Below, one piece after another: positions 1 through 64,000 of a DNA stretch of 64,000 bases; the stretch's first letter is position 1; every line of letters begins with the position of its first letter. A program made the position numbers and the translations under genes. The notes beneath the pieces are model-generated. The model saw nothing but the letters and a program-made list of their open reading frames with translations. It did no database searches and had not been told where the DNA came from. Location: contig NZ_JAOEFC010000003.1 of the NCBI RefSeq assembly GCF_025421715.1, forward strand, positions 62,001 through 126,000. The letters run 5' to 3'. The DNA is from Microbacterium festucae (GTDB taxonomy: Bacteria > Actinomycetota > Actinomycetes > Actinomycetales > Microbacteriaceae).

Positions 1-521
1 ACGTCTACGCCCTCGACACCGGCGACATGACCCAGCTCACCGGTCGCGCCATCGACGTCGACTCGATCGAGCTCGCGCCCGGGCAGACCAGCGACCTGCC
101 CGACGGGCTCGGCACGATCACGTTCGAGGATGCGACCCAGCAGGGCGCCCCCGAAGCCGTGAAGCGCTACGTGTCGCTCTCGGTGCACCGCGACGTCGGC
201 GCGCCGTGGGTGCTCGGCTTCGCCGTGCTCGCCCTGGCGGGCCTGCTGGCCGCCCTGTTCGTGCCGCGGCGACGCATGTGGGTGAAGGCGACCCCCACCG
301 GCGGCGCCCTGCACATCGAGTACGCCGGACTCGCCCGCGGCGAGGACCCCGCCATCGCCACCGCCGTCGCCCAGCTGGCCCGCGAGCACGGGGAGGCGCT
401 CGCGGGCGCTGGTGCGGGTGCTGGTGCTGGTGCTGGTGCTGGTGCTGGTGCTGGCGCTGGTGCTGACCGTGAGGGGCGCCCCGGCGACCCCGCCTCCGAG
501 ACCCCTCCGAAAGTAGACTGA
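1..521 (+). CDS. resB: Cytochrome c biogenesis protein ResB (Ccs1), 3' part only
   Basis: The reading frame is open from the window edge (first complete codon at base 3) to TGA at 519-521, so this is the C-terminal end of a longer protein. What is visible is an extracytoplasmic stretch, then one hydrophobic segment (GFAVLALAGLLAALFVP) followed by basic residues (RRRMWVK), which matches the last membrane span and tail of ResB/Ccs1. ResB works with CcsA/CcsB to deliver and attach heme to apocytochrome c on the outside of the membrane. The assignment leans on the next gene, ccsB, which starts 5 bp downstream. The end of the protein carries a run of about ten Ala-Gly dipeptides encoded by a hexanucleotide repeat, not expected in ResB and probably a disordered tail. 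Confidence 0.8.
   Translation, partial: VYALDTGDMTQLTGRAIDVDSIELAPGQTSDLPDGLGTITFEDATQQGAPEAVKRYVSLSVHRDVGAPWVLGFAVLALAGLLAALFVPRRRMWVKATPTGGALHIEYAGLARGEDPAIATAVAQLAREHGEALAGAGAGAGAGAGAGAGAGAGADREGRPGDPASETPPKVD
405..465 (+). repeat. Hexanucleotide GGTGCT tandem repeat in the resB 3' end
   Basis: About ten near-perfect copies of GGTGCT in a row, read as Gly-Ala. Because the unit is six bases, gain or loss of copies changes the length of the ResB tail without shifting the frame. Confidence 0.9.
514..519 (+). promoter_or_regulatory. Possible -10 box (TAGACT) just before ccsB
   Basis: TAGACT lies 7 nt before the ATG of ccsB and overlaps the resB stop. It fits the leaderless pattern seen at other genes here, but ccsB may simply be cotranscribed with resB. 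Confidence 0.35.
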
Positions 522-526
522 CCCGC

Positions 527-1576
527 ATGCCCGACACCGGCCTCTCGCTCGACGACATCTCCAAGCTGCTCGTATGGACGGCCGTCGCCATCTACACGCT
601 GGCCTTCATGGCCTACGCGATCGATCTGGCCCGACGCTCCGACCAGGCCGCGAAGATGAAGGACGTCGCCACCGCCCGCACGCTCGTGGGCGTGGCATCC
701 GGTGGCCGCTCGCAGACGATCGACGAGGTGCGCGCCGAGGAGGCCGACGCCCAGACGCAGCTGGAGGCGGGGCTCGGGTCGCGCCGGCGCTACCTGTGGG
801 CGCGCATCGGCACGTCGCTGACCGTGCTCGGGTTCCTGTTCCACGTCGGCGGCGACGTGCTGCGCGGCATCGCCGCCGAGCGTGTGCCGTGGTCGAACAT
901 GTACGAGTTCGCCCTCACCGGCACCATGCTGATCGTCGCGGTGTACCTCGTGGTGCTCTTCCGCTACGACCTGCGCTTCCTCGGATCGTTCGTCACCGGG
1001 CTCACCATCGTGCTGCTGGGCGGGGCGATCCTCGCCTACTACGTCGAGGTCGTGCCGCTGGCCGATCCGCTCAAGAGCGTGTGGCTGGTCATCCACGTGT
1101 TCGTCGCGTCGCTGGCCACCGCCTTCCTCGCGCTGGCGTTCGCCCTGTCGGTGCTGCAGCTCATGCAGAGCCGCCGCGAGCGCCTGGCGATCGCGGCCCT
1201 CGACGCGGACGAGGGTGACAAGCCCCGCCGGCAGGGGCCGCGCTTCCTGCGCACCCTGCCCTCCGCCGACGCGCTCGAGTCGCTGGCCTACCGCTTCACG
1301 ATCATCGGCTTCATCTTCTGGACGTTCACCCTCATCGCCGGGTCGATCTGGGCCAACGACGCGTGGGGTCGCTACTGGGGCTTCGACACCAAGGAAGTCT
1401 GGACCTTCGTCGTCTGGGTGCTCTACGCCGGCTACATCCACGCCCGCGCCACCCGCGGCTGGCGCGGCACCCGCTCGGCCTGGCTCTCGATCGTCGGCTT
1501 CTCGGCCGTGATGTTCAACTTCACGATCGTCAACCAGTTCTTCAAGGGCCTGCACGTCTACAGCGGCCTGAACTGA
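527..1576 (+). CDS. ccsB: Cytochrome c biogenesis protein CcsB (CcsA/ResC family)
   Basis: A polytopic membrane protein of 349 residues that pairs with ResB in system II cytochrome c maturation, handling heme and presenting it to apocytochrome c. The N terminus has a membrane span (WTAVAIYTLAFMAYAIDLA), and several further spans follow. Near the C terminus lies WGFDTKEVWTF, the actinobacterial form of the tryptophan-rich heme-handling WWD motif of CcsA/CcmC/CcmF proteins, followed by the last spans ending in VNQFFKGLHVYSGLN. The length is normal for the family. The ATG lies 5 bp after the resB stop, so the two are probably one operon; resA and ccdA would be expected upstream of the window. 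Confidence 0.93.
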   Translation: MPDTGLSLDDISKLLVWTAVAIYTLAFMAYAIDLARRSDQAAKMKDVATARTLVGVASGGRSQTIDEVRAEEADAQTQLEAGLGSRRRYLWARIGTSLTVLGFLFHVGGDVLRGIAAERVPWSNMYEFALTGTMLIVAVYLVVLFRYDLRFLGSFVTGLTIVLLGGAILAYYVEVVPLADPLKSVWLVIHVFVASLATAFLALAFALSVLQLMQSRRERLAIAALDADEGDKPRRQGPRFLRTLPSADALESLAYRFTIIGFIFWTFTLIAGSIWANDAWGRYWGFDTKEVWTFVVWVLYAGYIHARATRGWRGTRSAWLSIVGFSAVMFNFTIVNQFFKGLHVYSGLN

Positions 1577-1643
1577 GGTTTCGGGGGCCTCGGGGGTTCT
1601 CGGGGGTTCTCGGGGTTCCGGGATCCTGGGGGTCCCGGTTCTT

Positions 1644-1704
1644 GCCGAGTGTCCAAGACACGCGGCATCCGTCGCGCGCGTACCGCGTGTCTTGGACACT
1701 CGGC
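1644..1704. repeat. Palindromic repeat family A, copy 1
   Basis: Inverted repeat with perfect 22-bp arms around a 17-base centre; the arm core is GAGTGTCCAAGACACGCGG. Each arm contains a smaller palindrome (GTGTC, CAA, GACAC), so the element can fold as one long hairpin or two short ones. Confidence 0.95.
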
Positions 1705-1873
1705 GGGGTGTTGAGCGCCTGACGTCGGGTGAGCTGCGGGCAGCAGGGGTCTGACCGATCCGGCCGGCCTCTGCCGGGTCGCTGGGGCGGCGCCGCCTGC
1801 CGGCGCGTGCCCGGATGCCGAGTGTCCCGGTTCTTGCCGAGTGTCCCGGTTGATGCCGCGTGTCCCGGTTCTT

Positions 1874-1934
1874 GCCGAGTGTCCAAGACACGCGGCATTT
1901 GTCGCGCGCGTGCCGCGTGTCTTGGACACTCGGC
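1874..1934. repeat. Palindromic repeat family A, copy 2
   Basis: Same arms and length as copy 1, with a nearly identical centre. It is preceded by degenerate repeats of the arm start. Confidence 0.95.
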
Positions 1935-1979
1935 CCGGTGGGGACGCGCGGAGCGCGACGGCGTGCCGAACGCGGAGGC

Positions 1980-2876
1980 TCAGGCGCGCCAGCCGTGGGC
2001 CGCCAGCGCGCGGCGCACGCGCGGGACGATCGTGCGGTGCGGGTCGTCGAGGTGGTGGGCGAGCACCCGCACTATCGCCCAGCCCTCGTTCTCGATCTCG
2101 GCCCAGCGGTCCGCGTCGCGGCGGAACTGGATGCCGTCGGCGTGCTGGCGCCCGTCGTACTCGATGCAGGTGCGCCAGCGCGGATAGGCGAGGTCGAGGC
2201 GCGCCACGAAGCGGCCGCCGGGCGTGCGCAGCGTCCAGTTGAGGTCGGGTTCGGGCAGCCCGCTGCGCACGAGGACCAGTCGCGTGCGGGTCTCCTGCGG
2301 CGATTCCGCGCCGGCGCGCGCTTCCTCGAGCGCGAGGGTCAGCGCGACCGCGCCGCGCTGACCCGGCCTGATCGCCGCGGCGAGCTCCTCGGCGGGCAGC
2401 CGCAGCGCGCCGAGCAGATGATCGGCGGCGATCACGAGGTCGTCCTGCCGCAGGCGCCAACCGAGCTGGGTCCAGACGGTCACGGCATCCGGCACGGGCA
2501 TGCCGTCGATGAGGGTGAGGGCGGACGGGTCGAGTCGCAGGCGATGTCCCTGCACGCCGTGGGTGCGCGGCTCGCGGGTGGCGAGGATCGCGCCGACGTG
2601 CAGCGGCTCGTGGGTCGCCGACGCCGGCAGCGGGATGCCGTGGATCGCCGCGGCGGTCGAGTGCGTGAACACCTGTGTCGGGGTGAGGCGGGGCAGCAGC
2701 AGCCGCGCGCGTTCGACGATCGTCGTGTCCGCGGCATCCAGCGGCGCCCGCACCGCGTGGAACGGCGCGACGAGGTCGCGTGCCCGCAGCCTGCCCGCGG
2801 GCACCTCGAGCGCGCGGGCGTCGGCGGGCGTGAAAGCCACGCCGCGCAGGGCGACGGGAAGCGGAGTCGGGTGCAT
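1980..2876 (-). CDS. DUF559 (endonuclease-like) domain protein, function unknown
   Basis: A protein of 298 residues. The C-terminal 90 residues carry the DUF559 pattern of very-short-patch-repair-like and restriction-endonuclease folds: DLAYPRWRTCIEYDGRQH, followed by a conserved tail of the type DADRWAEIENEGWAIVRV. The N-terminal 180 residues resemble the winged-helix half seen in AbiEi-like and related actinobacterial proteins. Such proteins are very common in Microbacteriaceae, often several per genome, and their substrate is not known. The ATG at 2876 begins the conserved part; the open frame continues upstream only through repeat DNA. It is a single gene between two repeat-rich intergenic regions. 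The family assignment is fairly safe, and nuclease activity is inferred. Confidence 0.8.
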   Translation of the reverse strand: MHPTPLPVALRGVAFTPADARALEVPAGRLRARDLVAPFHAVRAPLDAADTTIVERARLLLPRLTPTQVFTHSTAAAIHGIPLPASATHEPLHVGAILATREPRTHGVQGHRLRLDPSALTLIDGMPVPDAVTVWTQLGWRLRQDDLVIAADHLLGALRLPAEELAAAIRPGQRGAVALTLALEEARAGAESPQETRTRLVLVRSGLPEPDLNWTLRTPGGRFVARLDLAYPRWRTCIEYDGRQHADGIQFRRDADRWAEIENEGWAIVRVLAHHLDDPHRTIVPRVRRALAAHGWRA

Positions 2877-3016
2877 CCCGGCATCCCACCGCACGCGGCG
2901 CGCGGATTGTTCCCGGCATCCGCGATCTGTGGAGTGTTGCGCGAATCTCGGCGTGGGGGAGGAAGCTGCGGCCCCCACGCGAGGGCGGGACGATGCCGCA
3001 CGCACCCCCGCGAGTG

Positions 3017-3075
3017 CGAGTGTCCAAGACACGCGGCTCGGGGCGAGTGGATGCCGCGTGTCCTGGACACTCGGC
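3017..3075. repeat. Palindromic repeat family A, copy 3
   Basis: Arms as in copy 1 with one mismatch in the right arm (TCCTGG for TCTTGG). The centre (ctcggggcgagtggatg) is the same as in copy 4. Confidence 0.93.
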
Positions 3076-3141
3076 AGGCGCAAGCGCAGGCGCAGGCCCA
3101 GGGGCAGGGATATTGGGGCGGGGCCGGGCCGTGCACCCCCG

Positions 3142-3199
3142 CGAGTGTCCAAGACACGCGGCTCGGGGCGAGTGGATGCCGCGTGTCTTGGACACTCGA
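3142..3199. repeat. Palindromic repeat family A, copy 4
   Basis: Arms match copy 1 for 20 bp. Its upstream flank (GTGCACCCCCG) is also found before copy 5. Confidence 0.93.
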
Positions 3200-3282
3200 C
3201 AGGGACAGGGGCAGGGACAGGGGCAGGGGCAGGAGCAGGCGCGCGAGCAGGGTATGGGGTGGGGCCGGGCCGTGCACCCCCG

Positions 3283-3341
3283 CGAGTGTCCAAGACACGC
3301 GGGTGGGGGCGAGAGGATGCCGCGTGTCTTGGACACTCGGC
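3283..3341. repeat. Palindromic repeat family A, copy 5
   Basis: Third unit of the local array. The arms are intact and the centre (gtgggggcgagaggatg) is diverged from copies 3 and 4. Confidence 0.93.
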
Positions 3342-3456
3342 AGGACGGCGACCCGCCGGCGCCAACACCCACACGGCACCCGCGGGCCAGACGGGAACGG
3401 GGGAGGGGGCGGGATGCCGTGGCATCCCGCCCCCTCCGGAGCGCAGCGCGCGCGGG

Positions 3457-5535
3457 TCAGGCCAGGGCGGGCGAGGCCTTGAGCAGGGCGGCGGCGCTGG
3501 TCGTGCGGCGGCGGGCGACGGCGATCACCGTGACCACGAACGCGAGCGCGCCCCACACGATCATGCCGATCAGGCCCGCGGCCACGCCGGTGGCGGGGGT
3601 GAGGGCGGCGAGCATCGCGTTGTAGGCGGGGGTGGTCGGCATGAGGCCGGCGACGGATGCCAGCACTCCCGGCGCGGTCGAGACGATGCCCGTGGCGACG
3701 GCGAGCACACCCACCAGGGCGGCCAGCCACCGGCCCGCGCCGCCGAACACGGCGACCAGGGCCTGGTTCACGGCGGCGAACACCATGCCGGCGACCACGC
3801 ACAGGGCGGCGAAGACCCACCAGGTGCCCGCGTCGTATCCGGCGGCGATCTGCACGATGCCGGCCACCAGGGCGCCCTGGGCCGCACCGATGCCGGCGGC
3901 GGGCAGGAGGCTGCGCGCGGCCAGCGCGATCGACGGGCGGCGCGAGGTGAGCGCCCCGCGGGGCACCGCCTGCAGCGCGACGAACGAGGCCAGGCCGCCG
4001 AACCACAGGGCGAGCATCGTCAGGAGCGGGATGGCGGAGGCGCCGAAGAAGTCGGATCCGATGCCCTCGGCGGCCACCGGGTCGGCGACCACGCCGGCGA
4101 GGTCCGTGGCCTCGGCGTCGGTGTAAGAGGGCACCTGGTCGACGGCCTGCGACAGCCCGTCGGCCAGCGACCCGGTGCCGTCGGCGACCTGCGCGACGCC
4201 GTCGGAGAGCTGCGTCGCGCCGTCGGCGAGCTGGGTGGCGCCGTCGGAGAGCTGCGTGGCGCCGGTCGCGATGCCCGAGGCTCCGGTCTGCAGCTGCCCC
4301 GCCCCGTCGGCCAGGCGATCGGCGCCGGTGGCCGACTGGTCGATGCCGCCGGCGAGCTGGCCGAGGCCGCCGGCCAGCGTGCCCACGCCCGCGCCGAGCG
4401 CGTCGAGCTGCCCGGCGATCTGCTCGGTGGCCTGCGTGTCGAACTGCGTGAGTCCGCCCTGCAGGCCCTGGGCGAGCGCCTGGGTGCCCTGCGTCGCGGC
4501 GACGAGACCGCCGGCGCCCTGCATGTCGGTCACGTCGACCGCGGCGGTGAGCTGGTCGCAGTAGGCCGGGGCGGCACCGGATGCCACGCAGCCGTCGGAC
4601 AGCAGCTTCAGGCCCGCGAGGTACTGCGTCGTGCCCGACGCGGCGGCGGCCGCGGTGGTCGCGGTGCGGTCGGCGACGTCGGACAGTTCGGCGGGAACGA
4701 GCCCGGTGGCGCGCAGCTGCGCGGCGCCGCCGGTCGCGCCGTCGGCGATCTGCTGGGCGCCCGCGGCGGCTTCGCGGGTCTTGCCGGCGATCGTGCCGAG
4801 GCCCCCCGCGAGCTGGGTGGCGCCGTCGCCCAGTCCGCCGACGCCGTCGGCGATCTGCGTGGCGCCGTCGCCGAGCTGCGACGCCCCCGACGCGAGCTGG
4901 GTCGCGCCGTCGGGCAGCTGCGCGGCGCCGTCGGCGGCCTGTGCGGCGCCGTCGGCGAGCTGGTGGGCGCCGTCGGCGGCCTCGCCCAGCTGGTCGCCGA
5001 GCGTGGTGAAGCCGAGGAAGACGTTCTCGAGGTAGACCTCCGACAGCTGCCGGCCCATGAGCGCGGCGGCGGCCTGGGTGACCTGGGCGGTGATGGCGTC
5101 GTCGACGATGAGGCTGTCGGGCGAGGTCGAGACCTCGATGGTCGCGCGCTCGGGCGTCGATCCGGGCGCCGTGGAGGTCGCGGCGGCCGAGAAGTTCTCG
5201 GGGATGGTGACGACGGCGTTGTAGGTGCCGTCGGCCAGTCCCTCGGCCGCGTCGTCGGCGTTGGAGATGGTCCAGGTGAGGTTGCTGGGCACCTCGTCGG
5301 ACCCCTCGACCAGGCCGGCGGTGAGCTGGCGGCCCAGCGGCGCGGTCTGCCCGTTGATGGTGACCGGCTCGTCGTCGTTGACGACGGCGACGCTCATCGC
5401 GTCGAGACGCTCGGTGGGGTTGTACAGCGCGGCGATGAGGATGCCGCCGATGACGACGGGCAGCAGCAGCACGCCGACCAGGGTCAGCCAGGTGACGGGC
5501 TTGCGGGAGCGGGCGCGTTCGATGGGGAGGGTCAT
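3457..5535 (-). CDS. YhgE/Pip-family membrane protein
   Basis: A protein of 692 residues with the layout of the YhgE/Pip (phage infection protein, EsaA/YueB-related) family. It has one N-terminal membrane span (residues about 15-38, LTLVGVLLLPVVIGGILIAAL), a long extracytoplasmic domain starting with the typical VAVVNDDEPVTINGQ, and at about residues 175-480 many seven-residue repeats of the type DGATQLADGA, expected to form a long helical rod. Five or six C-terminal spans follow. Homologues are involved in phage adsorption and in envelope or secretion functions; the role here is unknown. The ATG overlaps the stop of the upstream MMPL gene by 4 bp (ATGA), so translation is probably coupled and the two proteins may act together, under the TetR gene at the head of the locus. 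Confidence 0.85.
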   Translation of the reverse strand: MTLPIERARSRKPVTWLTLVGVLLLPVVIGGILIAALYNPTERLDAMSVAVVNDDEPVTINGQTAPLGRQLTAGLVEGSDEVPSNLTWTISNADDAAEGLADGTYNAVVTIPENFSAAATSTAPGSTPERATIEVSTSPDSLIVDDAITAQVTQAAAALMGRQLSEVYLENVFLGFTTLGDQLGEAADGAHQLADGAAQAADGAAQLPDGATQLASGASQLGDGATQIADGVGGLGDGATQLAGGLGTIAGKTREAAAGAQQIADGATGGAAQLRATGLVPAELSDVADRTATTAAAAASGTTQYLAGLKLLSDGCVASGAAPAYCDQLTAAVDVTDMQGAGGLVAATQGTQALAQGLQGGLTQFDTQATEQIAGQLDALGAGVGTLAGGLGQLAGGIDQSATGADRLADGAGQLQTGASGIATGATQLSDGATQLADGATQLSDGVAQVADGTGSLADGLSQAVDQVPSYTDAEATDLAGVVADPVAAEGIGSDFFGASAIPLLTMLALWFGGLASFVALQAVPRGALTSRRPSIALAARSLLPAAGIGAAQGALVAGIVQIAAGYDAGTWWVFAALCVVAGMVFAAVNQALVAVFGGAGRWLAALVGVLAVATGIVSTAPGVLASVAGLMPTTPAYNAMLAALTPATGVAAGLIGMIVWGALAFVVTVIAVARRRTTSAAALLKASPALA

Positions 5536-8447
5536 GAGGAGATCACCTGCGAGTCGATGGAAGTCTCGGTGGGTCGGGTGCGCAGCGCCAGCGAGGTGAT
5601 GCCCGGGCGGTGCGCGTCGGAGAGGATGTCGAGGGCGGGGCCTTCGCGGCGGGCCGACACGACGAGGGACAGCGGCACCGCGGCATCCCCGCGGCGCGTG
5701 CGTGGCGACGCGGCCGCGTCGCGCAGGATGGCGGCGGCCTGGTCGCGCTCGGCGCCGGTGAGGGTGTCGAGCCCGTCGATCACGGCGAGACGGGTGCGCC
5801 CGCCCACCGCGCGGCGCAGTTCGCCGAGGGGGTCGGCGGCACCGTCGAGCAGAGCGACGCCGACGTGGGCGCGCACCCAGGCGGCGCGACCGGGCAGCAG
5901 GTGCCCGCCCACGCGCAGGCGCCCCGCGCTCGGGTCGACGCGACCGGCGACGGCGAGCACGAACGCCCGCCCGGCGCGGGGATCTGCCGCCGTGACCAGC
6001 AGCGTGCCGCCGTGGTCGATGCGGAAGTCGGCATCCGAGAACAGTGTGATGTCGCCGGTGCGCGACCCGCCTTCGGCCGCGACGCCGACGCCCTCGCCCA
6101 CGAGGGGTCCGGTGTAGCCCGGCTCGGGCCACTCGGCGAGCTTCAGCTCGCGCTCGACGGCCTCGCCCTCGATGTCGAAGTGCGGCAGCACCCGGTCGAG
6201 CCAGCGCGGCATCCACCACGCCTTCTCGCCCAGCAGCGCCATGACCGCCGGCACCAGCGTCATGCGCACGAGGAACGCGTCGACGGCGATGCCGACCGCG
6301 AGTCCCAGCGCGATCGGTTTGATCGAACTGTCGCCCTCGGGCACGAACGCGGCGAAGACGGCGAACATGATGACGGCGGCGGCGGTGACGACGCGGGCGG
6401 ATGCCGTGAAGCCGCTGCGCACGGCGGCGATGGCGGTGGCGCGGTCGGCGCGGCCGCCGCGGGCGCGGCTGCTGTGCACGTAGTCCTCGCGCATGCGCGA
6501 GACGAGGAACACCTCGTAGTCCATGGCCAGGCCGAACAGCACGCCCATGAGGATGATCGGCATGAAGCTGATGACCGGCCCGGTGCGGGTGACGTGCAGC
6601 GCCTCGGCGAACCAGCCCCACTCGAACACCGCAGCCACCACGCCGAAGGCGGCGAGGATCGACAGCAGGTAGCCGAGCGTGGCCTTCAGCGGCACCCAGA
6701 TCGAGCGGAACACGATCATCAGCAGGACGAACGAGAGCCCGACCACGAACAGGCCGAAGGGGAGCAGGGCGGCGCCCAGCCGGTCGGAGATGTCGATGCC
6801 GACGGCGGTGAAGCCGGTGACCTTGAGGTCGACGCCGTACTTCTCCTGCCACTCGTCGTGGTGCGAACGCAGCTCGCGCACGAGGTCGGCGGTGGCGGGG
6901 TCGTCGGGCGCGGTCTCGGGGATGATCTGGATGAGCCCGGTGTCGGCGGTCTCGTTGGGGGTCGCCAGGGCGACCTCCTTGACGCCGGGGATGTCTTCGA
7001 CCTCGGCCTTGAGATCTGCCATGAGGCCGAGCGGGTCGGTCGAGGTGACGATGGTGCCCGCCATCACGAGCGGTCCGTTGGAGCCGGGGCCGAAGTACTC
7101 GGCGTTCAGGTCGTAGGCCTGGCGGGCTTCGCTGGAGGTGGGCTGCACGCCCGCGTTGGGCAGGGCCAGGTGCAGGCTCGCGGCGGGGATCGCCATCACG
7201 CCGAGGGTCACGATCACCGCGATGGTGGTGACGATCGGATGCCGAGTGACGAGCATCACCCAGCGGTTGGGGCGCTTCGCCGCGGCCGCCGGTGCGGCCA
7301 CGGCATCCGCGTCGGTGTCCGTCGCTGCGGCATCCGTCGCGACGGCCTCGGTGCCGGTGCTGTCGGCGGCGGGGGCGGCGCCGCGACGGGGCGTGCGCAC
7401 CCCGCGGCGCAGCATCCCGTAGCCCCAGCCGACGACGCGGCCCTTCGAGAAGCCGAGGAGGGCGGGGGTGAGGGTGACGGCCACGAGCACGGCGATGGCG
7501 ACGGCGACGGCCGCGGCGATGCCCATCGTGGTGAGGAAGGGGATGCCGGCGAAGCTCAGCCCGATGAGGGCGATGAGCACGGTGACGCCGGCGAAGACGA
7601 CCGCCGAGCCGGCGGTGCCGGTGGCGCGGGCGGCCGATTCCTCGGGGTCCATGCCGGTGCGCACCTGGTCTTGATGTCGCGCGACGATGAACAGCGCGTA
7701 GTCGATGCCGACGGCGAGGCCGAGCATGATCGCGAGCATCGGGGTGGTCGAGGAGATGGTGGCGAACGCCGTCGACACGTAGATGAGGGCGATCGCGAGG
7801 CCCACGCCGATGAGTGCGCTCACGAGCGGGAACCAGGCCACGGCGAACGAGCGGAACGTGATGATCAGCACGAACAGGGCGATGAGCACGCCCACCGCCT
7901 CGATGATCGACAGCGCCGGGATCGAGGTGGAGAACAGGTCGCCGCCCAGCGCCGAGCGGGTGCCCTCGGGCGCTGCGGCGCGGAAGTCGTCGGCGGCGGC
8001 GGTGACCGCGTCGATGGTCTCGTCGGAGACGCTCGTGGCCTGCCCGTCGAACTGCAGCTGCACGATGGCGGCCTGGCCGTCGTCGGAGATGAGACCCTGC
8101 ACCATCTCGTTGTAGGGGTCGGTGACGGCGGTGACGCCTTCGATGTCGCCCAGGGTGCTCGCGACGGCCTCGATGTCGCCGCGCAGCGGCTCGTCTTCGA
8201 CCGAGGTGCCCTCAGGGGCGACGACCACCAGCTGCGCGCTGGCGCCGCTGGCCTGCGGGAAGGTGCGGTCGAGCAGCTGGATGCCCTCCTGCGCCTCGGT
8301 GCCCGGGATCGAGAACGAGTTGTCGGTGCTGCCGGCGAAGAGCGCGACACTGCCGCCGGCGATGCCCAGGAGCACGAGCCACGAGACCAGCACGCGCCAG
8401 GAGTGGCGGTAGGACCAACGGCCGAGGGAGTACAGGAGTGTGGACAC
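5532..8447 (-). CDS. MMPL-family (RND-type) transporter with an ABC-ATPase-like C-terminal tail
   Basis: A protein of 971 residues. Residues 1-775 are a full MMPL transporter: two repeats of one span, a large extracytoplasmic loop and five spans, with the GIDYALF and AMDYEVFLVSRMREDY segments of the proton path. Family members export lipids or drugs. The C-terminal 195 residues are unusual: they follow the order of an ABC ATPase but with key residues gone. ADPRAGRAFVLAVAGRVDP stands where Walker A should be and lacks the GK[ST], while RLAVIDGLDTLTGAERDQAA sits at the Walker B and D-loop position. The start is GTG at 8447, preceded by GGAG at 7 nt. It is cotranscribed with the YhgE/Pip gene and divergent from tetR, whose operators lie just upstream. 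Confidence 0.9.
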   Translation of the reverse strand: MSTLLYSLGRWSYRHSWRVLVSWLVLLGIAGGSVALFAGSTDNSFSIPGTEAQEGIQLLDRTFPQASGASAQLVVVAPEGTSVEDEPLRGDIEAVASTLGDIEGVTAVTDPYNEMVQGLISDDGQAAIVQLQFDGQATSVSDETIDAVTAAADDFRAAAPEGTRSALGGDLFSTSIPALSIIEAVGVLIALFVLIITFRSFAVAWFPLVSALIGVGLAIALIYVSTAFATISSTTPMLAIMLGLAVGIDYALFIVARHQDQVRTGMDPEESAARATGTAGSAVVFAGVTVLIALIGLSFAGIPFLTTMGIAAAVAVAIAVLVAVTLTPALLGFSKGRVVGWGYGMLRRGVRTPRRGAAPAADSTGTEAVATDAAATDTDADAVAAPAAAAKRPNRWVMLVTRHPIVTTIAVIVTLGVMAIPAASLHLALPNAGVQPTSSEARQAYDLNAEYFGPGSNGPLVMAGTIVTSTDPLGLMADLKAEVEDIPGVKEVALATPNETADTGLIQIIPETAPDDPATADLVRELRSHHDEWQEKYGVDLKVTGFTAVGIDISDRLGAALLPFGLFVVGLSFVLLMIVFRSIWVPLKATLGYLLSILAAFGVVAAVFEWGWFAEALHVTRTGPVISFMPIILMGVLFGLAMDYEVFLVSRMREDYVHSSRARGGRADRATAIAAVRSGFTASARVVTAAAVIMFAVFAAFVPEGDSSIKPIALGLAVGIAVDAFLVRMTLVPAVMALLGEKAWWMPRWLDRVLPHFDIEGEAVERELKLAEWPEPGYTGPLVGEGVGVAAEGGSRTGDITLFSDADFRIDHGGTLLVTAADPRAGRAFVLAVAGRVDPSAGRLRVGGHLLPGRAAWVRAHVGVALLDGAADPLGELRRAVGGRTRLAVIDGLDTLTGAERDQAAAILRDAAASPRTRRGDAAVPLSLVVSARREGPALDILSDAHRPGITSLALRTRPTETSIDSQVISS

Positions 8448-8480
8448 GGGCGCTCCGGGGTGGGTGGGTCACGGACGATC

Positions 8481-8512
8481 GATACAGCGCTGTATCCAAT
8501 ACATAGATGTAT
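8481..8512. promoter_or_regulatory. Two TetR-type operators between the MMPL operon and tetR
   Basis: A perfect 16-bp palindrome GATACAGCGCTGTATC (8481-8496) is followed by a second inverted repeat, ATACATAGATGTAT (8499-8512), with the same outer half-sites. They lie in the 132-bp divergent intergenic region, where a TetR dimer could repress both directions. Confidence 0.8.
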
Positions 8513-8579
8513 CCTAAGGGCGTCACGCCGTGCAAGTCTGGGCAGTGGGTGTGAACATGGGCAGCAGGAAGGAGCCGCG

Positions 8580-9212
8580 ATGACGGAGACAGCCACCCGC
8601 GCCGGGTCGCGCCGCCGCGAACAGACGCGCGCCCGCCTGCTCGACGCCGCGCACGAGGTGTTCGCCGAGGTCGGCATGGATGCCGCGTCGGTGGAGACGA
8701 TCTGCGAACGTGCGGGCTTCACCCGCGGCGCGTTCTATTCGAACTTCGAGTCGAAGGACGAACTGTTCATCGCGCTCGTGAGCCAGCTCACCGAGGCCAA
8801 GCTCGAAGAGGTCGCCGTGCGCGTGCGCGACCTCGGCCCCCGCGACAACGTCGACCCCGCCCTGCTCGTGCACGAGGTGATCGGCCGCGGCGTCGGAGCC
8901 GACCTCGAGCCGCACCTCATCAGCGAACTGCGCACCCAGGCCCTGCGCGACGCGCGTCTGGCCGCCGCCTACCTCGGCTGGCAGGATGCCATGGCCGGCC
9001 GGGTCGGCGAGATCATCCGCCTGGTGGTCGACGCCTACGGCCTGCGGATGCGCCTGCCGCTGGACGAGGCCGCGCGCCTCCTCGTCGACGTGGCCGACGA
9101 CACGTGCACGCGCGCGCTGCTCGAGGGCGCCGACGCCGACGAGGTCACCGTGCAGCTCAATGCCCGCATGGAGCGCGTCGCGGCGCTGCTGTTCGACCCG
9201 CCCGCGGCCTGA
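8580..9212 (+). CDS. TetR/AcrR-family transcriptional regulator
   Basis: A protein of 210 residues. Residues about 14-60 are a TetR helix-turn-helix (RARLLDAAHEVFAEVGMDAA, then ERAGFTRGAFYSNFESKDEL, the typical recognition helix and post-helix). The C-terminal ligand domain has no recognisable specificity. The ATG at 8580 is chosen because AGGAAGGAG lies 6 nt upstream and translation begins just before the domain. The gene is divergent from the MMPL-YhgE/Pip operon with two palindromic operators between them, so it probably represses that exporter and itself. The inducer is unknown. Confidence 0.93.
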   Translation: MTETATRAGSRRREQTRARLLDAAHEVFAEVGMDAASVETICERAGFTRGAFYSNFESKDELFIALVSQLTEAKLEEVAVRVRDLGPRDNVDPALLVHEVIGRGVGADLEPHLISELRTQALRDARLAAAYLGWQDAMAGRVGEIIRLVVDAYGLRMRLPLDEAARLLVDVADDTCTRALLEGADADEVTVQLNARMERVAALLFDPPAA

Positions 9213-9303
9213 CCGCGGGTCGCGACCCGGGGTGGCGTCAGTCGCGGCATCGCGACCCGGGGCCGACCATGACGGCATCCGAACGCCGGCGGATGCCGCG
9301 GCG

Positions 9304-10050
9304 TCAGGGCGTCTCGAGGGCGTCGATGCGCCGCGGCTCGGGGATGCGCCCCGGCTCGGGGAACAGCAGGAGCGCGAGCCCGACCGCGACGGCGGCGCCC
9401 ACGAGCTGCGCGCCGATGAACGGGACGGCGGAGGCGGGCGCGATGCCGGCGAAGGTGTCGGTGAAGATGCGCCCGACGGTGACGGCGGGGTTGGCGAAAG
9501 AGGTCGAGCTGGTGAACCAGTAGGCCGCGCCGATGTAACCGCCGACGGCGGCGGCGATCACCGGCACGCTGCGGTGCGCGCGGGTGAGCCCGATGATCAG
9601 CAGCACCAGGCCCGCGGTGGCCACGACCTCGGCGAGGAAGGTCGCCGGGGTGGCCCGCTCGGTGCGGGAGATCGCGGAGGGGACGGCGAACATGGCGTCG
9701 GCCAGCACCGCGCCGCCGACCGCGCCGATGAGCTGGGCTGCGACGTAGACCAGCAGTGCCGTGGGCGCGAGGCCGGTGCGGTCGCGGCGGCCCAGCACGG
9801 CGTCGGCGAGCGAGACGACCGGGTTGAAGTGCGCACCCGAGACGGGTGCGAGCAGCAGGATCAGCGCCCCGAGTCCCAGTGCGGTCGCGGCGGAGTTCTC
9901 GAGCAGTTGCAGCCCGGCATCCGTCGACAGCCGCGACGCGGCGATGCCCGAGCCGACGACGACGGTGACCAGCAGGCCCGTGCCGAGCAACTCGGCCAGC
10001 GCCCGTCGCCACAGGGGCGTGCGGGTGAGGGCGGGGGAGTCGACGGTCAC
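9304..10050 (-). CDS. aqpS: Aquaporin-family channel in the arsenic locus (AqpS-like)
   Basis: A MIP-family channel of 248 residues with six spans and two half-helices. The first signature is HFNPVVS (NPV instead of NPA) and the second FANPAVT (canonical NPA), a pairing often found in the arsenic-linked aquaporins. The gene follows arsC by 10 bp on the same strand, an arrangement known from Sinorhizobium meliloti, where ArsC reduces arsenate and AqpS lets arsenite leave down its gradient. The start is taken as GTG at 10050, just after the arsC stop; the open frame runs further upstream into arsC without support. There is no strong ribosome site, so translation may be coupled to arsC. The arsenic role is inferred from context; glycerol or water transport is the alternative. 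Confidence 0.82.
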   Translation of the reverse strand: MTVDSPALTRTPLWRRALAELLGTGLLVTVVVGSGIAASRLSTDAGLQLLENSAATALGLGALILLLAPVSGAHFNPVVSLADAVLGRRDRTGLAPTALLVYVAAQLIGAVGGAVLADAMFAVPSAISRTERATPATFLAEVVATAGLVLLIIGLTRAHRSVPVIAAAVGGYIGAAYWFTSSTSFANPAVTVGRIFTDTFAGIAPASAVPFIGAQLVGAAVAVGLALLLFPEPGRIPEPRRIDALETP

Positions 10051-10060
10051 CGCGGGCCGG

Positions 10061-10477
10061 TCACGACCGGTCGCCGGCGGGCGCCAGCTCGCCGATGAGA
10101 GCCTCGACCCGACGGCGGATGTCGTCGCGGATGCGCCGCACGGTGTCGGCATCCTGACCGGCGGGGTCATCGAGCTGCCAGTCCTCGTAGCGCTTGCCGG
10201 GGAAGATCGGGCACGCGTCGCCGCAGCCCATCGTGATCACCACGTCGGACTCCTTGACCGCGTCGACGGTGAGCAGCTTCGGGGTGTTCGCGGCGATGTC
10301 GATGCCTTCTTCGGCCATCGCCTGCACCGCGACCGGGTTGATCCGGTCTTTCGGCTCGGAGCCCGCCGACAGCACCTCGATGCGGTCGCCGGCGAGGTGC
10401 TGCAGGTAGCCGGCGGCCATCTGCGAGCGTCCGGCGTTGTGGACGCAGACGAACAGGACGGTGGGCGTGTCGCTCAT
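10061..10477 (-). CDS. arsC: Arsenate reductase, low-molecular-weight phosphatase type (thioredoxin-linked)
   Basis: A protein of 138 residues that reduces arsenate to arsenite. The P-loop with the nucleophilic cysteine is CVHNAGRSQ near the N terminus, and the two further redox cysteines lie in GCGDACPIFPGKRYEDW, so the full Cys triad of the thioredoxin-coupled ArsC class is present. The start is ATG at 10477, with a purine-rich stretch (GGAAACGAG) upstream. An ATAGAT-N4-ATCTAT inverted repeat lies 31 bp before the start and probably places arsC and the downstream aquaporin under the ArsR domain of the adjacent fusion gene. Confidence 0.95.
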   Translation of the reverse strand: MSDTPTVLFVCVHNAGRSQMAAGYLQHLAGDRIEVLSAGSEPKDRINPVAVQAMAEEGIDIAANTPKLLTVDAVKESDVVITMGCGDACPIFPGKRYEDWQLDDPAGQDADTVRRIRDDIRRRVEALIGELAPAGDRS

Positions 10478-10507
10478 GGTGGTCTCGTTTCCGTGGTCGA
10501 CAAAAGC

Positions 10508-10523
10508 ATAGATGAAGATCTAT
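10508..10523. promoter_or_regulatory. ArsR-type operator, ATAGAT-N4-ATCTAT
   Basis: A perfect 6-4-6 inverted repeat in the 49-bp gap between the ArsR-ArsC fusion gene and arsC. Its half-sites match those of the second site at 11431-11446. Confidence 0.75.
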
Positions 10524-10526
10524 GGG

Positions 10527-11432
10527 TCACGACGCGACGGATGCCGCATCGCCGGGGAACAGTTCGTCGAGGAGCGCACGCACGCGACCGTCGATGTCAT
10601 CGCGGATGCCGCGGACCACGCTGAGCGGCTTGTCGAGCGGGTCTTCGAGATCCCAATCGAGGTAGCGCCGGCCCGGATAGACGGGGCACGCGTCACCGCA
10701 TCCCATCGTCACCACGACGTCGGCGGCCCTCACGGTGTCGTCGGTGAGGGGCTTGGGGAACTCGGCTCCGACGGCGACGCCGATCTCGTCGAGGGCGGCG
10801 AGGATCGCCGGGCGCACCTCGGTCGCCGGCGCCGACCCGGCACTGCGGACGATCACGCGGTCGCCGGCGAGCCGGCGCAGGATCGCTGCCGCGAGCTGAG
10901 AGCGCCCCGCGTTCTGCACGCAGACGAACAGCACGGTCGGCACCTCGGAGGCGGGGTGGGCGGTGCGCTGCAGGTCGTCGAGGCGGGTCGCGGCGAAGGT
11001 CGCGGTGCGGGAGGCGAGCAGTGGTGCCGTCCCGGCGGCGGCGAGCAGGTCGCGCGACTCGGCGACGCAGCGGGCGACCGTCTCGCGGCTGACGGTGCCG
11101 CGATAGCGCGCGGCGAGATCGTCGACCACGCGTCGCCAGTCGGGCTCGTCGACCGTGGCCGGGGCCGTGCCCAGCAACGCACGGATGCGGCTCTGACGGT
11201 CGGGGTGGAGCGAGTACCAGGTGCGGCGCCCCTCGCGCTGGCGCACCACGAGACCCTCAGCGTGCAGGGCTGCCATGTGGTGGCTGACCGTGGGTTGGCG
11301 GAGGTCGAGGTGCTCGGCCATCTTCCCGACCAGCGCGCGCCCGTCGGGGGCGTCGTCGATGAGGCGCAGGATCCTCGTGCGCGTGGGGTCGGCCATCACG
11401 CCGAGTCCGGCGCCCCGCGCCTGCGAAGTCAT
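10527..11432 (-). CDS. ArsR-ArsC fusion: arsenic-responsive repressor joined to arsenate reductase
   Basis: A protein of 301 residues in three parts. Residues about 8-85 are an ArsR winged helix (DPTRTRILRLI, then LDLRQPTVSHHMAALHAEGLV). Residues about 95-140 form a helical segment (DWRRVVDDLAARYRGTVSRETVARCVAESRDLL) seen in actinobacterial ArsC proteins. Residues about 160-290 are a complete LMW-phosphatase ArsC with CVQNAGRSQ and GCGDACPVYPGRRYLDW. Such fusions are known in Actinobacteria; the reductase half can supply arsenite next to the sensor. The classical CVCDL metal site of ArsR is absent from the winged helix, so the inducer site is elsewhere. The start lies inside a palindromic operator with TAGACT 7 nt upstream, which suggests a leaderless, self-repressed transcript. 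Confidence 0.9.
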   Translation of the reverse strand: MTSQARGAGLGVMADPTRTRILRLIDDAPDGRALVGKMAEHLDLRQPTVSHHMAALHAEGLVVRQREGRRTWYSLHPDRQSRIRALLGTAPATVDEPDWRRVVDDLAARYRGTVSRETVARCVAESRDLLAAAGTAPLLASRTATFAATRLDDLQRTAHPASEVPTVLFVCVQNAGRSQLAAAILRRLAGDRVIVRSAGSAPATEVRPAILAALDEIGVAVGAEFPKPLTDDTVRAADVVVTMGCGDACPVYPGRRYLDWDLEDPLDKPLSVVRGIRDDIDGRVRALLDELFPGDAASVAS

Positions 11433-11446
11433 AGACGCGAGTCTAT
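11431..11446. promoter_or_regulatory. ArsR-type operator overlapping -10 box and start codon
   Basis: ATAGACGCGAGTCTAT is a 6-4-6 inverted repeat. On the minus strand it contains the putative -10 box TAGACT and runs into the ATG of the fusion gene, so bound repressor would block both polymerase and ribosome. Confidence 0.75.
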
Positions 11447-11517
11447 GTCTCGGGGTCGACGGGGTGGTCGTGCGGCGGCGGGCGCGGGGTGGGCGCGGGG
11501 TGGGGCGGGCGGGCGGG

Positions 11518-12027
11518 TCAGCGTCCCGCGAGGCCGCTGCGCCGTTCGACCAGGATCGTGTCGCGCCACCGCCCTGCGTGCGGACCCCGCGTCGACTGTG
11601 CGATCCGCTCCCGCCGCCCGACCACGCGGAAGCCCGCCGACTCGTGCAGGCGGAGGCTCGCGACGTTCTCGGGGAAGATGCTCGACTGGATCGTCCAATA
11701 CCCCGCGCCGTCGGCCGCGGCGATGAGCGCGACCAGCAGCGTCCGACCGATGCCTTGGCCGTGATGCGACGGGTCGACGTAGACGGAATGCTCGATGACG
11801 CCGCGATACGCCGAGCGGGTCGACACGGGGGAGGCCGCCGCCCAGCCGCGTACGGCGCCGGTGTCGTCTGCGGCCACCAGCCGGAGATCTGCCGCCTTGC
11901 CGGCGTCGAACTGCTCCCAGGTCGGCGTGCTCGTCTCGAACGTCGCCTCGCCCCCGGCGATCCCGGCGGCGAAGATCTCCTCGACCCGGGGCCAGTCGGC
12001 TGCGGTGAGGGGCCGGATGCGCGTCAT
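11518..12027 (-). CDS. GNAT N-acetyltransferase, ArsN1/phosphinothricin-acetyltransferase type
   Basis: A protein of 169 residues with the whole length of the PAT/Bar group: an early AATFETxxPT-like segment (GEATFETSTPTWEQFDA), the acetyl-CoA loop HHGQGIGRTLL, and a tail of the type NVASLRLHESAGFRVVGRRERI. ArsN1 enzymes acetylate the alpha-amino group of the arsenic antibiotic arsinothricin and are encoded in ars operons; closely similar enzymes act on phosphinothricin. The ars context favours the former. The ATG at 12027 overlaps the upstream flavoprotein stop by 4 bp, so the frame further upstream is not used. Confidence 0.82.
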   Translation of the reverse strand: MTRIRPLTAADWPRVEEIFAAGIAGGEATFETSTPTWEQFDAGKAADLRLVAADDTGAVRGWAAASPVSTRSAYRGVIEHSVYVDPSHHGQGIGRTLLVALIAAADGAGYWTIQSSIFPENVASLRLHESAGFRVVGRRERIAQSTRGPHAGRWRDTILVERRSGLAGR

Positions 12028-13343
12028 GAGCAGCACGCGCCCGTGCCGACCGGGTCGACTGAGCACACTCCGGTCGCCGGCAGGGTCAGCTGCACCCGCG
12101 TCGCGGCGCTCATGTCACCGTCCAGCCACGCCACCACGGAGCGCACCTGCTCGTAACCGGTCGCCAGCAGGAACGTCGGGGCGCGGCCGTACGACTTCAT
12201 GCCGACGACGAACAGCCCCGGTTCCGGGTGCCGGAGTTCATCGAAGCCGTGCGGGGCCACGGTGCCGCAGGAGTGGAGGTTCGGGTCGATCAGCGGTGCC
12301 AGGCGCACCGGCGCCTCCACGATCTCGTCCACCCCGAGGCGCACCTCCCGCAGCATCTCGAGATCGGGACGGAAGCCGGTGGCATTGACCACGAGATCGG
12401 TGTCGTGGGCGGCCGGTTCGCCGCGCCGCCGTCCGATCAGCTGCGCTCTGCCGTCGCGACGCCGCACGTCGGAGATCTCGAACGAGTCGATCCGTTCGAT
12501 CGAGCCGGCGGCGACCAGCTGATCGACGCGAGACCCGAGCCGGGCCCGGTCGGCGAGCTCGTCGTCGGCAGAGGACGACACGCGCGCGGCCGCCGCGTTG
12601 CGGATGAGCCAGCTGACCCGGGTGCCCGGGACCGCTTCGGCGAGCTCGGTCAGTGCGATGAGGGTGTTGGCGGCCGAGTGTCCGGCACCGACCACGGTGG
12701 TGTGGCGCCCCGCGAACCGCGCCCGGTCGGCGCCGCGCACATCGGGGAGGGCCTGCACGATCAGCCCGTCGAGGTCGGCGACTCCGAGCGGGTCGAGGCC
12801 GGAGGAGGTGAGCGGGTTCGGGGAGGTGTACGTGCCGGATGCGTCGATCACCGCGCGCGCGGTGATGTCGTCGCGCCGACCGCCGGCGGTCTCGATCCGC
12901 AGCAGAAAAGGGGCCTCGGCCCGCCCCGCGGTGCGGGTGCGATCCATGCCCTCCCGTGAGACGGCGACCACGCGGGTGCCGAACGCGATATGCGGTGTGA
13001 TCGCGGCCAGGCCCGCCAGCGGCGTGAGGTATTCGTCGACGAGCTCGTGCCCCGTCGGCGCCCGCCCCTCGTCGAGCGGAGGATGCCAGTCGGCCGCAGC
13101 GAGCAGGCGGCGGGAGGCGGGGTCGATGAGATGGCGCCACGGGGAGAAGAGCCGCGTGTGTCCCCAGCGGCGCACCGACGACGCCACGGCGTCGCCGGCT
13201 TCCAGCACGGTGAACTCGATGCCGCGCTCGACGAGGTTCGCCGCCGCGGCGAGGCCGATGGGCCCCGCTCCGATGATGACCACCGGCAGCGTCGCGAGAC
13301 GGTCGGTGAGCGCCGCGCGCGGGGTGAGGTCGATCAGTGTCAT
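12024..13343 (-). CDS. FAD/NAD(P)-dependent oxidoreductase of the arsenic locus (ArsO-like)
   Basis: A protein of 439 residues with the flavin monooxygenase layout: an FAD dinucleotide fold near residue 22 (VVIIGAGPIGLAAAANLVERG) and a second Rossmann fold in the middle (TTVVGAGHSAANTLIAL) for NAD(P)H. A late ATGFRPD-type motif (VVNATGFRPDLEML) closes the domain. The protein ends in a cysteine pair (GTGACCS), which could bind trivalent arsenic. Similar flavoproteins occur in actinobacterial ars operons; their reaction is not settled, and oxidation of organoarsenicals is one proposal. Expression is from a TTGACA-17-CATACT promoter flanked by two ArsR-type operators, with GGAGG before the ATG, so it is under the divergent arsR. 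Confidence 0.82.
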   Translation of the reverse strand: MTLIDLTPRAALTDRLATLPVVIIGAGPIGLAAAANLVERGIEFTVLEAGDAVASSVRRWGHTRLFSPWRHLIDPASRRLLAAADWHPPLDEGRAPTGHELVDEYLTPLAGLAAITPHIAFGTRVVAVSREGMDRTRTAGRAEAPFLLRIETAGGRRDDITARAVIDASGTYTSPNPLTSSGLDPLGVADLDGLIVQALPDVRGADRARFAGRHTTVVGAGHSAANTLIALTELAEAVPGTRVSWLIRNAAAARVSSSADDELADRARLGSRVDQLVAAGSIERIDSFEISDVRRRDGRAQLIGRRRGEPAAHDTDLVVNATGFRPDLEMLREVRLGVDEIVEAPVRLAPLIDPNLHSCGTVAPHGFDELRHPEPGLFVVGMKSYGRAPTFLLATGYEQVRSVVAWLDGDMSAATRVQLTLPATGVCSVDPVGTGACCS

Positions 13344-13360
13344 GAGGTCCTCCGCAGGAT

Positions 13361-13376
13361 ATCGACGAACATCGAT
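13361..13376. promoter_or_regulatory. ArsR-type operator, ATCGAC-N4-ATCGAT (downstream site)
   Basis: ATCGACGAACATCGAT lies just downstream of the -10 box of the flavoprotein promoter. Its half-sites equal those of the second copy at 13410-13425 and differ from the ATAGA sites of the fusion gene. Confidence 0.75.
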
Positions 13377-13379
13377 GTC

Positions 13380-13408
13380 AGTATGGGCGGTCTATCGATC
13401 ACTGTCAA
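13380..13408 (-). promoter_or_regulatory. Sigma-70-type promoter of the flavoprotein-arsN operon
   Basis: On the minus strand TTGACA (13408-13403) is followed after 17 bp by CATACT (13385-13380). Operators lie immediately on both sides. Confidence 0.75.
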
Positions 13409-13409
13409 T

Positions 13410-13425
13410 ATCGACTAGTATCGAT
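13410..13425. promoter_or_regulatory. ArsR-type operator, ATCGAC-N4-ATCGAT (upstream site), with embedded -10 box of arsR
   Basis: ATCGACTAGTATCGAT lies just upstream of the -35 box of the divergent promoter. It also contains TAGTAT (13416-13421), which is 6 nt before the arsR ATG and fits a leaderless -10 box. Confidence 0.75.
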
Positions 13426-13427
13426 GC

Positions 13428-13781
13428 ATGGTCACGATGCTCGAGGTCGCCGACGTCTCCGCGAGGCCTGTCGCCTGCTGTGCACCGCTGGTGCGCGAGC
13501 CGCTCGGGCACGACGACGCGGAGCGGCTCGCCGCCACGCTGAAAGCGCTCGCCGATCCCGCTCGGCTGCGACTGCTGTCGATCGTCGCCGCCTCCGAGGG
13601 GCAGGAGGCGTGCGTCTGCGACCTCATCGCCCCCATCGGGCTCTCGCAGCCGACGGTGTCGCACCATCTGAAGGTGCTGACCGAGGCGGGGTTCCTCTCC
13701 CGGTCCAAGCGCGGCACCTGGGCGTACTACCGGCTGCAGCCCGAGGCGCTCACCGGGGTCGCGGGCGTGCTCGCCGGCTGA
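13428..13781 (+). CDS. arsR: ArsR-family arsenite-responsive repressor
   Basis: A winged-helix repressor of 117 residues. It has the DNA-recognition helix LSQPTVSHHLKVLTEAGFL and two sets of cysteines: a vicinal pair at residues 17-18 (PVACCAP) and Cys62 and Cys64 in EACVCDL. The pair plus a cysteine of the CVCDL segment is like the arsenite site of the Corynebacterium glutamicum ArsR, while CVCDL alone is the site of the E. coli type. The predicted leaderless start is the first ATG at 13428; a second in-frame ATG follows three codons later. It is divergent from the flavoprotein-acetyltransferase operon and probably represses both directions through the ATCGAC-N4-ATCGAT sites. Confidence 0.93.
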   Translation: MVTMLEVADVSARPVACCAPLVREPLGHDDAERLAATLKALADPARLRLLSIVAASEGQEACVCDLIAPIGLSQPTVSHHLKVLTEAGFLSRSKRGTWAYYRLQPEALTGVAGVLAG

Positions 13782-13805
13782 CCGGGCGCTGGGGCCGTCG
13801 ACGGC

Positions 13806-13892
13806 GCGCGATCTCGTTCCGGGTGCGATCTCGGTCCGGGTGCGATCTCGTTCCGGGTGCGATCTCGATCCGGGGTGCGGTCTCGTTCCGGG
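13806..13892. repeat. 17-bp tandem repeat, five units
   Basis: Five consecutive near-identical units of GTGCGATCTCGTTCCGG fill the gap between convergent arsR and menC. The last unit is two bases longer. The function is unknown. Confidence 0.9.
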
Positions 13893-13893
13893 T

Positions 13894-14892
13894 TCAGGGG
13901 AGGAGGGCGTGGCAGCGGCGCAGGCGCTCTAGCCACCACTGCTCCCGCTCGGGGGCGGCGCGGTGCGCATCGAGCAGCGCCGCATCGGCGGCGGGGCGCT
14001 CGAGGGGGAGCACGCCGCCGCGCGGCCGCAGCGGCGCCGCGGTCACGTCGGCGGCCAGCAGGGAGGCCGTGCCCAGCCCGCAGTCGTAGTCGAGGCGGGG
14101 GAGGGCAGCGGCCAGCGCGACGCCCATCGACAGTCCGATGCTGGTGTCGAGGGCGCTCGAGACGACGGCGGGAAGGCCCGCCTCGGCGACGATCTCCAGC
14201 GCGCGGCGGATCCCCCCCAACGGCTGCGCCTTGATGACGAGCAGGTCGGCGGCCCCGGCGCGCGCGACGGCGAGCGGATCAGCGGCCTTGCGCACCGACT
14301 CGTCGGCGGCGATCGGGATGTCCCAGTCGGCCAGGCGCTCGCGCAGGTCGGCGAGCTCGTCGATCGTCGCACACGGCTGCTCGGCGTACTCCAGATCGAA
14401 CTCCGACAGCGCGTGGAGGGCGCGCTCGGCCTCGTCGACGTTCCAGCCGCCGTTGGCGTCGACGCGCACCCGACCCTCGGGGCCCATCTCGCGGCGCACC
14501 GCCCGCACCCGCTCGACGTCGTCGGCGAGCGACTGCCCGCGTTCGGCGACCTTCACCTTGGCCGTGCGGCATCCGTCGAACAGGGCGAGCACGGCGGGCA
14601 CATCGGCGGCGGCGACGGCGGGCACGGTCGCGTTGACCGGCACCGCGTCGCGGTGCGGCGCCGGCACGGCATCCCACCCGTACTCGATGGCGGCGGCGAG
14701 CCAGGTGGACGCCTCGGCATCCTCGTATTCGACGAACGGCGAGAACTCGGTCCAGCCGCGGGGGCCCTCGAAGAGCACGGCTTCGCGCACGTCGACCCCG
14801 CGGAAGCGGGTGGTGAGCGGCAGCGCCACCACCCGCGCGGTGGCGAGGATGTCGGCGAGCGGGGGGATGTCGATCGGTGCGGCGCTGCTCAC
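13894..14892 (-). CDS. menC: o-Succinylbenzoate synthase
   Basis: An enolase-superfamily protein of 332 residues that dehydrates SHCHC to o-succinylbenzoate in menaquinone synthesis. The acid/base lysine motif is KVKV in CRTAKVKVAERG, and the metal ligands appear as VDANGGW, EYAEQPC and PIAADES; a second catalytic lysine lies in LLVIKAQPLGGI. The start is GTG at 14892, with AGGATGG a few bases upstream. It lies apart from the other men genes (25.7-36.4 kb) and is convergent with arsR. Confidence 0.93.
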   Translation of the reverse strand: MSSAAPIDIPPLADILATARVVALPLTTRFRGVDVREAVLFEGPRGWTEFSPFVEYEDAEASTWLAAAIEYGWDAVPAPHRDAVPVNATVPAVAAADVPAVLALFDGCRTAKVKVAERGQSLADDVERVRAVRREMGPEGRVRVDANGGWNVDEAERALHALSEFDLEYAEQPCATIDELADLRERLADWDIPIAADESVRKAADPLAVARAGAADLLVIKAQPLGGIRRALEIVAEAGLPAVVSSALDTSIGLSMGVALAAALPRLDYDCGLGTASLLAADVTAAPLRPRGGVLPLERPAADAALLDAHRAAPEREQWWLERLRRCHALLP

Positions 14893-14950
14893 TCACCCAT
14901 CCTGCCTGCCCGCACCGCGATGCGCCATCGACGATGAGTCGCGATGGCGC

Positions 14951-15031
14951 ACCATCCGTCGGATCGGTGGGGCTGCTGTATTCCGGGCGCCCGGCCGAGT
15001 CGACACGTGTCACACCGATCCGACGGATGGT
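14951..15031. repeat. Palindromic repeat family C, copy 1 (81 bp)
   Basis: An 81-bp element with long inverted arms: ACCATCCGTCGGATCGGTG at the left and CACCGATCCGACGGATGGT at the right. It lies between divergent menC and metH, 48 bp before metH. Four more copies of exactly the same length occur at 22440, 22692, 27742 and 27936. Confidence 0.93.
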
Positions 15032-15067
15032 CACGTCATCGACGCCGGGCGCCGTCGCCCGCCGCCG

Positions 15068-15073
15068 TAGAAT
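15068..15073 (+). promoter_or_regulatory. -10 box of metH (TAGAAT), leaderless arrangement
   Basis: TAGAAT ends 6 nt before the GTG start, leaving no room for a 5' leader. A cobalamin riboswitch is therefore not possible between this promoter and metH. Confidence 0.65.
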
Positions 15074-15079
15074 CGCGCC

Positions 15080-18000
15080 GTGACTTCGCCTCGCTTCGCC
15101 CTCGACATCGACGGCGTGCCCCGCCCGCCCCGCGCGCAGGCGCTGCTGGATGCCCTCGCCGAACGCGTCGTCGTCGCCGACGGGGCCATGGGCACGATGC
15201 TGCAGCGTCACGAGCTGTCGATCGAGACAGACTTCGCCGGGCTCGAGGGGTGCAACGAGATCCTCAACGAGACGCGCCCCGACGTCGTCGCCGCCATCCA
15301 CGACGCCTATTACGCGGTCGGCGTGGATGCCGTGGAGACCAACACCTTCGGAGCCAACTGGTCGAACCTGTCCGACTACGGCATCGACGACCGCATCGCC
15401 GAGCTCGCCGAAGCCGGCGCCCGCATCGCGCGGGAGCGTGCCGAGGCGGCGGAGGTCGCCGACGGGCGGATGCGGTGGGTGCTGGGCTCGATGGGTCCGG
15501 GCACCAAGTTGCCGTCGCTGGGCCACACCACCTATGCGCACCTGCGTGACACGTTCGCCCTGCAGGCCGAGGGGCTCATCGACGGCGGCGCCGACGCCTT
15601 CCTCGTCGAGACCTCGCAAGACCTGCTGCAGACCAAGGCCGCCGTCAACGGCTGCAAGCAGGCGATCGTCGCGCGCGGCATCCGCCTGCCGATCTTCGTC
15701 GAGGTGACCGTCGAGACCACCGGCACCATGCTCATGGGCTCGGAGATCGGCGCCGCCCTCACCGCGCTCGAGCCGCTCGGGGTGGATGCCATCGGCTTGA
15801 ACTGCGCGACCGGCCCTGCCGAGATGAGCGAGCACCTGCGGCACCTGTCGAAGCACTCCACCGTCACGATCGCCTGCATGCCCAACGCGGGTCTGCCGGT
15901 GCTCACCGCCGACGGCGCGCACTACCCGCTCTCGCCCGACGAGCTCGCCACCGCGCACGAGCAGTTCGTGCGCGAGTTCGGCATCGGCCTGGTCGGCGGA
16001 TGCTGCGGCACGACGCCCGAGCACCTCGCCGCCGTCGTGGGGCGGCTGCGCCCGTCGCGGTCGTTGAGCGAGGGGGACGCGGGGGACCGAGACGCCTCGG
16101 GGGCGGTGGGGCGTTTCGACTCGCCTGCGGCTCGCTCAACGACCGGAGGGGCGGTGGGGCGTTTCGACTCGCCTGCGGCTGGCTCAACGACCGGGGGTGC
16201 GGCTCGCTCGACGACGGGGCGGGGCGGGGGTGCGGAGGTGGAGCCGGGGGTGGCGTCGCTGTACCAGCACGTGCCGTTCGCGCAGGATGCCTCCTACCTC
16301 GCCATCGGCGAGCGCACCAACGCCAACGGATCGAAGGCGTTCCGCGAGGCGATGCTCGAGGGCCGGTGGGACGACTGCGTCGAGATCGCGCGCAACCAGA
16401 CGCGCGTGGGCGCGCACCTGCTCGACGTGTGCGTCGACTATGTGGGCCGCGACGGTGTCGCCGACGTGCGCGAGGTCGTGTCGCGGTTCGCCTCGGCATC
16501 CACCCTGCCGCTCGTGATCGACTCGACCGAGCCCGGCGTCATCCAGGCGGGTCTGGAGCTGGTCGGCGGGCGCCCCGTAGTCAACTCGGTCAACTACGAA
16601 GACGGCGACGGGCCGGCATCCCGGTTCGGACGCATCATGCCGCTCGTCAAGGAGCACGGCACCGCGGTGATCGCCCTGACCATCGACGAGCAGGGGCAGG
16701 CGCGCACCGCCGTCGACAAGCTGCGCATCGCGTCGCGGCTGGTCGATGAGCTGGTCGGCGACTGGGGGATGCGCGTCGAGGACATCGTCGTGGACTGCCT
16801 CACCTTCCCGATCGCGACCGGCCAGGAGGAGACCCGCCGCGACGCGATCGAGACCATCGAGGCGATCCGCGCACTCGTGGCGAAGTATCCCGGCATCCAG
16901 ACCACCCTCGGCGTCTCGAACGTGTCGTTCGGGCTCAACCCCGCCGCCCGCTCGGTGCTCAACTCGGTGTTCCTGCACGAGGCGACCCAGGCGGGGCTCA
17001 CGAGCGCGATCGTCGACGCGGCGAAGATCGTGCCCCTGGCCTCCCTGCCCGACGAGCAGCGCACCGTCGCGCTCGACCTGGTGTGGGACCGGCGGCGCTA
17101 CGACGACGAGGGCAACCTCGTCTACGACCCGCTCGCGGTCATGCTCGACCTGTTCGCGGGCGTCGACACCGCCGCCCTGCGCGACCAGCGCGCCGCCGAG
17201 CTCGCCGCCCTCCCGGTGGGCGAGCGCCTGCAGCGCCGCATCATCGACGGCGAGCTGAAGGGCCTCGAGGCCGACCTCGACCTCGCTCGCGCCGACGGCA
17301 TGACGGCCCTCGACATCATCAACGAACAGCTGCTGGAAGGCATGAAGGTCGTCGGCGAGCGGTTCGGCTCGGGGCAGATGCAGCTGCCGTTCGTGCTGCA
17401 GTCGGCCGAGGTCATGAAGACGGCCGTCGCCCTGCTCGAACCGCACATGGAGAAGGCGGATGCCGGGGGCAAAGGCACGATCGTGCTGGCCACCGTGCGC
17501 GGCGACGTGCACGACATCGGCAAGAACCTCGTCGACATCATCCTCACCAACAACGGCTACGACGTGATCAACCTGGGCATCAAGCAGCCGATCGCCGACA
17601 TCATCGCCGCCGCCGAAGAGCACGACGCGGATGTCATCGGCATGAGCGGTCTGCTGGTGAAGTCGACCGTGGTGATGAAGGAGAACCTCCAAGAGCTGCA
17701 GGCGCGCGGGCTCGCCGGCAAGTGGCCGGTGATCCTGGGCGGGGCCGCCCTCACCCGCGCCTACGTCGAGTCCGATCTCGCGGGGCTCTTCGACGGCGAG
17801 GTGCGCTACGCGAAGGACGCGTTCGAGGGGCTCGCGCTGATGGAGCCGCTCGTGCGCATCGCCCGCGGCGCCGACCCGGCATCGGTGGGTCTTCCCGCGC
17901 TGAAGCAGCGCATCCACCGCGAAGGCTCGCTGCTGACGGTCACCGAGCCCGAGCACATGCCCGCGCGCTCCGATGTCGCCGCCGACAACCCGGTGCCGTC

Positions 18001-18877
18001 GCCGCCGTTCTGGGGCACCCGCATCGTGCGGGGCATCGCCCTGGCCGACTACTCCGCCTACCTCGACGAGCGCGCCACGTTCATGGGCCAGTGGGGGCTC
18101 AAGCCGGGGCGGGGCGAGGACGGGCTGTCGTACGAGCAGCTCGTGCAGACCCAGGGCCGGCCGCGGCTGCGCTACTGGCTCGACCGCATCCTCGCCGAGG
18201 GCATGCTCGACGCGTCGGTGGCCTACGGCTACTTCCCGGTGGTCTCCGACGGCGACGACCTCGTGGTGCTGCACCACGGCGACGACCCCACGGGGCTGCT
18301 CGGCACCCCGGGCCTGCTCGCTCCCGACGGCGGATCCGTCGCCGGGGCAGCCGGTGCTGCCGGGGCCGTGCTGGGCGGCGACCGGCTGCGCTTCCACTTC
18401 CCGCGGCAGCGCCGTGACCGCCACCTGTGCCTGGCCGACTTCGTGCGCTCCCGCGACGCGGGCGTCGTCGACGTGCTGCCGGTGCAGCTGGTGACGGCGG
18501 GGGCGGCGATCGACCAGGCCACCGCGAAGCTGTTCGCCGAAGACCGCTACCGCGACTACTACGAGCTCAACGGACTGGTCATGCAGCTCACCGAGGCGCT
18601 GGCCGAGTTCTGGCACGCCCGTATCCGCGACGAGCTCGGCTTCGCCGCCGAAGACCCGACCGACACCGCCGGCCTGTTCAAGCTGGAGTACCGCGGCGCG
18701 CGCTTCTCGCTCGGCTACCCGGCCTGCCCCGACATGGAGGACCGTCGGAAGGTGGTCGAGCTGCTGCGCCCCGAGCGCATGGGCGTCGAGCTCAGCGAAG
18801 AGCTGCAGCTGCACCCCGAGCAGTCCACCGACGCGTTCGTGTTCCACCACCCCGAGGCCAAGTACTTCTCGGTGTGA
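15080..18877 (+). CDS. metH: Cobalamin-dependent methionine synthase
   Basis: A modular enzyme of 1265 residues that moves a methyl group from methyltetrahydrofolate through cobalamin to homocysteine. The homocysteine domain (about 20-325) has zinc ligands in GLNCATGP and GGCCGTTPEH. The folate domain (about 395-680) starts at AIGERTNANGSKAF. The cap and B12 domains (about 720-960) include VRGDVHDIGKNLV, whose His is the lower cobalt ligand. The C-terminal reactivation domain (about 1000-1265) binds AdoMet. All four modules are intact. The linker between the first two (about 327-395) is oddly long and is built from a DNA repeat: 16-residue units GAVGRFDSPAARSTTG, twice. The start is GTG, 6 nt after TAGAAT. 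Confidence 0.97.
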   Translation: MTSPRFALDIDGVPRPPRAQALLDALAERVVVADGAMGTMLQRHELSIETDFAGLEGCNEILNETRPDVVAAIHDAYYAVGVDAVETNTFGANWSNLSDYGIDDRIAELAEAGARIARERAEAAEVADGRMRWVLGSMGPGTKLPSLGHTTYAHLRDTFALQAEGLIDGGADAFLVETSQDLLQTKAAVNGCKQAIVARGIRLPIFVEVTVETTGTMLMGSEIGAALTALEPLGVDAIGLNCATGPAEMSEHLRHLSKHSTVTIACMPNAGLPVLTADGAHYPLSPDELATAHEQFVREFGIGLVGGCCGTTPEHLAAVVGRLRPSRSLSEGDAGDRDASGAVGRFDSPAARSTTGGAVGRFDSPAAGSTTGGAARSTTGRGGGAEVEPGVASLYQHVPFAQDASYLAIGERTNANGSKAFREAMLEGRWDDCVEIARNQTRVGAHLLDVCVDYVGRDGVADVREVVSRFASASTLPLVIDSTEPGVIQAGLELVGGRPVVNSVNYEDGDGPASRFGRIMPLVKEHGTAVIALTIDEQGQARTAVDKLRIASRLVDELVGDWGMRVEDIVVDCLTFPIATGQEETRRDAIETIEAIRALVAKYPGIQTTLGVSNVSFGLNPAARSVLNSVFLHEATQAGLTSAIVDAAKIVPLASLPDEQRTVALDLVWDRRRYDDEGNLVYDPLAVMLDLFAGVDTAALRDQRAAELAALPVGERLQRRIIDGELKGLEADLDLARADGMTALDIINEQLLEGMKVVGERFGSGQMQLPFVLQSAEVMKTAVALLEPHMEKADAGGKGTIVLATVRGDVHDIGKNLVDIILTNNGYDVINLGIKQPIADIIAAAEEHDADVIGMSGLLVKSTVVMKENLQELQARGLAGKWPVILGGAALTRAYVESDLAGLFDGEVRYAKDAFEGLALMEPLVRIARGADPASVGLPALKQRIHREGSLLTVTEPEHMPARSDVAADNPVPSPPFWGTRIVRGIALADYSAYLDERATFMGQWGLKPGRGEDGLSYEQLVQTQGRPRLRYWLDRILAEGMLDASVAYGYFPVVSDGDDLVVLHHGDDPTGLLGTPGLLAPDGGSVAGAAGAAGAVLGGDRLRFHFPRQRRDRHLCLADFVRSRDAGVVDVLPVQLVTAGAAIDQATAKLFAEDRYRDYYELNGLVMQLTEALAEFWHARIRDELGFAAEDPTDTAGLFKLEYRGARFSLGYPACPDMEDRRKVVELLRPERMGVELSEELQLHPEQSTDAFVFHHPEAKYFSV
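16058..16194. repeat. Repeat family D inside metH: 15-bp inverted arms plus a 48-bp tandem duplication
   Basis: CGGTCGTTGAGCGAG (16058-16072) and CTCGCTCAACGACCG (16131-16145) are perfect inverted arms. A 48-bp unit containing GTTTCGACTCGCCTGCGGCT is present twice (starting at 16113 and 16161). 48 bp equals 16 codons, so the metH frame is preserved. Confidence 0.9.
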
Positions 18878-18939
18878 CCTCGCGCCTCCGCGCGCCCGGT
18901 GGAAGGATGGCGGGAGCGAAGGCGTGCGAGGGAGGCTCC

Positions 18940-19410
18940 ATGCGACGGCGGGACGGGCGGCGTGACCGGCGGCGCGACATGCGGATCGGCGGGGCGGTCG
19001 CCCTCGCCGCGGTGACGGCCGCGCTCGCCGGATGCGGGGGCATGCAGGTGTTCGGCATCGGCGAGACCCAGGCATGCGCGTCGTGGGTGGAGTACCTCAC
19101 CGACGAGCAGATGGCCGAGGATGCCGACGTCGTGGCGGTCGTGGGCGAGGTGCGCCCCGACGGCACCGAGAAGCTGATGGGCTTCGACATGAACGCCTAC
19201 GCCGTGACGGTCGAGAAGGCCGTGGCGGGAGAGGTCGACGCGGGCGAGGAGCTGCGGGTGGTGTCGACCGCCGACACGTGCGCCGCCCAGCCCTACGGCG
19301 AAGGCGACCCCATGCTCACCGGGGGCACGCTCACGCTCTACCTCACCGAAGACGGCGAGGTGCTGCGCACGCTCACTCCGTTCGCCGGCGTGGTCGTCGC
19401 CGACGACTGA
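18940..19410 (+). CDS. Small lipoprotein, function unknown
   Basis: A protein of 156 residues. It has a basic N terminus (MRRRDGRRDRRRDMRIGG), a hydrophobic stretch (AVALAAVTAALAG) and a lipobox cysteine (LAGCGG), so it is expected to be a lipid-anchored exported protein. The mature part is small and mixed alpha/beta with two further cysteines (ACASW, DTCAA) that could pair. I do not recognise the family. The ATG at 18940 is preferred because GGAGG lies 5 nt upstream; in-frame upstream starts would put a long hydrophilic segment before the signal. It follows metH by 62 bp and may be cotranscribed. Confidence 0.75.
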   Translation: MRRRDGRRDRRRDMRIGGAVALAAVTAALAGCGGMQVFGIGETQACASWVEYLTDEQMAEDADVVAVVGEVRPDGTEKLMGFDMNAYAVTVEKAVAGEVDAGEELRVVSTADTCAAQPYGEGDPMLTGGTLTLYLTEDGEVLRTLTPFAGVVVADD

Positions 19411-19425
19411 GCGCGGCGCGGGGCG

Positions 19426-19830
19426 TCAGCCGACGCGGGTGCCGCACATGCCGCAGACGCCGCTCGGGGGCACCTCGACGAAGCACTCGGGGCAGAGGGC
19501 CGCGACGCGTTCGGGCACCTTCGGCGCGGCGGGACGGCGCTCGGCACGCTCGGCTCGTGCCCGACCGGAGGGTGCGCGCGCGGCACGCACCGGCGCGACC
19601 GGCGCCGACTTCACGGCGGGTCGGTGGTCGAGGCAGTAGAAGCGCACGAATCCGGCGGGGTTGTTGGGATGCCGGTGCTTCAGGGCCCACAGCTCGGTGC
19701 GCGGCAGAGCGACGGCATCCGCCCCGCATCCCGCGCAGCGGGTGGGCTCACCGGGCACGGCCTCGGAGGCGAGCACGGGGGTCTCGAAGGGGAGGGCGTC
19801 TCGCCAGTCTGAGGAGTTGGTGATCTTCAC
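19426..19830 (-). CDS. Small zinc-ribbon protein, function unknown
   Basis: A protein of 134 residues with two cysteine clusters: CAGCGAD near residue 32 with a later YCLDH, and CPECFVEVPPSGVCGMCG at the C terminus, a clear zinc ribbon. Between them lies a basic Ala/Arg/Pro-rich linker. The N terminus (MKITNSSDWRDALPFETPVL) is conserved in Microbacteriaceae, where I recall such proteins sometimes being labelled glucose-6-phosphate dehydrogenase; nothing in this sequence supports that name. GTG at 19830 begins the conserved N terminus, with GGAAGG upstream. Confidence 0.7.
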   Translation of the reverse strand: MKITNSSDWRDALPFETPVLASEAVPGEPTRCAGCGADAVALPRTELWALKHRHPNNPAGFVRFYCLDHRPAVKSAPVAPVRAARAPSGRARAERAERRPAAPKVPERVAALCPECFVEVPPSGVCGMCGTRVG

Positions 19831-19945
19831 GGCGAGGCCCTTCCGTGGCGTCCGTCGGGAAGGATGCCACCCTTCCAGCATCGCACGTGAAGAGGGGCGC
19901 CGGGAGCCGTCCCCCTGCCGCGGAGGGTCATCCTCACGGTGAGGT

Positions 19946-20329
19946 TCAGCCTTCGCGGTGAGCCGACCAGCCCGCCCATCCGGCCGCATCGACGACGCAG
20001 AACCGGTTGCCCTCGGGGTCTTCGAGGATGACGTAGTCGGCGTCGGCGGGCCGCCCGTCCCAGTGCACCTCGCGCGCCCCCAGCGCGATCAGCCGGGCGA
20101 CCTCGGCACCCTGATCGTCGGCGTAGAGGTCGAGGTGGATGCGCGGCGGCAGCGCGCGCTCGGACGCGACGGCATCCAGCGACACGCTCACCCCCGCGCC
20201 CTCCCGCGGGCGCAGCAGCACGAAGTCGTCGGAGCGATGCCCCGCGACGTAGTCGAGCGCCGCGCTCCAGAACGCCTCTTGGCGGGCGCTGTCGCTCACG
20301 CGGATGACGATCGAGCCGACGGCGAGCAT
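19946..20329 (-). CDS. VOC-family (glyoxalase/bleomycin-resistance fold) protein
   Basis: A protein of 127 residues with one VOC module pair: VGSIVIRVSDSARQEAFWSAALDY at the start and the closing DADYVILEDPEGNRFCVVD at the end, including the conserved DPEGNxFC. Family members bind a metal and act on thiol adducts, dioxygenation substrates or drugs; the substrate here cannot be told. The ATG lies 2 bp after the stop of the upstream acetyltransferase-methyltransferase gene, so the two form an operon. Confidence 0.85.
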   Translation of the reverse strand: MLAVGSIVIRVSDSARQEAFWSAALDYVAGHRSDDFVLLRPREGAGVSVSLDAVASERALPPRIHLDLYADDQGAEVARLIALGAREVHWDGRPADADYVILEDPEGNRFCVVDAAGWAGWSAHREG

Positions 20330-20331
20330 CG

Positions 20332-21363
20332 TCAGCGCCCGCGTCTGGCGGATGCCGGGCGCCGGGCGATCACGCCCAGCCAGCGGTCGGCGGCGCCGGG
20401 CGCCGTGATGTCGGTGACCTCGATCTCGCGCCAGCCCGCCGCGCGGAACGCCTCGCCCAGCGCCTCGGCGCGCCAGTAGGTGTAGTGGCGCGGGGCGGCG
20501 AGCTTGTGGGTCGACCACCCGTCGCCGTCGCCCTCTTTGAACGAGGCGGCGATCGCGCCACCCGGGACGGTGGCGCGCAGGGCGGTCGCGAGCACGCCGC
20601 GCAACTGCGCGCGGGGCACGTGCAGTAGCACCGCGTTGGCGAACACCGCATCGTACGGGCCGCCGAAATCGGGGGCCCGCACGTCGAGCAGGCGACCGGC
20701 GTGCCCCGCGGCGCGCTGCAGCGTGACGAAGGGCGCCGCCGCGTCGGTGCGGTCGACGACCAGCCCGGCCGCCTCGAGCGCATCGGCGTCGCGGCCCGGC
20801 CCGGTGCCGAGTTCGAGCACGCTGCCGCCGGGTCGGGCCTGCGCCACCAGCGCCGCCGCCAGCGGGGAGAGGCCGCTGCCGATCGGCGTGGTCTGGATGT
20901 AGAGCAGCGCCCCGGCGCGGTAGGCGGCCAGGGTGAGGTCGGCGGGGTCGCCGAGCGGCGGCGCCGTGCAGGCGTAGCGGGGACGGTCGGCGGGGCCCAC
21001 CGTCTCGAACTCGAAGCCGACGTCGGCGTAGAAGCCGATCGCCTCCGCGTCGGCATCCGTGCGCACCGGCAGGGCGCTGTGCGCGCGGCGCACGGCATCG
21101 ATGAGCTTCTGGCCGATCCCCTGGCCGCGACGGTCGGGATCGACGGCGATGTAGCGCAGCACCACGGCGCCGCCGGTGACCGTCGAGGCCGCGAAGCCGA
21201 CGATGCCGGGATCGAAGCATCCGATCACGTCGAGCCGGGGCAGCTCGACGTCGCGCACCCACGGCAGCGCATCGGCCTCGACGCCGGTCGCCTCCCACAG
21301 CAGCGGCCACAGCTCTGCAGAGCCGATCTCGTCGCGGGTGAGCGGCCGGATCGTGGCGGTCAT
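20332..21363 (-). CDS. Fusion of GNAT acetyltransferase and SAM-dependent methyltransferase
   Basis: A protein of 343 residues. Residues 1-145 are a GNAT domain (VLRYIAVDPDRRGQGIGQKLIDAV with the acetyl-CoA loop RRGQGIG). Residues about 150-340 are a class I methyltransferase with motif I in VLELGTGPGRDADAL and a later ANAVLLHVPRAQL segment. The two activities in one chain suggest one substrate that is acetylated and methylated, or a self-contained detoxification enzyme. TAGAGT lies 6 nt before the ATG, so the transcript is probably leaderless. The VOC gene follows directly. Confidence 0.85.
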   Translation of the reverse strand: MTATIRPLTRDEIGSAELWPLLWEATGVEADALPWVRDVELPRLDVIGCFDPGIVGFAASTVTGGAVVLRYIAVDPDRRGQGIGQKLIDAVRRAHSALPVRTDADAEAIGFYADVGFEFETVGPADRPRYACTAPPLGDPADLTLAAYRAGALLYIQTTPIGSGLSPLAAALVAQARPGGSVLELGTGPGRDADALEAAGLVVDRTDAAAPFVTLQRAAGHAGRLLDVRAPDFGGPYDAVFANAVLLHVPRAQLRGVLATALRATVPGGAIAASFKEGDGDGWSTHKLAAPRHYTYWRAEALGEAFRAAGWREIEVTDITAPGAADRWLGVIARRPASARRGR

Positions 21364-24300
21364 GTCGTGACTCTAGCGAGCGGCGCCGACGTTGTCAGGG
21401 GTGCCGCCACCGGTCGGGCGCGGCGCAGCGACGACAGGGCCACGCGGCCGAGCACCAGCACGCCGATCACGGTCGTGATCGCGCGGAGGGTGTCCCACCC
21501 GGCCGTCGAGGTGACGAGCGAGTAGACGAGGAAGCTGCCGACGTTCTGCGCGAGCGGCGCGCCCGCGACGTAGGAGATGCTCGCCTGGCCGCCCACGGCG
21601 AACGGCCAGAACCATAGGTTCATCAGCAGCCCGAACAGGTACGACGCCGCGATGCCGTAGACGCACAGCATCGCGATCTCGCCCGCCCCGCGCACCCGGC
21701 GCGGCAGCAGCCCCGCACCCGCGCCCACCCAGCCGCACGCGAACATCTGGAACGGCAGCCACGGCCCCACCCCGCCCCACAGCACGGCCGACACCGCGAT
21801 CGACGCCGCCCCCAGCAGCAGCCCGAACCGCGGGCCGAACGCCCGGCCGGCGAGGATCAGCAGCACGAACAGCGCTTCGACCCCACCCACGCCGGTGCTC
21901 GCGATGCGCACTGCCGCGCCGAGCGCGGCCAGCACCGCGAGGTGGGCGAGGGTGTGCGCCGACCGCACCGAGGTGTCGAGGGCGGCGAGCACGACCAGCA
22001 CGGCGAGCGGCGCGATCGCGAGGGCGATGTAGGGCACAGCGGCCTGCGCCTGCGCGGGCACGGCGCTGGCCACCAGCGGCCAGCAGAACGCCGCCAGCGC
22101 CGCGACGTTCGCGGCCACCAGCGCGGCGGTGCGCCAGCGCGGTGCGGTGGGGGTGGGGCGGTGGGAGGCGTCGGGTGCGGGGCGGTGGGCGGCGCCGGGG
22201 GTGGGGCGGTGGGAGGTGTCGGGGTTGGGGGTGCGGCCGGGGGCTGGCGGAACCTGGGCATCGGGTCGATGGGCGGGCGGGGCCGCGGCGTGCGGGGTGC
22301 GGCCGGGGGTTGCCGGAACCAGGGCGTCGGGTCGATGGGCGGGCGGGGCCGCGGCGTCGGGGGTGCGGCCGGGGGCCGCCGGAACCTGGGCATCGGCTCG
22401 ATGGGCGGGCGGGGCCGCGGCGTGGAGGGCGTCGCCCGACCCATCCGTCGGGCCCGTGGGGCGGGAGTCGTCTCGGCGGTCACGCGAGTGACCACCAGCC
22501 CCACCGATCCGACGGATGGTGTGGAAGAGGACGTGAGGGCGGGTGGCGCCGCGGCGCTCGGAGGGTGGCGTCTCGGGTTCGACGGGCGGGGCGTCGGGGG
22601 CGTCGGACGTGTCCAGGGAGTCGGCCGTGACGGCGCCGTCGGGGGCGTCGGTTACGGCTGGGACGTCGGTCGTGGTGGGGGCGGCGGCTGGCCCATCCGT
22701 CGGGCCGGTGGGGCAGCAGTCGCCTGGGCGGCCACAGGAGTGTTCATCAGCCCCACCGATCCGACCGATGGTGCGAAGGTCGGCCGGTGGGAGCCCGGTC
22801 GGGGCCGCGGTGCCGGCGCCGGAAGGGGCGACGGCGGGGGCGTCGGGGACGGGGTGGGAGGGCGCGATGGCGGGGGCGTCGGGGACGGGGTGGGAGGGGG
22901 AGAGGGAGCCGGCGGCGAGGGGGAGGACGCGGTCGACGATGGACGAGACGAACGCGGCGTCGTGGGTGGCGATGAGCACCGCGGCACCGGCATCGGCCTG
23001 GGCGACCAGTGCGTTCGCCACGAGCGCGCGGGCGGCGGGGTCGAGGCCCCGTGTCGGCTCGTCGACCAGCAGCACGGCGGGGTGCCGCGCGGTCTGCAGC
23101 GCGATCGCCAGACACCGGCGCTGCCCGGCGGACAGGTCGCGCGGATGGGTGTCCAGCAGGCGGGTGAACGTCGCATCGGCGGGCGCGAGCCCCAACAGCC
23201 CGGCGAAGCGGCCGGCCGTCGAACCGGCCGCCCTCGACCCGGCGGCGCGGGCGGCGCCGGGTCCGTGGTCGCCGGTGACACGGTGGTCGCGGGCGGCGCG
23301 GCGGTCAGCGCGGCGGCACTCGGCGCGCACGGTGTCGCGCACGAACAGGTCGTCCGAGGCGTCGGGAACGAGCGCCGCCGTGCGCTCGCCCGTCGCCAGA
23401 GCGATCAGCAGGCTCGATTTGCCGGCGCCGTTGGGCCCGGTCAGAGCGACGATCTCGCGGGGGAACAGCGTCACGGCCGCGTCGCGCACCGCCACATGCG
23501 CGCCGTGGCGCACCGTGATGCCGGCCCGGTCGAGCACCGCGGGCTCCGCCCCCGGCGCGGATCGGGAGGAGCGGGTGCGTGTGGCATCCGAGGGATCGCC
23601 ACCGTGCGCCGCGGCCCCGTGCCCCAACCCCCCGGACGGCAGCCCTCCGGGCGCCACGGCCCCGTGCGCCGCGGCGCCGTGCCCCAACCCCCCGGACGGC
23701 AGCCCTCCGGGCGCCAACCCCCCGGACGGCAGCCCCACAGGCGCCACGGCCCCAGGCGCCACGGCCCCGTGCGCCGCGGCCCCGTGTCCCAAGGCCCCGT
23801 GCCCCAACCCCCCGGGCGGCAGCTCGCCAGGCTTCAACCCCCCGTGCCCCAACCCCGCGGGCGCCACCCGGCCGTCGGCGACGCGCAGCAAACCGTCGGC
23901 GATGCCCGCGAAGGCGTCGGCGCGGTGCTCTGCGACCACGACGCACACGCCCGCGGTGTGCGCCAGGGCGTCGAGCGCCGCCACGATGCGCGCGCGGGCC
24001 TGCCGGTCGAGGTCGGCCAGCGGCTCGTCGACCAGCAGCAGGATCGGGTGGTCGACGACGGCCGCCGCGATCGCCACCAGCGTCGCCTCACCCGCCGAGA
24101 GGCCTCGCAGGTCGCGGCCGAGCAGCGCCGTGATGCCCAGGCGCCCCGCCACCTCGGCCACGCGCGCGGTGCGGATGACGGCGGCGACCCCGCGCAGCTC
24201 GAGGGCCAGCGCGATCTCGTCATCGACGCGCGCTGTGGCGAACCCCTCACGCGGATGCTGGAGCACCACGCCCACCGTTCGGGCGGTGTCACGCGGGGGT

Positions 24301-25061
24301 GTGGCCGCGCGGTCGACGCCGACGATCTGCATCCGGCCGGTCAGCCACCCGCCGTCGAGGTGCGAGTGCAACCCGCTGAGGGCGCGCAGCAGCGTGGTCT
24401 TGCCCGACCCGGTGTCGCCGGTGAGCAGTGTCAGCGTGCCCGGAGCCAGCGCGAGGTCGTCGGCGCACACCGTCGCGGCGGAGCCTGCCGAGCCGAAGCC
24501 CGCCGCGGCCTGCTGCAGCACCACGGGGTGCGTGCAGTCGCCCTCGAGCCCCCGCCCCGCATACCCGCGCAGCTCGAGCGCGGCCGCGACCGCGGTGGCG
24601 CGCTCGATCGCCCGCTGCAGCACCGGCGCCAGCAGCCGCACCCCCGCGCGCTCGCCGCGCAGTCGGGCGGCCAGTCGCGCCGCGCGCACGGCATCCGCCA
24701 GCGACGGCAGCGTCGCCCACGCCACCGCCAGCGCCCGGGCGAGCCCGCGGAAGGGACCGGAGCGGGCCGCGCGCGAGAGCAGGCGCGCGATGTCGATCAC
24801 CGAGCTGAGCAGCCCGAACGCGAGGATGGTCAGCGCGATCGGCACCGCGCTGACCGCGGCCGTCCACAGCCCGTCGACCGTGGCCGGCCCCAGCAGCTCG
24901 ACGTGCGCGAACGGCGCGGGCAGGCGCCACAGGGGGAGGGGCAGCACCACCGCGCCGGCGCCGTCGGCGCCGTGGAAGAGCACCCGATAGACGACCCGGA
25001 CGGCGATGAAGGCCGCGGCGAGAACCGCCGCGGCCTTCATCGGTCCGGATCGGAACCTCAC
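21360..25061 (-). CDS. Single-chain ECF-type transporter: EcfT, two ATPases and S component fused
   Basis: A protein of 1233 residues that contains a whole energy-coupling-factor importer. Residues 1-185 are a T subunit ending in the coupling helix region (RLAARLRGERAG, ALELRGYAGRG). Residues about 195-400 are ATPase 1 (Walker A GDTGSGKTT, signature LSAGE, LLLVDEP). Residues about 505-720 are ATPase 2 (GPNGAGKSS, LSAGQ, LLVDEPTRGLD). Residues about 975-1233 are a six-span S component (FQMFACGWVGAGAGLLP). The linkers are repeat DNA read in frame: a Gly/His/Ala array (400-490), two 27-residue family C palindromes (764-790 and 848-874) and three 22-residue units (about 881-946). GTG at 25061 overlaps the lipoprotein stop (GTGA). 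The substrate is unknown; cobalamin is a guess. Confidence 0.85.
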   Translation of the reverse strand: MRFRSGPMKAAAVLAAAFIAVRVVYRVLFHGADGAGAVVLPLPLWRLPAPFAHVELLGPATVDGLWTAAVSAVPIALTILAFGLLSSVIDIARLLSRAARSGPFRGLARALAVAWATLPSLADAVRAARLAARLRGERAGVRLLAPVLQRAIERATAVAAALELRGYAGRGLEGDCTHPVVLQQAAAGFGSAGSAATVCADDLALAPGTLTLLTGDTGSGKTTLLRALSGLHSHLDGGWLTGRMQIVGVDRAATPPRDTARTVGVVLQHPREGFATARVDDEIALALELRGVAAVIRTARVAEVAGRLGITALLGRDLRGLSAGEATLVAIAAAVVDHPILLLVDEPLADLDRQARARIVAALDALAHTAGVCVVVAEHRADAFAGIADGLLRVADGRVAPAGLGHGGLKPGELPPGGLGHGALGHGAAAHGAVAPGAVAPVGLPSGGLAPGGLPSGGLGHGAAAHGAVAPGGLPSGGLGHGAAAHGGDPSDATRTRSSRSAPGAEPAVLDRAGITVRHGAHVAVRDAAVTLFPREIVALTGPNGAGKSSLLIALATGERTAALVPDASDDLFVRDTVRAECRRADRRAARDHRVTGDHGPGAARAAGSRAAGSTAGRFAGLLGLAPADATFTRLLDTHPRDLSAGQRRCLAIALQTARHPAVLLVDEPTRGLDPAARALVANALVAQADAGAAVLIATHDAAFVSSIVDRVLPLAAGSLSPSHPVPDAPAIAPSHPVPDAPAVAPSGAGTAAPTGLPPADLRTIGRIGGADEHSCGRPGDCCPTGPTDGPAAAPTTTDVPAVTDAPDGAVTADSLDTSDAPDAPPVEPETPPSERRGATRPHVLFHTIRRIGGAGGHSRDRRDDSRPTGPTDGSGDALHAAAPPAHRADAQVPAAPGRTPDAAAPPAHRPDALVPATPGRTPHAAAPPAHRPDAQVPPAPGRTPNPDTSHRPTPGAAHRPAPDASHRPTPTAPRWRTAALVAANVAALAAFCWPLVASAVPAQAQAAVPYIALAIAPLAVLVVLAALDTSVRSAHTLAHLAVLAALGAAVRIASTGVGGVEALFVLLILAGRAFGPRFGLLLGAASIAVSAVLWGGVGPWLPFQMFACGWVGAGAGLLPRRVRGAGEIAMLCVYGIAASYLFGLLMNLWFWPFAVGGQASISYVAGAPLAQNVGSFLVYSLVTSTAGWDTLRAITTVIGVLVLGRVALSSLRRARPVAAPLTTSAPLARVTT
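21370..21375 (-). promoter_or_regulatory. -10 box TAGAGT, leaderless promoter of the acetyltransferase-methyltransferase gene
   Basis: On the minus strand TAGAGT ends 6 nt before the ATG at 21363. Confidence 0.6.
22231..22428. repeat. 66-bp tandem repeat, three units, inside the ECF gene
   Basis: Three copies start at 22231, 22297 and 22363. 66 bp is 22 codons, read as APPAHRPDAQVPAAPGRT-type units in the linker before the S component. Confidence 0.92.
22440..22520. repeat. Palindromic repeat family C, copy 2 (81 bp, inside coding sequence)
   Basis: Same length and arm sequence as the intergenic copies. On the minus strand it is read as 27 residues beginning TIRRIGGAGG and ending RPTGPTDG (residues 848-874 of the ECF protein). 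Confidence 0.93.
22692..22772. repeat. Palindromic repeat family C, copy 3 (81 bp, inside coding sequence)
   Basis: Read in the same frame as copy 2: begins TIGRIGGADE and ends CPTGPTDG (residues 764-790 of the ECF protein). Confidence 0.93.
23600..23860. repeat. 60-bp-period repeat in the linker between the two ECF ATPase domains
   Basis: Segments containing CCCCCCGGACGGCAGCCCTC recur at a 60-bp spacing and then in shorter, shuffled units. They are read in the minus frame as GLPSGGLGHGAAAHGAVAPG-like repeats. Confidence 0.8.
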
Positions 25062-25609
25062 GGGGCGGCCGGCGCCCCATCGAGGGTGAACAGCAGCTCG
25101 ACGCTGTCGCCGGGGGCGACCTGTTGGGTCGCGAGGCCCTCCTGGGCGTAGTCCCAGTCGCCGCCGGCGGGCTTGACCCACAGCGACCAGTAGGCGAACG
25201 CGGCGGGCATCGCCTCGCAGGCCTCCACGTAGGCGGGGTCTTCGGTCGAGCCGACCGGCTCGGTCGCCGACGGCAGACCGTCGACACGGCACACGACCTG
25301 GTCGCCGTACTCGGTCGTGCCCTCGGTCTCGAAGCCGGCGGTGGTGAACGCGTCGCCGGCGGTGACGGCATCCGACGTCGCCAGGCAGTGCTCGGTCTTC
25401 TCGCCGCCCTCGAGCGCCGATGCGTCGACGACGAGCGTGACGCCCTCATCGTCGGTGCACGCGGCGTCGGTGACGACCGACGCCGCAGTCGTCGGCGACG
25501 GCGTGGTGGTGGCGGAGCCGGCGGGGGCCGCCGAACCGGAACAGGCGGACAGGCCGAAGGCGAGGGCCGCCGTGGCGGCGAGCGTCAGGATGCGGGAAGT
25601 CGTGGTCAC
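25058..25609 (-). CDS. Lipoprotein linked to the ECF transporter, function unknown
   Basis: A protein of 183 residues with a signal and lipobox (ILTLAATAALAFGLSACSG) and a Ser/Thr/Ala-rich spacer. The folded part has four cysteines and ends in AYWSLWVKPAGGDWDYAQEG followed by a GDSVELLF segment, a pattern reminiscent of the surface ligand-binding domains (DUF4430-like) often encoded beside actinobacterial ECF transporters. Its stop overlaps the start of the ECF gene (GTGA), so it is likely a substrate-capturing partner of that transporter. The start is GTG with TAGCCT 7 nt before it. The binding role is inferred. Confidence 0.75.
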   Translation of the reverse strand: MTTTSRILTLAATAALAFGLSACSGSAAPAGSATTTPSPTTAASVVTDAACTDDEGVTLVVDASALEGGEKTEHCLATSDAVTAGDAFTTAGFETEGTTEYGDQVVCRVDGLPSATEPVGSTEDPAYVEACEAMPAAFAYWSLWVKPAGGDWDYAQEGLATQQVAPGDSVELLFTLDGAPAAP

Positions 25610-25616
25610 GCGTCCC

Positions 25617-25622
25617 AGGCTA
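25617..25622 (-). promoter_or_regulatory. -10 box TAGCCT of the lipoprotein-ECF operon
   Basis: On the minus strand TAGCCT ends 7 nt before the GTG at 25609. This leaves no leader for a riboswitch. Confidence 0.55.
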
Positions 25623-25662
25623 GAGGCAGGCCCGAGCCCCCCGTGCGCGTGTGACGCCCGCG

Positions 25663-25668
25663 TAGGCT
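25663..25668 (+). promoter_or_regulatory. -10 box TAGGCT of menB, leaderless arrangement
   Basis: TAGGCT ends 6 nt before the GTG at 25675. It is divergent from the lipoprotein promoter 41 bp away. Confidence 0.65.
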
Positions 25669-25674
25669 GGGCGG

Positions 25675-26577
<903 letters not shown>

Positions 26578-26585
26578 GGCCGACG

Positions 26586-27704
26586 ATGCACGCCACCGAG
26601 GTGCTGCGCGGACTGCGCGCCGTCATCGACGGAGCCGGGCCCGCGCTGCGACTGGGCGCCTCCGACGACGACGCGCCGCTGCCGGTGCCGCCCGGCACCG
26701 CCGTTGTTGTGACCACCTCGGGCTCGACCGGCTACCCCAAGAGCGTCGTGCTGAGCCGGTCGGCGCTCATCGCGAGCGTGACCGCCACCGCCGAGCGCAT
26801 CGGAGAGGGGCGGTGGCTGCTGGCGCTGCCGGCCACCTACATCGCCGGCGTGCAGGTGCTGGTGCGGAGCCTCATGGCCGGGCACGAGCCGGCGCTGCTG
26901 TCGGGCTCGTTCACCGCGGGCGGCTTCGCCGCGCTCGCCGCGACCATGCGCTCGCGCATCGGCGACACCGCCGTGCCCACCTACACCTCCCTCGTGCCGG
27001 CGCAGATGCAGACCCTGCTCGACGCCGAAGACGCCGGCACCGACACCGGGTTGGCCGGCTTCGCCGCCGTGCTCGTCGGTGGGCAGGCCCTTCCGCCTGC
27101 CCTCGCCGAACGCGCCGCCGCCGCGGGCGTGCGCATCGTGCGCACCTACGGATCGAGCGAGACCGCCGGCGGATGCGTGTACGACGGCGTGCCGCTGCCC
27201 GGAGTGCGCGTGCGCATCGCCGACGGCGAGGTGCAGCTGACGGGGCCGATGCTCGCCGACGGCTATCTGGGCGATTCCGAGCGCACCGCCGCCGCGTTCG
27301 TGCCCGATGCCGACGGCATCCGCTGGTATCGCACCGGCGACGCGGGAGTGCTGGATGACGGGGTGCTGCGGGTGACCGGGCGCCGCGACAACGTGATCGT
27401 CTCGGGCGGCGTCAACATCTCCCTCGACCGGGTGGAGCAGGCCGTGCGGGCGCTGCCCGGCCTGGCCGGCGCCGTCGTGGTGCCCGTGCCCGACGAGCGG
27501 TGGGGGGAGGCGTCGGTGGTGGCCCTGGATGCCGCCGCGCGCGCCGCGCACACCGACCCGCTCGCACTGGTTCGCGAGGCCGTCGGAGCCGAGCTCGGCG
27601 CACCCGCCCGCCCTCGTGCGGTGCTGCCGGTGGACGTGATCCCGGTGCTCCCCAACGGCAAGCCCGACCGCGTCGCCCTGCGCGCCCTCGCCCTCCGGGC
27701 CTGA
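26586..27704 (+). CDS. menE: o-Succinylbenzoate-CoA ligase
   Basis: An AMP-forming ligase of 372 residues, short as usual for actinobacterial MenE because the N-terminal domain is reduced. The phosphate-binding loop is VVTTSGSTGYPKSVVLS, the adenine-binding segment RTYGSSETAGGCVYDG, the ribose aspartate YRTGDAG, and the hinge/C-terminal domain GRRDNVIVSGGVNI with the final catalytic lysine in VLPNGKPDR. It makes o-succinylbenzoyl-CoA, the substrate of MenB encoded just upstream. The ATG at 26586 begins 8 bp after menB. Confidence 0.95.
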   Translation: MHATEVLRGLRAVIDGAGPALRLGASDDDAPLPVPPGTAVVVTTSGSTGYPKSVVLSRSALIASVTATAERIGEGRWLLALPATYIAGVQVLVRSLMAGHEPALLSGSFTAGGFAALAATMRSRIGDTAVPTYTSLVPAQMQTLLDAEDAGTDTGLAGFAAVLVGGQALPPALAERAAAAGVRIVRTYGSSETAGGCVYDGVPLPGVRVRIADGEVQLTGPMLADGYLGDSERTAAAFVPDADGIRWYRTGDAGVLDDGVLRVTGRRDNVIVSGGVNISLDRVEQAVRALPGLAGAVVVPVPDERWGEASVVALDAAARAAHTDPLALVREAVGAELGAPARPRAVLPVDVIPVLPNGKPDRVALRALALRA

Positions 27705-27741
27705 GCTTCGGCGGGTCGGGGCTCCGGGGCTCCGGGGCCGC

Positions 27742-27822
27742 ACCATCCGTCGGATCGGTGGGGCTGGTGGTTGCTCCTATGGCTGCGGACGCTACTTCTG
27801 CCCCACGGTCCCGACGGATGGT
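27742..27822. repeat. Palindromic repeat family C, copy 4 (81 bp)
   Basis: Arms as in copy 1. The centre (GTGGTTGCTCCTATGGCTGC region) is nearly identical to copy 5 and unlike the coding copies. Confidence 0.93.
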
Positions 27823-27935
27823 GCGCCGCCGGGGCCCGGGCGGGTGGGCGGGCGGTGGCTGGTGGTCCGACCCCGGGTGGGCCGGGTACGCCGCCCGACC
27901 GGGCTCGCGGCGCCCGCCTCCGAAGCGCCGGGCGA

Positions 27936-28016
27936 ACCATCCGTCGGACCGGTGGGGCTGGTGGTTGCTCCTGTGGCCGCGGACGCTACTTCCGCTCCAC
28001 GGACCCGACCGATGGT
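27936..28016. repeat. Palindromic repeat family C, copy 5 (81 bp)
   Basis: 81 bp as in the others. Its centre differs from copy 4 at only a few bases, indicating a recent local duplication. Confidence 0.93.
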
Positions 28017-28176
28017 GCGGTGGCTGCGCCATCGAGTCCCACCGACCCACCGACCCACCGCCCCACCGGCCCACCGCCCGCCCGACCCACCGCCCCGCCC
28101 GCCGCCCGCCCCATCGGCCCACCGCCCCACCGCGCCCACGGGGGCGGGGGCGGCGGGCGGGGGCGGCGCGCGGATC

Positions 28177-28182
28177 TAGGAT
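28177..28182 (+). promoter_or_regulatory. Possible -10 box TAGGAT of menA
   Basis: TAGGAT ends 8 nt before the GTG start, slightly longer than in the other leaderless candidates. Confidence 0.5.
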
Positions 28183-28190
28183 GAACCTTC

Positions 28191-29162
28191 GTGGCAGGAC
28201 GCACGAAGAAGAAGCACGGGCCGAAGAAGCAGCGGCATCACGGCAACCCGCAGAAGGCGCACGAGTCGCAAGACCCCAGCCGGGTCGAGCCGGCGACCCT
28301 GGGTGACTGGATCGGCGCGGCGCGCCTGCGCACCCTGCCGCTGGCGATCACGCCCATCCTCATCGGCACCGGCGCGGCCCTGATCGTCGAGGGCCCGTTC
28401 CACTGGGTCATCGCCCTCTGCTGCCTCATCGTCGCCCTGGCGCTGCAGATCGGCGTCAACTACGCCAACGACTATAGCGACGGCATCCGCGGCACCGACG
28501 ACCACCGCGTGGGCCCCGCCCGCCTCACCGCGTCGCGCAAGGCGTCGCCGCGCGCCGTGCTCGCGGTGGCCCTGGCGTTCTTCGGCATCGCGGCCGTCAC
28601 GGGCCTGGCGATCGTCGTGCGCACCGGGCACTGGTGGATGCTGGCCGTCGGGGCGGTGTGCATCGTCGCGGCCTGGTTCTACACGGGCGGCAAGCGCCCC
28701 TACGGCTATTACGGCTTCGGCGAGGTCGTGGTGTTCGTCTTCTTCGGGCTTGTCGCCACCGTCGGCACCACGTTCGTGCAGGTCGGGTTCGTGCCCGACG
28801 AGGCGTGGGTGGGCGGTGTCGCGGCGGGCATGTTCGCGTGCGCCGTGCTCGTGGCCAACAACCTGCGCGACATCGACCAGGACCGCGTCGCGGGCAAGCG
28901 CACGCTGACGGTGCTGATCGGCCGCCGCTGGTCGCAGATCCTGTTCACCGTGCTCGTGACGGCGCCCTTCGCCCTGGTGCTGCTGCTGGCGCCGTTCTAC
29001 CCGATCGCCTGGCTGGTGCTGCTGGGGCTCATCCCCGCCGCGGCGGCGGTGCTGATCGTGTGGACCTACCGGCTGCCGCGCGAACTGGTCGTCGCCCTGT
29101 CGGTGACCTCGCTCACCTCGGTCGCCTACGGCGCGCTGCTGTTCTGGGCGTTCGCGGGCTGA
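28191..29162 (+). CDS. menA: 1,4-Dihydroxy-2-naphthoate polyprenyltransferase
   Basis: A UbiA-superfamily membrane prenyltransferase of 323 residues with about nine spans. The first aspartate-rich motif is NYANDYSDGIRGTDD and the second NNLRDIDQDRVAGKRTL; both bind the Mg-diphosphate of the prenyl donor. It attaches the side chain made by the polyprenyl synthase at 36.5 kb and yields demethylmenaquinone for MenG. The cytoplasmic N terminus is strongly basic (GRTKKKHGPKKQRHHGN). GTG at 28191 is chosen from TAGGAT 8 nt upstream and the family alignment. Confidence 0.95.
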   Translation: MAGRTKKKHGPKKQRHHGNPQKAHESQDPSRVEPATLGDWIGAARLRTLPLAITPILIGTGAALIVEGPFHWVIALCCLIVALALQIGVNYANDYSDGIRGTDDHRVGPARLTASRKASPRAVLAVALAFFGIAAVTGLAIVVRTGHWWMLAVGAVCIVAAWFYTGGKRPYGYYGFGEVVVFVFFGLVATVGTTFVQVGFVPDEAWVGGVAAGMFACAVLVANNLRDIDQDRVAGKRTLTVLIGRRWSQILFTVLVTAPFALVLLLAPFYPIAWLVLLGLIPAAAAVLIVWTYRLPRELVVALSVTSLTSVAYGALLFWAFAG

Positions 29163-29199
29163 CCGCGACCCACGCCCACCAGACCGCGTCGGCGGGCGA

Positions 29200-29460
29200 T
29201 CAGGCGTCTTCGGCGGCGGCGTCGTCTTCGGCGACGGTGCGGCGGGTGCGTGCCGCGCGGCGCTCTTCGAGGTCGCCGGCCATCTCTTCGCGCGGGCGGC
29301 GCAGCAGCAGCATCGACAGGCTCAGTCCGATGAGGGCGGCGAAGATCGCCGCCAGCCAGTAGTACTCGCGCAGGATCGGGAACAGCATCATGATCCCGAA
29401 CGGCACGAGGAAGGCGAGCAGACGCAGCACCGTGAACACGGCGGTCGAACGGATGCGCAT
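29200..29460 (-). CDS. Small membrane protein, DUF4229 type
   Basis: A protein of 86 residues with two spans (VLRLLAFLVPFGIMMLFPIL and YYWLAAIFAALIGLSLSMLLL), then an acidic/basic tail (RRPREEMAGDLEERRAARTRR). This is the layout of the actinobacterial DUF4229 family, often found beside menaquinone genes; the function is unknown. Two ATG codons are adjacent; the one at 29460 is preferred because TAGACT then lies 6 nt upstream, as at other leaderless genes here. Confidence 0.78.
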   Translation of the reverse strand: MRIRSTAVFTVLRLLAFLVPFGIMMLFPILREYYWLAAIFAALIGLSLSMLLLRRPREEMAGDLEERRAARTRRTVAEDDAAAEDA

Positions 29461-29466
29461 CATTCC

Positions 29467-29472
29467 AGTCTA
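29467..29472 (-). promoter_or_regulatory. -10 box TAGACT of the DUF4229 gene
   Basis: On the minus strand TAGACT ends 6 nt before the ATG at 29460. This spacing decides between two adjacent start codons. Confidence 0.6.
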
Positions 29473-29483
29473 GGCGGGCTCTC

Positions 29484-29588
29484 GGATGCCGTTCCCGCGC
29501 ACCCCCGCGCGCCCGGCGGATGCCGTTCCCGCGCACCCCCGCGCGCCTGGCAGGCCCCGTTCCGCGCACCCCCGCGCCTGGCAGGCCC
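29484..29588. repeat. Short direct repeats of 32-37 bp, three units
   Basis: Units built on CCGTTCCCGCGCACCCCCGC (third unit with one C less) lie in the divergent gap between the DUF4229 and PLDc_N genes. Confidence 0.75.
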
Positions 29589-29598
29589 GCAGCGCGCC

Positions 29599-29604
29599 TA
29601 GGAT
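29599..29604 (+). promoter_or_regulatory. -10 box TAGGAT of the PLDc_N-menD operon
   Basis: TAGGAT ends 6 nt before the GTG at 29611. Confidence 0.6.
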
Positions 29605-29610
29605 GGAGCC

Positions 29611-29982
29611 GTGGCGCGTGTGTATCTCATCTTGGCGCTGCTGGCGATCACGTTCTGGGTCTACAGCATCGTCGACTGCGCGTTGCAGCCGCCCACCCGC
29701 CACCGCGGGGTGAGCAAGCCGGTGTGGGTGCTCATCGTCGTGCTGCTGCCGGTCGTCGGCGGCATCCTCTGGTTCGTCATCGGCCGCTCGTCGCGTCGGG
29801 TCGCGCCGGTCTACCGCGCCCCCGACGACGACCCCGACTTCCTCGGCACGATCGGCTCGGTCTCCGACCAGGACGAGCGCATCCGCCGCCTCGAGGAGGA
29901 GCTGGCCGCCCTCGACGCCGAAGACGAAGACCCGCGCACGCCTCCCGCGACCGGCGACGACGACCGGCCCACCCGCAGCTGA
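29611..29982 (+). CDS. PLDc_N-domain membrane protein, function unknown
   Basis: A protein of 123 residues. Two membrane spans (YLILALLAITFWVYSIVDCAL and KPVWVLIVVLLPVVGGILWFVIG) form the PLDc_N (phospholipase-nuclease N-terminal) domain, with the typical D-C between them. An acidic cytoplasmic tail follows with a short coiled-coil-like part (DERIRRLEEELAALDAEDED). Its stop overlaps the menD start (TGATG), so it is translated with menD and may act near the membrane-bound menaquinone enzymes; no catalytic residues are present. Confidence 0.85.
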   Translation: MARVYLILALLAITFWVYSIVDCALQPPTRHRGVSKPVWVLIVVLLPVVGGILWFVIGRSSRRVAPVYRAPDDDPDFLGTIGSVSDQDERIRRLEEELAALDAEDEDPRTPPATGDDDRPTRS

Positions 29983-31787
29983 TGTCGGCGACGCCTGATC
30001 CCGGGCGCGCGCCGGCGACCGACGCCGCGGCGGCGCTGCTGGGGCGCCTCGTCGAGCTGGGCGTGCGGCATCTGGTGGTGAGTCCCGGCTCGCGTTCGCA
30101 GGCGCTCGCACTGGTGGCCGCCGAGCTCGATGCCCGCGGGCTGGCGCGGGTGCACGTGCGCATCGACGAGCGCGTCGCCGCCTACACGGCGCTCGGCATC
30201 GGCCGCGAGACGGGGATGCCGGCGGCCCTCATCTGCACGTCGGGCACCGCCGCGGCCAACTACCTGCCCGCCGCCCTCGAAGCCCACCACTCCGGCGTGC
30301 CGCTGCTGCTGCTCACGGCCGATCGTCCGCCTGAGCTGCGCGGCGTCGGCGCGAACCAGACCACCCGCCAGCCCGGCATGTTCGCGCCGAACATGCGCCT
30401 GGAGGCCGACCTCCCCGTGCCCGACGAGGTCGATGCCGACGGCACCGGCGAGGCCTCGGGAATGCTGCGCACCGTCGCTGCGGATGCCGTGGCCGCCGCG
30501 CTGGGCGCCGGCACCCGCCCCGCCGGCCCGGTGCACGTCAACGTGCCGCTGCGCGAGCCGCTGGCGGGGGTGCTGCCGCCGTGGCTGGGCGCACCGGCGA
30601 CGGCGCTGACGGCGCCGGAGCCTTCGCTCGACGAGGTCGCCGACCCGCTCGTCGAGCCCGAGCCGTCGGGCGCGCTCTACCAGGGCGGCGGCGGCATCGG
30701 CGAGGCCGACGTCCCCGCCGACCCCGAGAGCGACCCCTTCGTGCTCGAGCGCGGCCCCCGCACGATCGTCGTCGCCGGGGCCGATGCCGGCCCGGCCGCC
30801 GAAGCGCTCGCCCACGCCGGCGGGTGGCCGCTGGTCGCCGAGATCGTCAGCGGCGCCCGCTTCGGCCGCAACATCGTGCACGGCTACCGTGCGCTGCTGT
30901 CCGACCCCGAGCTGGGCGGACGGGTCGAGCGTGCGGTCGTCTTCGGCCACCCGACCCTCAGCCGCGAGATCGTGCGGCTGCTCTCCCGCAGCGACGTCGA
31001 GGTGCTGGCGGTGCGCGGGCCGGGCGAGCCGCTCAACCTGAACGATGCGACCATCGCCGTCGATGAGGTCGTCGCCGCCGTCGGCCCCGCCGACCGCGAC
31101 TGGTTCGGCGACTGGATGCGCGCCTCGCGCGCGGCATCCGTCGATCTCAGCCCCGCCGCCCCCGACGGCGCGGGGCTCGCCTCCGCCGACCCGCAGGCGC
31201 GTCTCGGGGCGATCGCCGCCGAGCTCGGCGCGATCCGCGCACCGATCGACCGTGCTGCGCTCGTGGATGCCGTGTGGCGGGCGACCTGGCCGCACGACCG
31301 GCTGCTGTTCGCGTCGTCGCGCCTGGTGCGCGTGGCCGACGAGCTGCTCGGCGGCAAGAAGGTGCCGGTGCACTCCAACCGCGGGCTGGCCGGCATCGAC
31401 GGCACCGTGGCCACCGGCATGGGCATCGCGATCGCCAGCCAGGAGCGCGGCGCCCCCGGCGTCACGCGCGTGCTCATCGGCGACGTGGCCTTCCTGCACG
31501 ACGTCGGCGCCCTGCTGCTGCCGCCCGACGAGACGGCTCCGCGCATCCAGGTGATCGTCGGCAACGATCACGGCGGCACGATCTTCGACGGACTCGAGGT
31601 GGCGCAGGTCGCCCCGCCGGCCGCGATGGACCGCGTGCTGTACACCCCGCAGGCCGTGCAGCTGGAGCCGCTGGCCCGCGCCTACGGCTGGGAGTACGTC
31701 AGCGTCACCGGTCGCGCCGCCCTCGACCAGGCCCTCACCGGTCAGGTCGCCGGGCGCCAGCTCATCGAGGTCGTGCTCGACCGCTGA
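29982..31787 (+). CDS. menD: SEPHCHC synthase (MenD), thiamine diphosphate-dependent
   Basis: An enzyme of 601 residues that adds the 2-oxoglutarate-derived succinyl group to isochorismate. The N-terminal domain has VRHLVVSPGSRSQALAL, RIDERVAAYTALGIGRETG with the catalytic glutamate, and CTSGTAAANYLPAALEA. The C-terminal thiamine-diphosphate site shows SNRGLAGIDGTVATGMGIA, VLIGDVAFLHDVGALL and VGNDHGGTIFDGL. The length is slightly above average because of an acidic insert at about 215-250. The ATG at 29982 overlaps the preceding stop. Confidence 0.96.
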   Translation: MSATPDPGRAPATDAAAALLGRLVELGVRHLVVSPGSRSQALALVAAELDARGLARVHVRIDERVAAYTALGIGRETGMPAALICTSGTAAANYLPAALEAHHSGVPLLLLTADRPPELRGVGANQTTRQPGMFAPNMRLEADLPVPDEVDADGTGEASGMLRTVAADAVAAALGAGTRPAGPVHVNVPLREPLAGVLPPWLGAPATALTAPEPSLDEVADPLVEPEPSGALYQGGGGIGEADVPADPESDPFVLERGPRTIVVAGADAGPAAEALAHAGGWPLVAEIVSGARFGRNIVHGYRALLSDPELGGRVERAVVFGHPTLSREIVRLLSRSDVEVLAVRGPGEPLNLNDATIAVDEVVAAVGPADRDWFGDWMRASRAASVDLSPAAPDGAGLASADPQARLGAIAAELGAIRAPIDRAALVDAVWRATWPHDRLLFASSRLVRVADELLGGKKVPVHSNRGLAGIDGTVATGMGIAIASQERGAPGVTRVLIGDVAFLHDVGALLLPPDETAPRIQVIVGNDHGGTIFDGLEVAQVAPPAAMDRVLYTPQAVQLEPLARAYGWEYVSVTGRAALDQALTGQVAGRQLIEVVLDR

Positions 31788-31842
31788 GCCCGCGAGTCGC
31801 CCAGGGGCCGATCGACCTCTCGCCCGCGCGGCGCCGCGGCCC

Positions 31843-31848
31843 TAGAAT
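31843..31848 (+). promoter_or_regulatory. -10 box TAGAAT of the hydrolase-ppk2 operon
   Basis: TAGAAT ends 6 nt before the ATG at 31855. Confidence 0.65.
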
Positions 31849-31854
31849 CGGCGG

Positions 31855-32721
31855 ATGCCCGAGGTCATCGTCGACCCGTCGCGCCCCCGCTGGGACGGCG
31901 ACGGCGCCCGCCCGATCCGTGTCACCGTCTGGGAACCGCCCGGTGACGGCCCGCATCCGGTGGTGCTGCTCTCGCACGGCACCGGCGGACGCGTGAGCGA
32001 CCTCGCCTGGCTGGCCGAGCCGCTCGCCGCCGACGGCATCCTCGTGGCGGGCGTCGACCACCACGGCAACACGGCCGCCGAGCCCGCCTATCTGCCCGAG
32101 GGGTTCGCGCTCGTGTGGGAGCGACCCCGCGACCTCTCGTTCCTGCTCGGGCATCTGCTCGCCACGCGGGGCGATGTGGATGCCGGTCGCGTCGGCGTCG
32201 CGGGCTTCTCGCTCGGCGGCTACACGGCGATGGCGCTGCTCGGCGCCCGCATCGACCCCTACGTCGCCACGGCCGTGCTGACCGGGGAGGCACCGCTGCC
32301 GCCGCTGCCCGAGTTCCCCGATCTCATCGCGAGCCTGCACGAGCGCGCCCCGGTGCCCGAGCTGCTCGCCCACGCGCGCGACGGATCGGTGTCGCTGCGC
32401 GACGACCGCGTACGCGGGGCGTTCGCCATCGCGCCGTCGATCGGACCGCTGGTCGAGACCGCGAGCCTCGGCGAGATCACGGCGCCCCTCATGCTGTGGT
32501 GGGGCGACGCCGACGACAACGCCGTGCCGGCCGACAACGCGCGGCGCTACCTCGACGCGGTGCCGACGGCATCCGGTCGCAGCCTCGGTCCCGAGGTCGG
32601 CCACTACGAGTTCCTCGGTGCGTCCGCCGACCCGCACCGCGCGCGCGATCGGGTCGCCGCCGACGCCACGGCGTTCTTCGCCGGGCTCTTCGCCGCCGGA
32701 GACGGCAGGATGGGCGCATGA
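31855..32721 (+). CDS. Alpha/beta hydrolase, dienelactone-hydrolase-like
   Basis: A cytoplasmic protein of 288 residues with an oxyanion segment (VVLLSHGTGG), the nucleophile elbow GVAGFSLGGYTAM, an acid region (LMLWWGDADDNAVP) and a late histidine (EVGHYEFLG), so the catalytic triad looks complete. The layout is like the dienelactone hydrolase and acetylhydrolase families. The substrate is unknown. It lies between menD and ppk2 and overlaps ppk2 by 4 bp (ATGA). MenH, missing from the visible menaquinone set, is also an alpha/beta hydrolase, so it is a weak candidate for that step. Confidence 0.8.
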   Translation: MPEVIVDPSRPRWDGDGARPIRVTVWEPPGDGPHPVVLLSHGTGGRVSDLAWLAEPLAADGILVAGVDHHGNTAAEPAYLPEGFALVWERPRDLSFLLGHLLATRGDVDAGRVGVAGFSLGGYTAMALLGARIDPYVATAVLTGEAPLPPLPEFPDLIASLHERAPVPELLAHARDGSVSLRDDRVRGAFAIAPSIGPLVETASLGEITAPLMLWWGDADDNAVPADNARRYLDAVPTASGRSLGPEVGHYEFLGASADPHRARDRVAADATAFFAGLFAAGDGRMGA

Positions 32722-33581
32722 CCGCACGAAGCCAGAAGGACTGGACCGCCGACCCCGCCGTGCTGCTGCGCGTGGGCGAGGGTTTCCGACTCGACGACGT
32801 CGACCCGCACGCGACCCCCGGGTACGACCACGGCAAGAAGCACGCCGCCGCCGACCTCGAGGCCGGCGCCGCGCAGTTCGACGAGCTGCAGGAGCGGCTG
32901 TTCGCGCAGAGCCGCGAGAACCCCGACGCCCCGTCGCTGCTGCTCGTGCTGCAGGCGATGGACTCGGCCGGGAAGGGCGGGATCGTCCGCCACGTCATCG
33001 GCGCGACCGACCCGCAGGGCATCCACCTCAAGGCGTTCAAGAAGCCCTCCGACGAAGAGCTCGCCCATGACTTCCTGTGGCGCATCGAGAAGGAGGTGCC
33101 CAAGGCCGGGTACATCGGGGTGTTCGACCGGTCGCACTACGAGGATGTGCTGATCGGGCGGGTGCGCTCACTGGCATCCGACGAAGAGATCGAGCGGCGC
33201 TACGGCGCGATCGTCGACTTCGAGAAGCGACTGACGGATGCCGGTGTGCACATCGTCAAGGTGATGCTGCACATCTCGCACGACGAGCAGAAGGCGCGCC
33301 TCATGGAGCGGCTCGACCGCGCCGACAAGCACTGGAAGTACAACCCGGGCGATGTCGACGAGCGCAAGCTCTGGCCCGACTACATGGCCGCCTACCAGAC
33401 CGTGTTCGAGCGCACCTCCACCGACCACGCGCCGTGGTTCGTGGTGCCGGCCGACCACAAGTGGTACGCGCGGCTGGCGGTGCAGGCACTGCTGCTGGAT
33501 GCCCTCGAAGGCATCGACCCGCAGTGGCCGGTCGCGTCGTTCGACGTCGCGGCCGAGCGGGCCCGGCTCGCCGCCACCTGA
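32718..33581 (+). CDS. ppk2: Polyphosphate kinase 2 family phosphotransferase
   Basis: An enzyme of 287 residues that moves phosphate between polyphosphate and nucleotides. Walker A is LQAMDSAGKGGIVRHVIG. The lid and Walker B region is FDRSHYEDVLIGRV, and the basic segment DRADKHWKYNPGDVDERKLWPDY is typical of the one-domain PPK2 (COG2326) group. Whether AMP or ADP is preferred cannot be read off. The ATG overlaps the hydrolase stop by 4 bp. Right after its stop lies the first family B palindrome, which may end transcription. Confidence 0.93.
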   Translation: MTARSQKDWTADPAVLLRVGEGFRLDDVDPHATPGYDHGKKHAAADLEAGAAQFDELQERLFAQSRENPDAPSLLLVLQAMDSAGKGGIVRHVIGATDPQGIHLKAFKKPSDEELAHDFLWRIEKEVPKAGYIGVFDRSHYEDVLIGRVRSLASDEEIERRYGAIVDFEKRLTDAGVHIVKVMLHISHDEQKARLMERLDRADKHWKYNPGDVDERKLWPDYMAAYQTVFERTSTDHAPWFVVPADHKWYARLAVQALLLDALEGIDPQWPVASFDVAAERARLAAT

Positions 33582-33582
33582 G

Positions 33583-33639
33583 ATCGGGGTCTCGACGTGC
33601 GGCATCCGCAGGGTTGAGACCGCGTGTTGCGACCCCGAT
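33583..33639. repeat. Palindromic repeat family B, copy 1
   Basis: Arms ATCGGGGTC and GACCCCGAT enclose a segment with GCGGCATCC and CCGCGTGTTG that resembles the inner part of family A. It begins 1 bp after the ppk2 stop and could serve as a terminator. Confidence 0.85.
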
Positions 33640-33654
33640 TCTGCGCACGCGCGA

Positions 33655-33713
33655 AATCGGGGTCCCGACAGGTGGCATCCGAGTGGCTGAGGCCGCGTGC
33701 TGCGACCCCGATT
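33655..33713. repeat. Palindromic repeat family B, copy 2
   Basis: Same arms (AATCGGGGTC and GACCCCGATT) with a diverged centre, 15 bp after copy 1 and 24 bp before the end of convergent menF. It may be the counterpart terminator for menF. Confidence 0.85.
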
Positions 33714-33737
33714 CGCCCAGGGCGCGAGGCGATGGGG

Positions 33738-35090
33738 TCAGGCCAGGGCGTCGACGATGGGCCGGAACTTCACCCGGGTCTCGAGCAGCTCGGCTTCGGG
33801 GTTGCTGCCGGCGACGATGCCCGCGCCGGCATGCGCCGTGAACGGGATGCGGTCGGCGGCGTCCGCCCCGGCGGTGCGGAGGTCGAACTGCGCGCAGCGC
33901 AGCGCGATCGCCCACTCGCCGTCGCCGTGGCCGTCGATCCAGCCCACCGGGCCGGCGTAGTAGCCGCGGTCGAAGGGCTCCAGCTCGTCGATGAGGGCGA
34001 GGGCGGCCGGGGTCGGGGTGCCGGCGACCGCGGCGGTCGGGTGCAGGGCACTGACGAGATCGAGCGCCGACCCGGCATCGGCGAGTGTGCCCTCGACGTC
34101 GGTGGCCAGGTGCCACACGTTGGGCAGCTTCAGCATGAACGGCTGCTCCTGCGCGACGATCGCGCTGGTGTGCGGGCGCAGCGAGGCGAGCACGCTCTGC
34201 ACCGCGTACTCGTGCTCGTCGAGGTCTTTCGCGCTGGTGGCCAGGGCGACCGAGGCTGCGGTGTCGGCGTCGGCGTCGGCGCCGCGGGCGATCGTGCCGG
34301 CGAGCACGCGCGCGGTGACCGTGCCGCCCGAGACGGTCACGAGAGTCTCGGGGCTCGCCCCGATGAGGCCGTCGTAGGCGTAGGTCCACGTGTCGGGGTA
34401 CCCGGATGCCAGGGCGCGCACGAGCCGGCGCAGGTCGGAGCCCGCCGGGATCGAGCCGACGAGGTCGCGCGCCAGCACGACCTTCTCCACCGTGCCCGCG
34501 GAGATGGCATCGAGCGCGGCGCGCACGGAGGCCTGATACCCCTCGGGGCTCTGCGTGCCCGGCGCGATGGTCGGCGCCCAGTAGGTGCCGTAGGGGGTCG
34601 GCTGGGGGGCTGCGGGGGCGAGGGCGTCGGGCGCGGCGGCGTCGAGATCCCGCGCGGCGGCGTCGGGCTCGGGCGCGCCGGGCTCAAGAGCCCCCGACTC
34701 AGGAGCATCGAGCCGGCTGATGCGGGTGACCCAGTGGCGGTCGCCGCGACGACCGATGACGATGCTCGGGATCGTCAGGCGCGCGGTGCGCGCTGACCCG
34801 GACGCGAACGGCAGCGCGCCGAAGGCGATGAGGCCGGTGCCCGGCAGCCCGATCGGGTCGTCGACCTCGGCGGCGTCGGCCACGCCGCGCCACCAGTCGG
34901 CGATCTCGGAGATCGGCGCGCCAGGAGTGCCCGCGTACTCGTGGATCGGGTCGCACCCCACCAGCACGTCGCCGCGACGCGACCAGACCGTCGGATCCGC
35001 CGGCGAAGCGAACTCGAGCATGTCGTCGACGGCATCCGTCTCTCGGGTGACGACGCGCAGACGCAGGGGGGCGAGCGGCGAACGGGTCAC
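33738..35090 (-). CDS. menF: Isochorismate synthase
   Basis: A chorismate-binding enzyme of 450 residues that starts menaquinone synthesis by converting chorismate to isochorismate. The catalytic half shows VEKVVLARDLVGSIP, PETLVTVSGGTVTARVLAGTI, HLATDVEGTLAD, LHPTAAVAGTPTPAALALI and the closing FTAHAGAGIVAGSNPEAELLET. The N-terminal half has an Ala/Pro/Asp-rich insert (about residues 130-170) of low complexity. GTG at 35090 has TAGGCT 6 nt before it, in a promoter that overlaps the one of the divergent DUF402 gene. It is the only men gene of the 25.7-36.4 kb cluster on the minus strand. Confidence 0.94.
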   Translation of the reverse strand: MTRSPLAPLRLRVVTRETDAVDDMLEFASPADPTVWSRRGDVLVGCDPIHEYAGTPGAPISEIADWWRGVADAAEVDDPIGLPGTGLIAFGALPFASGSARTARLTIPSIVIGRRGDRHWVTRISRLDAPESGALEPGAPEPDAAARDLDAAAPDALAPAAPQPTPYGTYWAPTIAPGTQSPEGYQASVRAALDAISAGTVEKVVLARDLVGSIPAGSDLRRLVRALASGYPDTWTYAYDGLIGASPETLVTVSGGTVTARVLAGTIARGADADADTAASVALATSAKDLDEHEYAVQSVLASLRPHTSAIVAQEQPFMLKLPNVWHLATDVEGTLADAGSALDLVSALHPTAAVAGTPTPAALALIDELEPFDRGYYAGPVGWIDGHGDGEWAIALRCAQFDLRTAGADAADRIPFTAHAGAGIVAGSNPEAELLETRVKFRPIVDALA

Positions 35091-35096
35091 CGCTCC

Positions 35097-35106
35097 AGCC
35101 TAGACT
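35097..35106. promoter_or_regulatory. Overlapping divergent -10 boxes of menF and the DUF402 gene
   Basis: AGCCTAGACT contains TAGACT on the plus strand (35101-35106, 7 nt before GTG 35114) and TAGGCT on the minus strand (35102-35097, 6 nt before GTG 35090). The boxes share two bases, so polymerase cannot sit on both at once. Confidence 0.65.
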
Positions 35107-35113
35107 CGCAGGT

Positions 35114-35704
35114 GTGACCACTCGCCCCGCCGCCGGAACCGCGCTCGAGTTCCGTTGGCGCAAGTGGGACGGCTCGCCCCACTGGGTGCACGAGTGCGTG
35201 TACCTCGGCTCCGACCGCTGGGGCGACTGGTTCGGCCAGCGCGTCGGCATGCGCAGCGCCCGCACCGGCCGCGAGATGATCGTCGAGCACCCCAACGTCA
35301 GCCTGCTGCCGCCGTCGGGTGAATGGGTGCTGACGATGAACGACACCGGGCACCGCACCCGCGTCTACATCGACCTCGCGTGGGATGCCGTCTGGGACGG
35401 CGCCGAACCCACCGGCATCGACATGGACCTCGACGTCATCGACCAGCAGCCCCGCGGCATCTGGATCGACGACCGCGACGAGTGGGACGAGCACCGCGTC
35501 GCCTTCGGGTACCCGCTCGACATCGTCGCCCGGCTCGAAGAGGTCGCCGTCGACCTGGAGCGCCGCGTCACCGCCCACGAGGCGCCGTTCGACCCCCGCA
35601 CCGCCGCGCACTGGCTCGACGTGCTCGCACGTCTCGCGCCCGAGGCCCCCGCATCCACCACCCCTGTTACCGCTTCCGAGGAGGCATCCGCCGATGGCCG
35701 CTGA
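35114..35704 (+). CDS. DUF402 domain protein
   Basis: A protein of 196 residues with the DUF402 fold: EFRWRKWDGSPHWVHECVYLG at the start, then VYIDLAWDAVWDG, the acidic core TGIDMDLDVIDQQPRGIWIDDRDEWDEH, and GYPLDIVARLEEVAVDLERRV. Some DUF402 proteins are nucleoside di- and triphosphatases that use the acidic cluster to hold metal; that activity is possible here but not shown. The last 11 bp overlap menG, so the two are cotranscribed. GTG at 35114 follows TAGACT by 7 nt. Confidence 0.85.
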   Translation: MTTRPAAGTALEFRWRKWDGSPHWVHECVYLGSDRWGDWFGQRVGMRSARTGREMIVEHPNVSLLPPSGEWVLTMNDTGHRTRVYIDLAWDAVWDGAEPTGIDMDLDVIDQQPRGIWIDDRDEWDEHRVAFGYPLDIVARLEEVAVDLERRVTAHEAPFDPRTAAHWLDVLARLAPEAPASTTPVTASEEASADGR

Positions 35705-36416
35705 CGACAACCGAGCCGACCTGCACAAGGATGCCGCACGCGTGAGCGGCATGTTCGACGAGGTCGCCGAGGCGTACGACCGCACCAACACCGTGCTGAG
35801 CCTGGGCAACGACCAGCTGTGGCGCATCGCCACGACGCGCGCCGTCGCCCCCAAGCCCGGTCAGCGCGTGCTCGACCTGGCCGCCGGCACCGGTGCCAGC
35901 TCGGTGAGCCTCGCCCGCAGCGGCGCCGACGTGGTCGCCGCCGACTTCTCGCCGGGCATGCTCGCCGAGGGGCGCCGCCGCCACGGCGACCTGCCCAACC
36001 TCTCCTTCGTCGAGGCCGACGCGACCGCGTTGCCCTTCGATGACGATTCGTTCGACGCCGTGACGATCTCGTTCGGGCTGCGCAACGTGAACGAGCCGAA
36101 GAAGGCGCTCGCCGAGATGCTGCGGGTCACCGCCCCCGGCGGCAAGCTCGTCATCTGCGAGTTCTCCCACCCGCAGAACCGCACCTTCGCGTCGCTGTAC
36201 CGGTTCTACAACGACCGGGTGCTGCCCGTGGTCGCCAAGACCGTCAGCTCCAACTCGCCCGCCTACGACTACCTCAACGAGTCGATCCAGGACTGGCCCG
36301 ACCAGCGCACCCTGTCGGGCTGGATCCGCGAGTCGGGCTGGGGCGAGGTCGCCCACCGCGACCTGACCTTCGGCATCGTCGCGCTGCACCGTGCCCGCAA
36401 GCCCCTCGCCGTCTGA
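35694..36416 (+). CDS. menG: Demethylmenaquinone methyltransferase (MenG/UbiE)
   Basis: A class I methyltransferase of 240 residues that performs the last step to menaquinone. It has the UbiE signatures VSGMFDEVAEAYDRTNTVLS at the N terminus, AdoMet motif I VLDLAAGTGASSVSLA, VTISFGLRNVNEPKKAL, and DWPDQRTLSGWIRESGW near the end. The ATG at 35694 is preferred because GAGGAGG lies 9 nt upstream, inside the end of the DUF402 gene. It is followed after 43 bp by the polyprenyl synthase. Confidence 0.95.
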   Translation: MAADDNRADLHKDAARVSGMFDEVAEAYDRTNTVLSLGNDQLWRIATTRAVAPKPGQRVLDLAAGTGASSVSLARSGADVVAADFSPGMLAEGRRRHGDLPNLSFVEADATALPFDDDSFDAVTISFGLRNVNEPKKALAEMLRVTAPGGKLVICEFSHPQNRTFASLYRFYNDRVLPVVAKTVSSNSPAYDYLNESIQDWPDQRTLSGWIRESGWGEVAHRDLTFGIVALHRARKPLAV

Positions 36417-36447
36417 GCGGGGCACGTCCGCTCCCCGGCTGTCCCGG

Positions 36448-36453
36448 TAGGCT
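36448..36453 (+). promoter_or_regulatory. -10 box TAGGCT of the polyprenyl synthase gene
   Basis: TAGGCT ends 6 nt before GTG 36460 and directly abuts an earlier in-frame GTG at 36454. The spacing rule favours 36460 as the real start. Confidence 0.65.
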
Positions 36454-36459
36454 GTGACG

Positions 36460-37521
36460 GTGACTGCGAGCCCCTCCGCGCCCGGCGCGCGCCTGACTGC
36501 GAACCTCGGTCTGACCGAGCGTGTTCTCGCGGGCCCGCGCATGCGCAAGCTGCTCGCGATCGTCGAGGAGGGCCTCGACCGCGTCGAGGAGAACCTCGCC
36601 GCCGAGCTGCGCGTCACCGATGCGCTGGCCGACTCCACGACCCGCTACCTCTATGAGGCCGGCGGCAAGCGGGTGCGTCCCATGCTCACCCTCCTCACCG
36701 CGCAGCTGGGCACCGGCGTGACCGACCAGGTCATCGCGGGAGCCACGGCCCTGGAGATGACCCACCTCGGCTCGCTCTACCACGACGACGTCATGGACGG
36801 CGCCGACAAGCGCCGCGGCGTTCCGAGCGCCCACGTCGTCTGGGGCAACAGCGTCGCCATCCTCACCGGCGACCTGCTCTTCTCGCGCGCCAGCCAGCTC
36901 ATGGCCCAGATCGGCGAACGGGCCATCCGTCTGCAGGCCGACACGTTCGAGCGGCTCGTGCTCGGCCAGATGCACGAGACCGTCGGCGCCCAGGGCGGCG
37001 ACGACCCCGTCGACTTCTACCTGCAGGTGCTCGCCGACAAGACGGGGTCGCTCATCGCGGCATCCGCGCAGGCCGGCGTGCTGTTCTCCGACGCGCCCGC
37101 CGAGCTCGAGGCGCCGCTGCTGGCCTACGGCGAGCGGATGGGCATCGCCTTCCAGCTGCTCGACGACGTGATCGACCTCTCCAGCGACCCCGCCGAGACC
37201 GGCAAGGTGCCCGGCACCGACCTGCGGGCTGGTGTGCCCACCATGCCCTACCTGCTGCTCGCGCGCGCCGCCGACCCGGCATCCCGCGCCCTCAAGGCCA
37301 CCATCGACGACGGCGTCGCCCGCATCGCCGACGGCGCCGACCCGGCCATCCTCGACGAGGCGATGACGCAGCTGCGCGACCACGCCGTCACCGAGGCCAC
37401 GCGCACCCGCGCCTACGAGTGGTCGGATGCCGCGATCGCCGCGCTCGCACCGCTGCCGCACGGCGCCGTGCGCGACGCGCTCGAGAAGCTCGCCCACGTG
37501 GTCGTCGACCGGTCCAGCTGA
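36460..37521 (+). CDS. Polyprenyl diphosphate synthase (menaquinone side chain)
   Basis: A trans-prenyl synthase of 353 residues. The first aspartate-rich motif is LYHDDVMDGADKRRG and the second QLLDDVIDLSSDPAETGK; the substrate-binding segment YEAGGKRVRPML is also present. It most likely makes the long-chain prenyl diphosphate used by MenA, as it follows menG; the chain length cannot be read with certainty. Two GTG codons are possible: 36460 is taken because it stands 6 nt after TAGGCT, whereas 36454 abuts it. Confidence 0.92.
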   Translation: MTASPSAPGARLTANLGLTERVLAGPRMRKLLAIVEEGLDRVEENLAAELRVTDALADSTTRYLYEAGGKRVRPMLTLLTAQLGTGVTDQVIAGATALEMTHLGSLYHDDVMDGADKRRGVPSAHVVWGNSVAILTGDLLFSRASQLMAQIGERAIRLQADTFERLVLGQMHETVGAQGGDDPVDFYLQVLADKTGSLIAASAQAGVLFSDAPAELEAPLLAYGERMGIAFQLLDDVIDLSSDPAETGKVPGTDLRAGVPTMPYLLLARAADPASRALKATIDDGVARIADGADPAILDEAMTQLRDHAVTEATRTRAYEWSDAAIAALAPLPHGAVRDALEKLAHVVVDRSS

Positions 37522-37561
37522 CCGCGCGCCCACGCACCGCCCCACCGAAGGAAGCACTCCC

Positions 37562-38935
37562 ATGACCAAGCTCAGGCTGGCCATCGTCGGCGCCGGACCC
37601 GCCGGCATCTACGCCGCGGACATCCTGCTGAAGGCCGAGCGCAAGTTCGACGTGTCGATCGACCTGTTCGACCACCTGCCCGCCCCGTACGGGCTGGTGC
37701 GCTACGGCGTCGCCCCCGATCACCCGCGCATCAAGGGCATCATCAACGCCCTGCGCGACGTGCTCGACCGCGGCGACATCCGCATCTTCGGCGGCGTGCG
37801 CTTCGGCGAGGACATCACCCTCGACGACCTCAAGCAGCACTACAACGCGGTCATCTTCGCCACCGGCGCGATCCGCGACGCCGACCTCGACATCCCCGGC
37901 ATCGACGCGATCGGCTCGTTCGGCGCGGCCGGCTTCGTCAGCTGGTACGACGGGCACCCCGACTTCCCCCGCGAGTGGCCGCTGGATGCGGCATCCGTGG
38001 CTGTCGTCGGCGTCGGCAACGTCGCCCTCGACGTGGCCCGCGTGCTCGCCAAGCACGTCGAAGACCTCATGCCCACCGAGATCCCCGCCAACGTGCAGGC
38101 CGGTCTCGAGGCGTCGCAGATCACCGACGTGCACGTGTTCGGTCGCCGCGGCCCCGCCCAGGTGAAGTTCACGCCGCTCGAGCTGCGCGAACTCGGCGAG
38201 CTGCGCGACGTCGACATGGTCGTCTACGACGAGGACTTCGACTACGACGAGGCCTCCAAGGCCGCGGTCACCTCCAACAAGCAGGTCATGGTCATCGACC
38301 GCGTGCTGCAGTCGTGGCGCAAGCGGCCGTCGGTCAACGGCGAGGGCGGCGAGGCCTCGCGCCGGCTGCACCTGCACTTCTACGCCAAGCCCGTCGAGAT
38401 CGAGACCGACGACACCGGACGCGCCAGCGCCATCGTCTACGAGCGCACCAAGCCCGACGGCCAGGGCGGAGTCGTCGGCACCGGCGAGCTGCGCCGCATC
38501 GAGGTGCAGCAGGTCTACCGCGCCGTCGGCTACTTCGGTTCGCCGCTGCCCGGCGTGCCCTTCGACAAGAAGCACGGCGTCATCCCCAACCACGAGGGAC
38601 AGGTGCTGCACAAGGACTCCAACGAGCGCGTGCCCGGCGTCTACGCCACCGGCTGGATCAAGCGCGGCCCCGTCGGCCTCATCGGCCACACGAAGTCGGA
38701 TGCCATGGAGACCATCAGCCACCTGATCAACGATCAGGGGTCGTGGTGGACCCCCGCCGACCCGTCGCCCGAGGCCATCACGCGCCTGCTCTCCGAGCGC
38801 GGCGTGCGCTGGACCGACCTCGACGGGTGGCACCGCCTCGACCAGCACGAGGTCGCCCTCGGCGAGCCGCACGGCCGCGCCCGCATCAAGCTCGTCGAGC
38901 GCGACGAGATGGTCCGCGTCTCCCGCGGGGAGTAG
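37562..38935 (+). CDS. fprA: Ferredoxin/flavodoxin-NADP reductase, FprA (adrenodoxin-reductase) type
   Basis: A flavoprotein of 457 residues with the FAD fold at the N terminus (LAIVGAGPAGIYAADILL), the FprA signature APYGLVRYGVAPDHPRIKG, an NADP fold (VAVVGVGNVALDVARVLAK followed by FGRRGPAQVKFTPLEL) and the closing GVYATGWIKRGPVGLIGHTKSDAMET. It passes electrons between NADPH and a ferredoxin. The ATG at 37562 has GAAGGAAG upstream. It lies 40 bp after the polyprenyl synthase gene on the same strand. Its partner ferredoxin is not in the window. Confidence 0.95.
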   Translation: MTKLRLAIVGAGPAGIYAADILLKAERKFDVSIDLFDHLPAPYGLVRYGVAPDHPRIKGIINALRDVLDRGDIRIFGGVRFGEDITLDDLKQHYNAVIFATGAIRDADLDIPGIDAIGSFGAAGFVSWYDGHPDFPREWPLDAASVAVVGVGNVALDVARVLAKHVEDLMPTEIPANVQAGLEASQITDVHVFGRRGPAQVKFTPLELRELGELRDVDMVVYDEDFDYDEASKAAVTSNKQVMVIDRVLQSWRKRPSVNGEGGEASRRLHLHFYAKPVEIETDDTGRASAIVYERTKPDGQGGVVGTGELRRIEVQQVYRAVGYFGSPLPGVPFDKKHGVIPNHEGQVLHKDSNERVPGVYATGWIKRGPVGLIGHTKSDAMETISHLINDQGSWWTPADPSPEAITRLLSERGVRWTDLDGWHRLDQHEVALGEPHGRARIKLVERDEMVRVSRGE

Positions 38936-39010
38936 GGGCCCCGGGGGTCTCGGGGGCGGGGGCTTCCGGGCTTGGGCTCTGGGCCCTTTGGGTTGTTGCC
39001 CCCCCCAGGT

Positions 39011-39069
39011 CGAGTGTCCAAGACACGCGGCATCGGCGTGACGGCATCCGCGTGTCTTGGACACTCGGC
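39011..39069. repeat. Palindromic repeat family A, copy 6
   Basis: Arms as in copies 1-5. The centre (catcggcgtgacggcat) contains the frequent GGCATCC at its right edge. Confidence 0.95.
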
Positions 39070-39207
39070 GGGGTGTAGGCGACGCGGGGCGTCAGGAGCG
39101 CTCAGGGTGCGGGGCGTAGGCAGCGCGGGGCGGCGCGTGCTCGGGGTGCGCAGTGCGCGGGGTCTCGTTCCCTCCGGGTGGCCGGTGGTCTGGCTCGACC
39201 CACAGGT

Positions 39208-39266
39208 CGAGTGTCCAAGACACGCGGCATCGGCGCGACGGCATCCGCGTGTCTTGGACACTCGGC
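39208..39266. repeat. Palindromic repeat family A, copy 7
   Basis: Differs from copy 6 in one base of the centre. The left flank (CAGGTCGAG) is shared with copy 6. Confidence 0.95.
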
Positions 39267-39349
39267 GGGGTGGCAGCACGAGGTGCAGGGAAGCACGAGG
39301 CGCGGGGCGCCGGGCGGAGCACCGGAGTGCGGGGGTGCGGGGGCGGCCG

Positions 39350-39355
39350 TAGGCT
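39350..39355 (+). promoter_or_regulatory. -10 box TAGGCT of the hydrolase gene
   Basis: TAGGCT ends 6 nt before the ATG at 39362. Confidence 0.6.
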
Positions 39356-39361
39356 GGCGTC

Positions 39362-40327
39362 ATGTCTGACGGCTGGGGTCCCGATGTGCTGGGGGCGCCG
39401 TTCGAGCAGCGCACCCTCGACCTCGGGACGGATGCCGAAGGGCCGGTCGTCGCGACGCTCGTGCGCTCGGTGGCGCGGGGCATCGCGGCGCTGACCGGTC
39501 CGCTGCGCGACGTCGACGTGCTGCACGTGCACGGCTGGTCGGATGCCTTCTTCCAGACCGACCTCGCGCGGTTCTGGAACACCCTCGGCGCGCGGTTCTT
39601 CGCGCTCGACCTGCGCAAGTACGGGCGCAGCATCCGCCCCGGGCAGACCCCCGGCTACATCGCCTCGCTCGACCAGTACGACGACGACATCGCCGCGGCC
39701 CGCGCGGTGATGGGAGACGGCCGGCGGCTGGTGCTGCTGGGCCACTCCACCGGAGGGTTGACGCTCACGCTGTGGGCGTCGCGGCATCCGGGTGCGGCGG
39801 CGGCACTCGTGCTCAACAGTCCCTGGCTCGAACTGCAGGTCGGCGGCTTCGGGCGGCAGGCGCTCGCGCCGCTCATCCAGGCGCGCGCCCGCTTCGACCC
39901 GCTGGGCGCGCACCCCGACGTCGACCTCGGCTTCTACACGCGCGCGCAGCGGGAGCTCGGCACGCTGCCCGACATCCCCGACGGCTGGCGCCCCGAGCGC
40001 GGGTTTGCCACGCATCCCGGCTGGCTGGCGGCCGTCGTCGCCGGACAGGCGAAGATCGCCGGGGGAGTGGATGCCGGTGCGCCGGTGCTCACGTTGCTCT
40101 CGACCGGCTGGACGCCCCCGCTGCAGTGGACGCCCGCGATGACGCAGACCGATTCGGTGCTCGTCGTCGACGACATCGCCCGCGCGGCCACGCGTATCGG
40201 CACCGATGTGACCCTCTCGCGCATTCCGGGCGCGATCCACGACGTGTTCCTGTCGGCGCCGCAGCCGCGCTCCACCGCCTACGCGGCCATGCGGCGGTGG
40301 GCCACCCGCGGTGCCCTCGCGCGCTGA
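39362..40327 (+). CDS. Alpha/beta hydrolase, lysophospholipase-like
   Basis: A protein of 321 residues with an oxyanion segment (VLHVHGWSDAFFQTDLARFW), a LDLRKYGRS region, the nucleophile elbow LVLLGHSTGGLTLTLWAS, and a late histidine in RIPGAIHDVFLSAP, so the catalytic triad appears complete. The layout is that of the serine aminopeptidase S33/lysophospholipase group. The substrate is unknown. The ATG is 6 nt after TAGGCT. It stands alone, convergent with a small gene on the other strand. Confidence 0.82.
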   Translation: MSDGWGPDVLGAPFEQRTLDLGTDAEGPVVATLVRSVARGIAALTGPLRDVDVLHVHGWSDAFFQTDLARFWNTLGARFFALDLRKYGRSIRPGQTPGYIASLDQYDDDIAAARAVMGDGRRLVLLGHSTGGLTLTLWASRHPGAAAALVLNSPWLELQVGGFGRQALAPLIQARARFDPLGAHPDVDLGFYTRAQRELGTLPDIPDGWRPERGFATHPGWLAAVVAGQAKIAGGVDAGAPVLTLLSTGWTPPLQWTPAMTQTDSVLVVDDIARAATRIGTDVTLSRIPGAIHDVFLSAPQPRSTAYAAMRRWATRGALAR

Positions 40328-40390
40328 CGACCCGCGGATGCCAGGGGCCGCGCCCCCGCCGGGCTCAGCGCCCGGCGACCCCGTGCCGGG

Positions 40391-40780
40391 TCAGCGCCCG
40401 GCGACCCAGCGCGCGAACTCGTCGACGCGCGCGTCGTCGGGCACGGCAACACCCGTCTGGGAGAACCGCTGGCGCAACACGCGCACGATCTCGTCGTGGT
40501 CGGCGCCGGCGAGGTCTTGACGGGTCTGCTTCACGATGCCGTCGATCTTCTCGTCGTCGGTCGCGTTGTTCTGCGACATCGCCGGCACGTTCTGCTCGGC
40601 GTCGCCGGCGGCCTGCTGCTGCGCGCCGCTGACGGTGAGGGTGTCGCGGCCGCCGTCCTGCCCGTAGTGGTCGGGGTCGCCGGTCGCGGCCGCGGTCGTC
40701 TCGTCACCGGACGGCGCGGGGGTCGCGACCGCGTCGGGCGTCTCGGGGGAGTCGGCGGGGTCGTTCTGGTGCTCGGTCAT
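40391..40780 (-). CDS. Small acidic hydrophilic protein, function unknown
   Basis: A protein of 129 residues. The first 75 are disordered-looking (Asp/Glu/Pro/Ala/Gln-rich). The last 50 are a likely small helical domain: DEKIDGIVKQTRQDLAGADH, then DEIVRVLRQRFSQTGVAVPD and DEFARWVAGR. I do not recognise the family. The ATG at 40780 starts this composition; the open frame further upstream is a shadow of the flavoprotein gene. It lies 14 bp after that gene on the same strand and may be cotranscribed. Confidence 0.65.
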   Translation of the reverse strand: MTEHQNDPADSPETPDAVATPAPSGDETTAAATGDPDHYGQDGGRDTLTVSGAQQQAAGDAEQNVPAMSQNNATDDEKIDGIVKQTRQDLAGADHDEIVRVLRQRFSQTGVAVPDDARVDEFARWVAGR

Positions 40781-40794
40781 GGCGAGTCCTTTCC

Positions 40795-42993
40795 TCACAC
40801 CAGAGTCTGGGCGCGATCGCCGCGTCGGGTGAGCCCCTTGACGTGGCGGACTTCCGCCTCCCGCTGCCCCGCATCCGCGTGTTCGGCACCCACGGCCACC
40901 GGACCCCCCGGCACCGCCTCCGACCGACCCGCAGCCCTCGACTCGGCACCCACCGGCACCGCCCCCGCCCCCGCACGCCCACCCGCGACCGCATCCACGG
41001 CCTCGGCGACGGCACCGGCGATGCGGTCGGTCTGCCGCAGCGACAGCGAATCGGCGCGGGGGCGGGTGAATGCGCCCGCCTCGGTGAGCGAGGTGAACGG
41101 TCCGATCGCGAAGAGCCGGTCGTGCGGGGTGCCGTCGGGGCCGCGGACGCGTCCGCTGTCGTCGACGTCGATGCGGCCGAGCGATCCGCGGAACTGCGCG
41201 TCGGCGACCTGCAGTTCGCGGCCGTGCCGCAGGGCGAGTTCGCGCAGCACCAGGTTGTCGCTGACGGCCGCCCCCGACCCGGGCAGCCACGCGTCGACGA
41301 GGTATCCGGCGGTGACCTCGCCCGGCACGCGCGGTGAGGCGGCGACGAACCCGCGGTCGGGATCGAGCCGCACCGTGACGTCGGGCCCGAGAAAGCGCAC
41401 CACTCCGGCGCGGGCGAGCGCGAGCAGCTCTTCGAGGCGGTGGGCGGGCGGTCCCGAGGCGACGTAGCTGAAGAACGTGTGCCAGGTGACGGGAAGGTCC
41501 ACAGCCCGCGACCGCGCGCTCCAGCGCTCGGTCGGGATCTCGGCGAGCGCCATGAACGACAGCAGCACGGTGAGAAACAGCGCCTGCGCGGTGCTGCGCT
41601 CGGCCTGGGTGCGCAGCACCAGGTCGTCGCCGATGTGCCGACGGATGCGGTCGTGCACGGCATCGGCATCGGCGAACACCTCGTCGCCGAGCGGGCGGTC
41701 GAGGGCCGGCACGTCGAAGCGGTCGAGCGGATCGGGGACGACGGCGGCCACGGCACGGCGGAGGGCCTCGACGTCGCCCGCGGTCTCGCGCAGAACGGGG
41801 CGGAACTGCTCCCACGTCACATCCACCCGCGTGGGGTGCCCGGTGAACAGCTCGCGGTAGTGCCCCCAGACGAGCTCCTGCGCGATGAGCGGCCAGACGT
41901 CGACGGCGAAGTCGATCGTGCCGGGCCGAGCCAGCAGCGCAGCGATCGCCTCGGCGGTGAGCACCTCGCGCGCCGGCGGATCGCCCTGGATCGTCGACGA
42001 CACCTTCGAGCGGTAGGGCACGCCGCGACGCGACCCGAGGTGCAGGCGCGGCTCGCGGCCCGACGGCGCGTAGTGCAGCGTGCCGTCGGCGGCGGGGGAG
42101 AACCGCCCGCCGCGGCCTTCGGCCAGCAGCACGATGGCATCGACGGCAGCCAGCCCCATCCCGCGCACGATCACGTCGCCGCCGGCCGGCAGGGCGCTGA
42201 GGTCGGCGTCGGCGGTGAAGGCGGGCGGCACATAGGTGAGGCCGGCGCGCGCGGCCGCGGCGATCAGCTCGCGGGTCTGCCCCTCCGGTTCCCGTCCGTT
42301 GTGCCCGACGGCGTACACGACGAGGTCGGCGGGCAGCCGGATGCCGTCGTCGACGGCCACCGTGAACCGTGCGGCCCCGCCCGGCCGCTGCCCCTCATCG
42401 GCCCAACTCGACCCCGCCCCGCCAGTCCCGCCCGCCCCGCCCGCACCCCGGCCGCCGGCATCCGCCGATTCGGTCACCCCGCGGACGGTGCCCCGGTGCC
42501 AGCGCACCACGACGCCGTCGGGCGCGGCGGCGACGGTGGTGCGCCAGAACCAGTCGAGGTAGCAGCTGTGCAGGCGTCGGGTGGGGAAGCTGTCGCCGCG
42601 CAGCTGGGCGAGCTCGGCCGCGATGCCCGGGTCGTCGATCACGGCTCCGGGGAGCGCGCCGCCGCGCACGAGCTCTGCCCATTCGATGAGCGACGGACCG
42701 GGGCGCACCGGCCCGTCGATGGTGGAGGTCTCGTCGGTGAAGACGGTGACGTCGCGCGCCATCGAGTTGAGCTTCAACAGCGGCGACTGCTCGCGCCGCC
42801 AGATGCGGCCGGCGCCGGGCGGGTGCGGGTCGACGAGCGTGATGTGCAGGGCCCCGGTGTGCGGGGTGCGGCGGGCCAGCAGGCGCTCGAGCAGCATGAC
42901 GGCGCGCGGACCCGCGCCCACCACCACCAGGCGCACCGGCGCCTGCGCACCGGCACCCCCGCGGCCGCTCACACCCGGCCCCGCCGACCTCAC
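40795..42993 (-). CDS. FAD/NAD(P)-binding protein of the LLM monooxygenase cluster
   Basis: A protein of 732 residues. The N terminus is a dinucleotide-binding fold (VRLVVVGAGPRAVMLLERLLA) of the NAD_binding_9 type, with a second nucleotide-binding segment (VIVRGMGLAAVDAIVLLAEG) and a closing FAIGPFTSLTEAGAFT. A Gly-rich insert (GRGAGGAGGTGGAGSS) breaks the first half, and the last 60 residues are low in complexity. Such proteins resemble FAD-dependent N-hydroxylases and oxidoreductases of unknown substrate. The start is taken as GTG at 42993, 13 bp after the preceding LLM gene. No flavin reductase gene is visible in the window, so reduced-flavin supply by this protein is possible but unproven. 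Confidence 0.75.
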   Translation of the reverse strand: MRSAGPGVSGRGGAGAQAPVRLVVVGAGPRAVMLLERLLARRTPHTGALHITLVDPHPPGAGRIWRREQSPLLKLNSMARDVTVFTDETSTIDGPVRPGPSLIEWAELVRGGALPGAVIDDPGIAAELAQLRGDSFPTRRLHSCYLDWFWRTTVAAAPDGVVVRWHRGTVRGVTESADAGGRGAGGAGGTGGAGSSWADEGQRPGGAARFTVAVDDGIRLPADLVVYAVGHNGREPEGQTRELIAAAARAGLTYVPPAFTADADLSALPAGGDVIVRGMGLAAVDAIVLLAEGRGGRFSPAADGTLHYAPSGREPRLHLGSRRGVPYRSKVSSTIQGDPPAREVLTAEAIAALLARPGTIDFAVDVWPLIAQELVWGHYRELFTGHPTRVDVTWEQFRPVLRETAGDVEALRRAVAAVVPDPLDRFDVPALDRPLGDEVFADADAVHDRIRRHIGDDLVLRTQAERSTAQALFLTVLLSFMALAEIPTERWSARSRAVDLPVTWHTFFSYVASGPPAHRLEELLALARAGVVRFLGPDVTVRLDPDRGFVAASPRVPGEVTAGYLVDAWLPGSGAAVSDNLVLRELALRHGRELQVADAQFRGSLGRIDVDDSGRVRGPDGTPHDRLFAIGPFTSLTEAGAFTRPRADSLSLRQTDRIAGAVAEAVDAVAGGRAGAGAVPVGAESRAAGRSEAVPGGPVAVGAEHADAGQREAEVRHVKGLTRRGDRAQTLV

Positions 42994-43006
42994 GCCGCCG
43001 CCCCGC

Positions 43007-44365
43007 TCACGACCCGGCGGGTACGGGCGTGGCCGCGTCGACCGGCGGCAGACCCAGCAGGTCGTGCAGCGTCGCGCCGTCGTCGTACGACTCGCGGTAC
43101 GAGCCGCGCTCCTGCAGCAGCGGGATGACCCGGTCGGTGAACTCGTCAAGGCCGTGCGGGCTCAGGTGGCCGACCACGGTGAACCCGTCGGTGGCGCGCT
43201 GCTGCACGTAGCGGTCGATCTCGGCGGCCACGTGCGCGGGAGTGCCCACGAAGGTGTGGTTCGCGGTGATGCGGATGATGAGCTCGCGGATGCTGAGGTT
43301 CTCGGCCGTGGCGATGCCGCGCAGCTGGTCGATGCGGGCGCGCACCGCCGCGTGCCGGTTGGCGAAGCCCTGCGCGCTCTCGGGCCCGGTGTCGGGCTCG
43401 ACGTCGGGCAGGGGCCCGTCGGCGTCGTAGCCGCTGAAGTCGCGGTTCCACACCTGCTCGAGGTAGGTGATGGCCGTCTCGGGCCGCACCTGCGCCAGCG
43501 CGATCTCGCGGGAGCGCTCGGCGGCCTCGGCGGCGGTGTCGCCCAGCACGAAGGTGGCGGCGGGGAGGATCTTCAGCGAGTCCTCGGTGCGCCCGTGTGC
43601 GGCCAGCCGTCCCTTCACGTCGCGGTAGAACTGCTGCGCCGCGTCGAACTCGGTGTGCATCGAGAAGATCACGTCGGCGTGGGCGGTCGCGAAGTCGCGC
43701 CCGTCGGCCGAGTCGCCGGCCTGCACGATCACCGGGCGGCCCTGGGGGGAGCGGGGCACGTCGAAGACGGCATCCACGTCGAACAGGCGCGAGTCGTGGC
43801 GCACCCGGGCGATGGCGTCGGGGCGCAAGAACTCGCCGGTGTCGGCGTCGGCGGCGATCGCGTCGGGCTGCCACGAGGCCCACAGCGCCTTCGACAGCGC
43901 CGCGAACTCGGCGGCGCGAACGTAGCGGTCGGCGTGGGCGAGGTAGCCGCCGCGGCGGAAGTTGGCACCGTGGAAGGCGTCGGAGCTCGTCACCGCGTTC
44001 CAGCCCGCCCGGCCGCCGGAGAGCAGGTCGAGGGTGCCGAGCTGGCGGGCCAGCTCATAGGACTCGTTGAAGGTGGTGCTGAGCGTGCCGACCAGGCCGA
44101 TGTGCTCGGTCACCGCCGCCAGCGCCGTGAGGATCGCCAGCGTGTTCGGCCGCCCCAGCACGTCGAGGTCGTGGATGCGGCCGCGGTGCTCGCGCAGCCG
44201 CAGCCCCTCGGCGAGGAAGATGTAGTCGAACAGGCCACGCTCGGCGTTGCGGGCGAAGTGCTCGAACGAGGCGAAGTCGATCTGGCTGCCCGAGGTCGGG
44301 TCGGTCCAGACGGTGGTGTTGTTCACACCGGGGAAGTGGGCGGCGAGGTGCACCTGGCGGGTCAT
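43007..44365 (-). CDS. LLM flavin monooxygenase, NtaA/SnaA/DszA family (copy 1)
   Basis: A luciferase-like monooxygenase of 452 residues that uses reduced FMN and oxygen. It has the family hallmarks: HFARNAERGLFDYIFLAEGL near the start, LDLLSGGRAGWNAVTSSDA, NFRRGGY, and VPRSPQGRPVIVQAGDSADGR. Relatives cleave C-N bonds (nitrilotriacetate) or C-S bonds (sulfones, dimethyl sulfide); the substrate here is unknown. The ATG at 44365 overlaps the upstream LLM stop (ATGA). It is the paralogue of the gene at 54538-55908. Confidence 0.93.
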   Translation of the reverse strand: MTRQVHLAAHFPGVNNTTVWTDPTSGSQIDFASFEHFARNAERGLFDYIFLAEGLRLREHRGRIHDLDVLGRPNTLAILTALAAVTEHIGLVGTLSTTFNESYELARQLGTLDLLSGGRAGWNAVTSSDAFHGANFRRGGYLAHADRYVRAAEFAALSKALWASWQPDAIAADADTGEFLRPDAIARVRHDSRLFDVDAVFDVPRSPQGRPVIVQAGDSADGRDFATAHADVIFSMHTEFDAAQQFYRDVKGRLAAHGRTEDSLKILPAATFVLGDTAAEAAERSREIALAQVRPETAITYLEQVWNRDFSGYDADGPLPDVEPDTGPESAQGFANRHAAVRARIDQLRGIATAENLSIRELIIRITANHTFVGTPAHVAAEIDRYVQQRATDGFTVVGHLSPHGLDEFTDRVIPLLQERGSYRESYDDGATLHDLLGLPPVDAATPVPAGS

Positions 44366-45576
44366 GCCGAGACCTCCTGTCGGGCGTAGCGACTGGCGCG
44401 CACCGGCAGCCCCAGGCGCTCCCGCAGCGTGCGGGGGTCGGCGTCGTTCGTCGGGTCGGCGGCGAGGATGCCGGCGGCCGCGGCGCGCGGCACCACCTGA
44501 CCGGCGATGGCGTCGAGGTCGGCGGGAAGGCGCGCGGGGCGCAGCCGCACGCCGTCGACGCCGGCGGCGGCGAGCTCGCCGATCGCGGCCACGACGCGCT
44601 CGGCGGTGCCGACGAGCACGCGGGCGTCGGTGGTGAGCGGGGCGCGCTGCTCGAGACGCGCCCACGCGGCCTGGGCGTGCTCGTCGCTGTCGTCGACGAG
44701 CACGAGCAGGTCGGCGAACACCTGCAGCGGTTCGGGGTCGGTGCGCACCAGGTCTGACGCGGCCCGCACCTCGGCGATGATGCCGGCGGCCGCGGCCGCG
44801 TCGGCCGGGGTGATGAAGACGAGGTCGGCGTGGGCGGCGGCGAACCGGTAGGGGATGCTCTGGTGGGCCAGGGCGGTGATGAGCGGCTCGCCCTGCGGGG
44901 AGCGCGGCACGATGGAGGCGCCGGTGACGGAGAAGAACTCGCCCTCGAACTCCGCGTTGTGCACGCGGTCGCGGTCGAGGAAGCGGCCGGTCTCGACGTC
45001 GCGGATGATGGCGTCCTCCTCCCACGAGTCGGCGAGCCGGCGGATCACGTCGACGACCTCGCCCGCCTCGCGGAACGCGGCCTCCCAGGCCCCGTCGTCG
45101 TCGACGCCGTCGGCGGGGAACCCGGCGGGCCCGTCGGTGCGCCGCCCGAAGTTGGCGCGCTCGGCGGGGAAGGCCCCGGCGACGATGCGCGCCCCGGCCC
45201 GGCCGTGGCTGGCGTGGTCGAGGGTCTGCAGCCCGGTGGCCAGGTGGAACGGCTCGGTGTGGGTGGTCGTCACCGTCGGCACCAGACCGATGCGGGTGGT
45301 CAGCGGCGCGAGGTAGGAGGCCAGCAGCACCGCGTCGAGGCGGCCGCGCACGCGGTCGCGGCGGGTCTCGGCGTCGGGCTCGTACGACCGGCCGCCCAGC
45401 GACAGCGCGTCTTCCAGCGTCGCGAACACGATGCCGGCGGCATCGGCGGTCTGCACCAGGTCGCGCCAGTAGGCGGCCGTGGTGAGGGCCGCAGGCCGGG
45501 CGGTGGACTCCCGCCAGGCGGCAGGATGCCAGCCGGCGCCGTCCAGGGCCACGGCGATGTGTACACGCTCCGACAC
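44362..45576 (-). CDS. LLM-class flavin-dependent oxidoreductase (copy 1 of a paralogous pair)
   Basis: A TIM-barrel LLM protein of 404 residues. It begins with VALDGAGWHPAAWRESTARP and has LVPTVTTTHTEPFHLATGLQ, VPRSPQGEPLITALAHQ and a late VRLRPARLPADL. It is clearly homologous to the protein at 53270-54493 (GAGWHPAAWREPSSRP, LIPTVTVTHTEPFH). It is always beside an NtaA-type partner here, which suggests that the two act on one pathway. The GTG at 45576 has GGAAGGGAG upstream. It is the first gene of a three-gene run (LLM, LLM, FAD protein). Confidence 0.88.
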   Translation of the reverse strand: MSERVHIAVALDGAGWHPAAWRESTARPAALTTAAYWRDLVQTADAAGIVFATLEDALSLGGRSYEPDAETRRDRVRGRLDAVLLASYLAPLTTRIGLVPTVTTTHTEPFHLATGLQTLDHASHGRAGARIVAGAFPAERANFGRRTDGPAGFPADGVDDDGAWEAAFREAGEVVDVIRRLADSWEEDAIIRDVETGRFLDRDRVHNAEFEGEFFSVTGASIVPRSPQGEPLITALAHQSIPYRFAAAHADLVFITPADAAAAAGIIAEVRAASDLVRTDPEPLQVFADLLVLVDDSDEHAQAAWARLEQRAPLTTDARVLVGTAERVVAAIGELAAAGVDGVRLRPARLPADLDAIAGQVVPRAAAAGILAADPTNDADPRTLRERLGLPVRASRYARQEVSA

Positions 45577-45708
45577 GGCGTGCTCCCTTCCTCGATGCGG
45601 CCGGGTGGCCGCGGTCTCACTGTCGCCGCGTCGCGGCGGCGGGACAATTCGCGTCGTAACCTGGCGCCGCGAAACGCCCGCTCGTGTCGGAGACGGAAAG
45701 GCCCCCGG

Positions 45709-46464
45709 TCAGACGGGGGTGCGCACCGCGGCGAACTGGTTGTGCCGGCGCAGCACGAAGCCCAGGCGCTCGTAGGCGGCGATCGCGCCGACGTTCGAGG
45801 CGGCCGCGTGCATCAGCGCGCTGTCGCCGCGCTGCTGGATGTGGAAGGCCACGTCGAGCACGAGACGCGACGCGAGCCCCTGGCGGCGGTGGTCGGCGTC
45901 GACGGCCACGGCGCTGATCTCGGTCCAGCCCTGCGGATGCAGGCGCTCGCCGGCCATCGCGACCAGACGCCCGTCGCGGCGGATGCCGATGTAGCGGCCG
46001 AGCTCGTAGGTGCGGGGCCGGAAGGGGCCGGGCTGGTTGCGTTCGACGATCGCCATCATCTCGGCGGCGTCATCGGCCCCGAGTTCGATCGCCTCGTCGT
46101 CGGGACGCGGCTGCAGGGCGTCGGTCTGCACGAGCTGCACGCCGTCGCCGCGACCGAGCACCTCCCAGCCCGGCGGCACCTCGCCCTCATAACCCGACAG
46201 CCCGATCTCGGCGCCCGTGCCGACGAGGTCGATGAGCGCGTCCCACACGTCGGGGTGCTCCCACGTGCGCACCCCGACGAACGGGGCGACGTCTTCGGGG
46301 TAGCGGCGCACCAAGTCGCCGCCGAGGGCGAAGGTCGCGTGGGGTCCGGCGAGCGAATGCCAGGCGGCGTTGTCGAGCACGCTCTCGTCGGCGCGCACGA
46401 CCTCGCGTGCCGCGGCGACGGAGGGGACGGTGGTGAGGGTGCCGGTGGCGGGGGAATCGGGCAT
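45709..46464 (-). CDS. GNAT-family acetyltransferase
   Basis: A protein of 251 residues. The C-terminal 120 residues are a GNAT domain with TEISAVAVDADHRRQGLASRLVLDV and the closing NVGAIAAYERLGFVLRRHN. The N-terminal half is an FR47-like or degenerate GNAT part. The substrate is unknown. The ATG at 46464 lies opposite the peptide-transporter operon, across a 291-bp divergent region. An acetyltransferase beside monooxygenases could protect amines or blunt a toxic intermediate, which is inference only. Confidence 0.85.
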   Translation of the reverse strand: MPDSPATGTLTTVPSVAAAREVVRADESVLDNAAWHSLAGPHATFALGGDLVRRYPEDVAPFVGVRTWEHPDVWDALIDLVGTGAEIGLSGYEGEVPPGWEVLGRGDGVQLVQTDALQPRPDDEAIELGADDAAEMMAIVERNQPGPFRPRTYELGRYIGIRRDGRLVAMAGERLHPQGWTEISAVAVDADHRRQGLASRLVLDVAFHIQQRGDSALMHAAASNVGAIAAYERLGFVLRRHNQFAAVRTPV

Positions 46465-46755
46465 CGCTCCACTCTGCGCCCCGTCACCCCCGGCGGCAAC
46501 ATCGCCCGTCACCGCACGCAACAGCCGCCCGCACCCGCGCGCCACCCCGCCCCGGCCCGCGCGGCGAACCGTGGCATCCGCCCGGCGAACCCGCGCGGTA
46601 TGTATCGCCGCGTGACGCGACACGACGGGGGATGACGTGACACGACGTCGCGTGTCACGGCCGGTCGCCGCGCCGGCTTCGCGGCGCGCATCCTCGCTCA
46701 GCGGCACCTCGCCGCACCGACATCCCCCCGACACGAATCCGGAAAGGAGGCGCCG
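46465..46755. other. Divergent control region before the peptide-type ABC operon
   Basis: 291 bp between the GNAT gene and the transporter operon. It holds the inverted repeat at 46636-46659 and a very strong ribosome site (GGAAAGGAGG) 5 nt before the ATG at 46756. I could not place a clear promoter for either side. Confidence 0.6.
46636..46659. promoter_or_regulatory. Inverted repeat CGTGACACG-N6-CGTGTCACG, possible operator
   Basis: Perfect 9-bp arms with a 6-bp centre, 97 bp before the transporter operon. A related partial site (CGTGACGCGACACG) stands just upstream. It may bind a regulator encoded outside the window. Confidence 0.5.
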
Positions 46756-47841
46756 ATGTCCGCCGTCACCCCGCGCCGCGCCAGCCGCGGCGCCGCCGTG
46801 CGCTACATCGCCTCGCGTCTCGGTCAGGCCGTCGTGGTGCTGTGGGCCGCGTACACGGTGTCGTTCATCGTGCTCTATGCGCTGCCCAGCGACCCGGTCG
46901 CCCTGCTGGCCGGCGGCGACGCCACCGACATCTCGCCCGCGCAGCTCGACGCGATCCGGCAGCAGTACGGCCTCGACCGTCCGCTGTGGGTGCAGTACTT
47001 CGCGCAGCTGGGCGGCATCCTCACCGGGCAGTTCGGCTCGTCGATCAGCCTGGGGAGGCCGGTCGCCGAGGTGATCGGCGAGGCCATCGGGCCCACCCTG
47101 CAGCTGGCGGCGCTCGGCTTGCTGCTGGCGGTCGTGGTCGGGGTCGGGGTCGCGGTGCTCGCCACCTTCGTGCGCTCGCCGTGGCTCTCGTCGGTGCTGC
47201 TGGGCCTGCCCCCGCTCGGGGTCGCGATCCCCTCGTTCTGGTTCGGGCTCATGCTCATCCAGTGGTTCTCGTTCCAGCTGCCGCTGTTCCCGGCGATGGG
47301 CGACAAGGGGTTCGTCTCGCTGGTGCTGCCGGCCATCACTCTCGCCCTGCCCACCGGCGCCACGATCGCGCAGCTGCTGGCCAAGAGCCTGTCCACGTCG
47401 CTGCGCGAGCCCTACATCGACACCGCGTGGGCCAAGGGCGCCGGGCGCGCCCGCGTGCACTTCCGTCACGCGCTGCGCAACGCCGCGCTGCCCGCCCTCA
47501 CCGTGACCGGGCTCGTCATCGGGCAGCTGCTGTCGGGCACCGTCGTCACCGAGACGGTGTTCTCGCGCCCCGGCATCGGACGGGTCACCGCCATCGCCGT
47601 GCAGCAGCAGGACATCCCGGTCGTGCAGGGAATCGTGCTGTTCGCCGCCGCGGTGTTCGTGCTGGCCAACCTCGCCGTCGACCTGGTCTACCCCCTGCTC
47701 GATCCGCGCATCGTGCTGGTGGGTCCGTCGCTGCGTCCGCGGCGACGGCTGGCGCAGGCGGATGCCGCGGCGACGACGCCCGACGAGGCGCCGCCCGCGG
47801 TGGATGCCGCATCCGAAGAAGAACTGACGGCGGTGCGCTGA
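46756..47841 (+). CDS. ABC transporter permease, DppB/OppB type
   Basis: An inner-membrane permease of 361 residues with six spans. It has the EAA loop region TAWAKGAGRARVHFRHALRNA and the N-terminal segment typical of peptide/nickel permeases (RYIASRLGQAVVVLWAAYTVSFIVLYALPSD begins at residue 15; quoted in part). The C-terminal 45 residues are hydrophilic. With the next three genes it forms a complete peptide/opine-type importer. Start: ATG after GGAAAGGAGG. The next permease overlaps by 1 bp (TGATG). Confidence 0.94.
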   Translation: MSAVTPRRASRGAAVRYIASRLGQAVVVLWAAYTVSFIVLYALPSDPVALLAGGDATDISPAQLDAIRQQYGLDRPLWVQYFAQLGGILTGQFGSSISLGRPVAEVIGEAIGPTLQLAALGLLLAVVVGVGVAVLATFVRSPWLSSVLLGLPPLGVAIPSFWFGLMLIQWFSFQLPLFPAMGDKGFVSLVLPAITLALPTGATIAQLLAKSLSTSLREPYIDTAWAKGAGRARVHFRHALRNAALPALTVTGLVIGQLLSGTVVTETVFSRPGIGRVTAIAVQQQDIPVVQGIVLFAAAVFVLANLAVDLVYPLLDPRIVLVGPSLRPRRRLAQADAAATTPDEAPPAVDAASEEELTAVR

Positions 47842-48779
47842 TGTCCGAGACCACGGCCCTCCTCCCCGACACTGCGCAGCGCCCCGCCGACACGTTCGGC
47901 GCGACCGCCGGCAACCGCTTCGCCGACGCGGTCTCGCAGCGCTCCGCCGGGCGCCCCGCGCTGCGCGTGCCTGCGCTGCTGCGCCGGCCGCTCGCGGTGG
48001 TGGCGCTGCTGTGGCTGCTCGTCGTGCTCGTCGCGGCGCTGTGGCCGGGGCTGCTCGCCCCCGGCGATCCCCTCGTGGGCACGCCCGCCGACAACCTGCA
48101 GCCGCCCTCGGCGGCCCACTGGTTCGGCACCGACCAGATCGGCCGCGACCTCTACACGCGCGTCGTGCACGGCACCTCGCTGACGCTGTCGGCCGCCGCC
48201 ATCGCCGTCACCGTGGGCCTGGTGGCAGGGTCGCTGCTGGGTCTTCTCAGCGGCTTCGCCGGGGGTCGCACGGATGCCGTCATCATGCGCATCGCCGACG
48301 TGCTGCTAGCGATCCCCGGGCTGCTGCTGTCGCTGGCGATCATCACCGCTCTCGGGTTCGGCACCGTCAACGTCGCCGTCGCGGTCGGCATCGCCAGCGT
48401 CGCGTCGGTCTCGCGCATCATGCGCTCCGAGGTCATGCGGGTGCGCGGGTCGGCGTTCATCGAAGCGGCGCGGGCCTCGGGCAACAGCCGGCCCCGCATC
48501 CTCGTGCGCCACGTGCTGCCCAACTCGGCCGGCCCGGTGGTGGTGCTCGGGGTGCTCGAGTTCGGCACCGCGATCCTCGCCGTCTCTGCGCTGAGCTTCC
48601 TCGGCTACGGCGCCCCGCCGCCGGCCCCCGAGTGGGGCGCCCTGGTCTCGGGCGGGCGCGACTATCTGCGCACCGCCTGGTGGCTGACGACGCTGCCCGG
48701 TCTCACCATCGCCCTCACCGTGCTCGCCGCCAACCGGCTGGCCCACGGGCTCGACACCGAAGGACGGTCACGCCGATGA
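47841..48779 (+). CDS. ABC transporter permease, DppC/OppC type
   Basis: A protein of 312 residues with a cytoplasmic N-terminal 45 residues, the OppC_N span (LAVVALLWLLVVLVAALWPGLL), the landmark HWFGTDQIGRDLYTRVVHG, and the EAA loop (EAARASGNSRPRILVRHVLPN). Five further spans form the pore with the previous permease. It starts at TGATG overlap and overlaps the ATPase gene by 4 bp (ATGA). Confidence 0.95.
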   Translation: MSETTALLPDTAQRPADTFGATAGNRFADAVSQRSAGRPALRVPALLRRPLAVVALLWLLVVLVAALWPGLLAPGDPLVGTPADNLQPPSAAHWFGTDQIGRDLYTRVVHGTSLTLSAAAIAVTVGLVAGSLLGLLSGFAGGRTDAVIMRIADVLLAIPGLLLSLAIITALGFGTVNVAVAVGIASVASVSRIMRSEVMRVRGSAFIEAARASGNSRPRILVRHVLPNSAGPVVVLGVLEFGTAILAVSALSFLGYGAPPPAPEWGALVSGGRDYLRTAWWLTTLPGLTIALTVLAANRLAHGLDTEGRSRR

Positions 48780-50407
48780 GCGAGAACCTGCTCGAGATCG
48801 ACGGACTGTCGGTCTCGTACCGCACACCGCAGGGCCCGATCGACGCCGTGCGCGATGTGAGCCTGACCGTCGCCCCCGGCGAGACGGTGGCCATCGTCGG
48901 CGAGTCGGGCTCGGGCAAGTCGACCACCGTGCACGCCGTCATCCGGCTGCTGCCGGGGGCCGCCGCCATCAGCGACGGCGCCGTGCGCTTCGAGGGGCGA
49001 GACCTCGTTACCGCATCGGCGGCGGCACTGCGCGCCGTGCGCGGCGGGCGCATCGGCTTCGTGCCGCAAGACCCCACCGTGAGCCTCAACCCGGTCGTGC
49101 GCATCGGCGCGCAGGTGGCGGAGGTGCTGCGCGTGCACGGGCGGGCCGATCGCCGCACCGCGGCGATCGAGGCGGTGGCGGCGCTCGAGCGGGCGGGTCT
49201 GCCCGACGCGCACCTGCGCGCCCAGCAGTACCCGCACGAGCTGTCCGGCGGCATGCGCCAGCGCGTGCTGATCGCGATCGCGATCATCGCCGACCCGCCG
49301 CTGATCATCGCCGACGAGCCCACCAGCGCCCTCGACGTCACCGTGCAGCGCCAGATCCTCGATCACCTCGACGCCCTCAAGCGCGAACGCGGCACGAGCC
49401 TGCTGCTCATCACCCACGACCTCGGCGTGGCCGCCGACCGCGCCGACCGGATCATCGTGATGTCGCAGGGCGGCATCGTCGAGCAGGGCACGCCCGCGCA
49501 GGTGCTGCTCGACCCGCAGCATCCCTACACGCGGCAGCTGATCGCCGCGGCGCCGAGCCTCAACGCCCGCCAGGCGCTCCCCGCCGTCGTCACCGCCCCC
49601 GCCGTCGCCGCGTCGGCGGGCGCGCCGGCCGTGCTCGAGGTCGACGGGCTGGTCAAGGAGTTCGCACTGCCGGGCGGCGGCGGCGTGCAGCGCGCCGTCG
49701 ACGGCGTCGGCTTCCGCATTCAACGCGGTCGCACCCTCGCCCTCGTGGGCGAGTCGGGGTCGGGCAAGACCACCACGGCACGCCTCGCCCTTCGCCTGGC
49801 CGACCCCACCGCCGGCCGGGTGCTCTTCCACGGCGACGACGTCACCCGGCTGGGCGGATCGGCCCTGCGCACCCTGCGCCGCCGCATCCAGCTGGTGCAG
49901 CACAACCCGTATGCCGCGCTCAACCCGCGCCTGAACGTCGAGGCGCTCATCACCGACCCCCTCGTCGCGCTGCGGCTCGGGTCGCGCGCGCAGCGCCGGG
50001 CGCGCGCGGCCGAGCTGGTCGACCTGGTCGCCCTGCCCGCCGGCACCCTGCACCGCAAGCCCGCCGAGCTCTCGGGCGGTCAGCGTCAGCGCGTCGCGAT
50101 CGCCCGGGCGCTGGCGATCGAGCCCGAGCTGCTCGTGCTCGACGAGCCGGTCTCGGCGCTGGACGTGTCGATCCAGCATCAGATCCTCACCCTCCTGGCC
50201 GACATCCAGCGCGAGTTCGGCCTCAGCTATCTGTTCATCTCGCACGACCTCGCCGTGGTGCGCCAGATCGCCCACACCGTCGGGGTGATGCAGCGGGGCC
50301 GCCTCGTCGAGATCGGCGATGTCGACGACGTGTTCGAGCGGCCCGCCTCCGACTACACCCGGGCGCTGCTGGATGCCATCCCCGGCCGCGCCGTGCTGCA
50401 CCCCTGA
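48776..50407 (+). CDS. ABC transporter ATPase, two DppD/DppF-type domains fused
   Basis: A protein of 543 residues with two complete nucleotide-binding domains. Domain 1 (about 1-275): Walker A GESGSGKSTT, signature LSGGMRQR, Walker B LIIADEPTSALD. Domain 2 (about 285-540): GESGSGKTTT, LSGGQRQR, LLVLDEPVSALD. Each ends with the oligopeptide-transporter tail (PYTRQLIAAAP; DYTRALLDAIPG). Fusion of the two ATPases is common in this family. It energises the DppB/C-type permeases encoded upstream. Confidence 0.96.
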   Translation: MSENLLEIDGLSVSYRTPQGPIDAVRDVSLTVAPGETVAIVGESGSGKSTTVHAVIRLLPGAAAISDGAVRFEGRDLVTASAAALRAVRGGRIGFVPQDPTVSLNPVVRIGAQVAEVLRVHGRADRRTAAIEAVAALERAGLPDAHLRAQQYPHELSGGMRQRVLIAIAIIADPPLIIADEPTSALDVTVQRQILDHLDALKRERGTSLLLITHDLGVAADRADRIIVMSQGGIVEQGTPAQVLLDPQHPYTRQLIAAAPSLNARQALPAVVTAPAVAASAGAPAVLEVDGLVKEFALPGGGGVQRAVDGVGFRIQRGRTLALVGESGSGKTTTARLALRLADPTAGRVLFHGDDVTRLGGSALRTLRRRIQLVQHNPYAALNPRLNVEALITDPLVALRLGSRAQRRARAAELVDLVALPAGTLHRKPAELSGGQRQRVAIARALAIEPELLVLDEPVSALDVSIQHQILTLLADIQREFGLSYLFISHDLAVVRQIAHTVGVMQRGRLVEIGDVDDVFERPASDYTRALLDAIPGRAVLHP

Positions 50408-50465
50408 CCGCCCCGTCCCACCCGACCCACCCCACCTCACCGACCGTCCCCTCACCAGGAGCATC

Positions 50466-52088
50466 ATGTCCACCAGACGCCTCACCCTCGCCGCGGCGCT
50501 CGCCGCCGCGGCGGGCCTCATCCTCACCGCCTGCGCGAGCGGCGCCGCCCCGGCCGGCACCACCGCCGCCGACGACGCCACGCCCGTGGCCGGCGGCGAC
50601 CTCACCTTCGCGATCGCCAACGACCCCATCTCGCTCAATCCGTCGGGCACGGGCTCGGGCAACGACACCCTCTACGTCACCCGTCAGCTCGTCGACTCGC
50701 TGCTCTACCAGAACCCCGACAGCGGGGCGCTGGACCCCTGGCTCGCCACGTCGTACACGGCCAATGACGACGCCACCTCGTTCACGTTCGAGCTGCGCAC
50801 CGACGTCACCTTCTCCGACGGCACGCCGCTGACCGCCGCGAACGTCAAGGCCACCTTCGACGACATCGTCGCCGCCGGTGCGCTCAGCCAGGCCGTCAGC
50901 AGCTTCGTCGGCTACCAGGGCACCGAGGTCGTCGACGAGCACACCGCCCGGGTCGACTTCGCCAGCCCCAACGCCGCCTTCCCCAACTCCACCGCCGCCG
51001 TCGCCCTGGGCATCGTCGGCGATGCCACCCTCGCCGTGCCCTACGACCAGCGCGCCGACGGCGCCGCGGTCGTCGGCACCGGGCCGTTCACCCTCGAGGC
51101 CTACACGAAAGACGTCGAGACCGTGCTCACCGCGCGCGACGACTACGCGTGGGCGCCCGGGGCGCTCGGCAACGACGGCCGCGCCCACCTCGACTCGGTC
51201 ACCTTCCAGATCGTGCCCGAGGCGAGCGTGCGCACCGGCAGCCTCACCTCCGACCAGGTCGACGTGATCGGCGGCGTGCAGCCCACCGACGTCGACGCCC
51301 TCGACCAGTCCGGCTACCCGCTGGTGTGGCGCGGCAACCCCGGCGTCACCTTCGGGCTCTCGTTCAACGTGTCGCGACCGCTGGTGGCCGACGTCGCCGT
51401 GCGCGAGGCGATCTCGGCCGCCATCGACGCCACGGTGGTGCGCGACACCGCGCTCAACGACTACTTCAACGTCGCCACCAGCGCCCTGGCCAAGACCACC
51501 CCGTCCTACGCCGACCAGAGCTCGTACTTCTCGTACGACCCCGAGCGCGCCGCCGACCTGCTCGACGAGGCCGGCTGGCGCGAGGGAGCCGACGGCATCC
51601 GCGAGAAAGACGGCCAGCCGCTGGCGCTCGACCTGCTCTGGATCACCAACTTCGGCCCGAACCAGACCTCGCTCGAACTCATCCAGCAGCAGCTGAAGCA
51701 GGTCGGCATCGACCTGACGCTCAGCGGCAGCACCGTGCCCGAGTTCCTCGAGAAGCAGTCGGCCGGCGACTTCGACCTCGCCTGGGGCAACGTCTCGCGC
51801 GCCGACGGCGACATCCTGCGGGTCTCGTTCTCGAAGGCCACCACCCGGTACGACATCGACGACCCCGAGCTGGAGGCGCTGCTGCAGGGTCAGCTCGCCG
51901 CCGGCGACCCGGCCGCACGCGACGCGCTGCTGGCCGACGCCCAAGAGCGGCTGGCGAGCCAGTACTACCAGATCCCGGTGCACGAGCTCACGTCGATCCT
52001 CGGCACGCAAGAGGTCGTGCACGACATCACGCTGGGCGCCGACTCCCGGCTGAACCCGCTCGTGGCCGCCTGGAAGCAGGCCGACTGA
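50466..52088 (+). CDS. ABC transporter solute-binding lipoprotein, SBP family 5
   Basis: A protein of 540 residues with a signal and lipobox (LAAAAGLILTACAS), then the family 5 fold: GGDLTFAIANDPISLNP, LLYQNPDSGALDPWLATSY, FTFELRTDVTFSDGTPLTAAN, and VGTGPFTLEAY. Family members bind peptides, opines, nickel chelates or sugars; this sequence does not tell which. AGGAG lies upstream of the ATG. The next LLM gene starts on its stop codon (TGATG), tying uptake to the monooxygenases. Confidence 0.94.
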   Translation: MSTRRLTLAAALAAAAGLILTACASGAAPAGTTAADDATPVAGGDLTFAIANDPISLNPSGTGSGNDTLYVTRQLVDSLLYQNPDSGALDPWLATSYTANDDATSFTFELRTDVTFSDGTPLTAANVKATFDDIVAAGALSQAVSSFVGYQGTEVVDEHTARVDFASPNAAFPNSTAAVALGIVGDATLAVPYDQRADGAAVVGTGPFTLEAYTKDVETVLTARDDYAWAPGALGNDGRAHLDSVTFQIVPEASVRTGSLTSDQVDVIGGVQPTDVDALDQSGYPLVWRGNPGVTFGLSFNVSRPLVADVAVREAISAAIDATVVRDTALNDYFNVATSALAKTTPSYADQSSYFSYDPERAADLLDEAGWREGADGIREKDGQPLALDLLWITNFGPNQTSLELIQQQLKQVGIDLTLSGSTVPEFLEKQSAGDFDLAWGNVSRADGDILRVSFSKATTRYDIDDPELEALLQGQLAAGDPAARDALLADAQERLASQYYQIPVHELTSILGTQEVVHDITLGADSRLNPLVAAWKQAD

Positions 52089-53119
52089 TGCCGATCACCG
52101 ACACGACCACGCTCATCAGCGAGGCGGGGTTCACCCTCGCCGGCACCTACCCCGAAGACGACCCGCGCGCCGGGCTGGAGGAGACCCTGGGCCTGTTCGA
52201 GTACGCCGAGGAACTGGGCTTCCAGCTCGCCGGCATCCGACAGCGCCACCTGGAGCGGGGTGTCTCGTCGGCGCTCACCTTCCTCGCCGCCGCCACCCAG
52301 CGCACCTCGGTCATCCGGCTCGAGACCGCCGTGGTGCCGCTGGGCTACGAGACGCCGTTCCGATTGGCCGAAGACTTCGCCACTGTCGACGCCCTCTCGG
52401 GCGGCCGCATCAGCGCGGGGATCAGCACCTCGGCGCCGCACGGCGCGCTGCTGCGCCCGCTCGGCCGCACCGACGGCGCCGCCGACGTCGACGCCTACAC
52501 GCTGATCGAACGGTTCCTCGACGCGCTCGAGGGGAGGCCCCTCGCGGGCGAGCCCATCGCCACCCCGTACGGCCCGCAGACGCCGCGCGTGCAGCCGCAC
52601 GTGCCGTCGCTGCGGGAACGGGTGTGGCTGGGCGGCGGATCGCAGCGCTCGGTGCGCTGGGCCGCCGAACGCGGCCTCAAACTGCTGCTGGGCAACCTCG
52701 CCTCCAGTGCCGGCGGCGACGTGTTCGAGCCGGCCCAGCGCGCCCACATCGACGAGTACTACGACGCGTTCGCGGGCACCGCGCCGGCGGTCGGGGTGGA
52801 GCGGGTGATCGTGCCCACCGACAGCGCCACGGCCGCGCAGCGCGCGCACTACGCCGACTACGCCGCCGCGCGGGAGGCGCGCACGCACGTTCCCACCGGC
52901 GGGCTGGTGTTCCAACGCGACCTCGTCGGCACGTCCGACGAGATCGTGCGCCGGCTGCGCGACGACCCCGCCATCGACGGGCGCACCGAGCTGCGCATCG
53001 CGCTGCCCTACGCGTTCGCGCAGGCCGAGTACCGCCAGATCCTGTCCGACATCCGACACGCGGTGCTGCCGCAGCTGGGCTGGCGCCCGGCCGGGCAGAC
53101 CGCGCCGGTGGCCGCCTGA
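52088..53119 (+). CDS. LLM flavin-dependent oxidoreductase (alkanal-monooxygenase-like)
   Basis: A protein of 343 residues. It has the luciferase-like barrel start (LEETLGLFEYAEELGFQLAG, with RQRHLERGVSSALTFLAAAT), VDALSGGRISAGISTSAPHG, and VWLGGGSQRSVRWAAERGL. This is the group of LLM proteins often encoded in Dpp-type transporter operons; their reactions are not known. It overlaps the binding-protein gene by 1 bp, so it is part of the transporter operon. It is only distantly related to the other LLM proteins here. Confidence 0.88.
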   Translation: MPITDTTTLISEAGFTLAGTYPEDDPRAGLEETLGLFEYAEELGFQLAGIRQRHLERGVSSALTFLAAATQRTSVIRLETAVVPLGYETPFRLAEDFATVDALSGGRISAGISTSAPHGALLRPLGRTDGAADVDAYTLIERFLDALEGRPLAGEPIATPYGPQTPRVQPHVPSLRERVWLGGGSQRSVRWAAERGLKLLLGNLASSAGGDVFEPAQRAHIDEYYDAFAGTAPAVGVERVIVPTDSATAAQRAHYADYAAAREARTHVPTGGLVFQRDLVGTSDEIVRRLRDDPAIDGRTELRIALPYAFAQAEYRQILSDIRHAVLPQLGWRPAGQTAPVAA

Positions 53120-53269
53120 GCCCCCGGCGTTACCCCGCGTGACGGCCGGTGTCGGTGCTTGACGTCACGCCCGACGGCGCCGCCGCGGATGCGGGAGCCT
53201 CGAGGCATCCGCCCATCCGAGGCATCCGCAACAGACCACGACCGCATCAGATCATCGAAGGAGAACCCC

Positions 53270-54493
53270 ATGACCGCACCGGTCCGAACCTCAGCCGAAC
53301 GACTGCGCATCGGCGTGGCGCTGGAGGGCGCCGGCTGGCATCCGGCCGCCTGGCGGGAGCCGTCGTCGCGCCCCGCCGAGCTGTTCACCCCCGACTACTG
53401 GGTCGACCTCGTGCGCACCGCCGAGGCGGGACTGCTCGACTTCGTCACCATCGAAGACTCGCTGGCGCTGCAGTCGGCCGAGCCCTTCGCCGGTGACGAG
53501 CGCACCGACGAGGTGCGCGGCCGTCTCGACGCGCTGCTGATCGCCTCCCGGGTGGCCCCGGTCACCTCGCGTATCGGGCTGATCCCCACCGTCACGGTGA
53601 CCCACACCGAGCCGTTCCACGTCTCGACGGGCCTGGCGACCCTCGACTACGCCAGCGAGGGCCGTGCCGGCTGGCAGGTGAAGGTGTCGGCCCGCCCCGA
53701 CGAGTCGGCCCATGTCGGCCGGCGGGAGCAGCCGCAGCTGGTCGGCCTGGACGACCCCGCCCTGCCGGGCCTTGTCGCCGAGTACTTCGACGAGGCCGCC
53801 GATGTCGTCGAGGTGGTGCGCCGGCTCTGGGACAGCTGGGAGGACGATGCCGAGATCCGCGACGCCGCCACCGACCGCTTCCTCGACGCCGAGAAGGTGC
53901 ACCGCGTCGACTTCGAGGGCCGGTTCTTCAGCGTCCGCGGGCCGTCGATCACCCCGCGCCCGCCGCAGGGGCAGCCCGTCGTGGCGGCCCTGGCCCACGC
54001 CGAGGTGCCCTACCTGCTGGCGGCGCGCTCGGCCGACGTCGTGTTCGTCACGCCGGCCGACACCGCCCACGCCCGCGGCATCCTCGACGAGATCGCCGCC
54101 GCCGAACGCGCCGCCGACCGGGCGGGCGAGCCGCTGCGCGTGTTCGCCGACCTCGTGGTGCTGCTCGACGAGCCGGGCGGCGAGCGCGCCGCCGAGCGCC
54201 TGGCCCGCCTCGACCGGCTCGGGCGCCCGCTCGTCTCCGATGCCCGCATCGTCGCCGGGTCGGCGGCAGAGCTCGCCGATGTCATCGCCGAGCTCGACGC
54301 CCTCGGCTACGCCGGCGTGCGCCTGCGCCCCGCCGTCGCCACCGACGACCTGCCGCGCATCGCCGGCGACCTCGTCGCCGAACTGCAGCGCCGCGGGCTG
54401 CTGCCCGCCGAGGCCGACCAGGCCGCCACCCTGCGGGGCCTGCTCGGGCTTCCCGAGGGCATCCCCAGCCGCTATGCGGCATCCGTCGCCTGA
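53270..54493 (+). CDS. LLM-class flavin-dependent oxidoreductase (copy 2 of a paralogous pair)
   Basis: A protein of 407 residues, paralogue of the one at 44362-45576: VALEGAGWHPAAWREPSSRP, LIPTVTVTHTEPFHVSTGL, TPRPPQGQPVVAALAHA and VRLRPAVATDDL stand in the same order. The ATG at 53270 is chosen because AAGGAG lies 6 nt upstream; an earlier in-frame start at 53159 would add a low-complexity N terminus without support. It is followed after 44 bp by its NtaA-type partner. Confidence 0.88.
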   Translation: MTAPVRTSAERLRIGVALEGAGWHPAAWREPSSRPAELFTPDYWVDLVRTAEAGLLDFVTIEDSLALQSAEPFAGDERTDEVRGRLDALLIASRVAPVTSRIGLIPTVTVTHTEPFHVSTGLATLDYASEGRAGWQVKVSARPDESAHVGRREQPQLVGLDDPALPGLVAEYFDEAADVVEVVRRLWDSWEDDAEIRDAATDRFLDAEKVHRVDFEGRFFSVRGPSITPRPPQGQPVVAALAHAEVPYLLAARSADVVFVTPADTAHARGILDEIAAAERAADRAGEPLRVFADLVVLLDEPGGERAAERLARLDRLGRPLVSDARIVAGSAAELADVIAELDALGYAGVRLRPAVATDDLPRIAGDLVAELQRRGLLPAEADQAATLRGLLGLPEGIPSRYAASVA

Positions 54494-54537
54494 GAACACC
54501 GACCGCGCGAGATCCCTGAGAGAGGACGCAGCACATC

Positions 54538-55908
54538 ATGACCGGACGCAAGCAGATCATCCTCGCCGCCTATGTCGGCGGCGTGAACGAGCACACCGCG
54601 TGGGAGCACCCGGATGCGGGCAGCCAGATCGCCTTCTCCACGTTCCGCCACGTCGCCCAGACCGCCGAGCGCGGCCGCTTCGACTACTTCTTCCTCGCGG
54701 AGGGACTGGCCCTGCGCGCCCGCGACGGCGTGATCTTCGACCACGACATCGCCGGGCGCCCCGACACGCTCTCGGTGCTGGCGGCCCTGGCCGCGGTGAC
54801 CGAGCACCTGGGCCTGGTGGGCACGCTCAACGCCACGTTCAACGAGCCCTACGAGCTGGCCCGCCAGATCGCGACCCTCGACCACCTGTCGGGCGGCCGG
54901 GCCGGCTGGAACGTCGTGACCTCGTTCGACGCGTTCACAGGTGCCAACTTCCGCCGCGGCGGCTTCCTGCCCCACGCCCAGCGCTACGTGCGGGCGGAGG
55001 AGACGGTCGCCACGATCCGCGAACTGTGGGACTCGTGGGCCGCCGACGCGATCGTCGCCGACAAGGATGCCGGGGTGTTCCTGCGCGACGGCCAGGCCGG
55101 CCGGTTCGCCCACCACGGCACGCAGTTCGACATCGAGGGGCGCTTCACGGTGCCGCGCAGCCCGCAGGGGCGGCCGGTGGTCGTGCAGGCGGGGGTCTCG
55201 CCGCAGGGCCGCGACTTCGCCGCCTCCACCGCCGACGCGATCTTCTCGCCCTACTCGACCCTCGCCGAGGGCAAGGCGTTCTACGCCGACATCAAAGACC
55301 GGGTGGCCCGGTTCGGCCGCAACCCCGATCACGTCAAGATCCTGCCGTCGGCGGGCTTCGTGCTGGGGGACACGACGGCCGAGGCGGTGGAGAAGGCGCG
55401 TTTCATCAAGGAGCAGCAGCTGAGCGACCGCACCATCCAGGTGACGTTCGAGCAGGTGTGGAACCGCGACCTGTCGGCGTTCGACCTCGACGGCCCGGTG
55501 CCCGATATCGACCCCGATCCCGCCGCGGCGCCGTTCATTCAGGGGCGGGCGTTCATCTTCCAGGACCGCTTCGAGACGGTGCGCACCTGGCGGGAACTCG
55601 CCGCCGAACGCGGGCTCACCCTGCGCGGGCTCGCTCACGCCGTGGCCCGCGAGGCGACCTATGTCGGCACCGCCGCCGAGGTCGCCGACCAGCTCGACGC
55701 CTTCGTGCAGGAAGACGGCGCCGACGGTGTCGTCATCGGGTCGCACGTCGTGCCGTCGGGCCTCGACGAGTTCGTCGACAAGGTGGTGCCGCTGCTGCAG
55801 GAGCGCGGATCGCTGCGCACCGAGTACGAGGGCACCACGCTCCGTGACAACCTGGGACTGCCGGCTCCCGAGTCGGCACCCGCGCTGGCCGCACCGGCCC
55901 GCGCCTGA
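54538..55908 (+). CDS. LLM flavin monooxygenase, NtaA/SnaA/DszA family (copy 2)
   Basis: A protein of 456 residues, paralogue of the one at 43007-44365. It shares HVAQTAERGRFDYFFLAEGL, LDHLSGGRAGWNVVTSFDA, NFRRGGF, and VPRSPQGRPVVVQAGVSPQG. It is a complete enzyme of the family that oxidises C-S or C-N bonds with reduced FMN from a separate reductase. GAGAGAGGACG lies upstream of the ATG. It is the third LLM gene in the transporter operon. Confidence 0.93.
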   Translation: MTGRKQIILAAYVGGVNEHTAWEHPDAGSQIAFSTFRHVAQTAERGRFDYFFLAEGLALRARDGVIFDHDIAGRPDTLSVLAALAAVTEHLGLVGTLNATFNEPYELARQIATLDHLSGGRAGWNVVTSFDAFTGANFRRGGFLPHAQRYVRAEETVATIRELWDSWAADAIVADKDAGVFLRDGQAGRFAHHGTQFDIEGRFTVPRSPQGRPVVVQAGVSPQGRDFAASTADAIFSPYSTLAEGKAFYADIKDRVARFGRNPDHVKILPSAGFVLGDTTAEAVEKARFIKEQQLSDRTIQVTFEQVWNRDLSAFDLDGPVPDIDPDPAAAPFIQGRAFIFQDRFETVRTWRELAAERGLTLRGLAHAVAREATYVGTAAEVADQLDAFVQEDGADGVVIGSHVVPSGLDEFVDKVVPLLQERGSLRTEYEGTTLRDNLGLPAPESAPALAAPARA

Positions 55909-55956
55909 GCCGTCCCGCATCCGCCCCGCCCTGCCCCGCCCCCTGAGGAAGAAGCC

Positions 55957-56172
55957 ATGAGCACCGTTCCCGCATCGACCACCGCCGCTCCGGCCGCCGC
56001 GACGTTCGCGCGCGACTGGCAGCAGTGGCACCGCGACCACGAGACGCGGCGCGCCGATGCGCACGGCTTCCTCGCCATCACCGGGCTGCACTGGCTCGGC
56101 GACGAGGCCGCCCGCATCCCCGGGGTGCCCGGCAGCTGGTCGAGCGGGGCGGGCGGGCCGGTCGCCGCGTGA
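55957..56172 (+). pseudogene. Truncated DUF1684 gene (N-terminal 71 codons only)
   Basis: The 71 residues match the start of DUF1684 proteins: RDWQQWHRDHETRRADAHG, FLAITGLHWLGDEAARIPGV, PGSWSS. DUF1684 proteins are normally about 250-280 residues, so nearly three quarters is missing. The start and GAGGAAG ribosome site are intact, and its stop overlaps the GTG of the next gene (GTGA), as expected for a functional neighbour. This suggests an internal deletion that joined the early part to the old 3' junction. It may still be translated to couple the next gene. Confidence 0.7.
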
Positions 56173-57266
56173 GCGGCGAGGTGATCGACGTCGCCGTGAT
56201 CGGCGGCGGCGCGATGGGAGCGGCCACCGCGTGGCACCTGGCCCGCGCCGGGCGGGCGGTGACCGTGTTCGAGCAGTTCGAGCCGGGCCACCGCCACGGC
56301 GCCTCGCACGGCGCCTCCCGCAACTTCAACGTCGCCTACACCGAGCCCGACTATCTCGCCTGGCTGCGCGACGCGCGCCTGCTGTGGCGCGAGCTCGAAG
56401 CCGAGTCGGGCGCGCCGCTGCTGCAGCAGACGGGCATCGTCAACCACGGCCCCGGCCGCGACCTCGCCGCCGCCGCCGAGGCCATCGCGGCGGGCGGGTT
56501 CGCCACCGAGCTGCTCGACGCCCGCGCGGCCCAGGAGCGGTGGCCGGGGTTCCGGTTCGCCGGCACCGTGCTGCACACCCCCGACGCGGGCCGGCTGAAC
56601 GCCGACGCCGCCGTCACGGCGTTTCTCGCCGGGGCACAGGCGCGGGGTGCCCGGGTCGCCTGGCGCACCCGGGTGACCGGCATCGACGTGCGCGGCGACG
56701 ACGAGGTGCACCTGCAGGTGGAAGACGCCGACGGCGCCCGCACCGTGCGCGCGCGGCGGGTGGTCACCACCGCCGGCGCGTGGACGGGCAAGACCCTCTA
56801 CGGCGTCCCCGGCCCCGCCCTGCCCGTGCTGCGGGTGACCCAGGAGCAGCCCGCGCACTTCACCCCTCTCGACCCCGCGGCGCCGTGGCCCGGCTTCAAC
56901 CACATCCCGGCCGCCGACGACCCGGCGACGGCGTGGTTCGCGGCGGGGGTCTACGGCATGGCAACCCCCGGCGAGGGCATCAAGGCGGGCTGGCATGCCG
57001 CCGGCCCCGAGATCGACCCCGACCGGCGCAGCTACCTGCCCGACCCGGCGCTCACCGCGTCGCTCGTGCGCTATGCCCGCGAGTGGCTGCCGGGCGTCGA
57101 CAGCACCCGGTTCACCGAGGTGACCTGCACCTACACCTCCACGCCCGATGCGCGCTTCGTGCTCGAGCGGGTGGGGCCGGTGGTCGTCGGTGCCGGGTTC
57201 TCGGGACACGGCTTCAAGTTCACGCCCGTCATCGGGCGCACGCTCGCCGCGCTCAGCGCCGACTGA
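56169..57266 (+). CDS. Sarcosine-oxidase-like FAD-dependent amine oxidase
   Basis: A protein of 365 residues of the monomeric sarcosine oxidase/N-methyltryptophan oxidase family. The FAD fold is VAVIGGGAMGAATAWHLARA, followed by HRHGASHGASRNFNVAY. Cys320 in EVTCTYTSTPDARFVLE stands where the family attaches FAD covalently. The end is GAGFSGHGFKFTPVIG. Such enzymes demethylate or oxidise secondary amines and amino acids, releasing peroxide. GTG at 56169 overlaps the stop of the truncated DUF1684 frame. Its 3' end overlaps the convergent GNAT gene by 14 bp. Confidence 0.9.
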   Translation: MSGEVIDVAVIGGGAMGAATAWHLARAGRAVTVFEQFEPGHRHGASHGASRNFNVAYTEPDYLAWLRDARLLWRELEAESGAPLLQQTGIVNHGPGRDLAAAAEAIAAGGFATELLDARAAQERWPGFRFAGTVLHTPDAGRLNADAAVTAFLAGAQARGARVAWRTRVTGIDVRGDDEVHLQVEDADGARTVRARRVVTTAGAWTGKTLYGVPGPALPVLRVTQEQPAHFTPLDPAAPWPGFNHIPAADDPATAWFAAGVYGMATPGEGIKAGWHAAGPEIDPDRRSYLPDPALTASLVRYAREWLPGVDSTRFTEVTCTYTSTPDARFVLERVGPVVVGAGFSGHGFKFTPVIGRTLAALSAD

Positions 57267-57810
57267 GCTCGGGCTCGGCGTCGGCGACCGCGGCGTCGTC
57301 GTCGAGGTCGAGCCCGAAGGCGCGCAGGTCGAGCCATCGGCCCGGCTCCACCTCGATGGGCGCCTCGCGCTCGGTGAGCCGACGGAAGCCGAGCTTCAGG
57401 TACAGCGCGTGCGCGCCGGTCATCTCGGGGCCGCTGTTCATCACCACGCGCCGGGCGCCGCGCGCGCGGGCCAGCCCGATCACGTGCCGGGTCAGCGCGT
57501 CGCCGATGCCGCGGCCGCGGGCGGCGGGGGCCACCGCGAGCTGGCGGAAGTCGAACTCGTCGTCGCGGGCGAGCTCCGACAGGCGCTCCCCGGGCCGCGG
57601 CACCCACACCGATCCGACGACCGTGCCGTCGGCATCCACCGCCACCCACACCTCGCCGGCGGCGACCCGTCCGGGCACGTTGCGCAGCGACGCCAGGTAC
57701 TTCTCGCTGAGCCCGCGGTAGCTGTGCTGGTAGGCCTCGACGGTGATGCGGGAGGTCTCGTCGTGCTCGTCGGGGCGCACGAGGCGGATGGTGAGACCGG
57801 CGCCGCTCAC
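57253..57810 (-). CDS. GNAT-family acetyltransferase
   Basis: A protein of 185 residues with a full GNAT fold: LTIRLVRPDEHDETSRITVEA, FDFRQLAVAPAARGRGIGDALTRH with the acetyl-CoA loop, and a closing GAHALYLKLGFRRLTERE. The last 35 residues are acidic. GTG at 57810 overlaps the stop of the LLM gene upstream (GTGA), so the two are cotranslated. The substrate is unknown. Its 3' end runs 14 bp into the convergent amine-oxidase gene. Confidence 0.87.
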   Translation of the reverse strand: MSGAGLTIRLVRPDEHDETSRITVEAYQHSYRGLSEKYLASLRNVPGRVAAGEVWVAVDADGTVVGSVWVPRPGERLSELARDDEFDFRQLAVAPAARGRGIGDALTRHVIGLARARGARRVVMNSGPEMTGAHALYLKLGFRRLTEREAPIEVEPGRWLDLRAFGLDLDDDAAVADAEPELSRR

Positions 57811-58949
57811 GCGTGCGCTCCTGCGGCCACCGGCGCGGCGGCCGCCGGCGGTGCGTCCCACGCGGTGGCGAGCAGCTCGAACGAGCGCTCGCGGTCGGCG
57901 GGGTCGTGGGTGATCGTGGTCACGAGCAGCTCGTCGGCGCCCGTCACCCGCTGCAGCGTCTCGAGCCGTTCCACCACCCGGTCGGGGGCGCCGACCACCC
58001 GCGTGTCGAGGCGATCGCGCACGACCGCCAGCAGGTCGTCGGGGTAGGGCGTCGGCAGGGCCGCTGCCGGGGCGGGGTAGGCGATGGCGCCCTGGCCGGC
58101 GCGGATGCTGTGCACCCATTCACCGTAACCGAGCGCGAGCCGGTGGGCCGCGGCCTCGTCGTCGGCGGTGAGCACGTCGACCGACACGATCACGTGCGGG
58201 GCGGCGAGCACCCCGGGGCGGAAGGCGCGGCGGTAGGCGTCGACGGCATCCGTCACGAACCCGCCGGCCACGTGGTAGTTCGCGCCGAACGGCAGCCCGA
58301 GGCGGCCGGCGAGGGCGGCGCTGGGCCCGGCGGTGCTGCCGTGCAGCCACACCTCGATGGGCTGCCCTTCGGCGGGGGTGGCGTGGATCGGCACGCCCTC
58401 GGGCGCGACGTATGTGCCGCGCAGCAGCGCGAGGATGTCGAGCACGTCCTGCTCGAAGCGCTCGGCGTCGCCGGGGGTGCGGCGCAGCAGCCGCGCCTGC
58501 GCGGCGAACCGGTCGGAGTCGAACGCGAACGGGCGGGCCGCGGGCAGCACCAGCCCGTCGACGACGCGGTCTTCGCTCACGGCCGGCGCGGCGGGCGGGG
58601 TGCTGGTGGTGCCCGAGCGGCCGATGCCGAGATCGAAGCGGCCCGGATGCAGCGCCGCGACCGTGCCGGCGGCCTCGACGACCTGCAGGGCGGAGGAGTT
58701 GCCGATGATCGTGGCGGCGGTGCCGACGCGGATGCGGTCGGTGGCGGCGGCGATGGCGGCCAGCAGCACGTGCGGCGCCGAGCCGGCGACCCCGGGGTTG
58801 AGGTGATGCTCGGCGAGCCAGAAGCGCCGGTAGCCCCACTCCTCGGCGCGGCGGGCGAGGGCGATGGTGGCGCGCAGCCCGTCGGCCGGGGTGGCGCCGG
58901 CGCCGAAGGGGGACAGGTCGAGCACGGAGAGCGGGGCGCGGGTGGTCAT
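57807..58949 (-). CDS. LLM-class flavin-dependent oxidoreductase, MsnO8-like
   Basis: A protein of 380 residues with the short-LLM pattern LSVLDLSPFGAGATPADGLR, YRRFWLAEHHLNPGVAGSAP, IRVGTAATIIGNSSALQVVE, and HPGRFDLGIGRSG. This group is widespread and largely uncharacterised. The ATG at 58949 starts the conserved LSVLDLSP region. It heads a two-gene unit with the GNAT gene and lies 86 bp after the solute-binding-protein gene. Confidence 0.9.
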   Translation of the reverse strand: MTTRAPLSVLDLSPFGAGATPADGLRATIALARRAEEWGYRRFWLAEHHLNPGVAGSAPHVLLAAIAAATDRIRVGTAATIIGNSSALQVVEAAGTVAALHPGRFDLGIGRSGTTSTPPAAPAVSEDRVVDGLVLPAARPFAFDSDRFAAQARLLRRTPGDAERFEQDVLDILALLRGTYVAPEGVPIHATPAEGQPIEVWLHGSTAGPSAALAGRLGLPFGANYHVAGGFVTDAVDAYRRAFRPGVLAAPHVIVSVDVLTADDEAAAHRLALGYGEWVHSIRAGQGAIAYPAPAAALPTPYPDDLLAVVRDRLDTRVVGAPDRVVERLETLQRVTGADELLVTTITHDPADRERSFELLATAWDAPPAAAAPVAAGAHA

Positions 58950-59035
58950 CGGGGTCCTTCGCGGGTGCGGGCGGGCGGATGCGGGGGCGAAACGGGTGCG
59001 GCCCGGTCGCGCACGACCGGGCCGCACCTGCGAGG

Positions 59036-60031
59036 TCACGACTTGGGCAGACCCTCGGGGTTCACGACCGACTCGTCGATGCCCTCCGACTCCAGGCCCC
59101 ACACCTTGAGCACCTCGTCGTAGCTGCCGTCGGCGATGAGCGCGTTGATCACGATGCTCACCGGCTCGATGAGGCCGTTGCCCTTGGCGGTGCCCGCCGC
59201 GATCTCGGCCTGCAGCGGCCAGCCGCCGGGGATGATGCCGACGAGCTTGGTGTTGCCGGTCTCGCGGGCCGCCCACGCCGAGGTGGCGTTGGGGCCGAAG
59301 TTGGCGTCGGCGCGGCCCGACTCCAGCGCGAGGGTCGCCGCCGCGTTGTCGTCGAAGTACTGCAGCTCGGCGGGAGCCTTGCCGGCGGCGGTGAGCTCCT
59401 CGTTCCAGCTCAGCAGCACCTTCTCCTGGTTGGTGCCCGAGCCGACGATCACCTTGAGGCCCGAGATGTCGTCGGCCTTCTCGATGCTGTCGATGTCGCT
59501 GTCGGCGCGCACGTAGAAGCCGAGCAGGTCTTGCCGGTAGCTGGCGAAGTCGTAGAGCTCCTTGCGCTCCTCGGTGACGGTCACGTTCGAGGTGATGAGG
59601 TCGTACTTGCCCGACTGGATGCCCAGCGGCCAGTCGGCCCACGCGACGACGACGGGGTTGTACTCCAGCCCCAGGCCCTCGGCGATCAGCGAGCCGAAGT
59701 TCGGCTCGGTGCCGGCGGGAAGGGTCTCGCCGTCGGGCACATAGCTCAGCGGCGGCACGAACGCGCCGACGGCCACGGTGAGCTTGCCGGCCTCGATGGG
59801 CTCGAAGCCGCTCGCCTTGAGCGCGGCCACGGCCTCGGGCACCGCCTCGGTGTGCACCCATTCGATCTCGTCGGTGGCGATGTTCTCCGCGGCGGCGTCG
59901 GTGGATGCCGGCGCCGGTTCGGACGCCTCGGCCGGGCGGTTGAGGGTGAGGGCGGCGGTCACGCCGACGATCGCGGCGACCGCGACGGCGGCCACGCCGA
60001 TCACGATGCCCTGCTTCTTGCTGAGTGCCAT
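59036..60031 (-). CDS. ABC transporter substrate-binding protein, amino-acid (family 3) type
   Basis: A protein of 331 residues. The N terminus has a hydrophobic segment (IVIGVAAVAVAAIVGVTAALTL) without a lipobox cysteine, so it is probably membrane-anchored or cleaved by signal peptidase I. The binding part has the family 3 order: GKLTVAVGAFVPPLSYVPDG, DWPLGIQSGKYDLITSNVTV, TEERKELYDFASYRQDLLGF, and VIVGSGTNQEKVLLSWNEEL. The ligand is unknown. It is the third gene of the permease-ATPase-binding protein set. Confidence 0.88.
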   Translation of the reverse strand: MALSKKQGIVIGVAAVAVAAIVGVTAALTLNRPAEASEPAPASTDAAAENIATDEIEWVHTEAVPEAVAALKASGFEPIEAGKLTVAVGAFVPPLSYVPDGETLPAGTEPNFGSLIAEGLGLEYNPVVVAWADWPLGIQSGKYDLITSNVTVTEERKELYDFASYRQDLLGFYVRADSDIDSIEKADDISGLKVIVGSGTNQEKVLLSWNEELTAAGKAPAELQYFDDNAAATLALESGRADANFGPNATSAWAARETGNTKLVGIIPGGWPLQAEIAAGTAKGNGLIEPVSIVINALIADGSYDEVLKVWGLESEGIDESVVNPEGLPKS

Positions 60032-60084
60032 GCTGTGTGTCTCCTTGGTGGATGCGGGGGTGCCGCGGTTCGGGTCGTGCGGGG

Positions 60085-60873
60085 TCAGCCGAGCACTTTG
60101 GCCAGGAACTCCTGGGTGCGCGGGTTCTGCGGGCGGGTCAGCACCTGTTCGGGGGTGCCTTCTTCGACGACCCGGCCGTGGTCGAGGAACACCACGCGGT
60201 CGGCCACTTCGCGGGCGAAGCCGATCTCGTGGGTCACGATGATGAGGGTGGTGCCCAGCTGGGCGAGGTCGCGGATCACGTCGAGCACCTCGCCGACCAG
60301 CTCGGGGTCGAGGGCGCTGGTGGGCTCGTCGAACAGCAGCACCTTGGGCTTGAGGGCCAGGGCGCGGGCGATCGCGACGCGCTGCTGCTGCCCGCCGGAG
60401 AGCTGCCGCGGGTAGGCGTCGGCCTTGTCTGCCAGCCCCACCCGGTCCAGCAGCCCCAGTGCCAGCTCGCGCGCATCCGCTTTGCCCAGGCGCTTCAGGG
60501 CGAGGGGCGCTTCGGTGATGTTCTCGAGCGCGGTGAGGTGGGGGAACAGGTTGAAGTTCTGGAAGACGATGCCCACCTGGGTGCGTCGCTGCAGGATCTC
60601 GCGCTCACGCAGCTCGTGCAGCTTGCCGCCGCGCAGCTCGTAGCCGATCAGCTCGCCGTCGACGGTGACCGAGCCGCTGTCGACGCTCTCGAGGTGGTTG
60701 ATGGTGCGCAGCAGCGTCGACTTGCCCGAGCCGCTGGGGCCGAGCAGGGCCACCACTTCGCCGGGGGCGACGGTGAGGTCGATGCCCTTGAGCACCTCGA
60801 AGCCGCTGTAGCTCTTGTGCACGTTGTGGATCTCGACGAGGCCGCGGGTGGCGGCCGGTGCCAGGGTGCTCAT
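60085..60873 (-). CDS. Amino-acid-type ABC transporter ATPase (GlnQ-like)
   Basis: An ATPase of 262 residues: Walker A LLGPSGSGKSTLLR, Q-loop FQNFNLFPHL, signature LSGGQQQRVAIARAL, Walker B VLLFDEPTSALDPE, H-loop IIVTHEIGFARE. The Q-loop and signature are those of polar amino acid importers. The ATG at 60873 overlaps the permease stop by 4 bp (ATGA). Confidence 0.96.
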   Translation of the reverse strand: MSTLAPAATRGLVEIHNVHKSYSGFEVLKGIDLTVAPGEVVALLGPSGSGKSTLLRTINHLESVDSGSVTVDGELIGYELRGGKLHELREREILQRRTQVGIVFQNFNLFPHLTALENITEAPLALKRLGKADARELALGLLDRVGLADKADAYPRQLSGGQQQRVAIARALALKPKVLLFDEPTSALDPELVGEVLDVIRDLAQLGTTLIIVTHEIGFAREVADRVVFLDHGRVVEEGTPEQVLTRPQNPRTQEFLAKVLG

Positions 60874-61955
60874 GCGCCTGCTCCTCCGAACTTCACGTCG
60901 TTGCGGTCGCCGCGGGGGGCCGTGGTGTCGTCGCCGGCCGTGCCGGCGCCATCCGTTCCCGGCAGGGGAGGCGGCGGTGCGGGGGCGTCGCCCAGGCGCG
61001 CCCACTGCACGCTCGTCCAGTGCCGCAGCCGCTGCAGCGGGGTCGGCGGCAGCGATCGGGCTGAGCCCCGGGCGTAGTGCCGCTCGATGTAGTACTGGGC
61101 GATGCTCAGGATGGTGGTGATGATCGTGTACCAGACCACGGCCACCAGCAGCAGCGGGATCACCCGGCTGTTGCGGTTGTAGATCACCTGCACGGCGTAG
61201 AACAGCTCGGGGATCGCGATGACGAACACGACCGAGGCGCCCTTGACCAGCCCGATGACCTCGTTGGTGGCGTTGGGGATGATCGAGCGCATCGCCTGCG
61301 GCAGGATGATGCGCAGCAGCCGCCGAGAGGCGGGGATGCCGAGGGCGGCGGCCGCTTCGGACTGGCCGGCGTCGACCGAGATGAGCCCGCCGCGGATGAT
61401 CTCGGCCGAGTAGGCGGCCTGGTGCAGGCTGAGGCCGAGGATGGCCGCGGCGAACGCGCTGATCAGCTGGACGGTGGGGAACTCGACGAGCCAGAAGTCG
61501 GTGGTGAACGGGGTGCCGAGGCCCAGCGTGGGGTAGAGGTAGCCCAGGTTGTACCAGACGATGATCTGCACGACCAGCGGCACCGAGCGGAAGAACCAGA
61601 TGTACGCCCACGCCGCCGAGTTCAGCAGCGGCGACTTCGACAGGCGGCCGAGGGCGATCACGGTGCCGAGCAGGAACCCGATCGCGGCCGAGATCGCGGT
61701 GAGCGAGAGGGTGTAGCCGATGCCGATCAGCACGGGCTCGGAGAAGAAGTACTCGCCGAACGTGCCCCACATGTAGCGGTCGTTGGTGACCAGACTCCAC
61801 GCGAACTGCGCGATCACGAACACGACCAGTGCGCCGATGATCCAGCGCCACCAGTGGCGCGTGTGGACGACGGTCACCGTGCCGAGGTCGACTTTGCCGG
61901 TCGTCGGCGCCGCGGCGGGCGCGGTGTCGACGGGGGCCGTCACGATCTGGGTCAT
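60870..61955 (-). CDS. Amino-acid-type ABC transporter permease (HisM/GlnP family)
   Basis: A permease of 361 residues. The N-terminal 35 residues are cytoplasmic, then a first span (WWRWIIGALVVFVIAQFAWSL), the family landmark WFFRSVPLVVQIIVWYN, and the EAA loop (EAAAALGIPASRRLLRIILPQ). The last 55 residues form a Pro/Gly-rich cytoplasmic tail. A single permease gene implies a homodimer. The ATG at 61955 has GAGGAG upstream. It is the first gene of the three-gene transporter set. Confidence 0.94.
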   Translation of the reverse strand: MTQIVTAPVDTAPAAAPTTGKVDLGTVTVVHTRHWWRWIIGALVVFVIAQFAWSLVTNDRYMWGTFGEYFFSEPVLIGIGYTLSLTAISAAIGFLLGTVIALGRLSKSPLLNSAAWAYIWFFRSVPLVVQIIVWYNLGYLYPTLGLGTPFTTDFWLVEFPTVQLISAFAAAILGLSLHQAAYSAEIIRGGLISVDAGQSEAAAALGIPASRRLLRIILPQAMRSIIPNATNEVIGLVKGASVVFVIAIPELFYAVQVIYNRNSRVIPLLLVAVVWYTIITTILSIAQYYIERHYARGSARSLPPTPLQRLRHWTSVQWARLGDAPAPPPPLPGTDGAGTAGDDTTAPRGDRNDVKFGGAGA

Positions 61956-62129
61956 GGGGTGCTCCTCGAGCTTGAGGGGGCGCGGGCGCGCCGGGGTGAA
62001 GGTCACGCTAGGGCGGCGTGCGAGGGCGCCACGACCGGGTGTTTCACACGCCGCAATGGGCCGATACGTGCCGACGCGCGGGGATACCGGGCGTAACATT
62101 CCGCGCGCCGGTGCGGCGCGGCGGCTACG

Positions 62130-63449
62130 TCAGGCGCTGCGGAGGATGCGCGCGGTCACGCGCGTGCAGAAGTGCAGCGACGCGACGGGGATCGCCTCGT
62201 CGGCGGTGTGGAACTGCCCGAACACGTCGAAGTCGTCGGGCACCTGCAGTGGGATGAAGCCGTACCCGCGGATGCCGAGGCGAGCCAGGTGCTTGTTGTC
62301 GGTGCTGGCCGGCAGCAGGTAGGGGATGACCGTGCCGCCGGGGTCTTCGGCCGAGATGGCCTGCTGCAGCACGCCCAGCAGGTCGGCGTCGACGGGCGAC
62401 TCGATCGCGCGCAGCTCGCGCCCCCACGCGATGTCGATGTCGTCGCCGACGACGGCGGCGAGCTCTGCCCGCAGCGCCTCGTCTTGGCCGGGGAGCACGC
62501 GGATGTCGAAGCGCGCCGACGCGGTCGCGGGGATGACGTTGGTCTTGCCGCCGGCCTCGAGCACGGTGGGGGAGACGGTGTTGCGCAGGCCCGCCCCGAT
62601 GAGCGGGGCGGCGAAGCCGAGTCGGGCGAGCTCGTCGGGGCCGGGGTCGTCGCCGAACGGCCGGCCGGCGGCCGCGCCGAACAGGGTGAGGAAGCGCTCG
62701 AGCGTGGCGGTGCGGTGCACCCGGAAGCGGTGCGCGCCGACCGCGGCCACCGCGCGCGCGAGGCGCACCACGGCGTTGTCGGAGGTGGGGATCGAGCCGT
62801 GCGCGGCGTGGCCGCGGGCGGTGAGGGTCGCCCAGGTGACGCCCTTCTCGGCGGTGGCGACGAGATAGGCACGGCGCCCGGGGGTGCCCAGCGGCAGCGA
62901 GAAGCCGCCCACTTCGCCGATGGCCTCGGTGGCGCCGGCCAGCAGGTCGGGGCGCTGCTCGACGATCCAGCGCGCTCCCCACACGCCGCCGGCCTCTTCG
63001 TCGGCGAAGAAGGCGAAGATGAGGTCGCGCCGGGGCACCACGCCCTCCCGGCGGAAGGCGCGGGCGATGGCGAGGATCGTGCCCGCGTAGTTCTTCATGT
63101 CGACGGCGCCGCGTCCGTAGAGGATGCCGTCGTGGATCTCGGCGCCGAACGGGGGATGGGTCCAGTCCGCCGCCGTCACCGGCACGACGTCGAGGTGGGC
63201 GTGCACCACCAGCGCCCCCGCATCCGGGTCCGACCCGGCCAGTCGTGCGATCACGCTCGCCCGGCCGGCGCGCGGCTCGACGAGCTCGGTGGTGTAGCCC
63301 ACCTCTTCGAGGCGCTCTTGCACGAACCGTGCCGCTCGCGTCTCGCCGTCGCCGATGGTGGCGGCGTCGCCCGTGTTGACGCTGTCGATGCGGATCAGCG
63401 CCCGGATGAACTCGAGCGCCTCGGCTTCCAGCGGGGACGGAGCGGACAC
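62130..63449 (-). CDS. M20-family metallopeptidase/amidohydrolase
   Basis: A two-domain zinc hydrolase of 439 residues. The metal sites appear as VVHAHLDVVPV, GRGAVDMKNYAG and FFADEEAGGVWG with the catalytic glutamate, and the dimerisation domain follows. A late SASTDNKH-type segment (LLPASTDNKHLARLG) completes the centre. The family contains dipeptidases, N-acetyl amino acid deacylases and carbamoylases. In this cluster it would suit removal of an acyl or peptide group from an imported amino acid conjugate. The start is GTG at 63449, 10 bp after the CMD gene. Confidence 0.92.
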   Translation of the reverse strand: MSAPSPLEAEALEFIRALIRIDSVNTGDAATIGDGETRAARFVQERLEEVGYTTELVEPRAGRASVIARLAGSDPDAGALVVHAHLDVVPVTAADWTHPPFGAEIHDGILYGRGAVDMKNYAGTILAIARAFRREGVVPRRDLIFAFFADEEAGGVWGARWIVEQRPDLLAGATEAIGEVGGFSLPLGTPGRRAYLVATAEKGVTWATLTARGHAAHGSIPTSDNAVVRLARAVAAVGAHRFRVHRTATLERFLTLFGAAAGRPFGDDPGPDELARLGFAAPLIGAGLRNTVSPTVLEAGGKTNVIPATASARFDIRVLPGQDEALRAELAAVVGDDIDIAWGRELRAIESPVDADLLGVLQQAISAEDPGGTVIPYLLPASTDNKHLARLGIRGYGFIPLQVPDDFDVFGQFHTADEAIPVASLHFCTRVTARILRSA

Positions 63450-63459
63450 GGTCGTCGTA

Positions 63460-63813
63460 TCAGTGCTGGTGCGCAGGCCGCGCGTCGTCGGCGAGTTTGA
63501 AGGCGAGGCGGCCGTGGGCGTAGCCGCCGCCGGCGCGGATGGCGGTGGCCACCCACGCCGTCTCGGCCAGCTCGGCCTCGGTCGCGCCGGCCTTCACCGC
63601 GTTCTGGGAGTGCCCGTCGATGCAGTACACGCACTGGGTGGTGATGCCCACCGCCAGCGCGATCAGCTCCCGGTACTTCAGCGGGATCTCGCGGCCCTCG
63701 GCGGCGAAGACGGCCTGGTCGAACGCGGCGAACGCGGCGAGGATGTCGGGCGTCTCCGACTTGTACACGCGGGTGTACGACTTGTCGGCGGCGCGGTCGA
63801 AGTACTCGGACAT
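63460..63813 (-). CDS. Carboxymuconolactone decarboxylase/AhpD-family protein
   Basis: A small helical protein of 117 residues with the AhpD redox motif CVYCIDGHSQNAVKAGAT (two cysteines and the following histidine) and ELIALAVGITTQ ahead of it. AhpD-like proteins reduce peroxides or recycle peroxiredoxins. CMD proteins are frequently encoded with LLM monooxygenases, where peroxide is a by-product. The ATG at 63813 has GGAGAG upstream. It lies 10 bp before the M20 gene in the same direction. Confidence 0.9.
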   Translation of the reverse strand: MSEYFDRAADKSYTRVYKSETPDILAAFAAFDQAVFAAEGREIPLKYRELIALAVGITTQCVYCIDGHSQNAVKAGATEAELAETAWVATAIRAGGGYAHGRLAFKLADDARPAHQH

Positions 63814-64000
63814 TGCTCTCCAGATGACGGGGTCAGCGGTCGGATGCGGCGAGGATGCCGTCTTCGACGCTAGCCATGCCCGCCGCCGCGCGCCCCCGCC
63901 GCCGACGCGCGGCGTCATGCGGCGCGAGCGGGGTGAGGCTGCCTCAACTTCGGTGGTGCTGATCGCACGCTCATCACCCGGGTGGTCGCCGGCGGAACTC
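63814..64000. other. Window end, no supported gene
   Basis: The last 187 bases contain no start or frame that I can support on either strand. The minus-strand frame that continues upstream from the CMD gene lacks a ribosome site and composition support. Confidence 0.5.

Follow-up and report, generated by a model that had tools for sequence, protein, structure and literature searches.

How does a run of repeated DNA come to be read as protein in the middle of a methionine synthase? In the window, the 64,000-nucleotide stretch of DNA analyzed here, the metH gene carries a set of repeats between its homocysteine and folate modules, and an earlier note, made from the letters alone, proposed that a DNA repeat had entered the protein there in frame. 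Insertion of this sort is known above all from Rickettsia, in which a hot spot and common origin are hard to separate. We describe here the insert, the repeat family to which it belongs, and the corresponding linkers of MetH proteins across the genus, which is Microbacterium as judged from the best-matching named relatives.

The metH insert

The metH open reading frame contains the Pfam modules S-methyl_trans, Pterin_bind, B12-binding_2, B12-binding, and Met_synt_B12, and the repeats are inserted in frame between PF02574 (residues 31-320) and PF00809 (residues 410-646). Coordinates are given in Table 1. In an AlphaFold model built from codons 8-660 of the metH frame and 24 relatives (mean pLDDT, 76), residues 321-409 of the fragment have pLDDT values below 50 and are flanked by two folded modules; the homocysteine/folate linker is predicted to be disordered. 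The inverted arms and the 48-bp duplication that had been noticed earlier are both there: positions 16058-16215 consist of a degenerate left arm, then a pair of 48-bp units identical at 46 of 48 positions, and a partial third unit. The degenerate unit resembles, by eye, a less decayed unit in the linker of genome G049. Against the repeat consensus, the linker of the window scores 50, compared with 28 for the best of 300 dinucleotide shuffles.

Table 1. Features of metH and its repeat-bearing linker (positions in the window)
Feature	Position	Strand	Basis or remark
metH frame, cobalamin-dependent methionine synthase, 1265 aa	15080..18877	+	ORF and Pfam modules
Linker stretch, residues 321-387, 67 aa vs 15 in PDB 8g3h	16040..16240	+	Alignment to solved methionine synthase
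Inverted arms CGGTCGTTGAGCGAG and CTCGCTCAACGACCG	16058-16072 and 16131-16145		Both present; extended pair 24 nt, 83% complementary
48-bp duplication	16100-16147 / 16148-16195		96% identical; translations GAVGRFDSPAARSTTG / GAVGRFDSPAAGSTTG
Degenerate repeat unit, forward orientation, GGTCGTTGAGCGAGG...CGAGACG	16059..16094	+	Codons 16058-16096 read RSLSEGDAGDRDA
Repeat unit 1, reverse orientation	16112..16144	-	GGTCGTTGAGCGAGCCGCAGGCGAGTCGAAACG on - strand
Repeat unit 2, reverse orientation	16160..16192	-	Tandem copy 48 bp (16 codons) downstream of unit 1
Partial third unit	16198..16215	-	TGCGGCTCGCTCGACGAC

Other repeats were noticed as well. Another palindromic family, GAGTGTCCAAGACACGCGG...CCGCGTGTCTTGGACACTC, forms clusters of inverted pairs in the genome of the window, at 1649-1930, 3020-3340, and 39014-39265 of the window and at 2760-2990 of L114. 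Five tandem copies of the 17-bp unit GCGATCTCGTTCCGGGT occupy 13808-13893, directly 3′ of a small open reading frame at 13428-13781. A frame at 21360-25445 (-), named ECF-transporter-like by eye, overlaps tandem arrays with 24-, 66-, and 60/90/120-bp periods and is probably the ECF gene mentioned in the earlier note.

The repeat family and its range

The core of the repeat, here called family A, is the 15-base sequence GGTCGTTGAGCGAGC, of which the 3.33-Mb genome that contains the window holds 48 exact copies against 0 for the reversed control; with one mismatch allowed, 113 places were found against 17 for the control. The segment in metH thus belongs to a dispersed DNA repeat, as had been proposed. 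The unit measures about 31 to 37 bp and has the general layout GGTCGTTGAGC-[GAG-core-GAG]-TCGAAACG, often in inverted pairs or short tandem arrays. Clusters read directly show units of 31 bp (GGTCGTTGAGCGAGCGCAGCGAGTCGAAACG) and of 37 bp (GGTCGTTGAGCGAGGAGCGCAGCGACGAGTCGAAACG) that point either way and have C-rich spacers. Inverted pairs occur in many metH linkers and single units of 31 to 37 bp elsewhere. That five of the six reading frames of a unit are open was considered as a special property and dropped, as 90 to 100% of shuffled units do likewise. Of the contig ends in the assembly, three fall inside a repeat array or at most 300 bases away from one (L089 1-140, L105 1-190, and L110 1-300), and longer arrays would thus seem to interrupt the assembly.

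At least one exact core is present in 87 of 149 genomes of the genus, with a range of 0 to 235 copies. Outside the genus, 10 of 293 genomes in a sample of the family have one or two copies, and the reversed control occurs once each in 10 of 299. Judged by its exact core, the repeat belongs to one genus and not to Microbacteriaceae as a whole, so that the statement in the earlier note that such sequences abound in the family holds for the genus and fails at the level of the family, where counts equal those of the control.

A search for the RAYT/Y1 transposase domain PF01797 was positive in 5 of 14 control genomes but negative in the genome of the window and in all 12 high-copy genomes; therefore, as far as PF01797 goes, family A is not a RAYT-driven REP system. 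Target-site duplications could not be read by eye because empty and filled sites differ in their flanking letters, and inspection by eye defined no terminal inverted repeats with target duplications for family A.

Placement in genes and proteins

Gene borders were taken from a simple codon-usage gene caller made for this analysis. In the genome of the window, all 48 exact copies fall into 27 clusters, a count that leaves out six one-mismatch stretches (L112-L117). Four clusters lie inside open reading frames, 3 at gene ends, and 20 between genes (3, 3, and 21 by the caller alone). The four frames encode MetH, UDP-glucose dehydrogenase (UGDH), a molybdenum hydroxylase, and the N terminus of a nitronate monooxygenase (NMO), so that the repeat of the MetH linker also sits in other proteins of this genome. 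The NMO cluster was moved by eye from intergenic to inside because the stretch from the repeats to the conserved fold has no in-frame ATG, GTG, or TTG, and the sole such codon 5′ of that fold precedes two units. In G138, the 24 clusters (26 listed of 27 exact copies) divide into 3 inside frames, 1 at a gene end, and 20 intergenic, the host frames encoding maltooligosyl-trehalose synthase (TreY), a PspC-domain protein, and UGDH. Pooled over the two genomes, 7 of 51 clusters are inside open reading frames and 40 of 51 are intergenic, with UGDH counted twice. Protein-coding sequence makes up most of a bacterial genome, and the small share of clusters inside genes would therefore point to strong selection against insertions elsewhere.

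Where homologues have been solved, the inserts in MetH, UGDH, the molybdenum hydroxylase, and TreY coincide with or adjoin gaps in those homologues. The UGDH insert lies between the NAD-binding and central domains and has 41 residues against 6 in the solved homologue (PDB alignment); that of the molybdenum hydroxylase lies between the 2Fe-2S and molybdopterin parts (74 residues against 36), and that of TreY has 39 residues against 0 (PDB alignment). In NMO, homology to the solved structure begins at residue 71. Family A units are read in several frames and on both strands (RSLSER.SETKR, VSTRSARSTTG, RFDSLRSLNDR, and VVERGAQRRVET) in different proteins; it is therefore the DNA rather than the protein that is conserved.

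An alpha-amylase-family gene, perhaps encoding a trehalohydrolase, ends in a repeat: the TGA within GGTCGTTGAGC is its stop codon (L095 2743-2773; G000 C1, about 564943), so that repeats can also set protein ends.

MetH linkers across the genus

A survey of 366 genomes of the genus returned 80 matches, from which three weak ones (G059, G072, and G559) were removed as non-MetH. This MetH is patchily distributed, being found in only 77 of the 366 genomes. Linker length, measured between GGCCGT and LAIGERTN, ranges from 43 to 116 aa (n = 77); 37 linkers have 43 to 50 aa, and 34 of these 37 carry no recognized repeat. A linker was assigned to a family when its score exceeded those of all 200 of its shuffles and was at least 30. 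By this threshold, 24 linkers carry family A, 1 family B, and 3 family C, and 49 are without a recognized repeat, of which 34 are short and 15 exceed 50 aa. The A calls for G010, G087, G463, and G454 are near the threshold; G010 is A under the genus-wide scoring with 200 shuffles and not under the earlier linker scoring, and G537 and G538, which narrowly passed for B too, were counted as A. Two of the 15 unclassified longer linkers (G521 and G541) appear by eye only to be variants of family C.

Family B is the palindrome GGTCTCGATAC...CTCGACCA, with 100 copies in G121, one of them (C1:3586895-3586933) inside the metH linker of that genome, which has 0 copies of family A; a search of the genome of the window with the family B pattern gave no match. 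Family C is the TTCGACAGGCTCAG repeat. G076 holds 84 copies, including one in the loop of UGDH, and the genome of the window has none; in G003 the family is weak, with 4 exact 14-mers in the genome. Families A and C have ends in common by eye (GGTCGYTGAGC...GTCGAA) and, judged from these letters, may be distant relatives. A further candidate family, the GAGAAACC... repeat in the linker of G046, was rejected, as it occurs at just 2 places in that genome, one of which is metH itself. In Agromyces terreus (L012), the MetH linker contains four tandem units derived from APASLPPRPAG, a further case, from a different genus name, of a linker with variable length. The earlier note had spoken of two unrelated repeat families entering protein linkers, and the survey goes further: one and the same linker is host to different families, depending on the species. 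Neither is the linker conserved in distant MetH proteins nor is the repeat confined to this gene.

Recognized repeats are present in 28 of 77 MetH linkers and in at least 3 among the matches listed for 136 genomes with UGDH, two surveys made with different detectors, of which that for UGDH was coarser and saw split matches only. The MetH linker thereby appears to be occupied more often than other protein sites. The UGDH inserts of G065 and G094 contained no recognized repeat.

Turnover at the linker

On a quick tree of the flanking MetH protein, a minimum of 18 changes is needed for the presence of A and of 26 for the five linker states, counts that cannot separate gain from loss, on a tree in which 31 of 74 inner branches are weak. 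Near relatives with flanking protein 97 to 99% identical carry A, C, or nothing recognized. One supported clade (98*) of five genomes, with flanking protein 98 to 99% identical, has A in G049, G101, and G052 and C in G518 and G658. In G537 and G538, whose DNA flanks are 98 to 99% identical, one linker has exactly 138 bp (46 codons) more than the other, and the 9-bp direct repeat CGCCCAGCG stands at the borders of this segment. This difference is the mark of slippage or short-repeat recombination, in either direction, and the 48-bp duplication in the metH gene of the window is the same kind of change.

UGDH carries two units at one shared position in G000 and G138, and in either case they are of the variant typical of the host genome: T-type CGAGTCG is found at 60 of 63 other copies examined in G000 and A-type CGAGACG at 28 of 30 in G138. 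The UGDH copies would thus have been acquired separately or kept alike within each genome by conversion. Genomes with family A in the MetH linker hold more A copies (13 versus 20 genomes; Mann-Whitney P = 0.0024, without correction for kinship). Several A-rich genomes (G028, 127 copies; G008, 123; G081, 85; G045, 83; and G014, 40) have no A in the linker, and its presence there is therefore not a simple function of load.

Taken together, the metH insert is very probably made up of clustered units of family A, a dispersed and non-autonomous repeat that is abundant in many genomes of the genus, tolerated where the protein is flexible and the frame is kept, and turned over by slippage or recombination. 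Copies would survive mostly between genes; those within genes would survive if their total length is a multiple of three, they bring in no stop, and they lie in an interdomain linker that is flexible, a loop, or a terminus. Units in place would be duplicated, deleted, and exchanged rapidly by slippage or by recombination between repeats, so that the linker would change length in whole codons. Other families, the GGTCTCGATAC...CTCGACCA palindrome and the TTCGACAGGCTCAG repeat, have also entered the MetH linker, which of the two protein sites surveyed genus-wide appears to be by far the more often occupied. Parasitic-looking DNA would thereby be turned into protein again and again at one tolerant spot. 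The insertions are probably neutral.

A broader proposal, which we put forward tentatively and consider doubtful, is that the MetH linker might be a general docking site, to which unrelated families without a known shared transposase are delivered, or at which they are retained, far more than at other tolerant protein sites. Repeat DNA would then supply the linkers of proteins with new sequence time and again within a single bacterial genus. The genus has cultivable members, and its 77 MetH orthologues include short, filled, and differently filled linkers, among them near relatives with almost identical flanks, a system suited to counting and directly testing gains, losses, slippage events, and the cost to function. 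A further point is a warning, in that annotation can take such repeats for ordinary protein sequence.

Alternative explanations

The linker might instead be adaptive, with a long tether or the strong RNA hairpin of an inverted pair aiding the folding or swing of the two N-terminal MetH modules, so that the site is favored and not just tolerated. The frequency of the three families there relative to UGDH would agree with this, as would an arm search that found arms in both orientations in 10 of 13 A linkers and the folding of 11 repeat-bearing linkers, which is stronger than that of their shuffles (z, -2.3 to -6.8), against z values of 1.1 to -1.7 for four short linkers and 0.1 for the single-unit linker of G138. 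Strong folding is, however, expected from the inverted pairs of the elements themselves, and the occupancy figures come from different detectors. Moreover, 34 of 77 genomes have a linker of 43 to 50 aa without a recognized repeat, and in pairs of close relatives one linker can be short and the other long (G019/G074 and G106/G130), and we regard an adaptive role as improbable. Chance likeness between the repeat and Gly/Ala/Ser/Thr-rich codons in a GC-rich genome, that is, convergent low-complexity coding, would fit a linker that is GC-rich and partly simple; it is set against the 48 core copies with none in the control, a linker score beyond 300 shuffles, and units lying in several frames and on both strands across different proteins, and it can be given hardly any credence.

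Apparent families could also be the divergent descendants of one ancient metH insertion that was inherited vertically and has decayed. The arms are indeed alignable within a tight clade (G049, G101, and G052), the ends of A and C are alike by eye, and repeated loss could mimic part of the tree pattern, given change counts that are blind to gain versus loss. This origin is nevertheless very improbable in view of the 18 or more changes of the A label, with 26 over five states, of a family B that is a different palindrome with its own dispersed copies in G121, of interleaved short linkers, and of near relatives that carry A, C, or none recognized beside flanking protein 97 to 99% identical. An unlikely reading, if the least so of these four, is that the units are regulatory or terminator elements of the REP/BIME kind, kept for gene expression, with intragenic copies being accidental. 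Most clusters (40 of 51) are intergenic, many of them near gene ends, the inverted pairs are able to form hairpins, and among the intergenic clusters of G138, 7 of 20 have convergent neighbors and 1 has divergent ones. In the genome of the window, by contrast, the 19 intergenic clusters with two called neighbors are 14 co-directional, 2 convergent, and 3 divergent, the units of intergenic clusters there stand in either orientation, and genomes of this one genus hold anywhere between 0 and 235 copies. A secondary regulatory use does not conflict with in-frame insertion.

Comparison with known systems

No published account of this repeat or of its letters in this group was found, a weak negative from a search in which the broadest result sets were partly covered. 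Family A is a high-copy, mostly intergenic repeat with some inverted pairs, as are REP/BIME elements, which are served by RAYT transposases and whose short copies number from tens to hundreds, lie mostly between genes, and often form inverted pairs. It differs from them in that PF01797 was found neither in the genome of the window nor in 12 high-copy genomes and in that copies also lie in open reading frames. MITEs are presented as non-autonomous repeats able to fuse to open reading frames in frame (PMC10969869). Family A is likewise probably a non-autonomous repeat that can join open reading frames, and it differs in that terminal inverted repeats with target duplications could not be defined for it by eye.

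By analogy, the closest known kind would be the Rickettsia palindromic elements (RPE), reportedly described by Ogata et al. in 2000 and 2002. Like RPE, family A is also found in frame inside open reading frames, between conserved parts (7 of 51 clusters). RPE are about 100 to 150 bp long, however, whereas family A consists of 31- to 37-bp units in pairs or arrays, is mostly intergenic, and belongs to a GC-rich actinobacterial host; the two are likened by description, not by sequence. RPE are reported as short palindromic repeats found in frame in many unrelated protein genes, with different groups in the same genes (PMC10969869, PMC3767692). For shared RPE sites, the Rickettsia japonica paper favors common origin and leaves hot spots open (PMC3767692, PMC10969869). 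For the MetH linker, interleaved short linkers and a family with 100 dispersed copies of its own lead us to favor repeated independent occupation rather than common origin.
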